NCBI GenBank assembly: GCA_014169315.1 | Contig: AP022133.1 | Span: forward strand, 620,001 to 684,000 | Origin: Enterobacter cloacae | GTDB taxonomy: Bacteria > Pseudomonadota > Gammaproteobacteria > Enterobacterales > Enterobacteriaceae | Length of the DNA stretch: 64,000 nucleotides | Reading direction: 5' to 3' | Part shown: one piece after another, positions 1 through 64,000 of the stretch | How positions within the stretch are numbered: position 1 is the stretch's first letter | How the letters are laid out: every line of letters starts with the position of its first letter | Notes under the pieces: model-generated | What the model was told of the DNA's origin: nothing | What the model saw: the letters and a program-made list of their open reading frames with translations, nothing else | Database searches by the model: none | Made by a program: the position numbers and the translations under genes

Positions 1-879
1 ATTGGTAATTTCGACGGCGTGCATCGTGGTCATCAGGCGCTGTTGCAGGGATTGCGTAAAGAAGGGAAGGCCCGTGGCCTGCCCGTGGTAGTGATGATTT
101 TTGAGCCACAGCCGCTGGAACTGTTTGCAGGCGATAAATCACCCGCCCGCCTTACGCGTTTGCGTGAGAAATTACGCTATCTGGCGGAGTCTGACGTGGA
201 TTACGTGCTGTGTGTACGTTTCGATCGTCGCTTTGCCGCGCTGACAGCACAAAGTTTTGTCAGCGACCTGTTGGTCAAGCGTCTTGGCGTGCAGTTTCTC
301 GCAGTGGGTGATGATTTCCGCTTTGGCGCTGGTCGTCAGGGCGATTTCTTGTTATTACAGAAGGCTGGCCTGGAGTACGGTTTTGACGTCACCAGTGCAA
401 TGACCTTCTGCGAAGGCGGTGCACGCGTCAGCAGTACCGCAGTGCGCCAGGCGCTGGCCAATGATGAACTGGACACGGCAGAAACCCTGCTGGGGCATCC
501 GTTCACGATTTCAGGCCGCGTGGTGCATGGTGATGCCCTGGGGCGCACCATCGGTTTCCCGACGGCGAATATACCGCTGCGTCGTCAGGTCTCCCCGGTT
601 AAAGGGGTGTATGCGGTAGAAGTAACCGGACTGGGTGATAAGCCCTATTTCGGGGTGGCAAACATTGGCACGCGTCCAACCGTCGCGGGTGTGCGGCAGC
701 AGCTTGAAGTGCATCTGCTGGACGTTGTAATGGACCTCTATGGTCGCCATATAGATGTAATACTGCGTAAAAAAATACGCAACGAGCAGCGATTTGCTTC
801 GCTGGACGAACTAAAGGCGCAAATTGCGCGAGATGAATTGACGGCCCGCGAGTTTTTTGGGCTACAGAACCCGGCTTAA
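1..879 (+). CDS. ribF: Bifunctional riboflavin kinase / FAD synthetase, 5' end cut by window
   Basis: Makes FMN from riboflavin and then FAD, in the cytoplasm. The frame is already open at base 1 with [11 protein letters not shown], the nucleotide-binding motif of the N-terminal FMN adenylyltransferase domain. Compared with the 313-residue E. coli protein, about 21 N-terminal residues lie outside the window. The C-terminal riboflavin kinase domain is seen in [10 protein letters not shown] and the following IGTRPTV. The GTG at base 19 lies inside the motif and is not the true start. ileS begins 34 nt after the stop, the usual ribF-ileS-lspA arrangement. Confidence 0.98.
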
Positions 880-913
880 ATGCCTACGTGATAAATACGG
901 AACCGAGAATCTG

Positions 914-3730
914 ATGAGTGACTATAAATCAACCCTGAATTTGCCGGAAACAGGGTTCCCGATGCGCGGCGATCTCGCCAAGCGCGAACCGGGAATGCTG
1001 GCGCGTTGGACTGATGATGACCTGTACGGCATCATTCGTGCAGCCAAAAAAGGCAAAAAAACCTTCATTCTGCATGATGGCCCTCCATATGCGAATGGCA
1101 GCATTCATATTGGTCACTCTGTAAACAAGATTCTGAAAGACATTATCGTGAAGTCCAAAGGACTCACGGGATATGACTCGCCTTACGTTCCGGGCTGGGA
1201 CTGCCACGGTCTGCCAATCGAGCTGAAAGTGGAGCAAGAGTTTGGCAAGCCAGGTGAGAAATTCACCGCTGCAGAGTTCCGTGCAAAATGCCGCGAATAT
1301 GCTGCCACCCAGGTTGACGGTCAGCGTGCTGACTTTATCCGTCTGGGCGTGCTGGGCGACTGGTCGCACCCGTACCTGACGATGGACTTCAAAACTGAAG
1401 CCAACATCATCCGTGCGCTGGGTAAAATCATCGGTAACGGCCACCTGCATAAAGGCGCGAAGCCGGTGCACTGGTGCGTGGACTGCCGTTCTGCGCTGGC
1501 AGAAGCGGAAGTTGAGTATTATGACAAAACCTCTCCGTCTATCGACGTGGCGTTCCACGCGGTGGATCAGGATGCGGTGAAAGCCAAATTTGGCGTGTCG
1601 TCTGTCAACGGCCCGATCTCTCTGGTTATCTGGACGACCACCCCGTGGACGCTGCCAGCAAACCGCGCGATCTCCCTGTCTGGCGAATTCGAATACGCTC
1701 TGGTGCAGGTTGACGGTCAGGCGGTTATCCTGGCGAAAGATCTCCTTGAAAGCGTGCTGAAACGCGCGAACATCACTGACTACACCGTGCTGGGCACCGT
1801 GAAAGGTGACGCGCTGGAACTGATGCGCTTCAAACACCCGTTCCTGGACTTCGACGTTCCGGCCATTCTGGGCGAGCATGTTACGCTGGAAGCAGGTACC
1901 GGTGCGGTGCATACCGCCGGCGGCCACGGCCCAGACGACTACAACATCAGCCTGAAATACGGTCTGGAAATCGCTAACCCGGTTGGCCCGGACGGTTCTT
2001 ACCTGCCAGGCACGTATCCGGCGCTGGACGGTATCAACGTCTTTAAAGCGAATGACATCATCGTTGACATGCTGCGCACCAGCGGCGCGCTGCTGCATGT
2101 CGAAAAAATGCAGCACAGCTACCCATGCTGCTGGCGTCACAAGTCGCCGATCATCTTCCGTGCGACCCCGCAGTGGTTCGTCAGCATGGATCAGAAAGGC
2201 CTGCGCGAGCAGTCCCTGAAAGAGATCAAAGGCGTGCAGTGGATCCCGGACTGGGGCCAGGCGCGTATCGAGTCTATGGTGGCTAACCGTCCTGACTGGT
2301 GTATCTCCCGTCAGCGTACCTGGGGCGTGCCGATGTCTCTGTTCGTCCATAAAGAGACGCAGGAACTGCATCCAGATACCCTGAAACTGATGGAAGAAGT
2401 GGCTAAACGTGTAGAAGTGGACGGTATTCAGGCATGGTGGGATCTCGACTCCCGTGACATCCTGGGCGCTGACGCAGACAACTACGAGAAAGTGCCAGAT
2501 ACCCTGGACGTGTGGTTCGACTCCGGTTCTACGCACTCTTCCGTGGTTGACGTACGTCCTGAGTTTACCGGTCACGCTGCCGATATGTATCTGGAAGGGT
2601 CTGACCAACACCGTGGCTGGTTCATGTCATCGCTGATGATCTCCACCGCCATGAAAGGTAAAGCACCTTACCGTCAGGTACTGACCCACGGTTTTACCGT
2701 AGATGGTCAGGGCCGTAAGATGTCCAAGTCTATCGGTAACACCGTGTCTCCACAGGATGTGATGAACAAACTGGGCGCGGACATTCTGCGTCTGTGGGTG
2801 GCATCTACCGACTACACTGGCGAAATGGCCGTATCTGACGAGATCCTGAAACGTGCTGCTGACAGCTATCGTCGTATCCGTAACACCGCGCGCTTCCTGC
2901 TGGCGAACCTGAACGGTTTCGATCCGGTTAAAGACATGGTGAAACCGGAAGAGATGGTGGTACTGGATCGCTGGGCAGTAGGCTGCGCGAAAGCGGCACA
3001 GGAAGATATCCTGAAAGCCTATGAATCTTACGACTTCCACGAAGTGGTGCAGCGCCTGATGCGCTTCTGCTCCATCGAGATGGGCTCGTTCTACCTCGAT
3101 ATCATCAAAGACCGCCAGTACACCGCGAAAGCGGACAGCGTGGCGCGTCGCAGCTGCCAGACTGCGCTGTTCCACATTGCAGAAGCACTGGTTCGCTGGA
3201 TGGCTCCGATCATGTCCTTCACCGCAGATGAAATCTGGGGTTACCTGCCAGGCGACCGCGAGAAGTATGTCTTCACCGGCGAGTGGTACGAAGGTCTGTT
3301 CGATCTCTCCAGCACTGAAGCGATGAACGATGCCTTCTGGGACGAACTGCTGAAAGTACGTGGTGAAGTGAACAAGGTTATTGAACAGGCGCGTGCTGAC
3401 AAGAAAGTCGGTGGCTCTCTGGAAGCGGCTGTAACCCTGTACGCAGAACCTGAGCTGGCGGCGAAGCTGACCGCGCTCGGCGACGAATTACGATTTGTCC
3501 TGTTGACCTCCGGTGCAAAAGTTGCGGATTATGCCGACGCTTCTGCTGATGCCCAGCAGAGCGAACTGCTCAAAGGACTGAAAGTCGCGCTGAGCAAAGC
3601 CGAAGGTGATAAGTGCCCGCGTTGCTGGCATTACACCACCGATGTCGGCCAGGTGGCGGAACACGCAGATATCTGCGGACGCTGTGTAAGCAACGTCGCC
3701 GGTGACGGCGAACAACGTAAGTTTGCCTGA
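914..3730 (+). CDS. ileS: Isoleucyl-tRNA synthetase
   Basis: Class I synthetase charging tRNA-Ile, 938 residues as in E. coli. The start at 914 gives [14 protein letters not shown], matching the family; the open frame reaches back to 857 but those residues are not conserved. Visible are the HIGH-type motif ([11 protein letters not shown], about residues 60-70), the editing (CP1) domain, KMSKS ([10 protein letters not shown]) and the C-terminal zinc cysteines (CPRCWHY and CGRC). In the editing domain the usual TAPGHG is TAGGHG here, a proline-to-glycine change. The stop overlaps the lspA start by one base (TGATG), so translation is probably coupled. Confidence 0.98.
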
Positions 3731-4230
3731 TGAGTAAATCTCTCTGTTCAACAGGACTGCGCTGGCTGTGGCTGGTTGTGGTGGTGCTGATTATTGATCT
3801 GGGCAGCAAATTCCTGATCCTCCAGAACTTCGCTCTGGGGGATACGGTGTCGCTGTTCCCGTCGCTTAACCTGCACTATGCGCGCAACTACGGTGCGGCG
3901 TTCAGTTTCCTCGCTGACAGCGGTGGCTGGCAGCGCTGGTTCTTTGCGGGTATCGCTATCGGTATCTGTGTGATTCTGGCGGTGCTGATGTACCGTTCGA
4001 AGGCAACGCAAAAGCTGAATAACATCGCCTACGCGCTGATCATTGGCGGCGCATTAGGCAACCTGTTTGATCGACTGTGGCACGGCTTTGTGGTCGATAT
4101 GATCGACTTCTACGTCGGCGACTGGCACTTTGCGACCTTTAACCTGGCCGATAGCGCAATCTGCATCGGTGCGGCGTTAATTGTGCTGGAAGGCTTCTTG
4201 CCGAACGCTGCCGCGAAGAAACAGGCGTAA
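3730..4230 (+). CDS. lspA: Lipoprotein signal peptidase (signal peptidase II)
   Basis: Inner-membrane aspartyl protease that cleaves the signal peptide of lipid-modified prolipoproteins. It has 166 residues and four hydrophobic segments (about 12-32, 68-88, 97-114 and 137-157). The two conserved catalytic aspartates are in VVDMIDFY (D123) and FNLAD (D141), and NYGAAFS is present. The start overlaps the ileS stop by one base. A REP-type repeat separates it from fkpB. Confidence 0.97.
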
Positions 4231-4234
4231 ACCC

Positions 4235-4302
4235 ACCGGGCGGCGCTTCGCGTATACGGGCCTACAGTTAATGTAGGCCCGGTAAGCGCAGCGTCACCGG
4301 GC
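4235..4302. repeat. Paired REP (BIME-like) element
   Basis: Two inverted GC-rich REP units face each other between lspA and fkpB. The left one reads CACCGGGCGGCGCTTCG; the right one is the near reverse complement, running GTAGGCCCGGTAAGCGCAGC to CACCGGGC. A short GGGCCTAC/GTAGGCCC stem lies between them. This is the classic enterobacterial intergenic palindrome, known in the family to affect mRNA 3' stability and gyrase binding. Confidence 0.8.
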
Positions 4303-4323
4303 AAAAACAAGCGAGCAATTTGC

Positions 4324-4773
4324 ATGTCTAAATCCGTACAGAGCAACAGCGCGATCCTCGTTCACTTCACGCTGAAACTGGATGATGGCTCCACCGCTGA
4401 ATCCACCCGCAACAATGGCAAGCCTGCCCTGTTTCGTCTTGGCGACACCTCCCTCTCTGAAGGTCTTGAGCAGCAGCTTCTGGGTCTGAAAGAGGGTGAG
4501 AAGAAGGCGTTTGCGCTGGAGCCGGATGCGGCATTTGGCGTGCCAAGCCCGGATCTGATCCAGTACTTCTCGCGCCGTGAGTTTATGGATGCGGGCGAGC
4601 CTGAAATCGGGGCGATCATGCTCTTTACCGCTATGGATGGCAGCGAAATGCCTGGCGTGATCCGCGAGATCAACGGTGACTCTATCACTGTCGACTTCAA
4701 CCATCCGCTTGCCGGGCATACCGTCCATTTTGATATTGAAGTGCTGGAGATCGATCCGGCACTGGAGGCCTGA
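4324..4773 (+). CDS. fkpB: FKBP-type peptidyl-prolyl isomerase
   Basis: Cytoplasmic SlyD-like peptidyl-prolyl cis/trans isomerase of 149 residues, near-identical to E. coli FkpB. The FKBP core is interrupted by an insert-in-flap chaperone domain around [17 protein letters not shown] to [12 protein letters not shown]. It lacks the histidine-rich metal-binding tail of SlyD. ispH starts one base after its stop, so the two are almost certainly co-transcribed. Confidence 0.97.
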
Positions 4774-4774
4774 A

Positions 4775-5725
4775 ATGCAGATCCTGTTGGCTAACCCGCG
4801 CGGCTTCTGCGCCGGTGTAGACCGCGCTATCAGCATTGTTGAAAATGCGCTGGAGCTTTACGGCGCACCGATCTACGTGCGCCACGAAGTGGTGCATAAC
4901 CGTTACGTCGTTGACAGCCTGCGTGAGCGCGGCGCGATCTTCATTGAGCAAATCAGCGAAGTGCCGGATGGCGCAATCCTGATCTTCTCCGCACACGGTG
5001 TTTCCCAGGCCGTACGTAACGAAGCGAAAAGCCGTGATCTGACCGTTTTCGATGCGACCTGTCCGCTGGTGACCAAAGTGCATATGGAAGTGGCGCGCGC
5101 CAGCCGTCGTGGTGAAGAGTCTATTCTGATTGGCCACGCCGGTCACCCGGAAGTGGAAGGAACCATGGGGCAGTACAGCAACCCGGAAGGGGGCATGTAC
5201 CTGGTGGAATCGCCGGAAGATGTGTTTACGCTGAACGTGAAAAACGAAGATCGTCTGTCGTTTATGACCCAGACAACGCTCTCCGTGGATGATACCTCTG
5301 ATGTTATCGACGCGTTGCGCCAGCGCTTCCCGAAAATTGTCGGGCCGCGTAAAGATGACATTTGCTATGCTACCACCAACCGTCAGGAAGCGGTGCGTGC
5401 GCTGGCTGAACAGGCGGATGTGGTGCTGGTGGTCGGCTCCAAAAACTCGTCTAACTCCAACCGTCTGGCTGAACTGGCGCAGCGAATGGGGAAAGCGGCG
5501 TTTCTGATTGATGATGCGACGGATATCCAGGAAGCCTGGGTTAAAACAGCATCCTGTGTCGGTGTCACCGCCGGGGCATCCGCGCCGGATATTCTGGTTC
5601 AGAACGTGATTACCCGTCTGCAGGAACTGGGCGGTGGCGAAGCGGTTCCGCTGGAAGGACGCGAAGAAAACATTGTTTTCGAAGTGCCAAAAGAACTGCG
5701 TATCGACGCTCGCGAAGTAGAATAA
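4775..5725 (+). CDS. ispH: 4-hydroxy-3-methylbut-2-enyl diphosphate reductase
   Basis: Last enzyme of the MEP isoprenoid pathway: a [4Fe-4S] protein reducing HMBPP to IPP and DMAPP. The start at 4775 gives [15 protein letters not shown] and 316 residues, the family length; the longer open frame upstream overlaps fkpB and is not conserved. The three cluster cysteines are seen at C12 (RGFCAG), in FDATCPLV (about 96) and in DDICYATTN (about 197). A strong hairpin terminator follows. Confidence 0.98.
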
Positions 5726-5733
5726 TGCGTATC

Positions 5734-5765
5734 AATGCCAGTCACTTGTTGACTGGCATTTTTTC
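5734..5765. terminator. Bidirectional terminator between ispH and the LysR gene
   Basis: Perfect 11-bp inverted repeat AATGCCAGTCA / TGACTGGCATT with a five-base loop, followed by TTTTT on the plus strand. The convergent LysR gene ends inside the hairpin (stop at 5742-5744), so one structure appears to serve both genes. Confidence 0.85.
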
Positions 5766-6647
5766 AGTCAGATAGTTGATCATTGCCCGCATTCTGGCGG
5801 GCATATGTTTGTTACGCGTCCAAAGCAGCCAGAGTTCACCCGTATAGCTGCTGATAAACTCCCACTGTGGCAGCACCTGCACAATTTCCCCCTTTTCCAG
5901 AGCCTCACGTGCCGTAAACAGCGGTAAACTCCCAATGCCGACATGACGTTTGACCGCATCCAGCCGCACGCCCGTGTGGTTAGCCGCGTAACGTCCGTGC
6001 GTCTGTACGATCTCCGTTTTTCCCTGCAACGTAAATTTCCAGCGTGAATCGGCCGGGGTTTCACCGAGCGAAATACAGCTATATGACCGGAGGTCGTGCG
6101 GATGTTGTGGCGTGCCTGCGCGACGAAGATATTCTGGCGTGGCGCAAATAACATGGGTTACTGGCATCAGCGGTTTTCCGTACAGGCCAGGAGAGGGAGT
6201 ATTGGTGATCCGTAATGCCAGATCGACACCATCATCGATCAGATCCATGTAACGATCTTCCAGACGCAGGCAGACGTCAATTTGTGGATAGCGCTCCAGG
6301 AACGCCGGGATCAGCGGATGGATCACAAACCGTCCCACGGCTTTCGGTACGCTCACCGTGAGCTTTCCCTGTGCAACGGTTTGCAGACTGCTACCGGAAT
6401 CCATTGCCTGTTGTGCTGCTTCCAGCATATCCAAAGCATGTTCATAAACCGATTTTCCGGTTTCGGTAAGTGCCAGCTTGCGCGTGGTGCGGTGCAGTAA
6501 CTTAGATCCCATCTCCTTCTCGAGGCGTGAAACACAACGACTGATCGCTGAGGGCGTTGCTCCCGTCATACGGGCTGCAGTTGAAAAATTGCCGTGTTCT
6601 ACGATGGTCACGAAGGTGGCAAGATCGGGAAGCAGTGCAGGTTTCAT
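5742..6647 (-). CDS. LysR-family transcriptional regulator
   Basis: 301 residues. An N-terminal winged helix-turn-helix (about 5-64) carries the LysR signature GNFSTAARMTGATPSAISRCVSRLEKE. A substrate-binding domain follows with the DLALRI motif (GVDLALRITNTPSPG, about 165), typical of the AaeR/DsdC-like group that acts on small aromatic or amino-acid-like inducers. It is divergent from the AlaX-like gene with 92 bp between starts, the normal LysR arrangement, so that gene is its likely target. This pair is absent at this position in E. coli K-12. The inducer is unknown. Confidence 0.88.
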   Translation of the reverse strand: MKPALLPDLATFVTIVEHGNFSTAARMTGATPSAISRCVSRLEKEMGSKLLHRTTRKLALTETGKSVYEHALDMLEAAQQAMDSGSSLQTVAQGKLTVSVPKAVGRFVIHPLIPAFLERYPQIDVCLRLEDRYMDLIDDGVDLALRITNTPSPGLYGKPLMPVTHVICATPEYLRRAGTPQHPHDLRSYSCISLGETPADSRWKFTLQGKTEIVQTHGRYAANHTGVRLDAVKRHVGIGSLPLFTAREALEKGEIVQVLPQWEFISSYTGELWLLWTRNKHMPARMRAMINYLTEKMPVNK

Positions 6648-6739
6648 TTGTGCATACCAGGCAATAGTGCATTGTTTGAAAGGCGGATTATCGATGCTTA
6701 AGTGATGAATATACTGTCAGGGTACAGAGGAGAACAACC

Positions 6740-7381
6740 ATGACAGAACGACTTTATTACACAAGTGAAGCGACAGAAGGCCGCGCGAAGGTGATCCGTT
6801 GCACTGAAGAGCCTGATGGTCGCTATGCCGTTGAGCTGGATCAGACCCTTTTCCATCCGCAGGGTGGCGGACAGCCAGCGGACCGGGGGTTGATCGCGGG
6901 GATCGCGGTGGAGGGGGTGAGCCTGCGCGGGGAGCAAGTCATTCATATTCTGGCTCGACCGCTTGTGCCAGGCGAGGTGGAAATGCAGGTCGATAAAAGC
7001 GCGCGAGTGCGTCATTCCCGCTGGCACAGCGCAGGCCATTTGATTGGTTGTGCCGGTGAGCAATTTGGCTGGGAGCCGGTGAAAGCTCATCACTGGCCAG
7101 GTGAAGGACGGATTACCTTTGTGCCACGAGAGCCGCAGGCGTCACTGCCTGATGCAAACAGGCTGAGCGCGATGATTGACGGCTGGAAAGCGGACAACCT
7201 GCTTCGTCAGACCGAAATTGAAGCGGGCAGACGCAGGGTTCGCTTTGGCGATCTCCCGGCCTATCCGTGTGGCGGAACGCATGTAAGACAGCTGGCGGAA
7301 ATAGGGGAGATGCAGCTCATCGGGCTGAAAATGAAAAAAGGACAGCTGGTGGTCACTTATACCCTCCACGAGCAGGAGTAA
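6740..7381 (+). CDS. AlaX-type alanyl-tRNA editing hydrolase
   Basis: 213-residue free-standing homologue of the AlaRS editing domain. It carries both zinc/catalytic motifs: HxxxH as HSAGH (H96, H100) and CxxxH as CGGTH (C177, H181), plus the amino-terminal LFHPQGGGQPADRG segment. Family members deacylate Ser-tRNA-Ala or Gly-tRNA-Ala in trans. The GGAG ribosome site ends ten bases before ATG 6740. It is divergent from a LysR regulator, which is unexpected for a housekeeping quality-control enzyme and suggests an inducible role. The exact substrate cannot be read from sequence. Confidence 0.85.
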   Translation: MTERLYYTSEATEGRAKVIRCTEEPDGRYAVELDQTLFHPQGGGQPADRGLIAGIAVEGVSLRGEQVIHILARPLVPGEVEMQVDKSARVRHSRWHSAGHLIGCAGEQFGWEPVKAHHWPGEGRITFVPREPQASLPDANRLSAMIDGWKADNLLRQTEIEAGRRRVRFGDLPAYPCGGTHVRQLAEIGEMQLIGLKMKKGQLVVTYTLHEQE

Positions 7382-7390
7382 CAGGAGTGT

Positions 7391-7398
7391 GATTAACC
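7391..7398 (+). promoter_or_regulatory. Possible half-operator of the sugar-locus LacI regulator
   Basis: GATTAACC, identical to one arm of the palindrome at 7424-7439, but with no matching second arm. It lies between the AlaX stop and the full site. It is too short to be convincing alone. Confidence 0.3.
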
Positions 7399-7423
7399 CG
7401 ACAGAGCGGGGGGCTGAGCAGGA

Positions 7424-7439
7424 GGTTAACCGGTTAATC
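7424..7439. promoter_or_regulatory. Predicted LacI-family operator A before the cupin isomerase operon
   Basis: Near-perfect 16-bp palindrome GGTTAACCGGTTAATC with the central CG pair typical of LacI-family sites, 42 nt upstream of the ATG at 7482. It matches sites at 13166, 13197 and 13288 around the lacI-type gene, linking the two ends of the locus into one predicted regulon. Confidence 0.65.
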
Positions 7440-7481
7440 TGGTAAGCTTGTCATGTTGTTCTCCTCGGGCCGGAGATAAAC

Positions 7482-8045
7482 ATGAACTCTGACGTTATCC
7501 TGCCACCCCAGGTGGCGTGGGCCAGCGGTGTATTCGCTAACGGTCCACTTATCCGCAAGACGACACACATCGCCGATCTGCCTGGCGTTTTCATTGATGA
7601 CGATGCCTGGCGTGGCTGCGAACCGCGGCAGCGCGTCTATGACGTTGAAATGCTCGACTCCCCGTCGGACGAAGGGTCGCTGTACGTTGGCGTGACCCAT
7701 CTTTACGCGGGCAAAATCGGTGATGAGTTCTTTATGACGCGCGGTCATTTTCACCAGCGCCGCGAACAGGGCGAGGTCTATTTTGGCCTGCGTGGATGTG
7801 GCTTGCTGCTGCTTCAGACGCCATCCGGTGAGGCACGCCTTGAACGCGTGAAGGCCGGTTCCGTGCACATCATTCCCTCTTTCAGCGCGCACCGTCTGAT
7901 TAACACGGGTGAAGACACCCTTTCTGCGCTGGCGGTCTGGCCCAGCGTGGCCGGACACGACTATGCGGCATTGGCCGGTGGTTTTTCGCTTCGTGTATTT
8001 GCCTCTGAACATCACCCGCAGGGATGGGAGGTCGGAAATGGTTAA
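7482..8045 (+). CDS. Cupin-type glucose-6-phosphate isomerase homologue
   Basis: 187 residues, a single cupin barrel of the archaeal-type phosphoglucose isomerase family (GPI cupin). Metal ligands are visible as GHFH (H89, H91), the glutamate of GEVYFGLRG (E98) and a later histidine (SAHR, H137). This H-x-H...E...H spacing matches the family's metal site almost residue for residue. It probably interconverts an aldose-6-phosphate and a ketose-6-phosphate. CGGAG precedes the ATG at 7482. Its stop overlaps the next cupin gene by 8 bases. Enterobacteria use an unrelated housekeeping Pgi, so this is a specialised accessory enzyme. Confidence 0.82.
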   Translation: MNSDVILPPQVAWASGVFANGPLIRKTTHIADLPGVFIDDDAWRGCEPRQRVYDVEMLDSPSDEGSLYVGVTHLYAGKIGDEFFMTRGHFHQRREQGEVYFGLRGCGLLLLQTPSGEARLERVKAGSVHIIPSFSAHRLINTGEDTLSALAVWPSVAGHDYAALAGGFSLRVFASEHHPQGWEVGNG

Positions 8046-8808
8046 CGTTGGACTGGATATAGCCATCACACACTGTCCATTGGGTTTTAGCTATGGAGAG
8101 GATGTGACCGGACCGATGCCGGAGATCCGCACGCTGGATCAGATCCGCCCATCGCTGCGCAACCCGGATTGCGAAGGACCAGAGCAGGTGTACGCCATCG
8201 CGATGGACGTGGCACGCCTGGCGGACAGGCAAGAACTCGAAAAACGGATGCTGCTTTTTGGCGTGGTCACCTACGCCGCAGGCACGCTCGGCGATGAACC
8301 GGTCCGCAGTCAGGGGCATATCCATCGCATTAGCCAACACAGCGGATGGTCGCCGCCTGAGCTGTATGAAATCTGGCAGGGTAAAGCGATTATCTACATG
8401 CAGGAGTATGTTGACGACGATCCGGGCCGCTGTTTTGCGGTGCTCGCGGGGCCTGGTGAAAAAGTGCTGGTCCCTCCCGGATGGGGACATGCAACCATTT
8501 CGGCCTCTCCCGAAGAGCCGCTGACGTTTGGTGCGTGGTGTGACCGGGAATATGGTTTTGAGTATGATGCCGTTCGCGCGCGAAAAGGTCTGGCCTGGTA
8601 TCCCTTAGTTCAGGGAAATCATATTGTCTGGCAGCACAATAGCCACTACAGACCGGGGCGATTACAGGTGATTACGCCGCGTAGTTATTCTGAGTTCGGT
8701 ATTACTGATGCGCCTGTTTATCAGCAGTTTATTGACGATCCGGCGCGGTTCCAGTTTATTTCGCGCCCGGATAAAACGGCAGCACTGTGGGATAACTTCC
8801 ATCCATAG
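8038..8808 (+). CDS. Second cupin-type phosphosugar isomerase homologue
   Basis: 256 residues. Start 8038 is chosen because it gives MVNVGLDIAITHCP and overlaps the previous gene by 8 bases, as in coupled operons; the open frame continues upstream without conservation. The cupin metal motif is present: GHIH (H94, H96), the glutamate of PELYEIWQG (E108) and a distal histidine (GWGHATIS, H151). Like its neighbour it belongs to the GPI cupin family but is about 70 residues longer, with extra N- and C-terminal segments. The two may be subunits of one enzyme or act on different sugar phosphates. It ends at a terminator shared with the convergent PTS operon. Confidence 0.78.
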   Translation: MVNVGLDIAITHCPLGFSYGEDVTGPMPEIRTLDQIRPSLRNPDCEGPEQVYAIAMDVARLADRQELEKRMLLFGVVTYAAGTLGDEPVRSQGHIHRISQHSGWSPPELYEIWQGKAIIYMQEYVDDDPGRCFAVLAGPGEKVLVPPGWGHATISASPEEPLTFGAWCDREYGFEYDAVRARKGLAWYPLVQGNHIVWQHNSHYRPGRLQVITPRSYSEFGITDAPVYQQFIDDPARFQFISRPDKTAALWDNFHP

Positions 8809-8810
8809 AA

Positions 8811-8833
8811 GGACCGGGGCATTGCCCCGGTTC
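8811..8833. terminator. Bidirectional terminator between cupin and PTS operons
   Basis: GGACCGGGGC, three-base loop ATT, GCCCCGGTTC: a 10-bp stem lying between two convergent operons, two bases from each stop codon. Confidence 0.8.
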
Positions 8834-8835
8834 TC

Positions 8836-9654
8836 TTATCCTGCAAACAAACCGGACGCCACCCCCAGCGCCGCGAGTATAAGCAGCAATATCATGGCTT
8901 TTACCGGTGACACGCCGCGTTTGGCCATCAGATACCAGGTTCCCAGCACCACGGCCAGCGGAAGCAACTGCGGGAAAATACCGTCCAGCATCTGCTGTAC
9001 GTGAATGTTAACCCCGTCCCGCGTGATGAACTCCAGCCCGGTACCGAGCTTCACATAGCTGGCCGCCACACCACCCATGACGAATACGCCCAGCAACGAG
9101 AGCGCTTCCCGTAGTCGGGTGGATTTGCTGCTGACCAGCATCTCTACGGAGCCTGAACCCATCTGGTAGCCTTTAAGAAACAGGAACCAGGAGCCCGGGA
9201 TAATAATGGCCAGCCAGGCGACGGTATAAAACAGCGGGCCAAGGATATTTCCACCTGCCGCCAGCGCCATCCCGATGCTGAGAAGGATCGGAATAAGCAT
9301 CCCGGGGATCATTGAATCACCGATCCCGGCGATCGGCCCCATCAGGCCCACCTTCAGGGTGTTAATGGTTTCGCCGTCAATTGGCTCACCGTTGGCTTTC
9401 TTCTCTTCCAGCCCCAGCGCCATACCGTTAACAATTGCGCCAATTTGTGGCTCAGTGTTGTAGAACGACGCGTGACGGCGCAGCATCTCGGTGCGTTGAG
9501 CCGCATCGGGATAGAGTTTTTTTGCCACCGGCAGCATGCTCAGGCAGAAGCCGAAGGATTCCAGGCGTTCAAAGCTCATTGAGGAGAGGTTGTGCATCAT
9601 CCACGCCCGCCAGCAGCGGCGCAGATCCTTGCGGGTGAGTTTACGTTCTTCCAT
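8836..9654 (-). CDS. PTS mannose/fructose/sorbose family, IID component
   Basis: 272-residue membrane subunit of a mannose-class phosphotransferase system. The cytoplasmic N-terminal half carries the family pattern LTRKDLRRCWRAWMMHNLSSMSFERLESFGFC. The GPIAGIGDS segment is seen at about 110, and hydrophobic segments follow at about 120-160, 186-205 and 228-270. Its ATG overlaps the IIC stop by one base (TGATG), giving the usual IIC-IID coupling. It is the last gene of the operon. With IIC it forms the sugar channel; the transported sugar is not evident. Confidence 0.92.
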   Translation of the reverse strand: MEERKLTRKDLRRCWRAWMMHNLSSMSFERLESFGFCLSMLPVAKKLYPDAAQRTEMLRRHASFYNTEPQIGAIVNGMALGLEEKKANGEPIDGETINTLKVGLMGPIAGIGDSMIPGMLIPILLSIGMALAAGGNILGPLFYTVAWLAIIIPGSWFLFLKGYQMGSGSVEMLVSSKSTRLREALSLLGVFVMGGVAASYVKLGTGLEFITRDGVNIHVQQMLDGIFPQLLPLAVVLGTWYLMAKRGVSPVKAMILLLILAALGVASGLFAG

Positions 9655-10451
9655 CAGAATTCATCCTCGTCGTCAGGGACCGGTGCTGAAGTCACGGTCT
9701 GCGGTGTTTCGGGTTTGTAGTTGTAATGGATCAATGCCAGCAGGGCACCCACGATCACCAGCGCGACCATATTGAGTTTCAGGAAAACGATGCAGACGAA
9801 GCCCACCAGGAAGTAGATGAGCATGGTGTAGCTTTTGATGATCTGCTTAAGCAGGATGGCAATACCGACAGCGGGTAAAATGCCGCCCAGCACGTTCATG
9901 GTGGAGAGGACGATGTGCGGCAGGCTGTCCATAAAACCGCTAATGTACTGCGCGCCAAAAAAGACGGCGATAAAGGTGGGCACAAAGCGCAGCACAAAAT
10001 TCATCGCCTGCGGCCAGATGGCGCTGTTGAGGTAGATGCCGCGTTCATCGCCGTGTTCCAGCGCTACATCCGCCCGATGATTCCAGAACGAGTTCAGCAC
10101 CATCATCGCATTAAAGAGAATGGTTCCGGCGATACCGATAGTCGCTGCCAGCGCGACGGCAACCTCGGGTCCTTTGCCGGAAAGTATCCCCAGCGCAATG
10201 GCCGGATAAGCCACAAAGTTTAAATCTGCTGGCATCGAGCCGCCGGGGGTCACCATCGCGATATACACCGCCTGCACCGCTACGCCAATCATAATCCCGG
10301 TTTTGATATCGCCCAGGATCAGGCCAACCAGCATCCCGGAAATGAGCGGTCGGGAGATGAGATACCAGCCGCCGGTCAGCCCTAAAAGCCACGGGCTACT
10401 GAGTGCCCCCAGATAACACAGCAGGCCAATTAAAGACGCTTCAATAATCAT
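9654..10451 (-). CDS. PTS mannose/fructose/sorbose family, IIC component
   Basis: 265-residue integral membrane subunit with about seven hydrophobic stretches. The family features YLGALSSPWL near the N-terminus and the segment VTPGGSMPADLNFVAYPAIALGI (about 68-90) are clear; this glycine-rich region contributes to the sugar site in the family. The C-terminus ends in an acidic tail, DDEDEF. It starts 10 nt after the IIB stop with a GGAGC ribosome site and overlaps IID by one base. Confidence 0.92.
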   Translation of the reverse strand: MIIEASLIGLLCYLGALSSPWLLGLTGGWYLISRPLISGMLVGLILGDIKTGIMIGVAVQAVYIAMVTPGGSMPADLNFVAYPAIALGILSGKGPEVAVALAATIGIAGTILFNAMMVLNSFWNHRADVALEHGDERGIYLNSAIWPQAMNFVLRFVPTFIAVFFGAQYISGFMDSLPHIVLSTMNVLGGILPAVGIAILLKQIIKSYTMLIYFLVGFVCIVFLKLNMVALVIVGALLALIHYNYKPETPQTVTSAPVPDDEDEF

Positions 10452-10461
10452 GATCTGCTCC

Positions 10462-10956
10462 TTATTTCAGCTTTTGTCTGGCATCCTGCCAGCTATAAAA
10501 ACTGGCATCGGGAACCAGGCGGAATTCAATCGCGTGTCCCTGGACGGTCAGCCACTCGAACGCCGCTGCTTCATCTTTCGTTACCGATTGATTCGGACCG
10601 ATGGTGATCGTATTCGCGCGAGCGCTCATCGGCCCTACGTTGATTTTACCGTTGCTGTTTTTCAGGCTAATACCTGCCTGTTCAATGCGCTGCAGCGTGA
10701 GCGGTGATTTGCCAATAACGAAATAGCGCTTCTCGCTGGCAATCACTTTTGGCAGTTTTTCGATCGCGGTTGCCGTATCGAACAGCCACACTTTGGTATC
10801 GGAGACCGCCCCTTTCATGACCGACGATAACAGCGGATCGGCCGCGACGGCATCGTCAATGGCAACGATGCCGTCGCAGGGCAGCTCCCTGGCCCAGCGT
10901 GTAATGAGCTGCCCGTGGATCACGCGGTCGTCAATGCGTACAAAAGAAATACTCAT
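10462..10956 (-). CDS. PTS mannose/fructose/sorbose family, IIB component
   Basis: 164-residue soluble phosphocarrier. The active-site histidine is H14 in RIDDRVIHGQL, the invariant motif of mannose-class IIB proteins, which passes phosphate from IIA to the sugar bound at IIC/IID. IIA and IIB are separate genes here, unlike the fused ManX of E. coli, as in many sorbose- and fructose-type systems. It begins 10 nt after the IIA stop. Confidence 0.93.
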   Translation of the reverse strand: MSISFVRIDDRVIHGQLITRWARELPCDGIVAIDDAVAADPLLSSVMKGAVSDTKVWLFDTATAIEKLPKVIASEKRYFVIGKSPLTLQRIEQAGISLKNSNGKINVGPMSARANTITIGPNQSVTKDEAAAFEWLTVQGHAIEFRLVPDASFYSWQDARQKLK

Positions 10957-10966
10957 ATGCGGCTCC

Positions 10967-11395
10967 TTAAAAATCGTCTGTCTGTGCTGTATCTACCCGT
11001 TTCGCCTGTACCAGCGTTGGCAGCGCGAGTTCGATAATGTGTGCGGCAGCATGATGAACATCGCATGCCATCATCACCTCGTCGGTTTGCAGTAGCATCG
11101 GGAAGTTGACCCCCGCCACCACGGCGACCGGTGGCCGCGCATGCGGACTAAACGCGGCCTCACAGGCCACGTTCCACGGTGTGCCGCTTTGCATATCGCA
11201 CAATACCAGCACGCCGTCAGCGTTGACGCTTGCCGCTTCCAGCGTGGTGCTGAAATCACGGCGAAAGCCCTCTATCCCCGCCTGTTCAGTCAGACAAACG
11301 GCGTGTACGCAGGGAAGGTCGCCATAAACCATCCGGCTGCTCTCCAGCAGCGCGGCGGCAAGTGGACCGTGGGTCGCGACAATAAAATGAATCAT
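10967..11395 (-). CDS. PTS mannose-family IIA component
   Basis: 142-residue cytoplasmic IIA. The phosphorylatable histidine is H9 in VATHGPLA, placed as in ManX. The fold is supported by the beta-strand pattern VLVLCDMQSGTPWNVA and VVAGVNFPMLL, where GVNxPML is a family landmark. Its start is two bases after the stop of the phosphomannose isomerase-like gene, so it belongs to the same transcript. Confidence 0.9.
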   Translation of the reverse strand: MIHFIVATHGPLAAALLESSRMVYGDLPCVHAVCLTEQAGIEGFRRDFSTTLEAASVNADGVLVLCDMQSGTPWNVACEAAFSPHARPPVAVVAGVNFPMLLQTDEVMMACDVHHAAAHIIELALPTLVQAKRVDTAQTDDF

Positions 11396-11397
11396 CG

Positions 11398-13140
11398 TTA
11401 GCTCCTTACCCAGGCTTTGATGGTCGCCAGTGGCCGCCCGGAGGTATTGGCTGATGGTGAAATGCGGTATTCCCCCACGCTGGCCGGAATGATGAAGGTT
11501 TCGGCGTAATGGACGGTAAATGGCTCAAATGCACCGGTCGGGCTGTCGACAATTGCTTCGCCGCCCTCTACCAGATTCAGCACATTCACGCCGCCGCTGG
11601 TGTGATGCACAACGGGTTCACTAAACCAGTGGCGGCGGGTTTCGATAAATTCACGCTCGTGCAGGCCGGTGCGTTCTTCGCGCCAGCGGTTTCCTTCGGC
11701 AATGGGTTCAAACTGATTCACCAGATGTTGGTGGACCCACTGCGTGTCGCGCTGCCAGTCGATCACCTTTTCGCCATGTTCCAGATGTACCGGACGCGGC
11801 AGACCGTCCAGACCCAGACGGCCCCAGTCCCACAGTTTGAAGGTGAAGATATACGGCGTGGCGCTGATCTCCAGTACCATTGTTCCCGCGCCGGAGCAGT
11901 GCACCGTACCTGCAGGGATCAGGAAATGGTCATGTTTTTTCGCCGGGATCTGATTAACGAACCGGGCGTCATCAAACGTTTTTTCACCACGGCCCGCACG
12001 TCTGAGGTCGTCCATCATCGCCTGCGGATCGGTACCGGTTTTGGTGCCCAGATAGACCACAGCCCCCGGCCTGGCTTCCAGAATGTAATAGCTCTCATCC
12101 TGGGTGTAGTGCATCCCGAACTGCTGCTGGATGTACTCGGTAATGGGGTGGACCTGGAAGCTCAGATTCTGGCCGCCAATGGTATCGAGGAAGTCAAAAC
12201 GGATCGGGAACTCCGCACCGAAACGTGCGTGAACTTTCTCGCCCAGCAGAGCACGAGGCTCGAGCAAGACCAGATCCTGAGAGGGGATCTCGATCCGCAC
12301 TGCACCAAAACGCAGTAACAGGCTGTTCTCCTCGGGCACGCAGTCAAAACACCATGCGTAATTGGCGGCAGAGGGATCGAGATCGAATTGCTGTTTCATC
12401 CACTGGCCGCCCCAGACGCCAGGATCGAAAAATGGCACCACGCGGAAAGGCTGAGTGGTGGTCTGCTCAAGCCCGGCTCGCAGGGCCTCACCGCTGACCA
12501 TCGCGGGCTGGTTTTTCCGGGTCGTATCCAGTAAAAAATCGGCGCGCCTGAGCAGCGGTGTTTTGTGGCGATCGAAGACGCGCCATTCGACAAAAAAAGC
12601 GCGTTTGTAGCGACGCAGCATATCTTCATGCTGATTCGCTGCTCCCCAGTTCCCCATCTCACCGCTGCGCATACGCTGCTGGATCTCCCAGCGCGGAAGA
12701 TCGGCATACACCAGAACATCACCCGGATGGATAAGCGCCGCACCGGGGCCGTAAATCACAATCAGCCCCCCGGAGCACTGGTTCACCTGATTCTGCAGCG
12801 CATCCAGACGAGCGGGATCAAAAAACTCACCAAGCTGGTGGCAGGAGAGTACGCCAAAGACGCGATCGTCGGTGAGGTTGCGTGCAAGCATCTCATGGAT
12901 GGCAAACTCATCCTGTCGCGCCTGTTCGGCATTAATCGTTAGCGTTGGACGTAACCGCGGCAGCACGTTGTCTTCAAGTTCGGTCAGGCGAACACCCGGA
13001 TAGCAATCAATCACCAGGACGGTGCGGCTGTGCTGTTGGGTTTTTGCATCAAGGATGCGGGTAATCGCCTCCCATCCTTGCCAGGCGCTGTCGTCATAAC
13101 CCTGAATCATCACCGTGGGGAATTTGTCGTAGGTTGTCAT
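11398..13140 (-). CDS. Class I mannose-6-phosphate isomerase-like protein with extra N-terminal domain
   Basis: 580 residues. Start 13140 (MTTYDKFP) is preceded by GGAGG at ideal spacing; a start at 13158 has no such site. The C-terminal part (from about residue 235) is a type I phosphomannose isomerase-like cupin with the zinc ligands in place: SFQVHP (Q329, H331), DESYY (E349) and PAGTVHCSGAG (H414). The first 220 or so residues form a separate domain resembling a nucleotide- or sugar-kinase fold (VLVIDCYP, GGLIVIYGPGAAL), without a classical Walker A; I cannot assign its function. It is roughly 190 residues longer than ManA. It is first in the PTS operon and likely isomerises the imported sugar phosphate. 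Confidence 0.82.
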   Translation of the reverse strand: MTTYDKFPTVMIQGYDDSAWQGWEAITRILDAKTQQHSRTVLVIDCYPGVRLTELEDNVLPRLRPTLTINAEQARQDEFAIHEMLARNLTDDRVFGVLSCHQLGEFFDPARLDALQNQVNQCSGGLIVIYGPGAALIHPGDVLVYADLPRWEIQQRMRSGEMGNWGAANQHEDMLRRYKRAFFVEWRVFDRHKTPLLRRADFLLDTTRKNQPAMVSGEALRAGLEQTTTQPFRVVPFFDPGVWGGQWMKQQFDLDPSAANYAWCFDCVPEENSLLLRFGAVRIEIPSQDLVLLEPRALLGEKVHARFGAEFPIRFDFLDTIGGQNLSFQVHPITEYIQQQFGMHYTQDESYYILEARPGAVVYLGTKTGTDPQAMMDDLRRAGRGEKTFDDARFVNQIPAKKHDHFLIPAGTVHCSGAGTMVLEISATPYIFTFKLWDWGRLGLDGLPRPVHLEHGEKVIDWQRDTQWVHQHLVNQFEPIAEGNRWREERTGLHEREFIETRRHWFSEPVVHHTSGGVNVLNLVEGGEAIVDSPTGAFEPFTVHYAETFIIPASVGEYRISPSANTSGRPLATIKAWVRS

Positions 13141-13165
13141 CTTATCCTCCGTAATCACTATTTAA

Positions 13166-13181
13166 GGTTATTCGATTAACC
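13166..13181. promoter_or_regulatory. Predicted LacI-family operator B before the PMI/PTS operon
   Basis: GGTTATTCGATTAACC, a 16-bp near-palindrome with central CG, 25 nt upstream of the PMI-like ATG at 13140. It fits the same consensus as the sites at 7424 and 13288. Confidence 0.7.
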
Positions 13182-13196
13182 GCATTTGAGAAGAGT

Positions 13197-13213
13197 GGTT
13201 AACGCGATTAACC
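13197..13213. promoter_or_regulatory. Predicted LacI-family operator C, one base longer
   Basis: GGTTAACGCGATTAACC has the same arms as its neighbours (GGTTAA/TTAACC, a perfect inverted repeat) but a five-base centre instead of four. Its centre lies about 31.5 bp, three helical turns, from operator B. Confidence 0.55.
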
Positions 13214-13287
13214 CGCCATATACACGAATGAAATCCGGATCGGCGGCGGTAATGTGAAGAGACTCACACGGAAAAATGCAAAAAATA

Positions 13288-13303
13288 GGTTATTCGATTA
13301 ATC
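13288..13303. promoter_or_regulatory. Predicted LacI-family operator D (autoregulation)
   Basis: GGTTATTCGATTAATC differs from operator B at one base. It lies 24 nt upstream of the lacI-type ATG at 13328, mirroring B before the divergent operon, as expected for an autoregulated repressor. Confidence 0.7.
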
Positions 13304-13327
13304 TGTAGTGATGTTTAAGGAGACAAC

Positions 13328-14335
13328 ATGACGGGAATTACACTGGTTGATGTCGCGAAACGCGCCGGCGTGTCAACGGCGACGGTCTCTATGGTGCTCT
13401 GCAACAAAGGTCGCATTTCGCAAAGTACCCGCGAACGCGTGCTTAAGGCGCTGGACGAGTCCGGTTATGTCTATAACCAGACGGCGGCCAATTTGCGTAA
13501 CCGCAGCAGTAATCAGGTCGGGCTGCTATTGCACGATATCACCAACCCTTTTTACGGAGAGATGACGGCAGGGCTAAGTCATGAAATGGAGCGCCATGAA
13601 CTGCTGCTTTTTCTGGCGAATAGCGAGGAATCCGCAGAGCGACAGCAAAAATTTGTTGATTCGCTGATGCGCAATAACGTCGGCGGTATGGTGCTGTGTG
13701 CCGCCCGCGAAACGCCACAGGCCTTTTTTGATGGACTGAAGCGGCGCAGCATTCCGGCTATCATGGTTGTGCGCCCGCTGAACGATCCGGATTTTGATTT
13801 TGTCGGCACGGACAACTTCTTAGGCACGCAGATGGCGACAGAACATCTGCTCAGAATAGGCCATCGGCATATTGCGTTTATTGGGGGGAGCCAGAACTCG
13901 GGCTCACGGGCGCAGCGTATCGGTGGCTTTACCAGCAAGCTGCTGGAATACGGCGTGACACCGAATCCTGCCTGGATCAGGACGTCGCAGGCCAGCCAAA
14001 GCGACGGCGCGCGCGTGGCGGAGGCGTTACTGCTTGAGCATCCAAACATCAGCGCTGCGATTTGCTATCAGGATATTGTGGCGCTGGGGGTGATGCAAAG
14101 TTTACGCAAGCTGGGCCGTGAACCGGGGCGTGATTTTGCGCTGGTCGGTTTTGATGACATTACCGAAGCGGCTCTGGTGCAGCCTGCATTGACCACCGTA
14201 TCAGTGGCGGCAAAAGAGATTGGCCGTAAGGCGGGGGAATTACTGTACAGCCGCATACAGGGTAATGACGAACCCGCCAAACGGATCATCCTGCCGCCAG
14301 CGCTGGTGGTGCGGGAATCATGTGGTTTCCGCTGA
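13328..14335 (+). CDS. LacI-family transcriptional repressor of the sugar locus
   Basis: 335 residues. The N-terminal LacI helix-turn-helix (ITLVDVAKRAGVSTATVSMV, residues 4-23) is followed by the hinge (about 50-60, ANLRNRSSNQVGLL) and a periplasmic-binding-protein-like effector domain (DITNPFYGEM, GFDDITEAALVQPALTTV). It resembles the MalI subgroup. A TAAGGAG ribosome site precedes ATG 13328. It is divergent from the PMI/PTS operon, with three predicted operators in the 187-bp gap and a fourth at the distal cupin operon. The effector is probably a sugar phosphate of the pathway (inference). Confidence 0.9.
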   Translation: MTGITLVDVAKRAGVSTATVSMVLCNKGRISQSTRERVLKALDESGYVYNQTAANLRNRSSNQVGLLLHDITNPFYGEMTAGLSHEMERHELLLFLANSEESAERQQKFVDSLMRNNVGGMVLCAARETPQAFFDGLKRRSIPAIMVVRPLNDPDFDFVGTDNFLGTQMATEHLLRIGHRHIAFIGGSQNSGSRAQRIGGFTSKLLEYGVTPNPAWIRTSQASQSDGARVAEALLLEHPNISAAICYQDIVALGVMQSLRKLGREPGRDFALVGFDDITEAALVQPALTTVSVAAKEIGRKAGELLYSRIQGNDEPAKRIILPPALVVRESCGFR

Positions 14336-14453
14336 CGATCATGTCTTTTACTGATATTTGAGTCGGTTTCACGTTAAATTCTAATTATCGGTGTTTTCAG
14401 TTGGCGGCCTCTGCGAAGGCTGGGTAATCTGAAAACGGTTTACATCATTTTAA

Positions 14454-15290
<837 letters not shown>

Positions 15291-15343
15291 GATTTATTAC
15301 CCATCGTGATGTGGTTATTGCAGTCGTAATTGATTGATTGCAT

Positions 15344-15371
15344 AGGGCAATATTTTATTGCCCTTTTATTT
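15344..15371 (+). terminator. Rho-independent terminator of dapB
   Basis: AGGGCAAT, loop ATTTT, ATTGCCCT: a perfect 8-bp stem followed by TTTATTTT. Confidence 0.85.
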
Positions 15372-15695
15372 TATCTTCTTTAATGTCATTTGATTCATTA
15401 ATTGTCAAAAATAACAGTTTTCGTCAGGTTTTATGTTGCTGGACTGTAAATTTTGACCATCTGGTCTACTTTTTGTTGTTGCGACGTCTTAATTTCTATT
15501 AAACTTACTGCGCAAGCGTTTTCTGATGTGATTTACCTGATCTTTTTGTCGCTTAAGTCGCTTTCAGGCCGCCAGTCCCGCAAAAGAATAAACAAAATAT
15601 CCGTTTTAAGTTGACTTTTACCCTCTGAATATCCAGAATGCCGCCGTTTGCCAAAAATCCGCTGGCAACAAATTTGCATTGCTTCGTAACGTAGT
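15372..15695 (+). promoter_or_regulatory. carAB upstream control region
   Basis: AT-rich intergenic stretch without a gene. By position it corresponds to the E. coli carAB control region, which holds the pyrimidine/purine-regulated P1 promoter (PepA, IHF, PurR and RutR targets) and the arginine-regulated P2. Apart from the PurR-like box listed separately, I do not assign individual sites. Confidence 0.6.
15510..15525. promoter_or_regulatory. Probable PurR operator of carAB
   Basis: GCGCAAGCGTTTTCTG matches the PurR consensus ACGCAAACGTTTTCGT at 12 of 16 positions, including the CGCAA and CGTTTTC cores. It sits about 220 bp before carA, where a purine-regulated site is known in E. coli. Confidence 0.65.
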
Positions 15696-15713
15696 TGTGA
15701 ATTAATATGCAAA
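15696..15713. promoter_or_regulatory. ArgR binding site (ARG box 1) of carAB
   Basis: TGTGAATTAATATGCAAA, a classic 18-bp ARG box, three bases from a second one. This pair overlaps promoter P2 in E. coli and mediates arginine repression. Confidence 0.85.
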
Positions 15714-15715
15714 TA

Positions 15716-15733
15716 AAGTGAGTGAATATTCTC
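15716..15733. promoter_or_regulatory. ArgR binding site (ARG box 2) of carAB
   Basis: AAGTGAGTGAATATTCTC, the second ARG box, ending 11 nt before the carA start codon. Two adjacent boxes fit binding of one ArgR hexamer. Confidence 0.85.
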
Positions 15734-15744
15734 TGGAGGGTGTT

Positions 15745-16893
15745 TTGATTAAGTCAGCGCTATTGGTTCTGGAAGACGGAACCCAGTTTATCGGTCGGGC
15801 CATAGGGGCAACAGGTTCGGCGGTTGGGGAAGTCGTTTTCAATACTTCAATGACCGGTTATCAAGAAATCCTCACTGATCCTTCCTATTCTCGCCAAATC
15901 GTTACTCTTACTTATCCTCATATCGGCAATGTCGGCACCAATGCGGCTGACGAAGAATCCTCTCAGGTACATGCGCAAGGTCTGGTCATTCGCGACCTGC
16001 CGCTGATCGCCAGCAACTTCCGCAATACTGAAGACCTTTCTTCTTACCTGAAGCGCCATAACATCGTGGCGATTGCCGATATTGATACCCGCAAGCTGAC
16101 GCGTCTGCTGCGCGAGAAGGGTGCACAAAACGGCTGCATCATCGCAGGGGATAACCTGGATGCAGCGCTGGCGCTGGAAAAAGCGAAAGCCTTCCCGGGC
16201 CTGAACGGCATGGACCTGGCGAAAGAAGTGACTACCGCAGAAGCCTACAGCTGGACACAGGGGAGCTGGACGCTGGAAGGTGACCTGCCGGAAGCGAAAC
16301 CAGAGAGCGAGCTGCCGTTCCACGTTGTGGCTTACGATTTCGGTGCCAAGCGCAATATCCTGCGTATGCTGGTTGATCGCGGTTGCCGCCTGACGGTGGT
16401 TCCGGCGAAAACCTCTGCTGAGGACGTGCTGAAGATGAACCCGGACGGCATCTTCCTTTCCAACGGTCCTGGCGACCCGGCACCGTGTGATTACGCTATC
16501 GACGCCATCAAATCCTTCCTGGAAACAGATATCCCGGTATTCGGTATCTGCCTCGGCCATCAGCTGCTGGCGCTGGCGAGCGGTGCGAACACCGTGAAGA
16601 TGAAGTTTGGTCACCACGGCGGTAACCACCCGGTGAAAGACATCGACAACAACACGGTGATGATTACCGCACAGAACCACGGTTTTGCAGTGGATGAGGC
16701 ATCCATGCCGTCTAATCTGCGCGTGACGCACAAATCACTGTTTGATGGCACCCTGCAGGGCATCCATCGCACCGATAAGCCAGCGTTCAGCTTCCAGGGG
16801 CACCCTGAAGCCAGCCCGGGCCCACACGATGCCGCACCGCTGTTCGATCACTTCATCGAACTTATCGGGCAATACCGTAAGACTGCTAAATAA
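15745..16893 (+). CDS. carA: Carbamoyl-phosphate synthase small (glutaminase) subunit
   Basis: Hydrolyses glutamine and channels ammonia to CarB for carbamoyl phosphate, used by both arginine and pyrimidine synthesis. The start is a TTG at 15745 ([14 protein letters not shown]), preceded by CTGGAGGG; this gives 382 residues, the E. coli length and start codon. The GTG at 15718 overlaps ARG box 2 and is rejected. The class I amidotransferase triad is visible: FGICLGHQ (Cys, about 269) and [10 protein letters not shown] (His 353, Glu 355). carB follows after 18 nt. Confidence 0.97.
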
Positions 16894-16911
16894 TCAGGAG
16901 CTGAGAAGACA

Positions 16912-19900
16912 ATGCCAAAACGTACAGACATAAAAAGCATCCTGATCCTTGGCGCTGGCCCGATTGTTATCGGCCAGGCCTGTGAATTCGACTACTCCGG
17001 TGCGCAGGCGTGTAAAGCCCTGCGTGAAGAGGGTTACCGCGTCATCCTCGTGAACTCTAACCCGGCCACCATCATGACCGACCCGGAAATGGCTGATGCG
17101 ACCTACATCGAGCCAATTCACTGGGAAGTGGTACGCAAAATTATCGAAAAAGAGCGTCCGGACGCGGTTCTGCCAACAATGGGCGGCCAGACGGCGCTGA
17201 ACTGTGCGCTGGAGCTGGAGCGTCAGGGCGTGCTGGCAGAGTTTGGCGTGACCATGATTGGTGCGACTGCCGACGCGATTGATAAAGCAGAAGACCGCCG
17301 CCGCTTCGACGTGGCGATGAAAAAAATCGGCCTCGACACTGCGCGTTCTGGTATCGCACACAACATGGAAGAAGCGCTGGCCGTGGCGGCTGACGTGGGC
17401 TATCCGTGCATTATCCGTCCATCCTTTACGATGGGCGGTACCGGTGGCGGCATCGCCTACAACCGCGAAGAGTTCGAAGAGATTTGCGAACGCGGTCTGG
17501 ATCTCTCCCCAACCAAAGAGCTGCTGATTGATGAATCGCTGATTGGCTGGAAAGAGTACGAGATGGAAGTGGTGCGTGATAAAAACGACAACTGCATCAT
17601 CGTTTGCTCTATCGAGAACTTCGATGCGATGGGTATTCACACCGGTGACTCCATCACCGTTGCGCCTGCTCAGACGCTGACCGACAAAGAATACCAAATC
17701 ATGCGTAACGCCTCGATGGCGGTACTGCGTGAAATCGGCGTGGAAACCGGCGGTTCAAACGTTCAGTTCTCGGTGAACCCGAAAACAGGCCGTCTGATTG
17801 TTATCGAAATGAACCCGCGAGTGTCCCGTTCTTCCGCGCTGGCCTCGAAAGCCACCGGTTTCCCGATTGCCAAAGTGGCGGCGAAACTGGCGGTGGGTTA
17901 CACCCTCGATGAACTGATGAACGACATCACCGGTGGCCGCACTCCTGCGTCCTTCGAACCGTCCATCGACTACGTTGTGACGAAAATTCCACGCTTCAAC
18001 TTCGAAAAATTTGCCGGTGCGAACGACCGTCTGACGACCCAGATGAAATCTGTGGGCGAAGTGATGGCGATTGGCCGCACCCAGCAGGAATCCCTGCAGA
18101 AAGCCCTTCGCGGCCTGGAAGTGGGTGCGACTGGCTTTGACCCGAAAGTGAGCCTGGACGACCCGGAAGCGCTGACTAAAATCCGCCGCGAGCTGAAAGA
18201 CGCCGGTGCAGAGCGTATCTGGTACATCGCTGATGCCTTCCGTGCTGGCCTGTCCGTCGATGGCGTGTTCAACCTGACCAACATCGACCGCTGGTTCCTG
18301 GTACAGATTGAAGAGCTGGTGCGTCTGGAAGAACAGGTCGCAGAGCAGGGTATTAATGGCCTGGACGCAGACTTCCTGCGCGTGCTGAAGCGTAAAGGCT
18401 TCGCCGATGCGCGTCTGGCAAAACTGGCGGGCGTGCGCGAAGCGGAAATCCGCAAGCTGCGTGACCAGTATAATCTGCACCCGGTCTACAAACGTGTGGA
18501 TACCTGTGCGGCAGAATTCGCGACCGACACCGCGTACATGTACTCCACCTATGAAGACGAGTGCGAAGCGAACCCATCCGTCGACCGCGACAAAATTATG
18601 GTACTGGGCGGTGGGCCAAACCGTATCGGCCAGGGTATTGAGTTCGACTACTGCTGCGTACACGCCTCTCTGGCGCTGCGCGAAGACGGTTACGAAACCA
18701 TCATGGTCAACTGTAACCCGGAAACCGTATCTACCGACTACGACACCTCCGACCGCCTCTACTTCGAGCCGGTAACGCTGGAAGATGTGCTGGAAATCGT
18801 GCGTATTGAGAAGCCGAAAGGCGTGATCGTGCAGTACGGTGGTCAGACGCCGCTGAAGCTGGCGCGCGCGCTGGAAGCCGCTGGTGTGCCGGTTATCGGT
18901 ACCAGCCCGGATGCCATTGACCGTGCAGAAGACCGTGAGCGTTTCCAGCAGGCGGTTGACCGTCTGAAGCTGAAACAGCCGGCAAACGCCACCGTGACCG
19001 CGATTGAGATGGCTGTAGAGAAAGCCAAAGAGATTGGTTACCCGCTGGTGGTGCGTCCTTCCTACGTCCTGGGCGGCCGTGCGATGGAAATCGTATACGA
19101 CGAAGCCGACCTGCGTCGTTACTTCCAGACTGCGGTCAGCGTCTCCAACGATGCGCCAGTCCTGCTCGACCGCTTCCTGGACGATGCGGTAGAAGTTGAC
19201 GTCGACGCCATCTGCGACGGCGAAATGGTGCTGATTGGCGGCATCATGGAGCACATCGAGCAGGCGGGCGTACACTCCGGTGACTCTGCCTGTTCTCTGC
19301 CTGCGTACACCCTGAGCCAGGAAATTCAGGATGTGATGCGCCAGCAGGTACAGAAACTGGCCTTCGAGCTGCAGGTTCGTGGTCTGATGAACGTCCAGTT
19401 CGCGGTAAAAGACAACGAAGTCTACCTGATTGAAGTGAACCCGCGTGCGGCGCGTACCGTACCGTTCGTCTCCAAAGCCACCGGTGTTCCGCTGGCGAAA
19501 GTGGCGGCGCGCGTGATGGCAGGCCAGACGCTGGCTCAGCAGGGCGTGACCAAAGAAATTATCCCGCCGTACTACTCAGTGAAAGAAGTGGTGCTGCCGT
19601 TCAACAAATTCCCGGGCGTTGACCCGCTGTTAGGGCCAGAAATGCGTTCTACCGGGGAAGTGATGGGCGTGGGTCGCACCTTCGCAGAAGCCTTCGCGAA
19701 GGCGCAGCTGGGCAGTAACTCCACCATGAAGAAAACGGGCCGTGCGCTGCTTTCCGTTCGCGAAGGCGATAAAGAGCGCGTGGTTGACCTGGCCGCCAAG
19801 CTGCTGAAACAGGGCTTCGAGCTGGATGCAACCCACGGTACGGCAATTGTGCTGGGTGAAGCGGGCATTAACCCGCGTCTGGTGAACAAGGTGCATGAAG

Positions 19901-20136
19901 GTCGTCCGCACATTCAGGATCGTATCAAGAATGGCGAATACACCTACATCATCAACACCACCGCAGGCCGCCAGGCGATTGAAGACTCCAAGCTGATTCG
20001 CCGCAGCGCACTGCAGTACAAAGTGCATTACGACACCACCCTGAACGGCGGTTTCGCAACAGCGATGGCGCTGAATGCGGATGCCACCGAGAAGGTAATT
20101 TCGGTGCAGGAAATGCACGCGCAAATTAGCAAGTAA
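16912..20136 (+). CDS. carB: Carbamoyl-phosphate synthase large subunit
   Basis: 1074 residues. Two tandem homologous ATP-grasp halves (about 1-400 and 553-933) phosphorylate bicarbonate and carbamate; an oligomerisation domain lies between them, and a C-terminal allosteric domain binds ornithine and UMP. The glycine-rich starts of the halves are [21 protein letters not shown] and [17 protein letters not shown]. It is the second gene of carAB. In E. coli the caiF/cai/fix cluster follows; here kefF follows after 243 bp. Confidence 0.98.
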
Positions 20137-20143
20137 ATAAAAA

Positions 20144-20172
20144 ATGCCCGGCGACACACGGTTGCCGGGCAT
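20144..20172. terminator. Hairpin after carB
   Basis: ATGCCCGGC / GCCGGGCAT, a perfect 9-bp stem eight bases after the carB stop. The A-tract lies on its left (AAATAAAAA), so the run of U would follow only in a minus-strand transcript; on the carB strand the hairpin is followed by GATCTCC. It may still terminate or stabilise the carAB message. Confidence 0.6.
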
Positions 20173-20379
20173 GATCTCCCCTTCAGAACCTTCTGCTTTT
20201 CCATTTCTGCTCAGCCAGTTAGCTTTTGATCGATAACGACATTTTTCTGATAATAGGGCGAACTGAATCACTTGTTCAGATTTCTGGCGTTAACCCGTCA
20301 ATAATCTTCACTATTAGCCTTGTGGATTACTGACTACACTCTTTTGAGAAAAGAAAGCAGTAAAACAACAGGCTAATGA

Positions 20380-20910
20380 ATGATTCTGATAATTTATGCG
20401 CATCCTTATCCGCAGCACTCGCACGCGAATAAGCGAATGCTTGAGCAAGTACGGACGCTTGAAAACGTAGAGATACGTTCCCTCTATCAACTGTATCCCG
20501 ATTTTAATATCGATATCGCCGCTGAACAGGAAGCGCTCGCTCGTGCCGATCTGATTATCTGGCAACACCCAATGCAGTGGTACAGCACCCCTCCGCTTCT
20601 TAAGCTGTGGATCGACAAAGTCTTCTCGCATGGCTGGGCGTATGGCCACAACGGCAATGCGCTGAAGGGCAAAAGCCTGATGTGGGCCGTCACCACTGGC
20701 GGCGGTGAAAGCCACTTCGATATCGGTGCTTTCCCGGGTTTTGAGGTGCTGGCACAGCCACTCCAGGCGACCGCGCTGTACTGCGGCCTTACCTGGCTGC
20801 CTCCTTTCGCGATGCACTGCACTTTTGTCTGTGACGATGAAACGTTACAGGCGCAGGCTCGCCACTACAAACAACGCTTACTGGAGTGGCAGGAGGTGCA
20901 CAATGGATAG
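20380..20910 (+). CDS. kefF: KefC ancillary quinone oxidoreductase
   Basis: 176-residue FMN-dependent NAD(P)H:quinone oxidoreductase fold that binds KefC and is needed for full glutathione-gated K+ efflux. The flavodoxin-like start [17 protein letters not shown] and the [22 protein letters not shown] and TTGGGESHF segments are family landmarks. It overlaps kefC by 8 bases. Confidence 0.96.
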
Positions 20911-22768
20911 CCATACGCTGATACAGGCGCTGATTTACCTCGGTGCGGCGGCCCTGATTGTGCCCGTAGCGGTTCGTCTGGGGCTGGGGTCTGTGCTGGG
21001 TTATCTGATTGCCGGGTGCATCATTGGGCCGTGGGGTTTCCGCCTGGTCACGGATGCTGAGGCGATTCTGCATTTTGCGGAAATTGGCGTTGTGCTGATG
21101 TTGTTTGTTATTGGCCTGGAGCTGGATCCGCAGCGTTTATGGAAACTGCGTGCCTCGGTGTTTGGCGGTGGTGCATTGCAGATGCTGGCCTGTGGCCTGC
21201 TGCTGGGTGGGTTCTGTATCCTGCTGGGGATGGAGTGGAAAGTCGCGGAGCTTATCGGCATGACGCTGGCACTCTCCTCCACGGCGATTGCCATGCAGGC
21301 GATGAACGAGCGTAACCTGACGGTTTCTCAGATGGGGCGCAGTGCGTTTTCCGTGCTGTTGTTCCAGGATATTGCCGCCATTCCGCTGGTGGCGATGATC
21401 CCGCTGCTGGCCGCCAGTGGAGCATCCACAACGCTCGGTGCATTTGCGCTGTCGGCGCTGAAGGTTATCGGGGCGCTGGCGCTGGTTATTCTGTTAGGTC
21501 GGTACGTTACCCGTCCATTATTGCGCTTTGTTGCCCGTTCGGGTCTGCGCGAAGTGTTCAGTGCCGTCGCCCTGTTCCTGGTGTTTGGCTTTGGTCTGCT
21601 GCTGGAAGAAGCCGGGCTGTCGATGGCAATGGGTGCGTTCCTGGCAGGGGTTCTGCTGGCAAGTTCTGAATACCGTCACGCACTGGAAAGCGATATTGAG
21701 CCGTTCAAAGGACTGCTGCTGGGGCTGTTCTTCATCGGCGTAGGGATGTCTATCGACTTTGGCACGCTGATGACGCATCCGCTGCGGATCATCATCCTGC
21801 TGGTCGGTTTCCTGGTAATCAAAATGGCGATGCTGTGGTTGATTGCCCGTCCGCTGAAGGTACCCAATAAACAGCGCCGCTGGTTCGCCGTGTTGCTTGG
21901 GCAGGGGAGTGAATTTGCGTTCGTGGTCTTTGGTGCAGCGCAGATGGCTAATGTACTTGATCCTGAGTGGGCGAAAGCGTTAACGCTTGCCGTGGCGCTG
22001 TCGATGGCGGCAACCCCGATCCTGCTGGTATTGCTGACGCGTCTGGAAGCATCGGGTAGCGAGCAGGAGCGCGAAGCTGATGAGATTGACGAAGAGCAGC
22101 CTCGGGTGATCATCGCTGGTTTTGGCCGCTTCGGGCAGATCACCGGTCGTTTATTGCTGTCGAGTGGGGTGAAAATGGTGATCCTCGACCACGATCCTGA
22201 CCATGTGGATACCCTGCGTAAATTCGACATGAAGGTCTTTTACGGTGACGCGACCCGCGTCGATCTGCTGGAGTCGGCTGGGGCAGCGAAGGCCGAGGTG
22301 CTGATTAACGCCATCGACGATCCGCAGACCAGCATACAGCTGGTGGAACTGGTGAAAGAGCATTTCCCGAATCTGACCATTATCTCGCGTGCGCGCGATG
22401 TGGATCATTACATCCAGCTGCGGCAGGCCGGGGTGGACGCGCCAGAGCGTGAAACGTTCGAAGGTGCGCTCAAATCTGGCCGAATGGCGCTGGAAAGTCT
22501 GGGGTTGGGGGCGTATGAAGCGCGTGAACGTGCTGACCTGTTCCGCCGTTTTAATACCGATATGGTAGAGGAGATGGCGGCGATGGCTGGCAGCACCGCA
22601 TCAGAACGTGCCGCCGTGTTTAAACGCACCAGCGCGATGCTGACAGAAATCATTAATGAGGATCGTAATCACCTGTCGCTGATCCAGCGTCATGGCTGGC
22701 AGGGCACGGAAGAGGGCAAGCATACCGGTAACCCGGAGGACGAACCGGAGAGTAAACCTTCCGTGTGA
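20903..22768 (+). CDS. kefC: Glutathione-regulated potassium efflux system protein
   Basis: 621-residue CPA2-family K+/H+ antiporter. A membrane half of about 380 residues with roughly 12 hydrophobic segments is followed by a cytoplasmic RCK/KTN domain starting at [17 protein letters not shown] (about 400-416), where NADH and glutathione adducts act. Start 20903 gives [14 protein letters not shown] as in E. coli. It protects against electrophiles such as methylglyoxal by acidifying the cytoplasm. Confidence 0.97.
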
Positions 22769-22821
22769 AGTGGAGTTGCCAGCAATATTAAAAAATTTCT
22801 GTTTCTTTACCCTGCCGCCAG

Positions 22822-23362
<541 letters not shown>

Positions 23363-23372
23363 GTCTCTCTAA

Positions 23373-23395
23373 CCCTCTCCCCATAGGGGAGAGGG
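23373..23395. terminator. Hairpin between folA and apaH
   Basis: CCCTCTCCCC, loop ATA, GGGGAGAGGG: a perfect 10-bp stem between two convergent genes. There is no clear U-tract on either side. Confidence 0.7.
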
Positions 23396-23401
23396 GATCC
23401 T

Positions 23402-24250
23402 TCAGGAGGCGACCGCCTCACTTTCTCCTAAGTCCAGCTGCCGGTTGGACGGCTGAACAAAGTAAGCTTTATCTTCCCAGCGTAAGCAGGTCAAATCCCC
23501 GCCCCAGCAGCATCCGGTATCAAGACCGTAGATCCCCTCCGGGGTGCCTTTACCTTCAAGCGCCGCCCAGTGACCAAACACCACGCTGTACTCGTTTGTG
23601 ACGGGCCCTGGGATAGCAAACCACGGTTTGAGCGGCGCAGGTGCGCTGTCTGGCGTGTCTTTGCAGTACATATCCAGCTGCCCGTTCGGGAAGCAAAAAC
23701 GCATGCGCGTGAAGGCGTTAGTGATAAAACGCAGACGTGCCAGACCGCTGAGATCTTCGCTCCAGTGGTTCGGCATATCACCGTACATGGCATCGAGGAA
23801 GAAAGGATAAGAGTCGCTTGCCAGGACCGCCTCAACGTCACGCGCGCAGATTTTTGCCGTTTCGAGATCCCACTGAGGGGTGATCCCGGCATGTGCCATG
23901 ATCAGTTTTTTCTCTTCATCGATCTGCAGTAGCGGCTGGCGGCGTAGCCAGTTGAGCAGGTCATCGGCATCTGGCGCATCCAGCAGCGTAGAGAGCCTGT
24001 CTTTAGGCTTGTTACGGCTGATCCCGGCGAAAACCGCCAGCAGATGCAGATCGTGATTGCCCAGCACCATACGTACGCTGTCGCCCAGTGATTTTACGAA
24101 GCGCAAAACATCAAGGGAGCCTGGGCCGCGCGCAACTAAATCGCCCGTCAGCCAGAGCATATCTTGTCCTGGCGTGAAGTCGACCTGTTTTAATAATGCG
24201 ATCAGTTCATCGTAGCAACCGTGAACGTCGCCAATCAGATATGTAGACAT
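23402..24250 (-). CDS. apaH: Diadenosine tetraphosphatase (symmetrical)
   Basis: Cleaves Ap4A to two ADP and also decaps NpN-capped RNA. 282 residues from ATG 24250 ([15 protein letters not shown]); a longer upstream frame overlaps apaG and is rejected. The metallophosphatase motifs are GDVHG (7-11), GDLVARG and GNHD. It is the last gene of the lptD-surA-pdxA-rsmA-apaG-apaH chain, starting 4 nt after the apaG stop. Confidence 0.97.
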
Positions 24251-24254
24251 TGGA

Positions 24255-24632
24255 TTAGTGAATGAGTGTTGTAACGGCGAGACGGAATACAGGAATAGCA
24301 ATGCGGAACGGATTGCCATCGATGTCGACCATCTCATAATGGCCCTGCATAGTACCCAGCGGCGTTTCAATCACCGCGCCGCTGGTGTACTGATACTCTT
24401 CGCCAGGGGCGATATGGGGTTGTTCACCGACCACACCCTCGCCCTGAACTTCAATTTCGCGGCCATTGCCGTTGGTGATAAGCCAGTAACGCCCAAGCAG
24501 TTGCACAGGCATCCGCCCCAGATTGCGAATGGTCACGGTGTAAGCAAAGACAAAACGTTCATCATCCGGTGAAGACTGGGACTCAACATAGACGCTTTGT
24601 ACATGGACACATACGCGGGGCGAATCAATCAT
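24255..24632 (-). CDS. apaG: ApaG protein
   Basis: 125-residue fibronectin-III-like beta-sandwich protein of unknown biochemical role; its family resembles the F-box-linked domain of eukaryotic FBXO3. The glycine-rich [22 protein letters not shown] segment is the family hallmark. It starts three nt after the rsmA stop and is followed closely by apaH. Confidence 0.96.
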
Positions 24633-24635
24633 GGC

Positions 24636-25457
24636 TTAACTCTCCTTCGGAGGCGCATTTTCACTGATGTAATTAGCCAGCTTGCAGTACTGTTCTACGG
24701 AAATATTTTCTGCACGCATTGCCGGGTCGATACCCAACTCAGTTAACACTTCAACGGTAAACAGATTGCCCAGGCTGTTACGGATCGTTTTACGGCGCTG
24801 GTTAAAGGCTTCTGTGGTAATGCGGCTCAGTACGCGCAGGTCTTTGACCGGGTACGGCATCGTTTTATGCGGTACAAGACGCACAACCGCAGAGTCCACT
24901 TTCGGTGGTGGTGTGAAGGCTGATGGCGGTACTTCGAGCACCGGGATCACATTGCAGAAATATTGTGCCATCACGCTTAAACGACCATACGCTTTACTGT
25001 TCGGCCCTGCAACCAGACGGTTAACAACCTCTTTTTGCAACATGAAGTGCATGTCGGCAATGGCATCAGTATAGCTAAACAGGTGGAACATCAGCGGAGT
25101 GGAGATGTTGTAGGGCAGGTTACCAAACACGCGCAACGGCTGGCCCATTTTTGCTGACAGTTCGCCGAAGTTCATGGTCATGGCATCCTGCTGATAAATA
25201 GTCAGCTTCGGCCCCAGGAACGGGTGCGTTTGCAGGCGAGCAGCGAGATCCCGGTCGAGTTCGATAACGGTCAGTTCGTCCAGACGTTCACCAACGGGTT
25301 CGGTCAGTGCGGCAAGACCTGGGCCGATTTCGACCATTGCCTGGCCTTTCTGCGGATTAATGGCAGACACGATACTGTCGATCACGAACTGATCGTTGAG
25401 GAAGTTTTGCCCGAAGCGTTTACGGGCTAAGTGGCCCTGATGGACTCGATTAGTCAT
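24636..25457 (-). CDS. rsmA: 16S rRNA dimethyladenosine transferase (A1518/A1519)
   Basis: Dimethylates two adjacent adenosines in helix 45 of 16S rRNA (KsgA); its loss gives kasugamycin resistance. 273 residues. SAM-binding motif I is [14 protein letters not shown] and the catalytic NLPY motif is in [10 protein letters not shown]. The ATG overlaps the pdxA stop by four bases (ATGA). Confidence 0.97.
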
Positions 25458-26440
25458 TGAGTATTAACAATCATTTTGATGGCGAGATTAAGCGCCGTAA
25501 TAAAACTGCCGACATCCGCTTTTCCCAGGCCTGCCAGATCCAGCGCAGTACCGTGGTCAACGGACGTTCGAATAAAAGGTAAACCGAGGGTGATATTCAC
25601 GCCACGGCCAAAGCCCTGGTATTTTAGCACGGGCAGGCCCTGATCGTGGTACATCGCGAGCACAGCATCGGCATTATCCAGGTATTTAGGCTGGAAAAGG
25701 GTGTCTGCAGGCAGTGGCCCACTTAAGTTCATCCCTTTCGCCCGCATTTCGTCGAGCACCGGAATAATGGTATCGATCTCTTCCGTCCCCATGTGCCCGC
25801 CTTCACCGGCATGCGGATTCAGGCCGCAGACCAGCACGTGCGGCTGCTTAATGCCAAATTTGGTCTGCAGATCATGATGCAAGATCCCGATGATCTCACG
25901 CAGGAGTTCAGGGGTGATGGCATCAGGAATGGCTTTGATGGGCAGATGGGTCGTTACCAGCGCAACGCGCATCGCTTCCGTTGCCAGCATCATCACCACT
26001 TTCGGGCTGTGCGAGCGCTCTTCAAAGAACTCGGTGTGTCCGGTAAACGGTATGCCAGCTTCGTTGATGACGCCTTTGTGCACGGGGCCAGTCACCAGCG
26101 CGGCAAATTCGCCCTTCAGGCAACCGTCACAGGCGCGTGCCAGCGTGTCGACAACGTAGTGACCGTTTTCCGTGCTGAGCTGGCCGGGTACGACGGGAGT
26201 TCGAAGCGGGACTGAAAGCAGCGTGAGCGTGCCTGCCTGTTGCGGAGTGGGCTGTTGACCTTCAACGTACGGGATGAGCGTCAAAGGCAGACCGAGCAGT
26301 TTTGCCCGGTCTTGTAACAGTGTTGCATCTGCACAGACGACCAGTTCTACCGGCCAGCTGCGCTGGGCGAGCTGGACAACGAGGTCAGGCCCAATCCCGG
26401 CGGGTTCGCCGGGAGTGATAACAACACGATGCTGTTTCAT
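25454..26440 (-). CDS. pdxA: 4-hydroxythreonine-4-phosphate dehydrogenase
   Basis: NAD-dependent, metal-requiring step of pyridoxal 5'-phosphate synthesis. 328 residues (E. coli 329). [12 protein letters not shown] at the N-terminus, TGHTEFFEE, and the metal-binding histidines in [12 protein letters not shown] and AMYHDQGL are present. It overlaps surA by one base upstream and rsmA by four downstream. Confidence 0.97.
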
Positions 26441-27726
26441 TAGTTGCTCAGTATTTTCACGTAAGCGCTGGCGCGTTGTTCCTGCATCCAGGTTGCCACT
26501 TCTTCAGAGAACTTACGGTTAAACAGCATACGGTAGGCTCTGTCTTTCTGGGCCGCGTCCGTTTTATCGACGTTGCGGGCGTCCATCAGCTCGATCAGAT
26601 GCCAGCCAAAGGAGGAATGTACCGGCGCGCTCATCTGGCCTTTATTCAGCTTCATCAACGCATCGCGGAACGCAGGATCGTAGATATCTGCTGCTGCCCA
26701 GCCCAGATCGCCGCCCTGGTTAGCAGAGCCGGGATCCTGAGAGAACTCTTTTGCTGCATTCGCAAAGGAGGTTTTACCACTCTTGATGTCGGCTGCAATC
26801 TGTTCCAGCTTCGCACGTGCCTGGTCGTCCGTCATAATTGGTGACGGCTTCATAAGGATGTGGCGAGCATGCACTTCCGTGACGGAAATGCTCTGGCTCT
26901 GACCGCGCAGATCGTTCACTTTCAGGATGTGGAAGCCTACACCAGAGCGAATTGGACCGACAATGTCGCCTTTCTTCGCCGTGCTCAGCGCCTGAGCAAA
27001 GATGGATGGCAGCTCCTGAATACGTCCCCAGCCCATCTGGCCGCCTTTCAGCGCCTGCTGGTCTGCAGAGTAGGTGATGGCCAGTTTGCCGAAGTCACCA
27101 CCCTTACGTGCCTGATCAACGATAGAACGCGCCTGGCTTTCTGCTTCAGCGGCCTGATCGGACGTTGGGTTCTCTGGCAGTGGGATCAGGATGTGGCTCA
27201 GGTTCAGTTCTGTGCTGGCATCATTCTGGTTACCCACCTGTTTTGCCAGAGCATCCACTTCCTGAGGCAGAATAGTGACGCGGCGGCGTACTTCATTGTT
27301 ACGCACTTCCGAAATCAGCATCTCTTTGCGGATCTGATTACGGTAGGTGGCATAGCTGATGCCATCATGGGCCAGACGACTGCGCATCTGATCCATGCTC
27401 ATGTTGTTCTGCTTCGCGATGTTAGCGATCGCCTGATCGAGCTGCGCGTCACTAACTTTCACCCCCATTTTCTGACCCATTTGCAGGATAATCTGATCCA
27501 TGATCAGACGTTCCAGGATCTGGTGGCGCAGCGTTGCGTCATCCGGAAGTTGCTGCCCTGCTTCGCCCGAGTTGAGCTTTACAGATTTCATCAAGCCGTC
27601 AACGTCACTTTCAAGTACGACGCCGTTGTTAACCACTGCGGCGACTTTATCAACAACCTGGGGGGCCGCGAAGCTGGTATTCGCAACTAAAGCGACACCA
27701 AGCAGCAGCGTTTTCCAGTTCTTCAT
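26440..27726 (-). CDS. surA: Periplasmic peptidyl-prolyl isomerase and outer-membrane protein chaperone
   Basis: 428 residues with a cleavable signal peptide ([20 protein letters not shown], residues 1-20). After the N-terminal chaperone region come two parvulin-type isomerase domains (about 170-270 and 281-380), each with the QGGxxGW or GGDLGW signature. It escorts beta-barrel proteins, including LptD encoded just upstream, to the BAM complex. Its stop overlaps the pdxA start by one base. Confidence 0.97.
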
Positions 27727-27779
27727 ACTTTTTCCATTTCAATTAACCGCAGAGCGGATTACGTTGCAAATCAAGCACA

Positions 27780-30131
27780 TTACAAAGAAGTACGGTACGG
27801 CAGAATGTTCGAGCGTAGCATCTTCTGAGTGCCCAGACCGTAGTTGGAACTCAGGCCGCGTAACTCGACGTTAAAGCCAATCACGTTATCGTATTTGCTC
27901 TGATTGTTTGTAGTATCCCAGCCGTTAAGCTTACGTTCGTAGCCGAAACGAATCGCGTAACAGCAGGAGTTATATTGCAGACCCAACATCTGGTCAGCTG
28001 ATTTATTGGCATTTGTGTCAAAGTAGTAGGCACCGACGATTGACCAGCGATCGGCGATTGGCCAACTTGCTGCTCCACCGACCTGTGAAATCCCGTTTTT
28101 ATACTGCTCTGCGGTGGAATAGTTCGGCAGAGTTGCCTGGATATATTCCGGGCTGGCATAACGATACGTTAACTGCACCATGCGGTCTTCATCACGACGA
28201 TATTCGATCGCCGCGCTGCTTGTCGCAATATTGTCAAGACGCGTATCGTACTGCACACCGCCGCGTAAACCCCAACGGTCGGTCATGCGCCAGTAGGTGT
28301 CGCCAGCCCAAACCAGTGAACCCGTTTTGTTGTCTTTCTCCCAGTTAATGTTGTCATCACCAGTGCGAGACTCGGTGAAATAGTAGATTTGACCAACAGA
28401 AACGTTAAAACGTTCAACGGCGGATTCATCATAAACGCGCGTTGTGACCCCTGTCGTTAACTGGTTCGCTGATGCGATACGGTCAAGACCGCCGTAGGTA
28501 CGGTCGCGGAACAGACCGCTGTAGTCTGACTGCAGTAACGAAGAGTCATAGTTATTGATGTTACTTTGGTCGCGATAAGGGACGTACAGGTACTGCATAC
28601 GTGGTTCAAGCGTCTGGGTATACCCTTCGGCCAGCATTGCCATATCGCGTTCGAAAACCAGTTTACCATCCATCTTGAACTGCGGCAGCGTACGGTTTAC
28701 CGACTCTTCAAGATGCGCATTATTGGTGGTGTTGTAATCATCAACATTCTTTTGCTGATAGTGGGTTGCCATCAGCTTGGCTTCGGTGTTCAGGCTCGCC
28801 CAGTCGTTAGACCACGGTAAACTGATGACTGGCTCCAGGTGTACACGCGTGGCTTCTGGCATGGTGGAATTGGTGTTAACAAAATGCACGGCCTGGCCGT
28901 AAATACGGGTGTCGAACGGCCCGACGTCATTCTGGTACCAGTTCACGTCCAGTTGCGGTTCAGCACCGTAGGTGCTCGAGGTCTGGGTGTTAAAGACCTG
29001 GAACTGTTTGGTCGACACGGTCGCGTTAAAATTCTGGATGGCATAGCCAGCACTGAATATCTGCGTGGCATAGCCGTCAGTACTGGAACCGTATTTAGAG
29101 TCAAAGTCGTTGAAATAATACGGATCGCTGACCTTGGTGTAGTCAACGTTAAAACGCCAGACCTGGTCCATTACCCCGGCATGACGCCAGTAGTACATCC
29201 AGCGGTGTTTATCGCCTTCGGTAGGATGTTCATCCTGGAAGACTTTATCTGATGGCAGGTAATCCAGTTCCATCAGACCTGTACCCGCCTGAGTCAGGTA
29301 ACGGAATTCGTTTTCCCACATGATATTGCCGCGCTTGTGGATATAGTGCGGCGTAATCGTGGCGTCCATGTTGGGCGCGATGTTCCAGTAATACGGCAGG
29401 TAGAACTCAAAGTAGTTCGTGGTGCTGTATTTGGCATTGGGGATCAGGAAACCTGAACGACGTTTGTCGCCTACCGGAAGCTGCATGTAAGGGCTATAGA
29501 AAACAGGTACCGGACCGAGTTTAAAACGGGCGTTCCAGATCTCTGCAACCTGTTCTTCGCGGTCGTGGATAACTTCGCTGCCCACGACGCTCCAGGTGTT
29601 GGAACCCGGTAGACATGAGGTAAAGGTGCCGTTTTCCAGGATTGTATAGCGGTTTTCGCCGCGCTGTTTCATCAGGTCTGCTTTACCACGCCCCTGACGA
29701 CCCACCATCTGGTAATCACCTTCCCAGACGTTGGTATCTTTGGTGTTCAGGTTGGACCAGGCTTTCGGACCTTTCAGGATGACCTGATTGTCGTCATAGT
29801 GCACATTACCCAGCGCATCGACGGTACGAACAGGTTCAACAGCGCCTTCCGGCTGCTTCTGGTGCAGCTGCACTTCGTCGGCCTGCAGACGGCTATTGCC
29901 CTGGTTAATATCGACATTGCCCGTAAAGGTCGCATTGTCAGGATAAGTACCTTTTGAGCTGTCGGCTGTAATGGTTACCGGCAAGTTATTTGTATCGCCT
30001 TGCACCAGTGGGCGATTATAACTTGGGATGCCAAGCATACACTGCGAGGCGAGATCGGCAGCCAGCCCCTGATGGCTATACAGGGCGGAGCCAATCATAG
30101 TGGCCAGGAGGGTGGGGATACGTTTTTTCAT
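27780..30131 (-). CDS. lptD: LPS-assembly outer membrane protein
   Basis: 783-residue beta-barrel that inserts LPS into the outer leaflet together with LptE. Signal peptide is residues 1-24 (ending HQGLA). The periplasmic jellyroll (about 25-200) contains [12 protein letters not shown] and the C-terminal barrel ends at the last strand. All four cysteines of the disulfide network are visible: C31, one in TFTSCLPG, and the pair NSCCYAIRF (C723, C724). It heads the lptD-surA-pdxA-rsmA-apaGH operon. Confidence 0.97.
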
Positions 30132-30370
30132 ACGTTATATTTTATTGTTCCGTCATCAGTGGCTACGGCTTACAAACGCTCAGAGACTATCTTACTCATC
30201 AGCGCAGTACCAGCGTTAATCCTGCCCGTTTGCGCGCCAGAGTGTTAGGCTCGCTATCGAATGACGAGTATGATAAAGCAAATTATAGGCGATGTCCTTC
30301 AATTGACCGCGGCTTGACCACGGTGATGATGGCGTTGCGTCGACCAGGAACATGACTATCCGGGGAGTAT

Positions 30371-31189
30371 ATGCAGTATTGGGGTAAAATAATCGGCGTT
30401 GCGTTCGCAATAATGATGGGTGCCGGGTTCTGGGGGATCGTACTGGGCCTCATTATCGGTCATATGTTTGATAAGGCACGCAGTCGCAAAATGGCCTGGT
30501 TTGCCAACCAGCGCGAGCGTCAGGCGCTGTTTTTCTCCACCACTTTTGAGGTGATGGGGCACTTAACCAAGTCAAAAGGACGTGTGACCGAGGCGGATAT
30601 CCAGATCGCCAGCGTTTTTATGGATCGTATGAATCTGCACGGCGAGTCACGTCTGGCGGCGCAAAATGCGTTTCGTATCGGTAAATCTGATAACTATCCA
30701 CTGCGCGAAAAAATGCGTCAGTTCCGCAGCATTTGTTTTGGCCGTTTTGATTTAATTCGGATGTTTCTGGAGATCCAAATTCAGGCGGCGTTCGCGGACG
30801 GTTCCCTTCATCCCAATGAACGTGATGTGTTATATGTCATTGCCGAAGAGCTGGGGATCTCCCGCATGCAGTTCGACCAGTTCCTGCGCATGATGCAGGG
30901 TGGCGCACAGTTTGGCGGTGGCTATCAGCAACAGCAGTCGTCTGGCGGCGGCTGGCAGCAGGCACAGCGTGGCCCGACGCTGGAAGATGCCTGTAACGTG
31001 CTCGGCGTGAAGCCAACGGATGATGCCACCACCATCAAGCGCGCCTATCGTAAGCTGATGAGTGAACATCACCCGGACAAACTGGTGGCGAAAGGTTTAC
31101 CGCCAGAGATGATGGAGATGGCGAAGCAAAAAGCGCAGGAAATCCAGAAAGCGTACGAGCTGATAAAAGAGCAGAAAGGTTTTAAATAA
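30371..31189 (+). CDS. djlA: DnaJ-like membrane co-chaperone
   Basis: 272 residues. A single N-terminal membrane segment (about 7-30, glycine-rich) anchors the protein. A TerB-like helical region (about 55-180) is followed by a Gln/Gly-rich linker and a C-terminal J domain (about 205-272) with the DnaK-stimulating HPD in [12 protein letters not shown]. It is divergent from lptD and linked in the family to capsule (rcs) signalling. Confidence 0.96.
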
Positions 31190-31190
31190 A

Positions 31191-31217
31191 AAATGGCCCG
31201 ACAGCGTCGGGCCATTT
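31191..31217. terminator. Bidirectional terminator djlA/rluA
   Basis: AAATGGCCCGAC, loop AGC, GTCGGGCCATTT: a perfect 12-bp stem with T-runs on both outer sides, serving two convergent genes. Confidence 0.9.
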
Positions 31218-31219
31218 TT

Positions 31220-31879
31220 TTAGAAGTCCACCGGGGCTTTAAACGTCATGGCGTTACCAAAAACCGGATGGGTAATGGTGAGCGTTTGCGCATGCAGCTG
31301 CAAACGGCTCGCCATCGCCAGCGCTTCTGGCGGGGCGTAGAAACGGTCTCCCAGAATCGGGTGACCCAGCGCGAGCATATGCACGCGCAGCTGGTGTGAG
31401 CGTCCGGTGATCGGCTTCAGCAAGACGCGCGCGGTGTTATCCGGCGCGTACTCCAGCACTTCATATTCGGTTTGGGCAGCCTTGCCGGTTTCATAACAGA
31501 CTTTCTGCTTCGGGCGGTTAGGCCAGTCACAAATCAGCGGTAAATCCACCAGTCCTTCCGCTTGTGCCGGGTGGCCCCAGACACGCGCGACATACTGCTT
31601 TTTCGGCTCGCGCTCGCGGAACTGACGCTTCAGCTCGCGTTCCGCCTCTTTGTTCAGAGCCACCACAATCACGCCGCTGGTGGCCATGTCCAGTCGGTGA
31701 ACGGACTCAGCCTGAGGATAATCACGCTGAATACGCGTCATCACGCTGTCTTTGTGCTCATCCAGTCGCCCCGGCACGGACAACAGGCCGCTCGGCTTGT
31801 TGACCACCATGATGTGTTCATCCTGATACAGAATGACCAGCCAGGGATCCATCGGTGGATTGTAGGGCTCCATTACCAT
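31220..31879 (-). CDS. rluA: Dual-specificity 23S rRNA/tRNA pseudouridine synthase
   Basis: Makes pseudouridine 746 in 23S rRNA and pseudouridine 32 in several tRNAs. 219 residues. The catalytic aspartate is in the HRLDMATSG motif, around residue 64. It follows rapA after 12 nt and is probably co-transcribed with it. Confidence 0.96.
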   Translation of the reverse strand: MVMEPYNPPMDPWLVILYQDEHIMVVNKPSGLLSVPGRLDEHKDSVMTRIQRDYPQAESVHRLDMATSGVIVVALNKEAERELKRQFREREPKKQYVARVWGHPAQAEGLVDLPLICDWPNRPKQKVCYETGKAAQTEYEVLEYAPDNTARVLLKPITGRSHQLRVHMLALGHPILGDRFYAPPEALAMASRLQLHAQTLTITHPVFGNAMTFKAPVDF

Positions 31880-31891
31880 CTTGCGCTCCGT

Positions 31892-34798
31892 TTACTGATG
31901 CGTCACAACGATAAGACGCAGGGCATCCAGACGCCAGCTTGCCTGATTCAGGCTTTCCAGCACCTGCTGACGGTTACTTTCGATTGCAGCCAGTTCATCG
32001 TCACGGATGTTTGGGTTCACTGCCTTCAACGCTTCCAGACGTGACAGCTCCGCAGAGAGTTTCTCGTCGGCTTCGGTGCGTGCGGCATCAATCAGCGCTC
32101 TGGCCGCTTTTTCTACCTGGGTTTCGCCCAGTTGCAGAATGGCGTGTACGTCCTGCTGTACCGCGTTGACCAGCTTGCTGCCCGTATGGCGGTTTACCGC
32201 GCTCAGCTGACGGTTAAAGCTTTCGAACTCGACCTGGGCTGCCAGGTTGGTGCCGTTTTTATCCAGCAGCAGACGCACTGGCGTTGGCGGCAGGAAGCGG
32301 GTGAGCTGCAGCTGTTTTGGTGCCTGCGCTTCCACAACGTAGATCAGCTCCACCAGCAGAGTACCCACTGGCAGCGCTTTGTTCTTCAGCAGCGAAATGG
32401 TACTGCTGCCGGTGTCGCCAGAGAGGATCAGATCCAGTCCATTGCGGATCAGCGGGTGCTCCCAGGTAATAAACTGGGCATCTTCGCGGGACAGCGCCAC
32501 ATCACGTTCAAAGGTGATGGTGCAGCCATCTTCCGGCAGGCCAGGGAAATCCGGTACCAGCATATGATCGGACGGGGTCAGAACGATCATGTTCTCGCCA
32601 CGATCGTCCTGGTTAATGCCGACGATGTCGAACAGGTTCATGGAGAAGCTGATCAGGCTGGTGTCATCATCCTGTTCTTCAATGCTTTCAGCCAGTGCCT
32701 GCGCTTTTTCGCCGCCGTTGGAGTGGATCTCCAGCAGGCGGTCGCGCCCCTGTTCCAGCTGTGCTTTCAGCGCATCGTGCTTCTCGCGGCAGGATTTGAT
32801 CAGCTCATCGAATCCGTCGCTGCTTTCCGGTGCAGCCAGGTACGCGATCAGATCGGAATGCACCTGATCGTAAATTGTGCGGCCGGTTGGGCAAGTGTGT
32901 TCAAACGCATCCAGACCTTCGTGGAACCAGCGTACCAGAACGGACTGGGCGGTTTTTTCCAGATACGGGACGTGGATCTGAATATCGTGCGCCTGACCGA
33001 TACGATCCAGACGGCCGATACGCTGTTCCAGCAGATCCGGGTTAAACGGCAGATCGAACATCACCAGGTTGCTGGCAAACTGGAAGTTACGGCCTTCAGA
33101 ACCGATTTCAGAACACAGCAGAACCTGTGCGCCGCTGTCTTCTTCACCGAACCAGGCTGCCGCACGGTCACGCTCGACAATCGACATCCCTTCGTGGAAC
33201 ACGGCGGCGCGAATACCTTCGCGTTCGCGCAGAACCTGCTCCAGCTGCAGCGCGGTGGCTGCTTTAGCGCAGATCACCAGCACTTTCTGGGAGCGGTGAG
33301 CGGTCAAATAACCCATCAGCCACTCAACGCGCGGGTCGAAGTTCCACCAGGTTCCGGTATCACCTTCAAATTCCTGGTAGATCTGCTCCGGGTAGAGCAT
33401 GTCGCGTGCGCGCTCTTCCTGCGTTTTGCGTGCCCCCATAATGCCGGACACTTTAATGGCCGTCTGATACTGGGTCGGCAGCGGCAGCTTGATGGTGTGC
33501 AGTTCGCGTTTCGGGAAGCCTTTCACGCCGTTACGGGTGTTACGGAACAGCACGCGGCTGGTGCCGTGCCTGTCCATCAGCATATCGACAAGCTCTTTGC
33601 GTGCAGATTCGGCGTTGTCACCGTCACTGTTGGCCGCCTGCAGCAACGGTTCGATATCCTGCTCGCCAATCAGATCGCTCAGGGTATTCAGTTCGTCATT
33701 AGAAAGGCGGTTACCTGCCAGCAACAACGCAACGGCATCAGCGACCGGACGGTAGTTTTTCTGCTCTTCAACAAACTGCTCAAAATCGTGGAAACGGTTT
33801 GGGTCAAGCAGGCGCAGACGCGCAAAGTGGCTCTCCAGACCCAGCTGCTCTGGCGTTGCCGTCAGCAGCAGGACGCCAGGTACGCGCTCGGCAAGTTGTT
33901 CAATCGCCATGTATTCGCGGCTTGGGGCCTCTTCGCTCCAGACCAGGTGGTGCGCTTCATCGACCACCATCAAATCCCATTCCGCATCACACAGGTGCTC
34001 AAGGCGCTGCTTGCTGCGGCGGACGAAGTCCAGGGAGCAAATCACCAGCTGTTCTGTTTCAAACGGGTTGTCAGCGTCGTGCTGTGCTTCGGCATAACGC
34101 TCGTCGTCAAACAGCGAGAAGCGCAGGTTAAAGCGGCGCAGCATTTCCACCAGCCACTGGTGCTGCAGGGTTTCCGGTACCACAATCAGCACGCGTTCGG
34201 CCGCGCCGGAAAGCAGCTGTTGATGCAGGATCATGCCTGCTTCAATGGTTTTACCCAGGCCGACCTCGTCTGCCAGTAACACGCGAGGCGCATGGCGACG
34301 GCCCACGTCATGGGCAATATTCAGCTGGTGTGGGATCAGGCTGGTGCGTTGACCACGCAGGCCGCTCCACGGCATGCGGTACTGTTCACTCTGGAACTTA
34401 CGTGCGCGATAGCGCAGGGAGAAGCGGTCCATGCGGTCGATTTGCCCGGCAAACAGGCGATCCTGCGGCTTACTGAAGACCAGTTTGCTGTCGAGCAGCA
34501 CTTCGCGCAGGATGACATCGGCCTCGTCGGTATCCAGACGAGTGCCGATGTAGGCGAGCAGTCCATTCTCTTCTTTTACGTCTTCAACCTTCAGCTGCCA
34601 GCCATCATGGCTGGTCACGGTGTCGCCCGGGTTGAACATCACACGGGTAACAGGGGAGTCATTGCGAGCGTACAGGCGGTTTTCACCAGTGGCAGGGAAA
34701 AGGAGGGTGACCATGCGCGCATCGACTGCAACCACAGTTCCCAGTCCAAGTTCGCTTTCTGTATCGCTGATCCAGCGTTGACCAAGTGTAAAAGGCAT
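31892..34798 (-). CDS. rapA: RNA polymerase-associated SWI2/SNF2 ATPase
   Basis: 968 residues, the same as E. coli. This ATPase recycles RNA polymerase after transcription. N-terminal Tudor-like domains (about 1-107) precede the SNF2 helicase: Walker A in [13 protein letters not shown] (about 170-182), the DEAH box in MVVDEAHHL, and the second lobe motif [11 protein letters not shown]. It has its own upstream gap of 128 bp after polB, containing a weak ACCGTC/GACGGT hairpin at about 34841-34858. Confidence 0.97.
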
Positions 34799-34926
34799 AT
34801 ATGTTCGGCTCTAATCTTTAATTGCAGGCAATAGTTCGACCACCGTCAAAAAAGACGGTCATCAAAAAATGGGTCCGGGAATGGAAAGGGCGCTATGGTA
34901 CTGGATGGCAACGATTTCGTCACGCG

Positions 34927-37278
34927 TCAAAATAGGCCAAGTTGCCCTGTCACTAGTGTAGCAAAATCGTCGTCGATAAAGGGCAAAATTCCATCCGCAA
35001 CCGGCTGAAGCTGGCGCGTCAGGTAGTGCTCGTAATCCAGAGGTGATTGCTGATAATCAACAGGTTCCGGGCCGCTGGTGGTCCAGACATACCTGATGGT
35101 GCCCCGGTTTTGATACTGCGGCGCGCGGCCCCGGCGCACGTTTTCTTCGTCCGCCAGACGGGCTGCACGTACGTGTGGCGGGACATTACGCTGGTATTCA
35201 GTCAGCGGACGGCGCAGGCGTTTGCGGTACACCAACTGGCCATCCAGCTCACCCGCCATCAGGCTGGCTATCGTCTCGCGTACGTAGTCCTGGTAGGGTT
35301 CATTGCGAAACACCCGCAGATACAGCGTTTGCTGGAACTGCTGTGCCAGCGGCGTCCAGTCGGTACGCACCGTCTCCAGTCCTTTAAACACCATCCGCTG
35401 CTTGTCACCTTCCTGAATCAACCCGGCATAGCGCTTTTTGCTGCCCTGATCGGTGCCACGAATCGTGGGCATCAAAAAACGGCTGAAATGGGTTTCAAAT
35501 TCCAGCTCTAATGCACTGGTTAAGCGCTCTTTTTGCAAATGTTCACGCCACCAGTCGTTCACGAAAGCGACCAGCTGTTTGCCGATGAGTGCGGCATCGT
35601 CTTCTGAGTGTGTCTCTTTCAACCACACAAAGGTGGAATCGGTATCGCCGTAGATGACGTCATAACCCCGGGACTCAATCAGCGCTTTGGTCTGGCGCAT
35701 GATGTCGTGCCCGCGCATGGTGATTGATGACGCCAGACGCGGATCAAAGAAGCGACAGGCGCTGGTGCCCAGCACGCCGTAAAAGGCATTCATGATGATT
35801 TTCAGCGCCTGGGAAAGGGGTTTGTTGCTGTGCCGTTTGGCTTCGTCACGACCGTACCAGATTTGCCCCACTATTTCTGGCAGGCAGTGCTTCTCGCGCG
35901 AGAAACGCGCGCCGAGAAAGCCTTCAGTGCTGTGGGCATCGTCTGGCTGAGCCATGCCCTCAACCAGCCCTACCGGGTCGATCAGGAAGGTACGGATAAT
36001 TGACGGGTAGAGGCTTTTGTAGTCCAGCACCAGCACCGAGTCATACAGTCCCGGGCGGGAATCCATCACATAACCGCCGGGGCTGGCCTGCGGCGGCACA
36101 TCTCCGAGGTTGGGCGCGACATATCCTGCCCGGTGCATACGGGGAAAATAGAGGTGGCTAAACGCCGCCACGGAGCCGCCGTGTCTGTCGGCGGCGAGGC
36201 CGTTGACCGTCGCACGCTCCAGCAGGAAGGGCATGATCTCGGTTTTGTGAAAAATCTGCGTCACCAGCTCGCAATCTTTCAGGTTATAGGTGGCAAGTGC
36301 CGGCTTGTCTTCGTTAAATCGCCGGTCTATCTCGTCCATTCTGTCCCACGGGTTGTCGATGGATTTACCCTCGCCGAGCAGCTCCTGCGCGACGGTTTCC
36401 AGGGAGAAAGAGGAGAAATTCCAGAAGGCGGATTTCAGCGCTTCAATACCGTCGATAATCAGACGGCCATTGGCCTGCGCGAAGAATACGTCGTTTTTAA
36501 AGCCATGTTCACGCCACTCCAGTTCGGTATTACCGCGCCCCAGCATCAGCGGAATACGGTACCGCTCGGCATGTTTTTGCAGGACGCGCAGGTCGAACTG
36601 CACGACGTTCCAGCCGATCAATACATCGGGATCGTGATCGGCAAACCACTGGTTTAGTTTCTCCAGCAGTTGCGGTCGGCTATTGACATACTCAAGCTGA
36701 AAATTGAGGTCAGTGGCATCGCCATTTGGTGGCCCGAGCATATAGACAACCCGCTGTCCGCAGCCTTCAAGGCCGATGCAGTACAGCTCACCGTGACGGG
36801 TCGTTTCAATATCCAGCGAGACCCACTTCAGCGGCGGGCGATAATGCGGGTTGGGTTTCAGACGTGCGTTGATAAGCCTGCCGTTTTGCGTGGTGCCATC
36901 CACCCAGACAGGGGCGGTGATAAACCGCTCCATCAGGAAACGTTCCGGCGGGCGGATGTCGGCTTCGTAAAGCGTAATGCCCGCTTCGCGCAGCAGTTTT
37001 TCATAGCGCATCAACTGACGGTGGGCGCGACAGTACAGGCCATACACCGGCTGGCGGTGGAAATCTTTTAGCGCAAGTGGGGTGATACGCCAGCCGTTTT
37101 CGCCGCGCAGCAACTGTTTCACTTTCTCAACGTGAGCTTCAGGAATAAAAGCCACGGACTCCTGCGGCGGCAGCGTCACCTGCAGCGGGCCGTTATCCGT
37201 CGCCAGCCAGAATTCGACTTCTGTCCCGGAAGGCGTATCCCGCCAGTGTCGGGTCAGTAAAAAACCTGCTTGCGCCAC
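34927..37278 (-). CDS. polB: DNA polymerase II (SOS-inducible)
   Basis: Family B polymerase used in replication restart and translesion synthesis. 783 residues from the GTG at 37278 ([15 protein letters not shown]), the same length and start type as E. coli, with GGGGTGA as ribosome site. An ATG at 37308 lies one base past the -10 box, upstream of any plausible transcript start, and is rejected. Exonuclease motif SLDIETT (about 150), polymerase motifs DYKSLYPS and YGDTDSTF are intact. Preceded by a LexA box. Confidence 0.95.
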
Positions 37279-37309
37279 GCCGTCACCCCATAAAACAAAA
37301 CCAGGCATG

Positions 37310-37315
37310 ATTATA
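37310..37315 (-). promoter_or_regulatory. polB -10 promoter element
   Basis: Perfect TATAAT on the minus strand between the LexA box and the GTG start. The -35 region (about 37333-37338) is weak and abuts the LexA site. The position argues that transcription starts near 37303, inside the longer open frame. Confidence 0.65.
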
Positions 37316-37335
37316 GCCTGGTTGAATATTTTATG

Positions 37336-37351
37336 CTGGGTATATATACAG
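37336..37351. promoter_or_regulatory. LexA (SOS) box of polB
   Basis: CTGGGTATATATACAG fits CTG-N10-CAG with the AT-alternating centre. It lies two bases beyond the araD stop, 20 bp upstream of the polB -10 element, as expected for SOS control of DNA polymerase II. Confidence 0.85.
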
Positions 37352-37352
37352 C

Positions 37353-38048
37353 TTATTGCCCGTAATACGCCTTCGCGCCGTGTTTACGCAGGTAATGTTT
37401 ATCCAGCAGGGTTTGCTGCATATCCGGAAGTTGCGGTGCCAGCTGGCGGCAGAAGATCCCCATATAGGCAATTTCTTCGAGCACGATGGCATTATGCACG
37501 GCATCTTCGGCATTTTTGCCCCACGCAAACGGGCCGTGAGAGTGCACCAGCACGCCAGGCATCTGCGCCGCATCGATACCCTGTTTTTCAAAGGTTTCAA
37601 CGATGACGTTACCGGTTTCCCACTCATACTCGCCGTTGATCTCCGCATCGGTCATTAAGCGCGTGCAGGGAATGGTGCCGTAAAAGTAGTCCGCGTGCGT
37701 GGTGCCGGTGGCCGGAATGGACTGACCGGCCTGCGCCCAGATGGTGGCATGGCGTGAATGGGTATGAACGATGCCGCCAATCGTCGGGAATGACTGATAC
37801 AGCAGGCGATGGGTTGGCGTATCGGAAGAGGGCTTTTTCTTGCCTTCCACCACTTCGCCAGTCGCAATACTGACCACCACCATATCCTCGGCGGTCATTA
37901 CCGTGTAATCGACGCCGGAAGGCTTGATAACGAGCACGCCCTTTTCGCGGTCAACGGCGCTGACGTTGCCCCAGGTCAGCGTCACCAGGTTATGTTTCGG
38001 CAGCGCCAGGTTGGCTTCAAGTACCTGACGTTTGAGATCTTCTAACAT
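37353..38048 (-). CDS. araD: L-ribulose-5-phosphate 4-epimerase
   Basis: Converts L-ribulose-5-phosphate to D-xylulose-5-phosphate. 231 residues from ATG 38048 ([20 protein letters not shown]), preceded by GGAGG; the frame continues upstream without conservation. A class II aldolase fold with zinc histidines in HTHSRHA and a later HSHGPFAWG. It is the last gene of araBAD, 52 nt after araA; the gap carries a GGCCTGCC/GGGCGGGCC hairpin. Confidence 0.97.
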
Positions 38049-38100
38049 GCAATCCTCCAGGAAAAGTGGCCCGCCCTGCGGCAGGCCAAAAATCCCCCTG

Positions 38101-39603
38101 TTAACGTTTTGAGCCGTAATACACTTCGTTCCAGCGCAAGGTGTCTTTGAAGGCTGGCAGGCGGGTATCGTTATCAATTACGGTCAATTCGATATCGTGT
38201 AGCTCGGCGAACTGACGCATGTCGTTGAGATCCAGCGCGTGGCTGAAGACGGTGTGGTGCGCACCACCGGCCACGATCCAGGCCTCGGAGGCGGTTGGCA
38301 GGTCAGGTTGTGCTTTCCACAGGGCGTTCGCGACCGGCAGTTTTGGCAGTGAATGTGGTGTTTCCACGGCATCCACACAGTTCACCAGCAGGCGGAAACG
38401 ATCGCCCAGGTCGATCAGGCTGGCGTTGATGGCAGGGCCGGTACGGGTGTTGAAGATCAGACGTGCCGGATCCGCTTTTCCGCCAATGCCGAGGTACTGC
38501 ACGTCGAGGATCGGTTTCACTTCGACGGCGATCGAAGGGCACACTTCCAGCATGTGCGAACCGAGCACCAGGTCGTTGCCATTTTCGAAATGGTAGGTGT
38601 AGTCCTCCATAAAGGAGGTGCCGCCCTGCAGACCGGTTGACATCACTTTCATGATGCGAAGCAGAGCGGCAGTTTTCCAGTCGCCTTCGCCGGCAAAGCC
38701 GTAGCCTTGCTGCATCAGACGTTGTACGGCCAGGCCTGGCAGTTGTTTCAGGCCGTGGAGGTCTTCAAAGGTGGTGGTGAAGGCGTGGAAGCCGCCCTGT
38801 TCCAGGAAGCGTTTCATCCCCAGCTCAATGCGCGCCGCATCCAGCACGTTCTGACGTTTGTCACCGTGGATCTGTGCGGCAGCGGTCAGGCGGTAGCTGC
38901 TTTCGTATTCATCAACCAGCGCGCTTACGTCGCCATCGCTGATTTCGTTCACCACCTGCACCAGGTCGCCCACGGCCCAGGTGTTCACGGAGAAGCCAAA
39001 CTTGATCTGTGCGGCAACTTTATCGCCGTCAGTCACTGCCACCTCACGCATGTTGTCGCCAAAACGCACCACTTTCAGGTGGCGGGTATCCTGTTTAGAC
39101 ACCGCCTGGCGCATCCAGGAACCGATACGTTTTTGTGCGTGCTGATCCTGCCAGTGGCCGGTTACGACCGCATGCTGCTGACGCATACGCGCGCCGATAA
39201 AGCCAAACTCACGGCCGCCGTGCGCGGTCTGGTTCAGGTTCATAAAGTCCATGTCGATGCTGTCCCACGGCAGGGAGGCGTTGAACTGGGTGTGGAACTG
39301 CAGCAAAGGTTTATTGAGGATGGACAGGCCGTTGATCCACATCTTGGCAGGTGAGAAGGTGTGCAACCACACCACCATCCCGGCGCATTTATCGTCGTAG
39401 TTCGCGTCGCGGCAGATGTGGGTGATCTCGTCCGGTGTCGTCCCCAGAGGTTTCAGTACCAGTTTGCACGGCAGTTTTGCTTCCGCATTCAGCGCGTTGA
39501 CCACATGTTCTGCATGCTGAGTCACCTGACGCAGCGCTTCCGGCCCGTACAGATGCTGGCTGCCAATCACAAACCACACTTCATAATTATTAAAAATGGT
39601 CAT
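38101..39603 (-). CDS. araA: L-arabinose isomerase
   Basis: Manganese-dependent isomerisation of L-arabinose to L-ribulose. 500 residues, as in E. coli. [17 protein letters not shown] at the start and the metal-site region [26 protein letters not shown] are intact. It begins 10 nt after the araB stop. Confidence 0.98.
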
Positions 39604-39613
39604 TATCGTGTCC

Positions 39614-41323
39614 TTAATGGGTCAGGGTTGCCGTAGTGTCCGCGCTGTGTTTTGACGGGGCGGCGACAGGGAGATAGTGAAGTTCGGCGCTTTTTGCCCA
39701 TTGCTGGTAGCGCTGATAAAGCTGTTCAAAACGTTGCGCCTGCTGGGCACGCGGCTGGAGGGTATTTTCTACGGCGCTCGCCATATGCTGTTGTGCGGTC
39801 GGGATATCGACATGAACACCTGCAGCGACGGCAGCAAAAATCGCCGCGCCCAGCGCACAGCACTGATCGGAAGCCACAATCTGCAGCGGACGGTTCAGCA
39901 CGTCGCAGCAGGCCTGCATGATCACCGGGTTTTTACGGGCGATGCCGCCCAGCGCCATCACGTTATTCACGTCGATGCCCTGTTCGATGAAGCATTCCAT
40001 AATGGCGCGTGCGCCAAAGGCGGTGGCCGCAATCAAACCGCCAAAGAGCGCCGGAGCGTCGGTCGCCAGGTTGAGGTCGGTAATTACCCCTTTCAGGCGC
40101 TGGTTAGCGAACGGTGTACGGCGACCATTGAACCAGTCGAGTACCACCGGGAGATGATCAAGAGACGGGTTTTTTGCCCAGGCGTCGGTGAGTTGCGGCA
40201 GAAGCTGTTTTTTGCTCTCGGTAACCTGAGCTTTCAGTTCCGGATGCGATGCTGCCAGTTGATCCAGCGGCCAGCCCAGCACGCGGCCAAACCAGGCGTA
40301 GATATCGCCAAATGCGGACTGACCTGCTTCCAGGCCGATAACGTCCGGTACCACGCTGCCGTCAACCTGGCCGCAGATACCTTTCACCGCACGGTCGCCA
40401 ACGGTGGCTTTATCCGCCGTCAGAATGTCGCAGGTTGAGGTGCCGATGACTTTCACCAGCGTGTTGGGCTGTGCGCCTGCGCCGACTGCACCCATATGGC
40501 AGTCAAATGCACCGCCGGAGATCGCCACGTTCTGCGGCAGACCGAGGCGCTTTGCCCACTCTTCACAGAGCGTGCCAACGGGAATATCGGCGGTGAAGGT
40601 GTCGGTAAACAGCGGGTATTTCAGATTTTTGTTGATGACTGGATCGAGTTCATCGAAGAACGCTGCGGGTGGCAGGCCGCCCCAGCTTTCGTGCCACAGC
40701 GATTTATGCCCGGCGCTGCAGCGGCCACGGCGAATATCCTGCGGGCGAGTGGTGCCGGAGAGCAGGGCCGGAACCCAGTCACACAATTCAATCCACGATG
40801 CTGCAGCCTGCGCCACCGAGGCGTCAGCGCGGGTGACGTGCAGAATTTTGGCCCAGAACCATTCGCTGGAGTAAATACCGCCGATGTAGCGTGAGTAATC
40901 GGTTTTGCCGGGCTGATGGCATAAACGGGTGATGGCTTCGGCTTCGTCGACGGCGGTATGGTCTTTCCACAACACGAACATGGCGTTCGGGTTGTCGGCA
41001 AACTCTGGGCGCAGCGCCAGCACACGGCCTTCGGCATCCACAGGGGCGGGGGTTGAGCCGGTGCTGTCGACGCCAATCCCGACAATCTCTGCACGCTGTG
41101 CGTCAGACAGTTCAGCCAGAACGGTTTTGATTGCCGCTTCCATTGACTCAATATAGTCACGCGGATGGTGACGGAACTGGTTGTTTGGCGCGTCGCAGTA
41201 GCGCCCCTCTTGCCAGCGCGGGTACCACTCAACGCTGGTTGCTATTTCCTGACCATGGGTACAGTCCACCGCCAGGGCGCGAACCGAGTCGCTGCCAAAA
41301 TCGAGGCCAATCGCAATTGCCAT
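39614..41323 (-). CDS. araB: L-ribulokinase
   Basis: FGGY-family kinase phosphorylating L-ribulose at O5. 569 residues (E. coli 566). The phosphate-binding DFGSDSVRA at the N-terminus, [15 protein letters not shown], and [15 protein letters not shown] are the family landmarks. It is the first gene of araBAD, controlled from the intergenic region with araC. Confidence 0.97.
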
Positions 41324-41387
41324 TGTGTTGCTCCATCAAAAAAACAGGTATGGAAGAACATTAGAGACTGGGGGCGAAAATCGTCAG

Positions 41388-41421
41388 GCAGGATCCGCTA
41401 ATCTTATGGATTAAATTGCTG
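41388..41421 (-). promoter_or_regulatory. araI: araI2-araI1 activator sites of pBAD
   Basis: On the minus strand, I2 is AGATTAGCGGATCCTGC (41388-41404) and I1 occupies 41405-41421 (ending ATCCATA). Both align base by base with the known E. coli half-sites. AraC bound to arabinose occupies both and recruits RNA polymerase to araB. Confidence 0.85.
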
Positions 41422-41432
41422 TTGCGATTGAA

Positions 41433-41454
41433 AGTGTGACGCCGTGCAAATATT
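41433..41454. promoter_or_regulatory. CRP site between araB and araC
   Basis: The segment contains GTGTGACGCCGTGCAAA, close to the E. coli ara CRP site. It stands between araI1 and araO1, so it can serve both divergent promoters. Confidence 0.75.
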
Positions 41455-41455
41455 C

Positions 41456-41499
41456 AATGTGGACATTTCTGCCGCACTTATAGACACTTTTGTTACTGC
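41456..41499. promoter_or_regulatory. araO1 operator region
   Basis: Segment with the TGTGGACATTTCTGCCG and TTATAGACACTTTTGTTAC blocks that correspond to araO1 left and right halves in E. coli, where AraC represses its own promoter. The upstream araO2 site would lie within the araC leader and was not clearly identified. Confidence 0.7.
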
Positions 41500-41660
41500 T
41501 TATCTGCTCATGCTGGCGGAGAAATCAGGGGGAAAGGCTGAAACATGGCGGACGTAAAAGAGGCGTGATGCTTTTTGGATCTTTTCGCGGACCCTTTTTA
41601 TACTGCTTTTATCGATATGGACAATTGGTTTCCTTCAGGACTGCCGGGAGAACTGAATAT

Positions 41661-42506
41661 ATGGCCGAAACGCAAAACGATCCCTTACTGCCAGGTTACT
41701 CATTCAACGCCCACCTGGTCGCGGGGTTAACCCCGATCGAGGCCGAGGGATATCTTGATTTTTACGTTGACCGACCGCTCGGGATGAAAGGGTATATTTT
41801 GAACCTGACCGTGCGCGGGGAAGGGGTTATCAAAAATAACGACCAGCAATTTGTTTGCCGTCCTGGCGATATACTGTTATTCCCACCGGGTGAGATCCAC
41901 CATTACGGGCGTCATCCGGATGCCAAAGAGTGGTATCACCAGTGGGTCTACTTCCGTCCGCGCGCCTACTGGCAGGAGTGGCTCTCGTGGCCAGCCATTT
42001 TTGCGCACACCGGTTTTTATCGCCCGGATGATGTTCACCAGGCGCAGTTCCGCGAGCTGTTTGCGCAGATTATTGACGCCGGGCAGGCTGGTGGTCGCTA
42101 TGCCGAACTGCTGGCGATTAACCTGCTTGAGCAGGTGTTGCTGCGCCGGATGGAGGCGATTAACGAATCGCTTAATCCGCCGCTGGATAACCGCGTGCGT
42201 GATGCATGCCAGTACATCAGCGATCACCTGGCCGATAGCCAGTTTGATATCGCAAGCGTTGCCCAGCATGTCTGCCTTTCTCCGTCACGTTTGTCACATC
42301 TTTTCCGCCAGCAGCTTGGCGTCAGCGTGCTGAGCTGGCGTGAGGATCAGCGCATCAGCCAGGCGAAACTGTTGCTCAGCACCACCCGGATGCCGATTGC
42401 TACCGTGGGGCGCAATGTGGGTTTTGAAGATCAACTCTATTTCTCGCGCGTCTTTAAAAAATGTACCGGGGCAAGTCCGAGTGAATTCCGCGCAGGATGT
42501 GAATGA
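41661..42506 (+). CDS. araC: Arabinose operon regulator
   Basis: 281 residues from ATG 41661 ([15 protein letters not shown]). The N-terminal cupin arabinose-binding/dimerisation domain (about 1-168; [19 protein letters not shown]) precedes a pair of helix-turn-helices ([24 protein letters not shown] and [22 protein letters not shown]). It ends at FRAGCE, 11 residues shorter than E. coli AraC and like the Salmonella form. A frame open from 41490 lacks conserved residues. Confidence 0.97.
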
Positions 42507-42634
42507 AACGTAAAATAAGATAAACGGTCAGGTGAAGTTTCATAACTGCCAGTAAACTATTCAGACAATTGTTGTCTTGACGTGGTGAGGGGCTCTTTGC
42601 AGAATCCCTGCTTCGTTTTCTGACCGGAATAGTT

Positions 42635-43402
42635 ATGCAGGCATTGCTGGAACATTTTATCACCCAGTCCGTTATGTACTCACTCATCGCCGTTGCGCTG
42701 GTGGCGTTCCTGGAATCCCTGGCGCTTGTCGGGCTGATTTTACCCGGCACCGTGATGATGGCGGGGCTTGGCGCGCTTATCGGCAGCGGTGAAGTCAACT
42801 TCTGGCAGGCGTGGATGGCCGGGATCGTCGGCTGCTTGCTCGGAGACTGGATCTCCTTCTGGCTGGGCTGGCGCTTTAAGAAGCCATTGCATCGCTGGTC
42901 GTTCATGAAAAAGAACAAAGCGTTGCTGGATAAAACCGAACACGCGCTGCATCAGCACAGTATGTTCACTATCCTCGTGGGGCGTTTTGTCGGGCCAACG
43001 CGTCCGCTGGTGCCAATGGTAGCCGGGATGCTGGATCTGCCTGTCTCCAAATTTGTGTTACCCAATATTATCGGCTGCGTATTCTGGCCGCCGTTCTACT
43101 TCCTGCCGGGGATCCTGGCCGGTGCGGCAATTGATATTCCTGCCGATGCGCAAAGCGGTCAGTTTAAATGGCTGTTACTGGCTGCGGCTGTCCTGTTGTG
43201 GCTGGCGGCATGGCTGTGCTGGCGGCTGTGGCGTAGCGGCAAAGCGGGAGTGGATCGCCTGACGCGCTATCTTCCACGCCCCCGCCTGTTGTGGCTGGCA
43301 CCGCTGACCCTGGGAATTGCGATAGTGGCGCTGGTGGCGCTGATTCGTCATCCGCTGATGCCGGTTTATGGGGACATTTTATTGAAAGTCGTCAGCCGTT
43401 AA
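42635..43402 (+). CDS. yabI: DedA-family inner membrane protein
   Basis: 255-residue SNARE-associated/DedA (VTT-domain) membrane protein, about five hydrophobic segments. The conserved block FLESLALVGLILPGTVMMAGLG and the arginine-containing GRFVGPTRPLVPMVAGM motif are present. Family members are implicated in undecaprenyl phosphate or phospholipid translocation and membrane potential. It may share a convergent end with thiQ at the REP element. Confidence 0.93.
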   Translation: MQALLEHFITQSVMYSLIAVALVAFLESLALVGLILPGTVMMAGLGALIGSGEVNFWQAWMAGIVGCLLGDWISFWLGWRFKKPLHRWSFMKKNKALLDKTEHALHQHSMFTILVGRFVGPTRPLVPMVAGMLDLPVSKFVLPNIIGCVFWPPFYFLPGILAGAAIDIPADAQSGQFKWLLLAAAVLLWLAAWLCWRLWRSGKAGVDRLTRYLPRPRLLWLAPLTLGIAIVALVALIRHPLMPVYGDILLKVVSR

Positions 43403-43441
43403 CGGGGTGCCGGGCGGTGCTTCGTTTGCCCGGCCTACGGT
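43403..43441. repeat. REP element between yabI and thiQ
   Basis: GTGCCGGGCGGTGCTTCG, then GCCCGGCCTACGG: a single REP unit with its stem. It fills the whole convergent gap, and the thiQ stop codon (TAG, 43435-43437) lies inside it. Confidence 0.75.
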
Positions 43442-44133
43442 TTGATCCCCAGTAATTCCGAGGCGCTGGTTTTTCCGCTTAACAGTGCTTCTGTCTCTCC
43501 ATCCCATGCAATTCGCCCGTCAGCAATGACCACCGATCGCGGTGCAATCCGTGCAGCATCTTCGATACTGTGCGAAACCATCAGCATCGTAAGCTGCTGG
43601 CGCTGGCAGACGTCCTTCACCAGAGAAAGCATCTCCTGGCGCAGGGCCGGGTCGAGTGCCGAGAACGGTTCGTCCAGCAGCAGTATTGGCTGCTCACGCA
43701 CCAGACAGCGGGCCAGCGCCACACGCTGACGCTGGCCGCCGGAAAGCTCTCCTGGCAGCCGGTCAATCAAGTCGGTGATCCCCATTTGCGCGGCAATGAT
43801 CTCCAGCTTCTGTCGCTGTGCGTCGTTCAGCTTCAGCCCCGGATCCATCCCCAGCGCGATGTTTTGCCGTACCGTCAGATGCGTGAACAGGTTATTTTCC
43901 TGAAACAGCATCGAGACAGGACGCTTAGCCGGTGGAGTGTGGGAATGGTCACCGTTTTCAATCAGTATTGACCCGCTTGCCGGTTGCAGAAAACCGGCGA
44001 TCAGATTGAGCAAGGTACTCTTTCCTGCTCCGCTGGGGCCAAGGATTGCAATCATTTCCCCTTGATGCACGGAAAGGGTGAAACGCATTGGCAGGTGCTG
44101 ATAGAGCCAGGTTACATCAATCAGTTTTAACAT
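43435..44133 (-). CDS. thiQ: Thiamine ABC transporter ATP-binding protein
   Basis: 232 residues from ATG 44133 ([18 protein letters not shown]). Walker [13 protein letters not shown] signature [13 protein letters not shown] and Walker B ILLLDEPF are intact. It powers uptake of thiamine and its phosphates through ThiP. The start overlaps the thiP end by 17 bases. The last codons and stop come from the adjoining REP sequence. Confidence 0.96.
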
Positions 44134-45727
44134 CACGCCCCGGGAGTTTTTCGATAGCGGTAAATAACGCAAAACACAGCAGCAGCAGTAATAGCGCCGT
44201 GACGGCACCATCCTGGCTACGGTAGGAGCCAATTTGCTGATACAGCCAGTATGGCAGTGTACGGAAATCTTCATTGCCGAAGAGCGCCACGACGCCAAAA
44301 TCACCAATCGATAGCACACAGGCGAACGCCAGCGCCTGTGCCAGCGGGCGCTTTAGTGCGCGCAGCTCGACGACCTTTAGCCGTTGCCAGCCCTGCATAC
44401 CAAGCGACTGGCACAGTAAGCTGTAGCGGCTGTTGACGTCACGCATCGGGGTTTCCAGCACCTTGAGAGCGTAAGGGATTGCCATCAGGGCATTAGTAAA
44501 GATGACGATGCCGTCAGCGCTTTCCGGCAAACCAATGGTGCTGTTGAACAGTAAAAAGAAGCCGGTAGCCAAAACAATGCCCGGCATGGCCAGAATCAGC
44601 ATCCCCGTGAGTTCCAGCGCTTGCCCGGCTTTTTGCGCATGGCGGGCATAGAGTTCACGGCTGCTCCACAGCAACATCATGGTCAGAATGACGCACAGCA
44701 TGCCTGCGGCCAGTGCGATCCGCAGCGAAGTCCAGGTGGCTTGCCAGAGCATGGGCTGTTGCAAAACGGACACCAGATTGATGTTCAGACCATCGACGAT
44801 GACGGCCATCAGCGGCGGCAGCAGAAGCATCAGCGCCAGCGTGATGAGGATAAAATCGGTAATACGGCTGTACAGGCTGTCCTGCGGATCGCGCCAGCCT
44901 GCTATCTGGTTACTACCGGGTGGAATGGCTTTACTCAGCCGCTGGCTGAGGAGCACCAGGACAAGGCAGCATGCCATCTGTACTATCGCCAGCAGCGCCG
45001 CACGTCCGGGGTCGTAGTCGAAATTTAACGCCTGATAAATCGCCAGCTCAATGGTCGTTGCCTGCGGCCCGCCACCGAGTGAAAGTACGGTGGCAAAACT
45101 GGCAAAGCAGAGCATAAAGATCAGCGCCGCAACGGGGGGGATTTGCCTGCGCAGCCACGGCCATTCGACAAAGCGGAAGAACGACCAGCCGTGCATGCCG
45201 AGCTGTGCCGCCAGCTGGCGCTGCTCGCCGGGAATATTCTCCAGCGCCTGCAAAAAGAGCCTTGTCGCCATCGGCATATTGAAAAAGATATGCGCCAGCA
45301 GAATACCCTTCAGTCCGTAAGGGGAGAATGTCCACTCCAGACCAAGCAGGTTACAGAGTGAGGCCAGCCAGCCCTGGCGTCCATAGACGCTCAGAATACC
45401 GAATACGGCCACCAGAACGGGCAGGATCAGCGTCATAGCGCACAGGCGCAGAAGTGCCTGTCTGCCAGGAAAACGCCTGCGATAAAGTGCCCGGGACAGG
45501 AAGATCGCCGGGAAAACCGACAGCAGCGCAGAGAGAAATGCCTGCCAGAAGGAGAAACGGATAACATGCCAGAGATAGCTGTCATGCCAGAGTGTGAGCA
45601 CGTCGCTTTCTGGTGCGTTTAACCACAACGCAAGAAATGCCCCCAGACTGACCGCTACCATCAATACGGCAGCGAGCAGTCCGGGAAGTAACCAGCCGGG
45701 AATTAATGGCTGACTGCGCGTTGCCAT
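44117..45727 (-). CDS. thiP: Thiamine ABC transporter permease
   Basis: 536-residue inner-membrane permease with about 12 hydrophobic segments; two tandem binding-protein-dependent permease domains, each with an EAA-type cytoplasmic loop ([18 protein letters not shown] and [18 protein letters not shown]). Overlaps thiB by 25 bases and thiQ by 17, indicating translational coupling. Confidence 0.96.
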
Positions 45728-46686
45728 TCACTTACCCATGCAGCACGCTGTGCGGCGACCTGTTGCGGCGTAAACTCCAGTGAGGTTTGCGGTTTAGACA
45801 GCGTATCAAAGCCCGCTGGCAGGGCCACATTGGTCACCGGGTACATCCAGTTGCCCGTCGGGATCGTATTCTGGAACGCCGGAGAAACCATAAATTTCAG
45901 GAACTTCTCGGCCAGTTCTGGCTGTTTACTGGCGGCGGTACGTGCTGCAACTTCCACCTGAAGGTAGTGACCTTCCGCAAAATCAGCAGCGGCGTAGTTG
46001 TCCTTCTTCTCGGCAATAATGTGGTAGGCCGGAGAGGTCGTGTAGCTGAGCACCAGGTCACTTTCTCCCTTCAGGAACAGGCCATACGCTTCGCTCCAGC
46101 CTTTTGTGACGGTGACGGTTTTCGCCGCCAGTTTCTGCCATGCTTCCGGCGCTTTGTCACCGTAGACTTTCTGCATCCACAGCAGCAGGCCCAGGCCTGG
46201 CGTACTGGTGCGCGGATCTTCATAAATCACGCGCCATTTCTGGTCGCTTTCAACCAGCTCTTTCAGGCTTTTCGGTGGGTTCTCCAGCTTGTTTTTGTCA
46301 TAGACAAAAGCAAAGTAGCCGTAATCGAACGGGACAAAGGTATCGTTTTTCCAGCCACCAGGGACGTTGACGGCATCGGTGGCGACACCGCTTTTGGCAA
46401 ACAGTCTGGTTTGCGACGCCGCATCCAGCAGGTTGTTATCCAGACCGAGCACCACGTCGGCTTTGCTGTTTTTCCCTTCCATGCGCAGACGGTTAAGCAG
46501 TGAAACGCCATCCTCCAGCGCCACGAACTTCAGCTCGCAGTTGCAGTCGGCTTCAAAGGCTTTTTTCACCGCCGGGCCAGGGCCCCAGTCGGCAGAGAAG
46601 GAGTCATAGGTGTAGACCGTCAGGACGGGCTTCGCAACAGCAGGCAGCGCAAACAGCACCAGAAGGGGAAGAATTTTTTTTAACAC
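45703..46686 (-). CDS. thiB: Thiamine/TPP periplasmic binding protein
   Basis: 327 residues from the GTG at 46686 (LKKILPLLVLFALPAVA signal peptide, mature start KPVLTVYTYDSF). This matches E. coli length; GAGGTG provides the ribosome site. A more upstream ATG at 46734 lies in the riboswitch and is rejected. First gene of thiBPQ, under TPP riboswitch control. Confidence 0.95.
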   Translation of the reverse strand: MLKKILPLLVLFALPAVAKPVLTVYTYDSFSADWGPGPAVKKAFEADCNCELKFVALEDGVSLLNRLRMEGKNSKADVVLGLDNNLLDAASQTRLFAKSGVATDAVNVPGGWKNDTFVPFDYGYFAFVYDKNKLENPPKSLKELVESDQKWRVIYEDPRTSTPGLGLLLWMQKVYGDKAPEAWQKLAAKTVTVTKGWSEAYGLFLKGESDLVLSYTTSPAYHIIAEKKDNYAAADFAEGHYLQVEVAARTAASKQPELAEKFLKFMVSPAFQNTIPTGNWMYPVTNVALPAGFDTLSKPQTSLEFTPQQVAAQRAAWVSEWQRAVSH

Positions 46687-46729
46687 TTTGCACCTCAAAG
46701 TTGAGTGGCAAAGGATTTTGAGCGACAGC
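46684..46729 (-). promoter_or_regulatory. Expression platform: hairpin sequestering the thiB ribosome site
   Basis: On the minus strand CTTTGCCACTC pairs imperfectly with GAGGTGCAAAG, which contains the thiB Shine-Dalgarno sequence and ends at the GTG start. This suggests translational control when TPP binds the aptamer just upstream (inference). Confidence 0.6.
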
Positions 46730-46815
46730 CTCAAATCCCTTCGCCGGCGTTATCCGGATCAGGTTCGACGGGTATTATCTCAGCGCACATCAGTGATGCA
46801 GCACCCCGTTGAGAA
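46730..46815 (-). ncRNA. TPP riboswitch (THI box) of thiBPQ
   Basis: The minus strand reads GGGGTGC, then GCTGAGATAATACCCG, then GAACCTGATCCGGATAA, then GCCGGCGAAGGGAT: the conserved THI-box helices in order. It lies in the 5' leader of the thiamine transporter operon, the expected place. Confidence 0.95.
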
Positions 46816-46854
46816 CGGCGGTATTGTAATGATTTGGCGAATATTACGAAAGTG

Positions 46855-48510
46855 TTATGGTTCCGGTGGGGCAAACCAGGCGGATTTGAAATCAAACCAG
46901 CCCAGGGTGTTCATCCGTAAGCCACGCATACTGCGCTGACCCTGAATCATCAGCCAGTGGTGGATGAGCGGCACAATCGCCTGTTGCGCCAGCAACTGCT
47001 GGCACCATGAGGCCAGGTTCATTTCTCCCGCGCGCCACTGTGCGGCGTCCTGCTGCCAGTCCCGGTCAATGCAGTGTTGGATCAGCGGAACTTCATACAG
47101 GTGCGAAAAGAGTGAGAAATCGAGTGGCAGGGTAAAGTTGGCGCTGTTCAGCCAGATATCGCTGACTATCTCCCCGCGATGCCATTCATCATAATCTATT
47201 TCCTGGATGTCCAGTTGAACGCCTTCGGCAGCCAGCAGCTTGCTCATGATGCGGGCGATAAAGCGGTGTTCCACGTGGTCGCGATAATAGGTCAGGGTGA
47301 TCGACTCCAGTCCGGCGGGCTTTTCGCCGTGAACCGGTCGGGCGTGATGCCAGCGCGGGAGCAGACCGTAGGCCGGGAACCAGTAAGTCTGGTATTGCTC
47401 CTCCGCCTGATAGATAAGATTGGCCGGGGAAAGCACGTGGCTCACCCATCTGCGCACGTCGCGGCTGGCACCTCGGTGGCTGCGGGCGTCAAACAGCAGG
47501 TAATAGCAGCCCTCTTCCAGACGGCTTTCAACCGCTTTTTCTCCTTCGGTTGACCCTTCCAGCGTTAATCCGCAGCTCAGCTCCTCGCTGATTTCAGGCA
47601 GAACCCAGACGTTGACTTCGTCGATCAGCGCGCGATAACCAAAGTAGTCGTCAAAGGCGCGAATTTTCAGCTGGTTGTTGGTATTGCGCGTTACCGCGTA
47701 AGGTCCTGTTCCCACGGGCTGGCTGGCAAAATGGGGCAGGGAATCCCATTCACGCGGCAGGATCATCGACGGGATATAGCCCATTAGCCACGGAAGCCAC
47801 TGGTCAGGCTCGGACAGTTCGATATCAACAGTCCATGCCGTAGGGGAGTGGATCCGCGATATGTGGCCATAAAGAGGAAGAGTGCATGCCCGCTGAAGCG
47901 AATTGATGACGTCGCTGATCTCCAGCTCACGGCCGTGGTGGAAATGAATACCAGGACGTAAAAAGAAGCGCCAGTGCAGGGGAGAAAGTTGCTGCCAGTG
48001 GTGCGCGACATCGGCTTCCAGTTCCCCGTTTTCCTCATTTATGCGCGTCAGGCCGCTGAATATTTGCCGGGCCATATGGGTTTCTGAACGGCGCAACGCC
48101 GTACCGGGTAACAGGTTTTTCATCGGACGATAGTAGAGCACCCGCAGGATGTGGCGACCCTGACGAAAACTTCTCCCGAGATGGGAAACCAGCATCTGGC
48201 GTACTGCCGCTTTGTCGCCCACCAGCTGTACCAGTTGGTCGATTCTGTCCTGTTCAAGCAGGTCTTCCGCGCGTTGTTGCTGCAACGCCAGCCCGGTGTA
48301 GAGAAAGGTCAGACGCGAGCGCTTGCCGCGTCCGGCCTCGGCCTCCCAGTTTAACCAGCCCTGTTGCTGCATGGTGTTGAGCAGCGTTCGCATATGGCGA
48401 CGAGAGCAGTTCAGCAGGTCGGCCAGCTCGTTCAGCGTAGTCTCCTTCGACTGCCCCTCGCAGCACTGCCAGAGGCGGATGAATTGTTGTTGCAGACGAC
48501 CAGAAGGCAT
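46855..48510 (-). CDS. sgrR: Glucose-phosphate stress regulator
   Basis: 551 residues. An N-terminal winged helix (about 1-115; [25 protein letters not shown]) is fused to a solute-binding-protein-like domain (SBP family 5, about 160-551) that senses the phosphosugar stress signal. It activates the divergent sgrS promoter and represses itself. The 67-bp gap to sgrS holds both promoters. Confidence 0.96.
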
Positions 48511-48577
48511 AAAAGGGGAACTCCTGACAAAAAATCAGCAATTTATTAATCCCTATATTAGGCCAATAATTCTTCCC

Positions 48578-48823
48578 GATGAAGTGAGGAGGTAAATTAT
48601 GAAGAGGTCTACCGCACGTCAGTTTTATCAGCAGTACTTTTCAGCGACAAAAGGAGTGTCCTGGCTGGCCCGTCAGTGTGCAGATCAACGGCTGAGAACG
48701 CTGGAAGAATTGATGCAGTGGGACGTTACGAAAACGACCTTTTCTCGCTAACTCACCTCGATCATGTGTGACTGAGTATTGGTGCTAATCACCCGCCAGC
48801 AAAATGTTTTTGCTGGCTTTTTT
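48578..48823 (+). ncRNA. sgrS: Small RNA SgrS
   Basis: Dual-function sRNA of about 246 nt made when sugar phosphates accumulate; with Hfq it represses ptsG. The start GATGAAG matches the E. coli 5' end. The ptsG-pairing segment GTGTGACTGAGTATTGGTG (48766-48784) is perfectly conserved. It ends with a GCCAGCAAAA/TTTTGCTGGC terminator and a T-run. It encodes SgrT in its 5' half. Confidence 0.95.
48599..48751 (+). CDS. sgrT: SgrT, glucose transport inhibitor peptide
   Basis: 50 codons within SgrS, with a strong GAGGAGG ribosome site. The core is homologous to E. coli SgrT (43 residues): RQFYQQYFSAT, WLARQ, QRLRTLEELMQWD. The N-terminus MKRSTA is about six residues longer than in E. coli, and the tail (VTKTTFSR) differs. 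SgrT blocks glucose transport through PtsG at the protein level in E. coli. The stop at 48751 precedes the base-pairing region by 14 nt. Confidence 0.9.
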   Translation: MKRSTARQFYQQYFSATKGVSWLARQCADQRLRTLEELMQWDVTKTTFSR

Positions 48824-48871
48824 CGTTTACTATTTCACCCAATTTCGATTCGCTTTGACAAGGATTTGCGC

Positions 48872-50050
48872 ATGCTCTGGTTGATGACGATGGGGCGACG
48901 CCTGAATGGCGTGTATGCCGCTTTTATGCTGGTGGCCTTTATGATGGGTGTGGCGGGGGCGCTTCAGGCACCGACGCTGAGCCTGTTTCTGAGCCGCGAG
49001 GTGGGGGCGCAACCGTTCTGGATTGGCCTGTTTTATACCGTCAACGCCATTGCCGGGATCCTGGTCAGCCTGTGGCTGGCGAAACGCTCGGACAGCCAGG
49101 GCGATCGCCGCAAACTGATCCTGTTTTGCTGCGCAATGGCCGTCGGGAATGCGCTGCTGTTTGCGTTCAATCGTCATTACCTTACGCTCATCACCTGTGG
49201 TGTTCTGCTGGCATCTCTGGCTAATACCGCCATGCCACAGCTGTTCGCGCTGGCTCGTGAATATGCGGATAACTCCGCGCGTGAAGTGGTGATGTTCAGC
49301 TCGGTCATGCGTGCGCAGCTCTCTCTGGCGTGGGTGATTGGCCCGCCGCTGGCGTTTATGCTGGCGCTGAATTATGGCTTTACCACCATGTTTTCCATCG
49401 CCGCCGGGATTTTTGTCATCAGCCTGGTGTTAGTGGCATTTGCCCTGCCTTCGGTGGCTCGCATTGAGCCGGTGGCGGACAGACCCGCTACGCAGGCGAG
49501 CGGCTGGCAGGATAAAAATGTCCGTATGCTGTTTATTGCCTCCACGCTGATGTGGACCTGCAACACGATGTACATCATTGATATGCCATTGTGGATCAGC
49601 AGCGATCTGGGGTTACCGGATAAGCTTGCCGGGATCTTGATGGGTACCGCCGCGGGTCTGGAAATTCCGGCGATGATTCTGGCCGGGTATTACGTTAAGC
49701 GTTCAGGAAAACGTAAGATGATGGTCATTGCTGTCGCGGCAGGAGTGTTGTTCTATCTGGGGCTTATCTTCTTTCACTCGCGCGAAGCACTACTGATATT
49801 ACAGCTGTTTAATGCGGTATTTATCGGGATTGTCGCCGGGATTGGTATGCTCTGGTTCCAGGATCTGATGCCGGGACGCGCAGGCTCTGCGACAACATTG
49901 TTTACGAACAGTATTTCAACCGGGGTGATTCTGGCGGGGGTGATTCAGGGTGCGCTGTCGCAAAGCTATGGGCATGCGGCGGTGTACTGGATGATTGCGG
50001 CAATCTCGGTCGTGACGCTCCTGCTGACCTGCCGTGTGAAAGACGTGTAG
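48872..50050 (+). CDS. setA: Sugar efflux transporter
   Basis: 392-residue major-facilitator exporter of glucose, lactose and sugar analogues, about 12 hydrophobic segments. Start 48872 (MLWLMTMGRRLNGVYAA) matches E. coli. It lies just downstream of sgrS and may be read through from its promoter during phosphosugar stress, consistent with the sugar-efflux role. Confidence 0.95.
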   Translation: MLWLMTMGRRLNGVYAAFMLVAFMMGVAGALQAPTLSLFLSREVGAQPFWIGLFYTVNAIAGILVSLWLAKRSDSQGDRRKLILFCCAMAVGNALLFAFNRHYLTLITCGVLLASLANTAMPQLFALAREYADNSAREVVMFSSVMRAQLSLAWVIGPPLAFMLALNYGFTTMFSIAAGIFVISLVLVAFALPSVARIEPVADRPATQASGWQDKNVRMLFIASTLMWTCNTMYIIDMPLWISSDLGLPDKLAGILMGTAAGLEIPAMILAGYYVKRSGKRKMMVIAVAAGVLFYLGLIFFHSREALLILQLFNAVFIGIVAGIGMLWFQDLMPGRAGSATTLFTNSISTGVILAGVIQGALSQSYGHAAVYWMIAAISVVTLLLTCRVKDV

Positions 50051-50064
50051 CCTGTTGCGAAGGT

Positions 50065-50090
50065 CTGAGCCAGAAACCGTTCTGGCTCAG
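50065..50090. terminator. Hairpin between setA and the cytochrome b561-like gene
   Basis: CTGAGCCAGAA, loop ACCG, TTCTGGCTCAG: a perfect 11-bp stem in the convergent gap, without a U-tract. Confidence 0.7.
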
Positions 50091-50110
50091 AGAATATGCC
50101 TGTTACTGCA

Positions 50111-50692
50111 TTATTCTGAGTACTGATATTTCCGCTGTGCGCGTAATGTCAGGTACATATGGGCTATCCCCATAAAGCCGTGTGCCCAGAAATAGGTTTC
50201 GATAAAGACCGTCAGGAATTTATGCAGATCCAGTACCGACTCGGTAAGAGAGGAGACGGGCCCGATCGTTGCGTTCAGTACGAACCAGGCTGCGCCACAG
50301 ACGGCAACACCCAGCAGAGCCAGCACGCCTAAACCCTGCACCGTTGCGGCCATACCGCCAGCGTGGGCATCCGGGAGCTGGCGTTGTGTCAGGGTGCGAA
50401 TGTCGTCAACGATCCCGCGGAAATCCAGCGTCATCCAGGCGTAGTAATATTTAAATCCACGTTGCGTTAACATCCACGCCATCATAGCAATACCGCAGAA
50501 AATTAACCCAAAGCCTGAGATGACATGTATCCAGGTGACGATACTCGTGAAACCAGATTCACTGAGTGCTTCACTTACGGTGTAGTTAGAATTGATAATC
50601 TGAGCCAGTACCAGCACTGCAACAATGATGTGCAGTACGCGAAGAAAAGGCGTTTCTTTATGTGGAAGCGTACTGCGTATTGTTGGGGTCAT
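50111..50692 (-). CDS. Cytochrome b561-like membrane protein
   Basis: 193 residues with four hydrophobic segments (about 17-34, 52-75, 115-140, 158-183), fitting the cytochrome b/b6 N-terminal domain (DUF4405/b561-type) family. Candidate heme-b histidines are H21, H56, H157, H171 and H178, in or near the membrane segments. It has no partner dehydrogenase nearby. It sits between setA and leuD, where E. coli has nothing. Its electron donor and acceptor are unknown. Confidence 0.72.
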   Translation of the reverse strand: MTPTIRSTLPHKETPFLRVLHIIVAVLVLAQIINSNYTVSEALSESGFTSIVTWIHVISGFGLIFCGIAMMAWMLTQRGFKYYYAWMTLDFRGIVDDIRTLTQRQLPDAHAGGMAATVQGLGVLALLGVAVCGAAWFVLNATIGPVSSLTESVLDLHKFLTVFIETYFWAHGFMGIAHMYLTLRAQRKYQYSE

Positions 50693-50802
50693 CGCTATTT
50701 ACCTCAATGATGAGAGAGCTAATGTGATGCAGTGTGACGTCTATTAATTAACGAAACCTTAACGCCAGAAAATGTCGGTCACACTGTTTGCATCAATACG
50801 CG

Positions 50803-51693
50803 TTAATGCGCAGGATCGATATGCGTCATCACATTAAGCACGTTAAATTTGCTCATGACTCTGTTTCTGGCATTGACGGCAATATCATGTCCTTCTTTTA
50901 CGCTTAATTTTCCATTTACTTCCAGATGAACATCGACCAGGGCTAAATCACCCATCTTGCGGGTTTTTAAATCGTGAATGTTAATAACACCTTCTGTAGA
51001 TAACAGGCACGTTCTGATTTCGTGTTCCATGTCTGGCTCAAGCGAGCGATCCATCAAATCATGGAGGGCATCGGCAGAGAATTTATACCCCATGTGGGCG
51101 ATAAAAATACCGACAATCAGTGCGGCAACCAGATCCATAGAGTGGAAACCCAGTAAATTACCGGCAATACCGATGGCAACAACAACAGACGAGGCCGCGT
51201 CGGAACGCGCGTGCCAGGCATTGGCAATAAGCAGCGATGACTGAATGCGTTTCCCCGTTGCGTACATGTATCTGAACAGCCCCTCTTTAATCAACAGAGC
51301 CAGTATGGCGACCCACAGAGCCGCCCCTTTGACGACCTGATGTGTCTCGGGGTGTAGCAGCTTATTGCCCGCAGACCAGAGCATTCCGGCACCGACCAGA
51401 AATAAGATAACCCCGATAATCAGCTTTGCACCGTTTTCAAAACGGAGGTGACCATAGTGATGATCGGTATCAGAGGCTTTCTGGCTTTTTTTATTGGCAA
51501 TCAGAACGACAAAGTCAGAGGATAAATCGGAAAGAGAATGAATACCATCAGCAATTAACCCCTGCGAACCGGAAAATAAACCGGCAACGATTTGAAAACT
51601 CGTCAGGAATATATTGACGATCACGCTGATTAATGTGCATTTATGTATTTCATGAGAACGGAGTTGAGACTCATTGCTATTTTGTTTTTTCAT
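50803..51693 (-). CDS. Cation diffusion facilitator (CDF) metal efflux transporter
   Basis: 296 residues. Six hydrophobic segments (about 20-215) are followed by a cytoplasmic metal-binding domain (about 218-296). The transport-site residues are H52/D56 (IHSLSD) and H161/D165 (WHARSD), equivalent to D45/D49 and H153/D157 of FieF. The HYGHLRFE motif (H79, H82) is in the loop. The His at the first position differs from FieF and resembles the HSLSD group, whose metals are variable (Zn, Fe, Mn). Ends 110 bp upstream of the b561-like start. Confidence 0.85.
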   Translation of the reverse strand: MKKQNSNESQLRSHEIHKCTLISVIVNIFLTSFQIVAGLFSGSQGLIADGIHSLSDLSSDFVVLIANKKSQKASDTDHHYGHLRFENGAKLIIGVILFLVGAGMLWSAGNKLLHPETHQVVKGAALWVAILALLIKEGLFRYMYATGKRIQSSLLIANAWHARSDAASSVVVAIGIAGNLLGFHSMDLVAALIVGIFIAHMGYKFSADALHDLMDRSLEPDMEHEIRTCLLSTEGVINIHDLKTRKMGDLALVDVHLEVNGKLSVKEGHDIAVNARNRVMSKFNVLNVMTHIDPAH

Positions 51694-51831
51694 ACTGTTT
51701 CACGTAGTAACCTGATATGTAGGTTATTATGCAAAATGTTTATTAAATTCACCTTAAATATAATGTGATTGGCGTGATTATTTCTGCCAGGTTCTTGCAT
51801 GCGAGAAAAAAACGGGGAAGGGCGGCGGAAG

Positions 51832-51863
51832 ATCTGACCCGCAGGATACACTGCGGGCCAGAT
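51832..51863 (-). terminator. Terminator after leuD
   Basis: ATCTGACCCGCAG / CTGCGGGCCAGAT with a six-base loop, 13-bp stem with one mismatch, just beyond the leuD stop. A T-run (GTTTTTTTC) lies some 17 bases further. Confidence 0.65.
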
Positions 51864-51865
51864 GT

Positions 51866-52471
51866 TTAATTCATAAACGCAGGTTGTTTATGTTCGTATG
51901 CGGCAATGGCATCTTCGTGTTGCAGCGTCAGACCAATGCTGTCCAGACCGTTTAACATGCAGTGACGACGGAATGCATCAATACTGAAGCTGTAGGTCTT
52001 CTCACCCGCCTTGACCACTTCTGCTTCCAGATCCACTTCAAACGCAATACCGGGATTAGCCTTAACCAGAGCGAACAGCTCGTCTACCTGCTCGTCGCTC
52101 AGCGTCACCGGCAGCAGCTGGTTGTTGAAGCTGTTGCCGTAGAAGATATCGGCAAAGCTCGGGGCAATAACCACTTTAAAGCCGTAGTCGGTCAGTGCCC
52201 AGGGCGCATGTTCACGGGAAGAGCCACAGCCAAAGTTTTCCCGCGCCAGCAGAATCGATGCACCTTTGTATTCCGGGAAGTTCAGGACGAATTCCGGGTT
52301 AGGGACTTCGCCTTTGTCATCCAGGAAACGCCAGTCGTTAAACAGGTGCGCGCCAAAACCGGTGCGGGTGACTTTCTGCAAAAACTGCTTAGGAATGATC
52401 GCATCGGTATCGACGTTGGCTGCATCCAGTGGGACAACCAGACCCGTATGTTGGGTAAATTTCTCTGCCAT
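51866..52471 (-). CDS. leuD: 3-isopropylmalate dehydratase small subunit
   Basis: 201 residues; swivelling aconitase-type domain that partners LeuC to isomerise 2- to 3-isopropylmalate. [15 protein letters not shown] is the family hallmark. It is last in leuABCD, 10 nt after leuC. Confidence 0.97.
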
Positions 52472-52481
52472 GATTGTCTCC

Positions 52482-53882
52482 TTATTTCAGGCTGCGAATA
52501 TCGGCGAAGTGGCCGGTGACTGCCGCCGCAGCGGCCATTGCCGGGCTGACCAGATGGGTACGCCCACCGCGGCCCTGACGGCCTTCAAAGTTACGGTTGC
52601 TGGTGGAGGCACAACGCTCGCCCGGGTTCAGGCGGTCATTGTTCATCGCCAGACACATGGAGCAGCCAGGCAAGCGCCACTCGAAGCCCGCTTCGATAAA
52701 GATCTTGTCCAGGCCTTCTGCTTCCGCCTGCGCTTTCACAGGGCCGGAGCCAGGCACGACCAGCGCCTGCACGCCCGGAGCGACTTTGCGGCCTTTGGCA
52801 ATCTCTGCCGCAGCGCGTAAATCTTCAATGCGTGAGTTGGTGCAAGAGCCGATAAACACTTTATCAATGGTCACATCGGTCACTGGCACGCCCGGTTTCA
52901 GTCCCATATAGGCCAGTGCTTTTTCTGCGCTGGCGCGTTCGACCGGATCGGTGAAAGAGGCCGGGTCAGGGATGGTGTCATTCACGGAAATGACCTGGCC
53001 TGGGTTCGTTCCCCAGGTAACCTGTGGGGCAATCTCTTCCGCCTGCAGGGTAACAACGGTATCAAAGGTTGCACCGTCGTCGGTTTTCAGGGTTTTCCAG
53101 TATTCAACGGCATCGACGTAATTCTGGTCTTTTGGTGCGTGCAAACGCCCTTTCACATAGTTAAAGGTCGTTTCGTCTGGCGCGACCAGGCCTGCTTTGG
53201 CCCCCATTTCAATGGCCATGTTGCACAGGGTCATACGACCTTCCATGCTCAGCGCCTGGATAGCTTCACCGCAGAATTCCACCACGTGGCCAGTACCACC
53301 TGCGCTACCTGTTTTACCGATGATGGCCAGCACAATGTCTTTGGCGGTGATGCCCGGGGCGGCTTTGCCCTTCACTTCAATCTTCATGGTTTTGGCACGA
53401 CCCTGTTTCAGGGTTTGCGTTGCCAGAACATGTTCAACTTCAGATGTACCAATACCGAACGCCAGTGCGCCAAATGCACCGTGTGTCGCGGTATGGGAGT
53501 CACCACAGACGATGGTCATACCCGGCAGGGTAATGCCCTGTTCTGGCCCCATCACGTGGACGATGCCCTGGTACGGATGGTTCAGGTCGTACAGTTCAAC
53601 GCCAAACTCGTTGCAGTTCTTAATCAGTTCCTGCATCTGGATACGTGCCATCTCACCCGACGCATTGATATCTTTGGTCTGGGTGGAGACGTTGTGATCC
53701 ATTGTCGCGAAGGTTTTACCCGGCTGACGTACCGGGCGCTTGTGCGCACGCAGTCCGTCAAATGCCTGTGGGGAGGTCACTTCATGCACCAGATGCCTGT
53801 CGATGTACAGCAGCGGGGTTTCGTTTGGTGCCTCGTAGACAACGTGCGCATCAAACAATTTTTCATATAACGTCTTCGCCAT
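52482..53882 (-). CDS. leuC: 3-isopropylmalate dehydratase large subunit
   Basis: 466 residues, with the [4Fe-4S] cysteines in IGSCTNSR and in CSMC ([11 protein letters not shown]). It forms the catalytic heterodimer with LeuD. It starts two bases after the leuB stop. Confidence 0.97.
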
Positions 53883-53884
53883 GA

Positions 53885-56547
<2,663 letters not shown>

Positions 56548-56590
56548 GGGTTAGGTCCTTGTCAGTCTTAGGGCGCTTTGCTACGAGCAT

Positions 56591-56620
56591 AAAAAAACCC
56601 GCGCAATGGCGCGGGTTTTT
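56591..56620 (-). terminator. leu operon attenuator terminator
   Basis: Minus strand: ACCCGCGC, loop CATT, GCGCGGGT, then a seven-T run. It lies between leuL and leuA. An alternative 9-bp pairing CCAGTCTAC/GTAGACTGG (56659-56667 with 56695-56703) overlaps the leucine codons, as expected for ribosome-dependent attenuation. Confidence 0.92.
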
Positions 56621-56638
56621 AGTCTTACTGGTGACGAT

Positions 56639-56725
56639 TCAACGCTGAATTTCGCCCGCCAGTCTACCGCGCACAGTGGATGCGTTTAGTAGTAGTAGAC
56701 TGGTGAAACGAATGGTGCGAATCAT
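56639..56725 (-). CDS. leuL: leu operon leader peptide
   Basis: 28 residues, MIRTIRFTSLLLLNASTVRG followed by RLAGEIQR. It contains four consecutive leucines, all encoded by the rare codon CTA, so a shortage of charged tRNA-Leu stalls the ribosome and favours antitermination. Same length and layout as the E. coli and Salmonella leaders. Confidence 0.95.
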   Translation of the reverse strand: MIRTIRFTSLLLLNASTVRGRLAGEIQR

Positions 56726-56759
56726 GAATCGTGCTCCCGTTAAATACGATATGCATTTA

Positions 56760-56788
56760 GTGGTACTGGATACGGCGCATCATGTCAA
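56760..56788 (-). promoter_or_regulatory. leuLABCD promoter
   Basis: Perfect -35 TTGACA (minus strand, 56783-56788), a 17-bp spacer and a -10 at 56760-56765 (TACCAC), placed as in the E. coli leu promoter. Confidence 0.8.
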
Positions 56789-57362
56789 CCCCTGCACGGT
56801 AAAACGAGCCTGATAGCTGGCCAGAGCAGAACATTAACTTTAGCTAATTGTGCTGGTTTTTTCTTTTTCGACCAGGTTAATTGTCTATTTTTGGACTGAG
56901 AATGTCGTGCTGTCATGCTTTAAATATAATTAGTATCAATTAAACATAATTTGTGTGTTTTATTGCAGTGATATGAAATTTGTTTTATTTCATTAATTTA
57001 TAAATGATGTGAATGGTTTCAGTGAGCATGAATGCGGTTTACGGCATCCGGTTGTTAAGTAAATGATATAGGTTAACATGAATAGTTTAATAATACTTAA
57101 GTCATCATTAACCTGAACGGTGATTGTATATTTTTCTGGTTTATGGTTTCATGCCAATCCTAATGTTATTGATATCATATGAACTGACTTTTATCTCTTC
57201 ATTACTGAAGGTGCGTAATGTCTTTTTCGATGCATTTTTCTTTATATTTTCCGAATTTTAAACAATTCTCTTTTGCTGCTCGTATATGCATGGTAAATCA
57301 TATTTCTCGAACTTATTACTGTACTTTGGCAAAGGGAGTTTAGCGTGACAGTGGAGTTAGAA
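56789..57362. promoter_or_regulatory. AT-rich leuL-leuO intergenic silencer region
   Basis: About 570 bp of very AT-rich sequence with long A/T tracts and no convincing gene. It corresponds to the H-NS-silenced relay region studied between leuABCD and leuO in Salmonella and E. coli. Individual H-NS or LeuO sites cannot be resolved by eye. Confidence 0.65.
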
Positions 57363-58307
57363 ATGCCAGAAAATAATATTAAACAAATCCAGGTTGCTGA
57401 TGGGATTAAACCGCAATTACGTACTGTGGATCTTAATCTGTTAACCGTATTTGATGCGGTTATGCAGGAGCAGAATATTACGCGAGCAGCCCAGTCGCTG
57501 GGGATGTCCCAGCCCGCCGTCAGTAATGCTGTATCCAGGCTTAAGGTCATGTTTAATGACGAATTGTTCGTGCGTTATGGTCGAGGGATCCAGCCTACTG
57601 CGCGTGCATTTCAGCTCTTCGGTTCTATCCGTCAGGCGCTGCAATTAGTTCAGAATGAACTGCCGGGGTCGGGTTTTGAACCTGTCAGCAGTGAGCGCGT
57701 ATTCCATCTTTGTGTCTGTAGTCCGTTAGATAACTATTTGACATCCATTATTTACAATAAAGTTGAAGAGATCGCACCAAATATTCACCTGGTTTTTAAA
57801 TCATCACTAAATCAAAACACAGAGCATCAGCTGCGTTACCAGGAAACAGAGTTCGTTCTGGGATATGAAGAGTTCCGTCGCCCGGAATTTTCCTGTGTAC
57901 CGCTGTTTAAAGATGAAATGGTGCTGGTTGCCAGTAAAAAACATCCCCGACTGAATTCTCCGCTGCGGGAAAATGACGTTTATAACGAGCAACATGCTGT
58001 TGTTGCGCTCGACAGATATGCCTCATTTAGCCTGCCGTGGTATGACTCTCCTGATAAACAGGCAAGCGTTGCCTATCAGGGAATGGCAATGGTCAGCGTA
58101 TTAAATGTCGTTTCACAAACGCAGCTGGTGGCTATTGCACCTCGTTGGCTGGCGGACGAGTTTTCTGAGCAGTTAGACCTGCAAGTTCTGCCATTGCCGC
58201 TGAAGCTGAATAGCCGTACCTGTTATCTCTCCTGGCATGAAGCGGCAGGTCGGGATAAAGGGCATCAATGGATGGAGGAGCTGCTTATTAGCGTCTGTCG
58301 TCGATAA
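57363..58307 (+). CDS. leuO: LysR-family global regulator LeuO
   Basis: 314 residues from ATG 57363 ([10 protein letters not shown]), the E. coli length. A GTG at 57345 would add six residues and also has a usable ribosome site, so the start is open between the two. The winged helix-turn-helix is at about 22-80 ([39 protein letters not shown]), followed by the effector domain. LeuO antagonises H-NS silencing and controls stress, surface and CRISPR genes in relatives. Confidence 0.95.
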
Positions 58308-58312
58308 GCCCA

Positions 58313-58356
58313 TCAGGATAAATGGCACTGATGTGTTATTTATCCTGAGTTTTTTT
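58313..58356 (+). terminator. leuO terminator
   Basis: TCAGGATAAAT / ATTTATCCTGA, a perfect 11-bp stem with a 14-base loop, followed by a run of seven T. Confidence 0.85.
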
Positions 58357-58684
58357 AAGTTAATGCTATTTTATTCTGTTTGCGTTTTTTTCTGGCTGCT
58401 GTCAGGCACTTAAAAATAGATGATTTCCTGATTCATCTCCCTTTTAAACGATGATTTATTAACTCGCTCTCTAATCTCAGACGAATTCACCATATCCTCC
58501 CGCAATGTCTGTTTTTTCTGCTTTGTTGGCCGCTTGCCTTCCCCGGTTTGCTAATTGCCTGCCTCATAACGAGCGGTTAAGGTAACTATCACTCTGCAAA
58601 ATATAAGATCGGTTTAACCCGATCGTAAGACGGCGTGGAAATGAATTCTGCTGTTCGTCTATAACAAAAGCCTGGAGGCAAAGC
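58357..58684 (+). promoter_or_regulatory. ilvIH upstream control region
   Basis: About 330 bp without a gene, AT-rich at first. In E. coli the matching region carries the Lrp sites that activate ilvIH, with leucine reducing expression. I see no perfect consensus promoter. A GGAGG ribosome site stands 6 nt before the ilvI ATG. Confidence 0.6.
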
Positions 58685-60409
58685 ATGGAGATGTTGTCTG
58701 GCGCGGAAATGGTCGTTCGATCGCTTATTGACCAGGGCGTGAAGCAGGTGTTCGGCTACCCGGGAGGCGCAGTCCTCGATATTTATGATGCGCTGCATAC
58801 GGTAGGCGGTATCGACCATGTTCTGGTACGCCACGAGCAGGCGGCGGTACATATGGCGGACGGGCTGGCCCGTGCAACGGGGGAAGTGGGCGTGGTGTTA
58901 GTCACGTCTGGCCCCGGGGCGACAAACGCCATTACCGGGATTGCTACAGCGTATATGGACTCTATCCCGCTGGTCATTCTCTCCGGGCAGGTGGCGACTT
59001 CGCTGATCGGCTATGATGCGTTCCAGGAGTGCGACATGGTGGGGATCTCGCGCCCCGTTGTTAAGCACAGCTTCCTGGTTAAACAAACCGAAGATATTCC
59101 AGGTGTACTGAAAAAAGCCTTCTGGCTGGCGGCTAGTGGGCGTCCTGGCCCGGTTGTCGTCGATCTGCCGAAAGATATTCTGAACCCGGCGAACAAGCTG
59201 CCTTATGTCTGGCCGGAATCGGTGAGCATGCGTTCTTACAATCCTACGACGCAGGGACACAAAGGTCAGATCAAGCGTGCGTTGCAAACGCTGCTGGCGG
59301 CCAAAAAACCGGTAGTCTACGTCGGGGGCGGTGCTGTTAACTCAGCCTGTGAAGAACAGCTACGCACGCTGGTCGAGACGTTAAATTTGCCGGTGGCGTC
59401 ATCGTTGATGGGACTGGGGGCATTCCCGGCCACGCACCGTCAGGCGCTGGGTATGCTGGGCATGCACGGTACCTATGAAGCCAACATGACGATGCACAAT
59501 TCTGATGTGATCTTTGCCGTTGGTGTGCGCTTTGACGATCGTACCACCAACAACCTGGCAAAATATTGCCCGAACGCCACCGTGCTGCACATTGATATCG
59601 ATCCAACGTCTATCTCAAAAACAGTGCCGGCCGATGTGCCGATCGTGGGGGATGCCCGTCAGGTGCTGGACCAGATGCTGGATCTGCTGACACAGGAAAC
59701 CGTCTCTCAGCCGCTGGATGAGATCCGCGACTGGTGGCAGCAAATTGAGCAGTGGCGCGCACGTCAGTGCCTGAAGTACGACACCCAAAGCGAGCATATT
59801 AAGCCGCAGGCGGTCATCGAAGCGATCTGGCGTCTGACGAAAGGCGAGGCGTATGTGACGTCAGACGTTGGTCAGCATCAGATGTTTGCTGCCCTTTATT
59901 ACCCGTTTGATAAACCGCGCCACTGGATCAACTCGGGTGGTTTAGGCACGATGGGCTTTGGCCTGCCTGCTGCGCTGGGCGTGAAGCTGGCTCTGCCAAA
60001 TGAAACCGTCGTCTGCGTGACGGGGGATGGCAGTATCCAGATGAACATTCAGGAGTTGTCTACCGCGCTGCAATATGAACTACCGGTACTGGTGCTGAAC
60101 CTGAATAACGGCTACCTCGGTATGGTGAAGCAGTGGCAGGATATGATCTACTCTGGTCGTCATTCTCAGTCGTACATGACGTCACTACCTGATTTCGTTC
60201 GTCTGGCTGAGGCATATGGTCATGTTGGCATGCGGGTGACCGATCCGGCAGAGCTGGAAACGAAGCTCGGTGAAGCGCTTGAGCACGTTAAAAACAACCG
60301 CCTCGTATTCATGGATGTCATCGTCGATGGCACAGAACACGTTTATCCGATGCATATTCGCGGTGGTGGTATGGACGAAATGTGGTTAAGCAAAACGGAG
60401 AGAACCTGA
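58685..60409 (+). CDS. ilvI: Acetolactate synthase III large subunit
   Basis: ThDP-dependent enzyme of valine/leucine/isoleucine synthesis. 574 residues. The catalytic glutamate lies in [13 protein letters not shown] (about 47), and the ThDP motif runs from [12 protein letters not shown] to [12 protein letters not shown]. In the latter, Gly replaces the Arg seen in E. coli (NNRYLG). ilvH follows one base after the stop. Confidence 0.98.
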
Positions 60410-60410
60410 T

Positions 60411-60902
60411 ATGCGCCGGATATTATCGGTATTACTGGAAAACGAGTCTGGTGCACTGTCACGCGTCATCGGGCTTTTCGCACAGCGTGGCTACAACATC
60501 GAAAGCCTGACCGTTGCACCGACGGACGATCCGACGCTGTCACGCATGACAATTCAGACCGTCGGCGACGCCAAAGTGCTTGAGCAGATCGAGAAACAGC
60601 TGCACAAGCTGGTTGATGTGTTGCGCGTGAGCGAGCTGGGGCAGGGCGCTTATGTTGAGCGTGAAGTCATGCTGGTGAAAATTCAGGCCACTGGCTATGG
60701 GCGTGAAGAGGTCAAACGCAATACGGATATCTTCCGTGGGCAAATTATTGACGTGACGCCTTCTATATATACGGTTCAGTTGGCTGGAACGAGTGATAAG
60801 CTGGATGCCTTCCTGGCATCCGTGCGGGATGTAGCAAAAATTGTTGAGGTTGCGCGCTCTGGTATTGTTGGCCTGTCGCGCGGCGATAAAATCATGCGTT
60901 AG
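60411..60902 (+). CDS. ilvH: Acetolactate synthase III small (regulatory) subunit
   Basis: 163 residues, with an N-terminal ACT domain ([33 protein letters not shown]) that binds valine for feedback inhibition and a C-terminal domain (about 80-163). It starts one base after the ilvI stop and is followed by a strong terminator. Confidence 0.98.
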
Positions 60903-60927
60903 TTGTAAAAAAGGTTCGCCTCTTTCT

Positions 60928-60956
60928 GCCCGGTCGCCAAAGCCGGGCTTTTTTTT
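60928..60956 (+). terminator. ilvIH terminator
   Basis: GCCCGG / CCGGGC hairpin followed by TTTTTTTT. Confidence 0.9.
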
Positions 60957-61081
60957 GTGTAATCAGCCGACAACGCAGATAAAAGCGGTTGCCGCGGAGG
61001 CTTTTCTGCGTTTAGATGTTAAAAGATTTAACCATAACCTTGACAGGGCTATGGATTCTTTTCTTTTTTTAAGGGGCAATT

Positions 61082-62086
61082 GTGAAACTGGATGAAATCG
61101 CCCGGCTAGCCGGCGTGTCACGAACCACAGCCAGCTATGTGATTAACGGTAAAGCAAAGCAGTACCGTGTCAGCGATAAGACCGTTGAAAAAGTCATGGC
61201 GGTGGTTCGTGAGCATAACTACCATCCGAATGCTGTCGCAGCTGGCTTACGCGCCGGACGCACCCGCTCTATTGGCCTGGTGATCCCCGATCTGGAAAAC
61301 ACCAGCTATACCCGTATCGCTAATTATCTTGAACGTCAGGCTCGCCAGCGTGGCTATCAGTTACTGATTGCCTGTTCGGAAGACCAGCCCGATAACGAAA
61401 TGCGCTGCATTGAGCACCTGCTTCAGCGTCAGGTGGATGCCATCATCGTTTCAACCTCTTTACCACCAGAGCACCCGTTCTATCAGCGCTGGGCGAACGA
61501 CCCGTTCCCTATCGTTGCACTGGACCGCGCTCTGGACAGGGAGCATTTCACCAGCGTTGTCGGTGCCGATCAGGACGATGCAGAGATGCTGGCTGCGGAG
61601 CTGAGAACCTTCCCGGCAGAAACCGTTCTGTATCTTGGCGCGTTGCCTGAGCTTTCCGTAAGCTTCCTGCGTGAACAAGGGTTCAGGACTGCCTGGAAAG
61701 ATGATCCGCGTGAGGTTCACTATTTGTATGCCAACAGCTATGAGCGTGAAGCGGCCGCGCAGCTGTTCGAGAAATGGCTGGAAACGCATCCGATGCCGCA
61801 GGCTCTGTTCACGACCTCATTTGCCCTGCTGCAGGGGGTGATGGATGTGACACTGCGCCGGGAAGGGAAGCTGCCATCCGATTTGGCCATTGCAACCTTC
61901 GGAGATAATGAGCTGCTCGACTTCCTGCAGTGCCCGGTACTGGCAGTGGCCCAGCGTCATCGTGACGTGGCCGAGCGCGTGCTGGAGATCGTTCTGGCAA
62001 GCCTTGATGAGCCACGGAAACCCAAGCCGGGTCTGACGCGTATCAAACGTAATCTCTACCGTCGCGGAATTTTGAGCCGCCATTAA
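61082..62086 (+). CDS. cra: Catabolite repressor/activator (fructose repressor)
   Basis: 334-residue LacI-family regulator of carbon flux, released by fructose-1-phosphate. The GTG start at 61082 follows AAGGGG and matches E. coli. The helix-turn-helix [19 protein letters not shown] opens the protein, and the effector domain is nearly identical to E. coli. A weak GGGGG/GCCCC hairpin at 62096-62120 may end transcription. Confidence 0.98.
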
Positions 62087-62120
62087 TGCATTCACTGGGG
62101 GTGGTGAAAACTGCCCCATT

Positions 62121-62608
62121 TTGATGAAATAACTGGCAAGAGTAATTCCCGGATAAAAATTAGGATAATTCCTTAAGAATCATGCTCTGCTATTTTTCTT
62201 AATTCATTTTGTCTTTTAGACTGACGCTTAAAGAACATTTATACGATTTTTAATCGCTGTTTTTGTATTGTTTTGTTACAAACCCTATTCGGTCGATGAA
62301 TATTCAGACGTTTTTTCATCCTCCCTGCCAGCTTGTACGTCTGCAAGCACACTCGCGCAGTGCCGCGATGAATCTGGCGCTGTCATCCCCTGAGAATATG
62401 TCTTAAAATGCTGCCCGCGTCGCAAACTGACACTTTATATTTCCCTGCGATGATATTGAGTGAGCTTTAACGCTAGTGTGCATATTCGGATTTTTTCTTA
62501 CAAATATTCATAACGTTAATTTTGCCTCGCCAGTTGTGCAGTTATTAACCAGGTCCGTTTATCTCTGTAAATAGAGCCCTTTCGGCTTGATAGAGAGAGA
62601 GTCCTGGC
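62121..62608 (+). promoter_or_regulatory. cra-mraZ intergenic region
   Basis: About 490 bp of AT-rich sequence without a convincing gene. E. coli has a gap of similar size here. It leads into the mra promoter. I do not recognise further sites. Confidence 0.5.
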
Positions 62609-62638
62609 TTGACAAGCTTTTCCATCGCTCCGTAAACT
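62609..62638 (+). promoter_or_regulatory. Pmra promoter of the dcw cluster
   Basis: Perfect -35 TTGACA (62609-62614), 18-bp spacer and -10 TAAACT (62633-62638). It drives the long division and cell-wall operon from mraZ onward. Confidence 0.8.
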
Positions 62639-62646
62639 CCTTTAGG

Positions 62647-62671
62647 TGGGAATTTGTGGGTTAAAGTGGTG
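62647..62671 (+). promoter_or_regulatory. MraZ operator: three TGGGN repeats
   Basis: TGGGA, TGGGT and TGGTG at exact 10-bp intervals (62647, 62657, 62667), separated by five AT-rich bases. These are the known MraZ-binding direct repeats, placed just after the -10 element, so MraZ represses its own operon. Confidence 0.85.
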
Positions 62672-62689
62672 AGGAGGGGTGAGGCTGGC

Positions 62690-63148
62690 ATGTTCCGTGG
62701 AGCAACGTTAGTCAATCTCGACAGCAAAGGGCGTTTATCGGTTCCAACACGATACCGCGACCAGCTGATTGAGAACGCTTCAGGTCAAATGGTGTGCACC
62801 ATTGACATCAACTCCCCCTGCCTGCTGCTTTACCCCCTGCCTGAATGGGAAATTATTGAGCAAAAGCTGTCGCGACTGTCGAGCATGAACCCGCAGGAAC
62901 GCCGTGTACAACGGTTGTTGTTGGGGCATGCCAGTGAGTGTCAGATGGATAGCGCAGGGCGATTACTGATTGCGCCTGTGTTGCGGCAACATGCCGGTCT
63001 GACCAAAGAAGTGATGCTGGTCGGGCAGTTCAACAAGTTTGAACTGTGGGATGAAACGACCTGGTATCAACAGGTCAAGGAAGATATCGACGCTGAGCAG
63101 TCTGATTCCGCGACATTATCGGAACGGCTGCAGGACTTGTCTCTATAA
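62690..63148 (+). CDS. mraZ: Transcriptional regulator MraZ
   Basis: 152 residues from ATG 62690 ([23 protein letters not shown]). Two AbrB/SpoVT-like DNA-binding half-domains (about 5-52 and 81-124), each with the DSKGR or DSAGR motif. It represses the dcw cluster by binding the repeats upstream; rsmH can reverse its effect when overproduced. rsmH starts two bases after the stop. Confidence 0.97.
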
Positions 63149-63150
63149 AT

Positions 63151-64000
63151 ATGATGGAAAATTATAAACATACAACGGTGTTGCTGGATGAGGCCGTTAA
63201 CGGCCTGAATATTCGTCCGGACGGCATCTACATTGATGGCACTTTTGGTCGCGGTGGTCACTCGCGTTTAATCCTCTCCCAGCTTGGAGCGGAAGGACGT
63301 CTGCTGGCAATCGATCGCGATCCGCAGGCGATTGCCGTTGCACAAACCATCGATGACCCACGTTTTTCCATCGTGCATGGACCTTTCTCTGCGCTCGCAG
63401 ACTATGTTGCTGAGCGCGGCCTGACGGGCAAGATCGACGGAATTCTTCTCGATCTTGGCGTCTCTTCACCACAGCTTGATGACGCTGAACGCGGCTTCTC
63501 CTTTATGCGTGATGGTCCGCTGGACATGCGTATGGATCCTACCCGCGGTCAGTCTGCCGCAGAGTGGTTACAAACGGCGGATGAAGCGGATATTGCCTGG
63601 GTGATCAAAACCTTCGGCGAGGAACGTTTTGGCAAACGTATTGCGCGTGCCATCGTTGAGCGTAACCGCGTTGAGCCAATGACCCGTACCAAAGAGCTGG
63701 CCGAGGTCATTGCCGCTGCAACACCGGTGAAGGATAAACACAAACATCCCGCGACCCGTACCTTCCAGGCGGTTCGCATCTGGGTAAACAGTGAACTGGA
63801 GGAAATAGAGCTGGCGCTAAAAAGCTCGCTCGACGTGCTGGCCCCGGGTGGGCGGTTATCCATCATCAGCTTCCATTCACTGGAAGACCGCATTGTGAAA
63901 CGCTTCATGCGTGAACAAAGCCGCGGTCCACAGGTTCCTGCGGGGCTGCCGATGACGGAAGAACAACTCAGGAAACTGGGTGGCCGTCAGTTGCGAGCAT
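63151..64000 (+). CDS. rsmH: 16S rRNA (cytosine-1402 N4) methyltransferase, 3' end cut by window
   Basis: Runs off the window; 283 codons are visible of about 313 in E. coli. ATG 63151 gives [22 protein letters not shown] motif [10 protein letters not shown] (about 31-40) and the C-terminal [16 protein letters not shown] are present. It methylates C1402 in the decoding centre of 16S rRNA. It is the second gene of the dcw cluster, normally followed by ftsL and ftsI. Confidence 0.97.

Follow-up and report, generated by a model that had tools for sequence, protein, structure and literature searches.

Gene content and position of the locus

The window, i.e. the whole 64,000-nucleotide stretch of the Enterobacter cloacae contig AP022133.1 that was analysed, carries a set of eight genes at 7,482–14,335, between ispH (end 5725) and dapB (start 14469). 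Both the gene set and its position had been described in an original prediction and are borne out here, with all frames open and in the order described. The same interval also holds a LysR gene (5742–6647, − strand) and an alanyl-tRNA-editing-like gene (6740–7381, + strand), which the prediction left unmentioned. E. coli K-12 presumably carries rihC at the corresponding place, and complete E. coli genomes gave no match to the whole locus in a near search or to the GPI2 gene in a distant search. The genes and putative operators are as follows.

7423..7439, + strand: putative operator 1, AGGTTAACCGGTTAATC, upstream of GPI1
7482–8045, + strand: GPI1, cupin PF06560, 187 aa; 82 bits versus a cut-off of 20.7
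8038–8808, + strand: GPI2, cupin PF06560 with C-terminal extension, 256 aa
8836–9654, − strand: PTS IID, mannose class, PF03613, E 1.1e-87
9654–10451, − strand: PTS IIC, mannose class, PF03609, E 1.3e-64
10462–10956, − strand: PTS IIB, mannose class, PF03830, E 5.8e-35; motif RIDDRVIHGQ
10967–11395, − strand: PTS IIA, mannose class, PF03610, E 4.4e-17; motif THGPLA
11398–13158, − strand: type I PMI-like protein, N-terminal kinase-fold domain without P-loop; start likely at 13140
13165..13181, + strand: putative operator 2, AGGTTATTCGATTAACC, PMI side of the PMI/LacI intergenic region
13287..13303, + strand: putative operator 3, AGGTTATTCGATTAATC, LacI side of the PMI/LacI intergenic region
13328–14335, + strand: LacI-family regulator, 335 aa, PF00356 and PF00532; MalI subfamily model NF007449, 314.8 bits versus a cut-off of 310

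The reading frames of GPI1 and GPI2 overlap by 8 bases. The mannose-class PTS is complete, with IIA, IIB, IIC and IID all above the family cut-offs, and both the THGPLA (IIA) and RVIHGQ (IIB) motifs are present, whose histidines we take to be the active phosphorylatable residues. As had been noted before, no match to a kinase, aldolase or dehydrogenase family was obtained for any of the eight proteins.

The motif associated with the LacI regulator, GGTTAATCGATTAACC, has three exact matches genome-wide, all within the locus. Across 65 enteric loci it occurs at 178 places with at most one mismatch, compared with 0 for the reversed-pattern control. In 63 of the 65 loci, the 200 bp upstream of GPI1 contain a site with at most two mismatches, and operators precede LacI in every locus having that gene (63/63). 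All eight genes were detected by tblastn in 63 of the 65 loci; in three of these, LacI is truncated because the stretch ends within it. Both the shared gene content and the operator count exceed what chance would give. Since the three operators are without any other exact match in the genome and the whole gene set is retained in these 63 relatives, the eight genes appear to be one unit, and a single regulon that includes a PTS and isomerases of its own is supported at the level of sequence.

A conserved pair of cupins across five phyla

Neighbourhood comparison, which had been proposed as a check, showed that part of the gene set recurs beyond the enterics: GPI1 lies near GPI2 in all 20 loci examined outside Enterobacterales, with a PMI gene in 17 and a ROK kinase gene in 14. 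As three of these module loci are without PMI, PMI is not strictly part of the module. The module is found in Pseudomonadota, Bacteroidota, Bacillota, Acidobacteriota and Calditrichota. Wider whole-genome sampling returned loci in 3/299, 2/295, 2/245 and 2/251 genomes, the centre genome, sampled beforehand, being counted each time, and added three new loci. In the Cohnella locus L129, which has no PMI, genes for a zinc dehydrogenase and for an FGGY kinase stand just before GPI2–GPI1, an arrangement that would fit entry of a ketose-6-phosphate downstream of the PMI step. Glycosidases adjoining the module outside the enterics belong to varying families (GH2, GH127-like, GH13-like and GH1), and the C-termini of the GH1 neighbours keep only part of what we take to be the phosphate-binding motif. 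The description of the locus as self-contained holds for this genome; some relatives add an alpha-mannosidase and PTS genes, or a GH1 glycosidase and an EIIC.

The two cupins were compared with the archaeal and bacterial cupin phosphoglucose isomerases of PF06560, with which both have the fold, the metal ligands and the catalytic glutamate in common; in the profile search GPI1 matched an archaeal cupin PGI with E 3.7e-55. In the P. furiosus enzyme, the proton-transfer residues are Tyr152 and His158, according to the accessible part of PMC6627849. GPI1 keeps the metal ligands (HxH, E, H) in 25/25 module proteins, but the Tyr152 equivalent is Trp in all 25; the proteins of T. litoralis and S. 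meliloti have Tyr here. The His158 equivalent is kept in 23 of the 25, with Tyr in L129 and L134; the S. meliloti protein used for comparison has Gln at this position. GPI2 differs further from the cupin PGIs: its metal ligands His94, His96, Glu108 and His151 are invariant, but Cys168 and Phe174, likewise invariant, occupy the Tyr152 and His158 positions (22 and 23 proteins, overlapping sets), and an extra helical part is found at the C-terminus. Because catalytic residues of the cupin PGIs are replaced in GPI1 and GPI2, the label ‘glucose-6-phosphate isomerase’ is doubtful for both and their earlier assignment as phosphoglucose isomerases is weakened; judged from these residues, the substrate of the cupins is probably something other than glucose-6-phosphate.

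The PMI-like protein and the evidence for mannose

An ATG at 13140 gives the PMI-like protein 580 aa, the same length as its closest homologues. The protein carries ∼225 extra N-terminal residues, which the original prediction omitted. Residues Q335, H337, E355 and H420, which we take to be the zinc ligands (Gln, His, Glu, His) of type I PMI, are conserved in at least 95% of 33 PMIs. The PF20511 score of 16.1 bits is below the curated cut-off of 22; PMI structures were matched by both profile and fold, and the predicted model is poor in the C-terminal half (mean pLDDT 67.2).

Several neighbourhoods connect this PMI family to mannose. A GH38 alpha-mannosidase gene lies beside or inside the locus in eight of the 65 enteric loci, seven of which also have EIIABC, and operators of the same type are found at enteric loci with adjoining or internal GH38 and PTS genes. 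In three Bacteroidota records, PMI relatives adjoin GH92, GH38, GH76 and kinase genes, and mannosidase genes occur in five of eight cupin-less PMI loci. In the loci L052 and L053, a LacI of the same type, PMI, GH38 and a PTS gene occur together, the operator is present in degenerate form, and no module cupins were seen in the stretches of 20 kb and 10.9 kb, respectively. Since homologues of this PMI family, accompanied in two loci by the same type of LacI, have alpha-mannosidase genes as neighbours, mannose-6-phosphate is very probably one metabolite of the regulon, with the PMI step handling it too. The earlier proposal of an uncommon hexose is still plausible, but these neighbours point also to mannose. 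For the B. amyloliquefaciens PMI, the available portion of PMC4718643 gives 81,000 units with mannose-6-phosphate compared with 2.1 for D-allose and at most 31 for the other listed sugars, which is only a hint because these other sugars were unphosphorylated.

A proposed route and its alternatives

Our best explanation, to which we assign an overall probability of roughly 0.45, is that the locus forms an accessory catabolic island under LacI control, with a conserved isomerase module at its core. One regulon, its own PTS and isomerases, and no kinase, aldolase or dehydrogenase are most naturally read as isomerisation to a glycolytic phosphosugar. The idea that isomerisation alone suffices to join glycolysis thus fits, and uptake as a phosphosugar followed by isomerisation is highly likely from the gene content. 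IIABCD would import a hexose as its 6-phosphate; in loci elsewhere a sugar porter with the ROK kinase, or a glycosidase, would feed the same module. The isomerases would then shift the carbonyl to arrive at fructose-6-phosphate, and further enzymes would be unneeded. GPI1, with its altered active site on a cupin PGI scaffold, and PMI may interconvert aldose-6-phosphates and 2-ketose-6-phosphates, and GPI2 may act at C2/C3, inverting C3 directly or via a 3-ketose, a proposal that is a chemical argument only. D-allose, D-altrose and D-allulose, the C3-epimers of glucose, mannose and fructose, could by this route reach fructose-6-phosphate without an AlsE-type epimerase. No AlsE candidate is present in the locus, and the one ribulose-phosphate 3-epimerase family gene of the genome, presumably rpe, lies elsewhere. 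That C3-epimeric hexoses are the sugar class is a tentative suggestion, and one that sits badly with a module kept in several phyla, because allose and altrose are rare in nature. It is rather unlikely that the fullest version of the proposal holds, in which GPI1 and GPI2 would be cupin sugar-phosphate isomerases of a new class, GPI2 performing a C2/C3 shift or C3 inversion and, with GPI1 and PMI, providing C3-epimers with an AlsE-independent entry to glycolysis in five phyla.

The locus might instead serve mannose or mannosides, the PTS delivering mannose-6-phosphate, PMI converting it to fructose-6-phosphate, and the cupins being auxiliary (fructose-6-phosphate to glucose-6-phosphate, or anomer handling). 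Besides the mannosidase neighbourhoods above, to which a mannosidase Ig-like domain in two GH2 neighbours outside the enterics (L135 and L158) can be added, the PMI tree speaks for this: module PMIs interleave with those of cupin-less loci, with 6 label changes (62/500 shuffles as low). As the two groups are not separate, and mannosidase genes are so frequent in the cupin-less one, plain mannose-6-phosphate isomerase activity is suggested. However, the genome already has a separate canonical ManA-type PMI and three further IID genes, and this reading leaves two dedicated cupins with altered catalytic residues, lacking in the L052 and L053 stretches, without a role; the other glycosidases beside the module outside the enterics are of the GH2, GH127-like, GH13-like and GH1 families. 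We regard it as doubtful. Another alternative, redundant uptake of glucose or mannose with GPI1 and GPI2 as plain metal-dependent glucose-6-phosphate isomerases, agrees with the membership of both in PF06560 and with a review that, in its accessible text, gives bacterial and archaeal cupin PGIs as specific for glucose-6-phosphate and fructose-6-phosphate (PMC12965863). It is very unlikely, given the replacement of Tyr152 in every GPI1 and of both residues in GPI2, and the use of two such genes under a private regulator beside the presumed PGI of the cell is not evident.

The varying families of flanking glycosidases, and a GPI2 that retains metal ligands and glutamate while losing Tyr152 and His158 and gaining a helical part, are also consistent with another sugar altogether (a branched hexose, an amino-acid conjugate or a disaccharide), one cupin, most likely GPI2, having a reaction new to the family such as carbon-skeleton rearrangement or cleavage; we consider this improbable. 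The 1,5-anhydroglucitol/anhydromannitol pathway was ruled out, since the route described in the available part of PMC12441222 needs a glycyl-radical enzyme, absent among the eight genes. Movement of the carbonyl by the cupins to mannose-6-phosphate before PMI was ruled out on chemistry, as such a route already passes fructose-6-phosphate. A Salmonella plasmid operon (ptsG, a distant GPI2 relative, hxlB, hxlA) offered an attractive link because HxlB moves the carbonyl between C2 and C3, but it was not relied on, the relative being 26% identical and without the Cys168/Phe174 positions in the alignment.

The isomerase module of our preferred explanation is conserved in five phyla, and every examined locus has the same two off-type cupins. 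This suggests that a sugar not yet recognised, or a known rare one taken through an unrecognised route, is common enough for selection. Assignment of the module would fill a gap in carbohydrate metabolism and correct many ‘glucose-6-phosphate isomerase’ annotations, and the module is a possible source of metal-dependent isomerases for rare sugar production. With one locus, one regulator and eight genes in easily grown bacteria, the question of the sugar is directly testable.

Comparison with known systems

In agreement with the original prediction, no named pathway with this gene set was found in the literature; a named regulon may exist in the supplement of a LacI regulon survey, whose available text has a ManR group for mannose and mannosides (PMC4052901). 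The D-allose systems of E. coli (als) and Listeria (lmo0734–0739) likewise proceed from a phosphosugar through an isomerase to fructose-6-phosphate. In layout the Listeria locus resembles ours, which speaks for the C3-epimer route: it too combines a LacI regulator with a PTS, and a phospho-beta-glucosidase is mentioned (PMC5893763). E. coli als uses AlsI (allose-6-phosphate isomerase) and AlsE (allulose-6-phosphate epimerase), whereas our locus is without an AlsE-type gene and the cupins and PMI would substitute. Several enterics have relatives of MngA and MngB of the mannosylglycerate system adjoining the locus or within it, together with operator sites of matching type, but the GH38 hydrolase and fructose-type EIIABC are absent from the eight genes of the window, and the L076 homologues score well below the MngA/MngB cut-offs. 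Mannose-class PTSs are also found in enterics at the glucoselysine/fructoselysine (Gfr) and D-glucosaminate loci, whose SIS-domain deglycase and dehydratase families are unmatched by the eight proteins. ManXYZ with ManA pairs a mannose-class PTS with a type I PMI, as in this locus, which differs in having separate IIA and IIB, an additional domain at the N-terminus of its PMI, a dedicated LacI and two cupins.

Gene content and spread in Enterobacterales

The eight genes of the original prediction were all found in the window with open frames. The frames of the two cupin genes, GPI1 and GPI2, share 8 bases, the gene for the PMI-like protein (PMI) is followed by closely spaced IIA, IIB, IIC and IID on the minus strand, and LacI is divergent from PMI. 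The LysR and alanyl-tRNA-editing-like genes listed here separate ispH from the sugar locus; only part of the enteric relatives have the alanyl-tRNA-editing-like gene.

5742-6647, LysR gene
6740-7381, alanyl-tRNA-editing (AlaXM-like) gene
11398-13158, minus strand, PMI
15296-15373, DapZ match
46718-46818, TPP riboswitch match
48578-48824, SgrS match
56591-56739, leucine leader match

The named best protein matches of PMI are chiefly from Enterobacter, Leclercia, Lelliottia and Raoultella. Its N-terminal 225 residues have a pantothenate-kinase-like fold without a P-loop, fused to type I PMI, and this part is conserved from Bacillota to Bacteroidota.

The best 80 of 291 relatives from a GPI2 scan were retained; they comprise 65 enteric loci (L063-L127, including L084, titled Chryseobacterium) and 15 others (L128-L142). 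By tblastn, 63 of the 65 enteric loci among these best 80 of 291 have all eight genes: in 60 every gene has its full length, and in L069, L070 and L085 the end of the fetched stretch truncates LacI. The exceptions are L118, whose stretch ends within PMI, and L107. The eight genes are a stable unit in enterics. L107 (Buttiauxella sp. B2) has GPI1 and GPI2 only, with unrelated genes downstream in place of PTS, PMI and LacI.

The genomic place varies among enterics, since the flanks differ between fetched stretches: 37 of the 65 contain both ispH and dapB, 13 one of the two and 15, including Serratia and Yersinia loci, neither. As the enteric locus of L084 (CACSKA010000010.1) has both flanks, its Chryseobacterium label is probably mistaken. 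PMI is sparsely distributed across Enterobacterales, where 8 of 295 genomes have it at full length (two further matches are short, <32% identity). Within the family, 13 of 149 genomes have GPI2 at >70% identity; a 14th family genome has a distant GPI2 relative only. The own genome is counted in both figures. Complete E. coli genomes searched gave no match, and the locus is present in L087, labelled E. coli, and in E. whittamii (L081).

Shared operators

Near-palindromes with the consensus GGTTAATCGATTAACC lie upstream of GPI1 (one) and between PMI and LacI (two). The search pattern was built from these three sites, which makes it circular for the own genome and not for relatives. In the 5.0 Mb genome its 3 exact matches are all at the window locus, and at ≤2 mismatches there are 17 strand-wise matches versus 4 with the reversed pattern. 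Across the 65 enteric loci (1.31 Mb), 178 sites at ≤1 mismatch compare with 0 for the reversed pattern. At ≤2 mismatches an operator precedes GPI1 within 200 bp in 63 of 65 loci (exceptions L082 and L115) and LacI within 400 bp in all 63 having LacI, 56 of which have at least two there. Judged by these sites, the locus is one predicted regulon.

The cupin module outside Enterobacterales

The co-occurrence sought by the original prediction is found in enteric relatives for the gene set, and beyond them for the module of GPI1, GPI2 and usually PMI. The sample outside Enterobacterales consists of 20 loci (L128-L142, L157-L159 and the two plasmid records L044 and L045); since GPI2 similarity was used to find and rank them, the sample is not random. 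All 20 have GPI1, 17 have PMI (missing from L044, L129 and L142) and 14 a ROK kinase; Cohnella L129 instead carries transporter-like genes together with genes for a zinc dehydrogenase and for an FGGY kinase. Of the 20, 12 have a labelled sugar-porter relative (one weak 24% match excluded). The adjoining hydrolases vary (GH2, GH127-like, GH13-like, GH1 with PTS EIIC, a cellulase-like protein), and several neighbouring proteins gave no match when scanned for families. The database protein P0121 (441 aa), with two cupin domains and a 91% match to GPI2, is in line with a GPI1-GPI2 fusion.

Three other records were noticed. On Salmonella plasmid NZ_MT507880.1 (L046, 6261-9996), ptsG stands in an operon-like row with a distant relative of GPI2 and then hxlB and hxlA, amid resistance genes; this is possibly another uncharacterised phosphosugar route. 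Listeria L021 (NZ_LR134401.1, 809 kb) and NZ_CP030101.1 (2.9 Mb) are filed as plasmids and resemble chromosome pieces.

Links to mannose

In three records from Bacteroidota, PMI relatives of 53-57% identity, without cupins, adjoin genes for GH92, GH38, GH76 and kinases. In L052 and L053, from other families of the order, PMI and a LacI 71% and 55% identical to that of the window stand together with GH38, a PTS EII gene and degenerate operators. GH38 also occurs in 8 of the 65 enteric module loci (L069, L070, L071, L076, L085, L093, L095, L127), seven of which have a fructose-type EIIABC; none was seen in L093, whose stretch ends there. The EIIABC adjoining GH38 is split or shortened in the reading frames of L085 (17836-19813) and L095 (17771-18715). 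L073 and L076 carry GH1 and EIIC within the PTS operon, a pair that recurs with the module in Salibacterium L140 (53% and 36% identical, respectively).

The tree comprises 33 PMIs: module loci supply 25 (one row being the second PMI of L076, which adjoins GH38 outside the PTS operon) and loci without cupins the other 8. It requires 6 label changes; because 62 of 500 label shuffles are equally low, the PMIs of module loci do not form a kind of their own. Two sister PMIs from Hymenobacter (100/99 support) carry one label each. Five of the eight loci without cupins have mannosidase-family genes (L023, L024, L025, L052 and L053, its GH38 by tblastn), and none were seen in Listeria L021, Deinococcus L022 or Photobacterium L026. 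The mannosidase neighbours and the mixing in the tree make mannose-6-phosphate a probable substrate of PMI, and the inducer of LacI may have the manno configuration.

Proposed route and candidate sugar

The window locus indeed has no kinase, aldolase or dehydrogenase, as originally stated, so the simplest reading is that the sugar would be imported by the PTS and then isomerised to fructose-6-phosphate. The carbonyl would move among C1, C2 and C3 with C4 and C5 unchanged, and therefore the interconnected phosphates would be limited to those of glucose, mannose, allose, altrose, fructose, allulose and 3-hexulose. Glucose, mannose and fructose should need no new enzymes, since the genome encodes a separate ManA-type PMI and presumably has PGI, which leaves the C3-epimers (D-allose, D-altrose, D-allulose). 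The genome has one RPE-family gene, presumably rpe, and thus no candidate for AlsE, the allulose-6-phosphate 3-epimerase of the E. coli als pathway. On these grounds we tentatively favour the C3-epimer class, at a probability of about 0.3. The predicted uncommon hexose is plausible. The mannose links of PMI, LacI and the neighbouring GH38 count against the C3-epimer class, as does the scarcity of these sugars.

The literature searched, which most subscription papers lay outside, held no description of the gene set and, as originally stated, no named pathway. The protein families are already known; their combination, their spread and the altered cupins appear to be new. In layout, the window locus resembles a known Listeria D-allose locus (PMC5893763).
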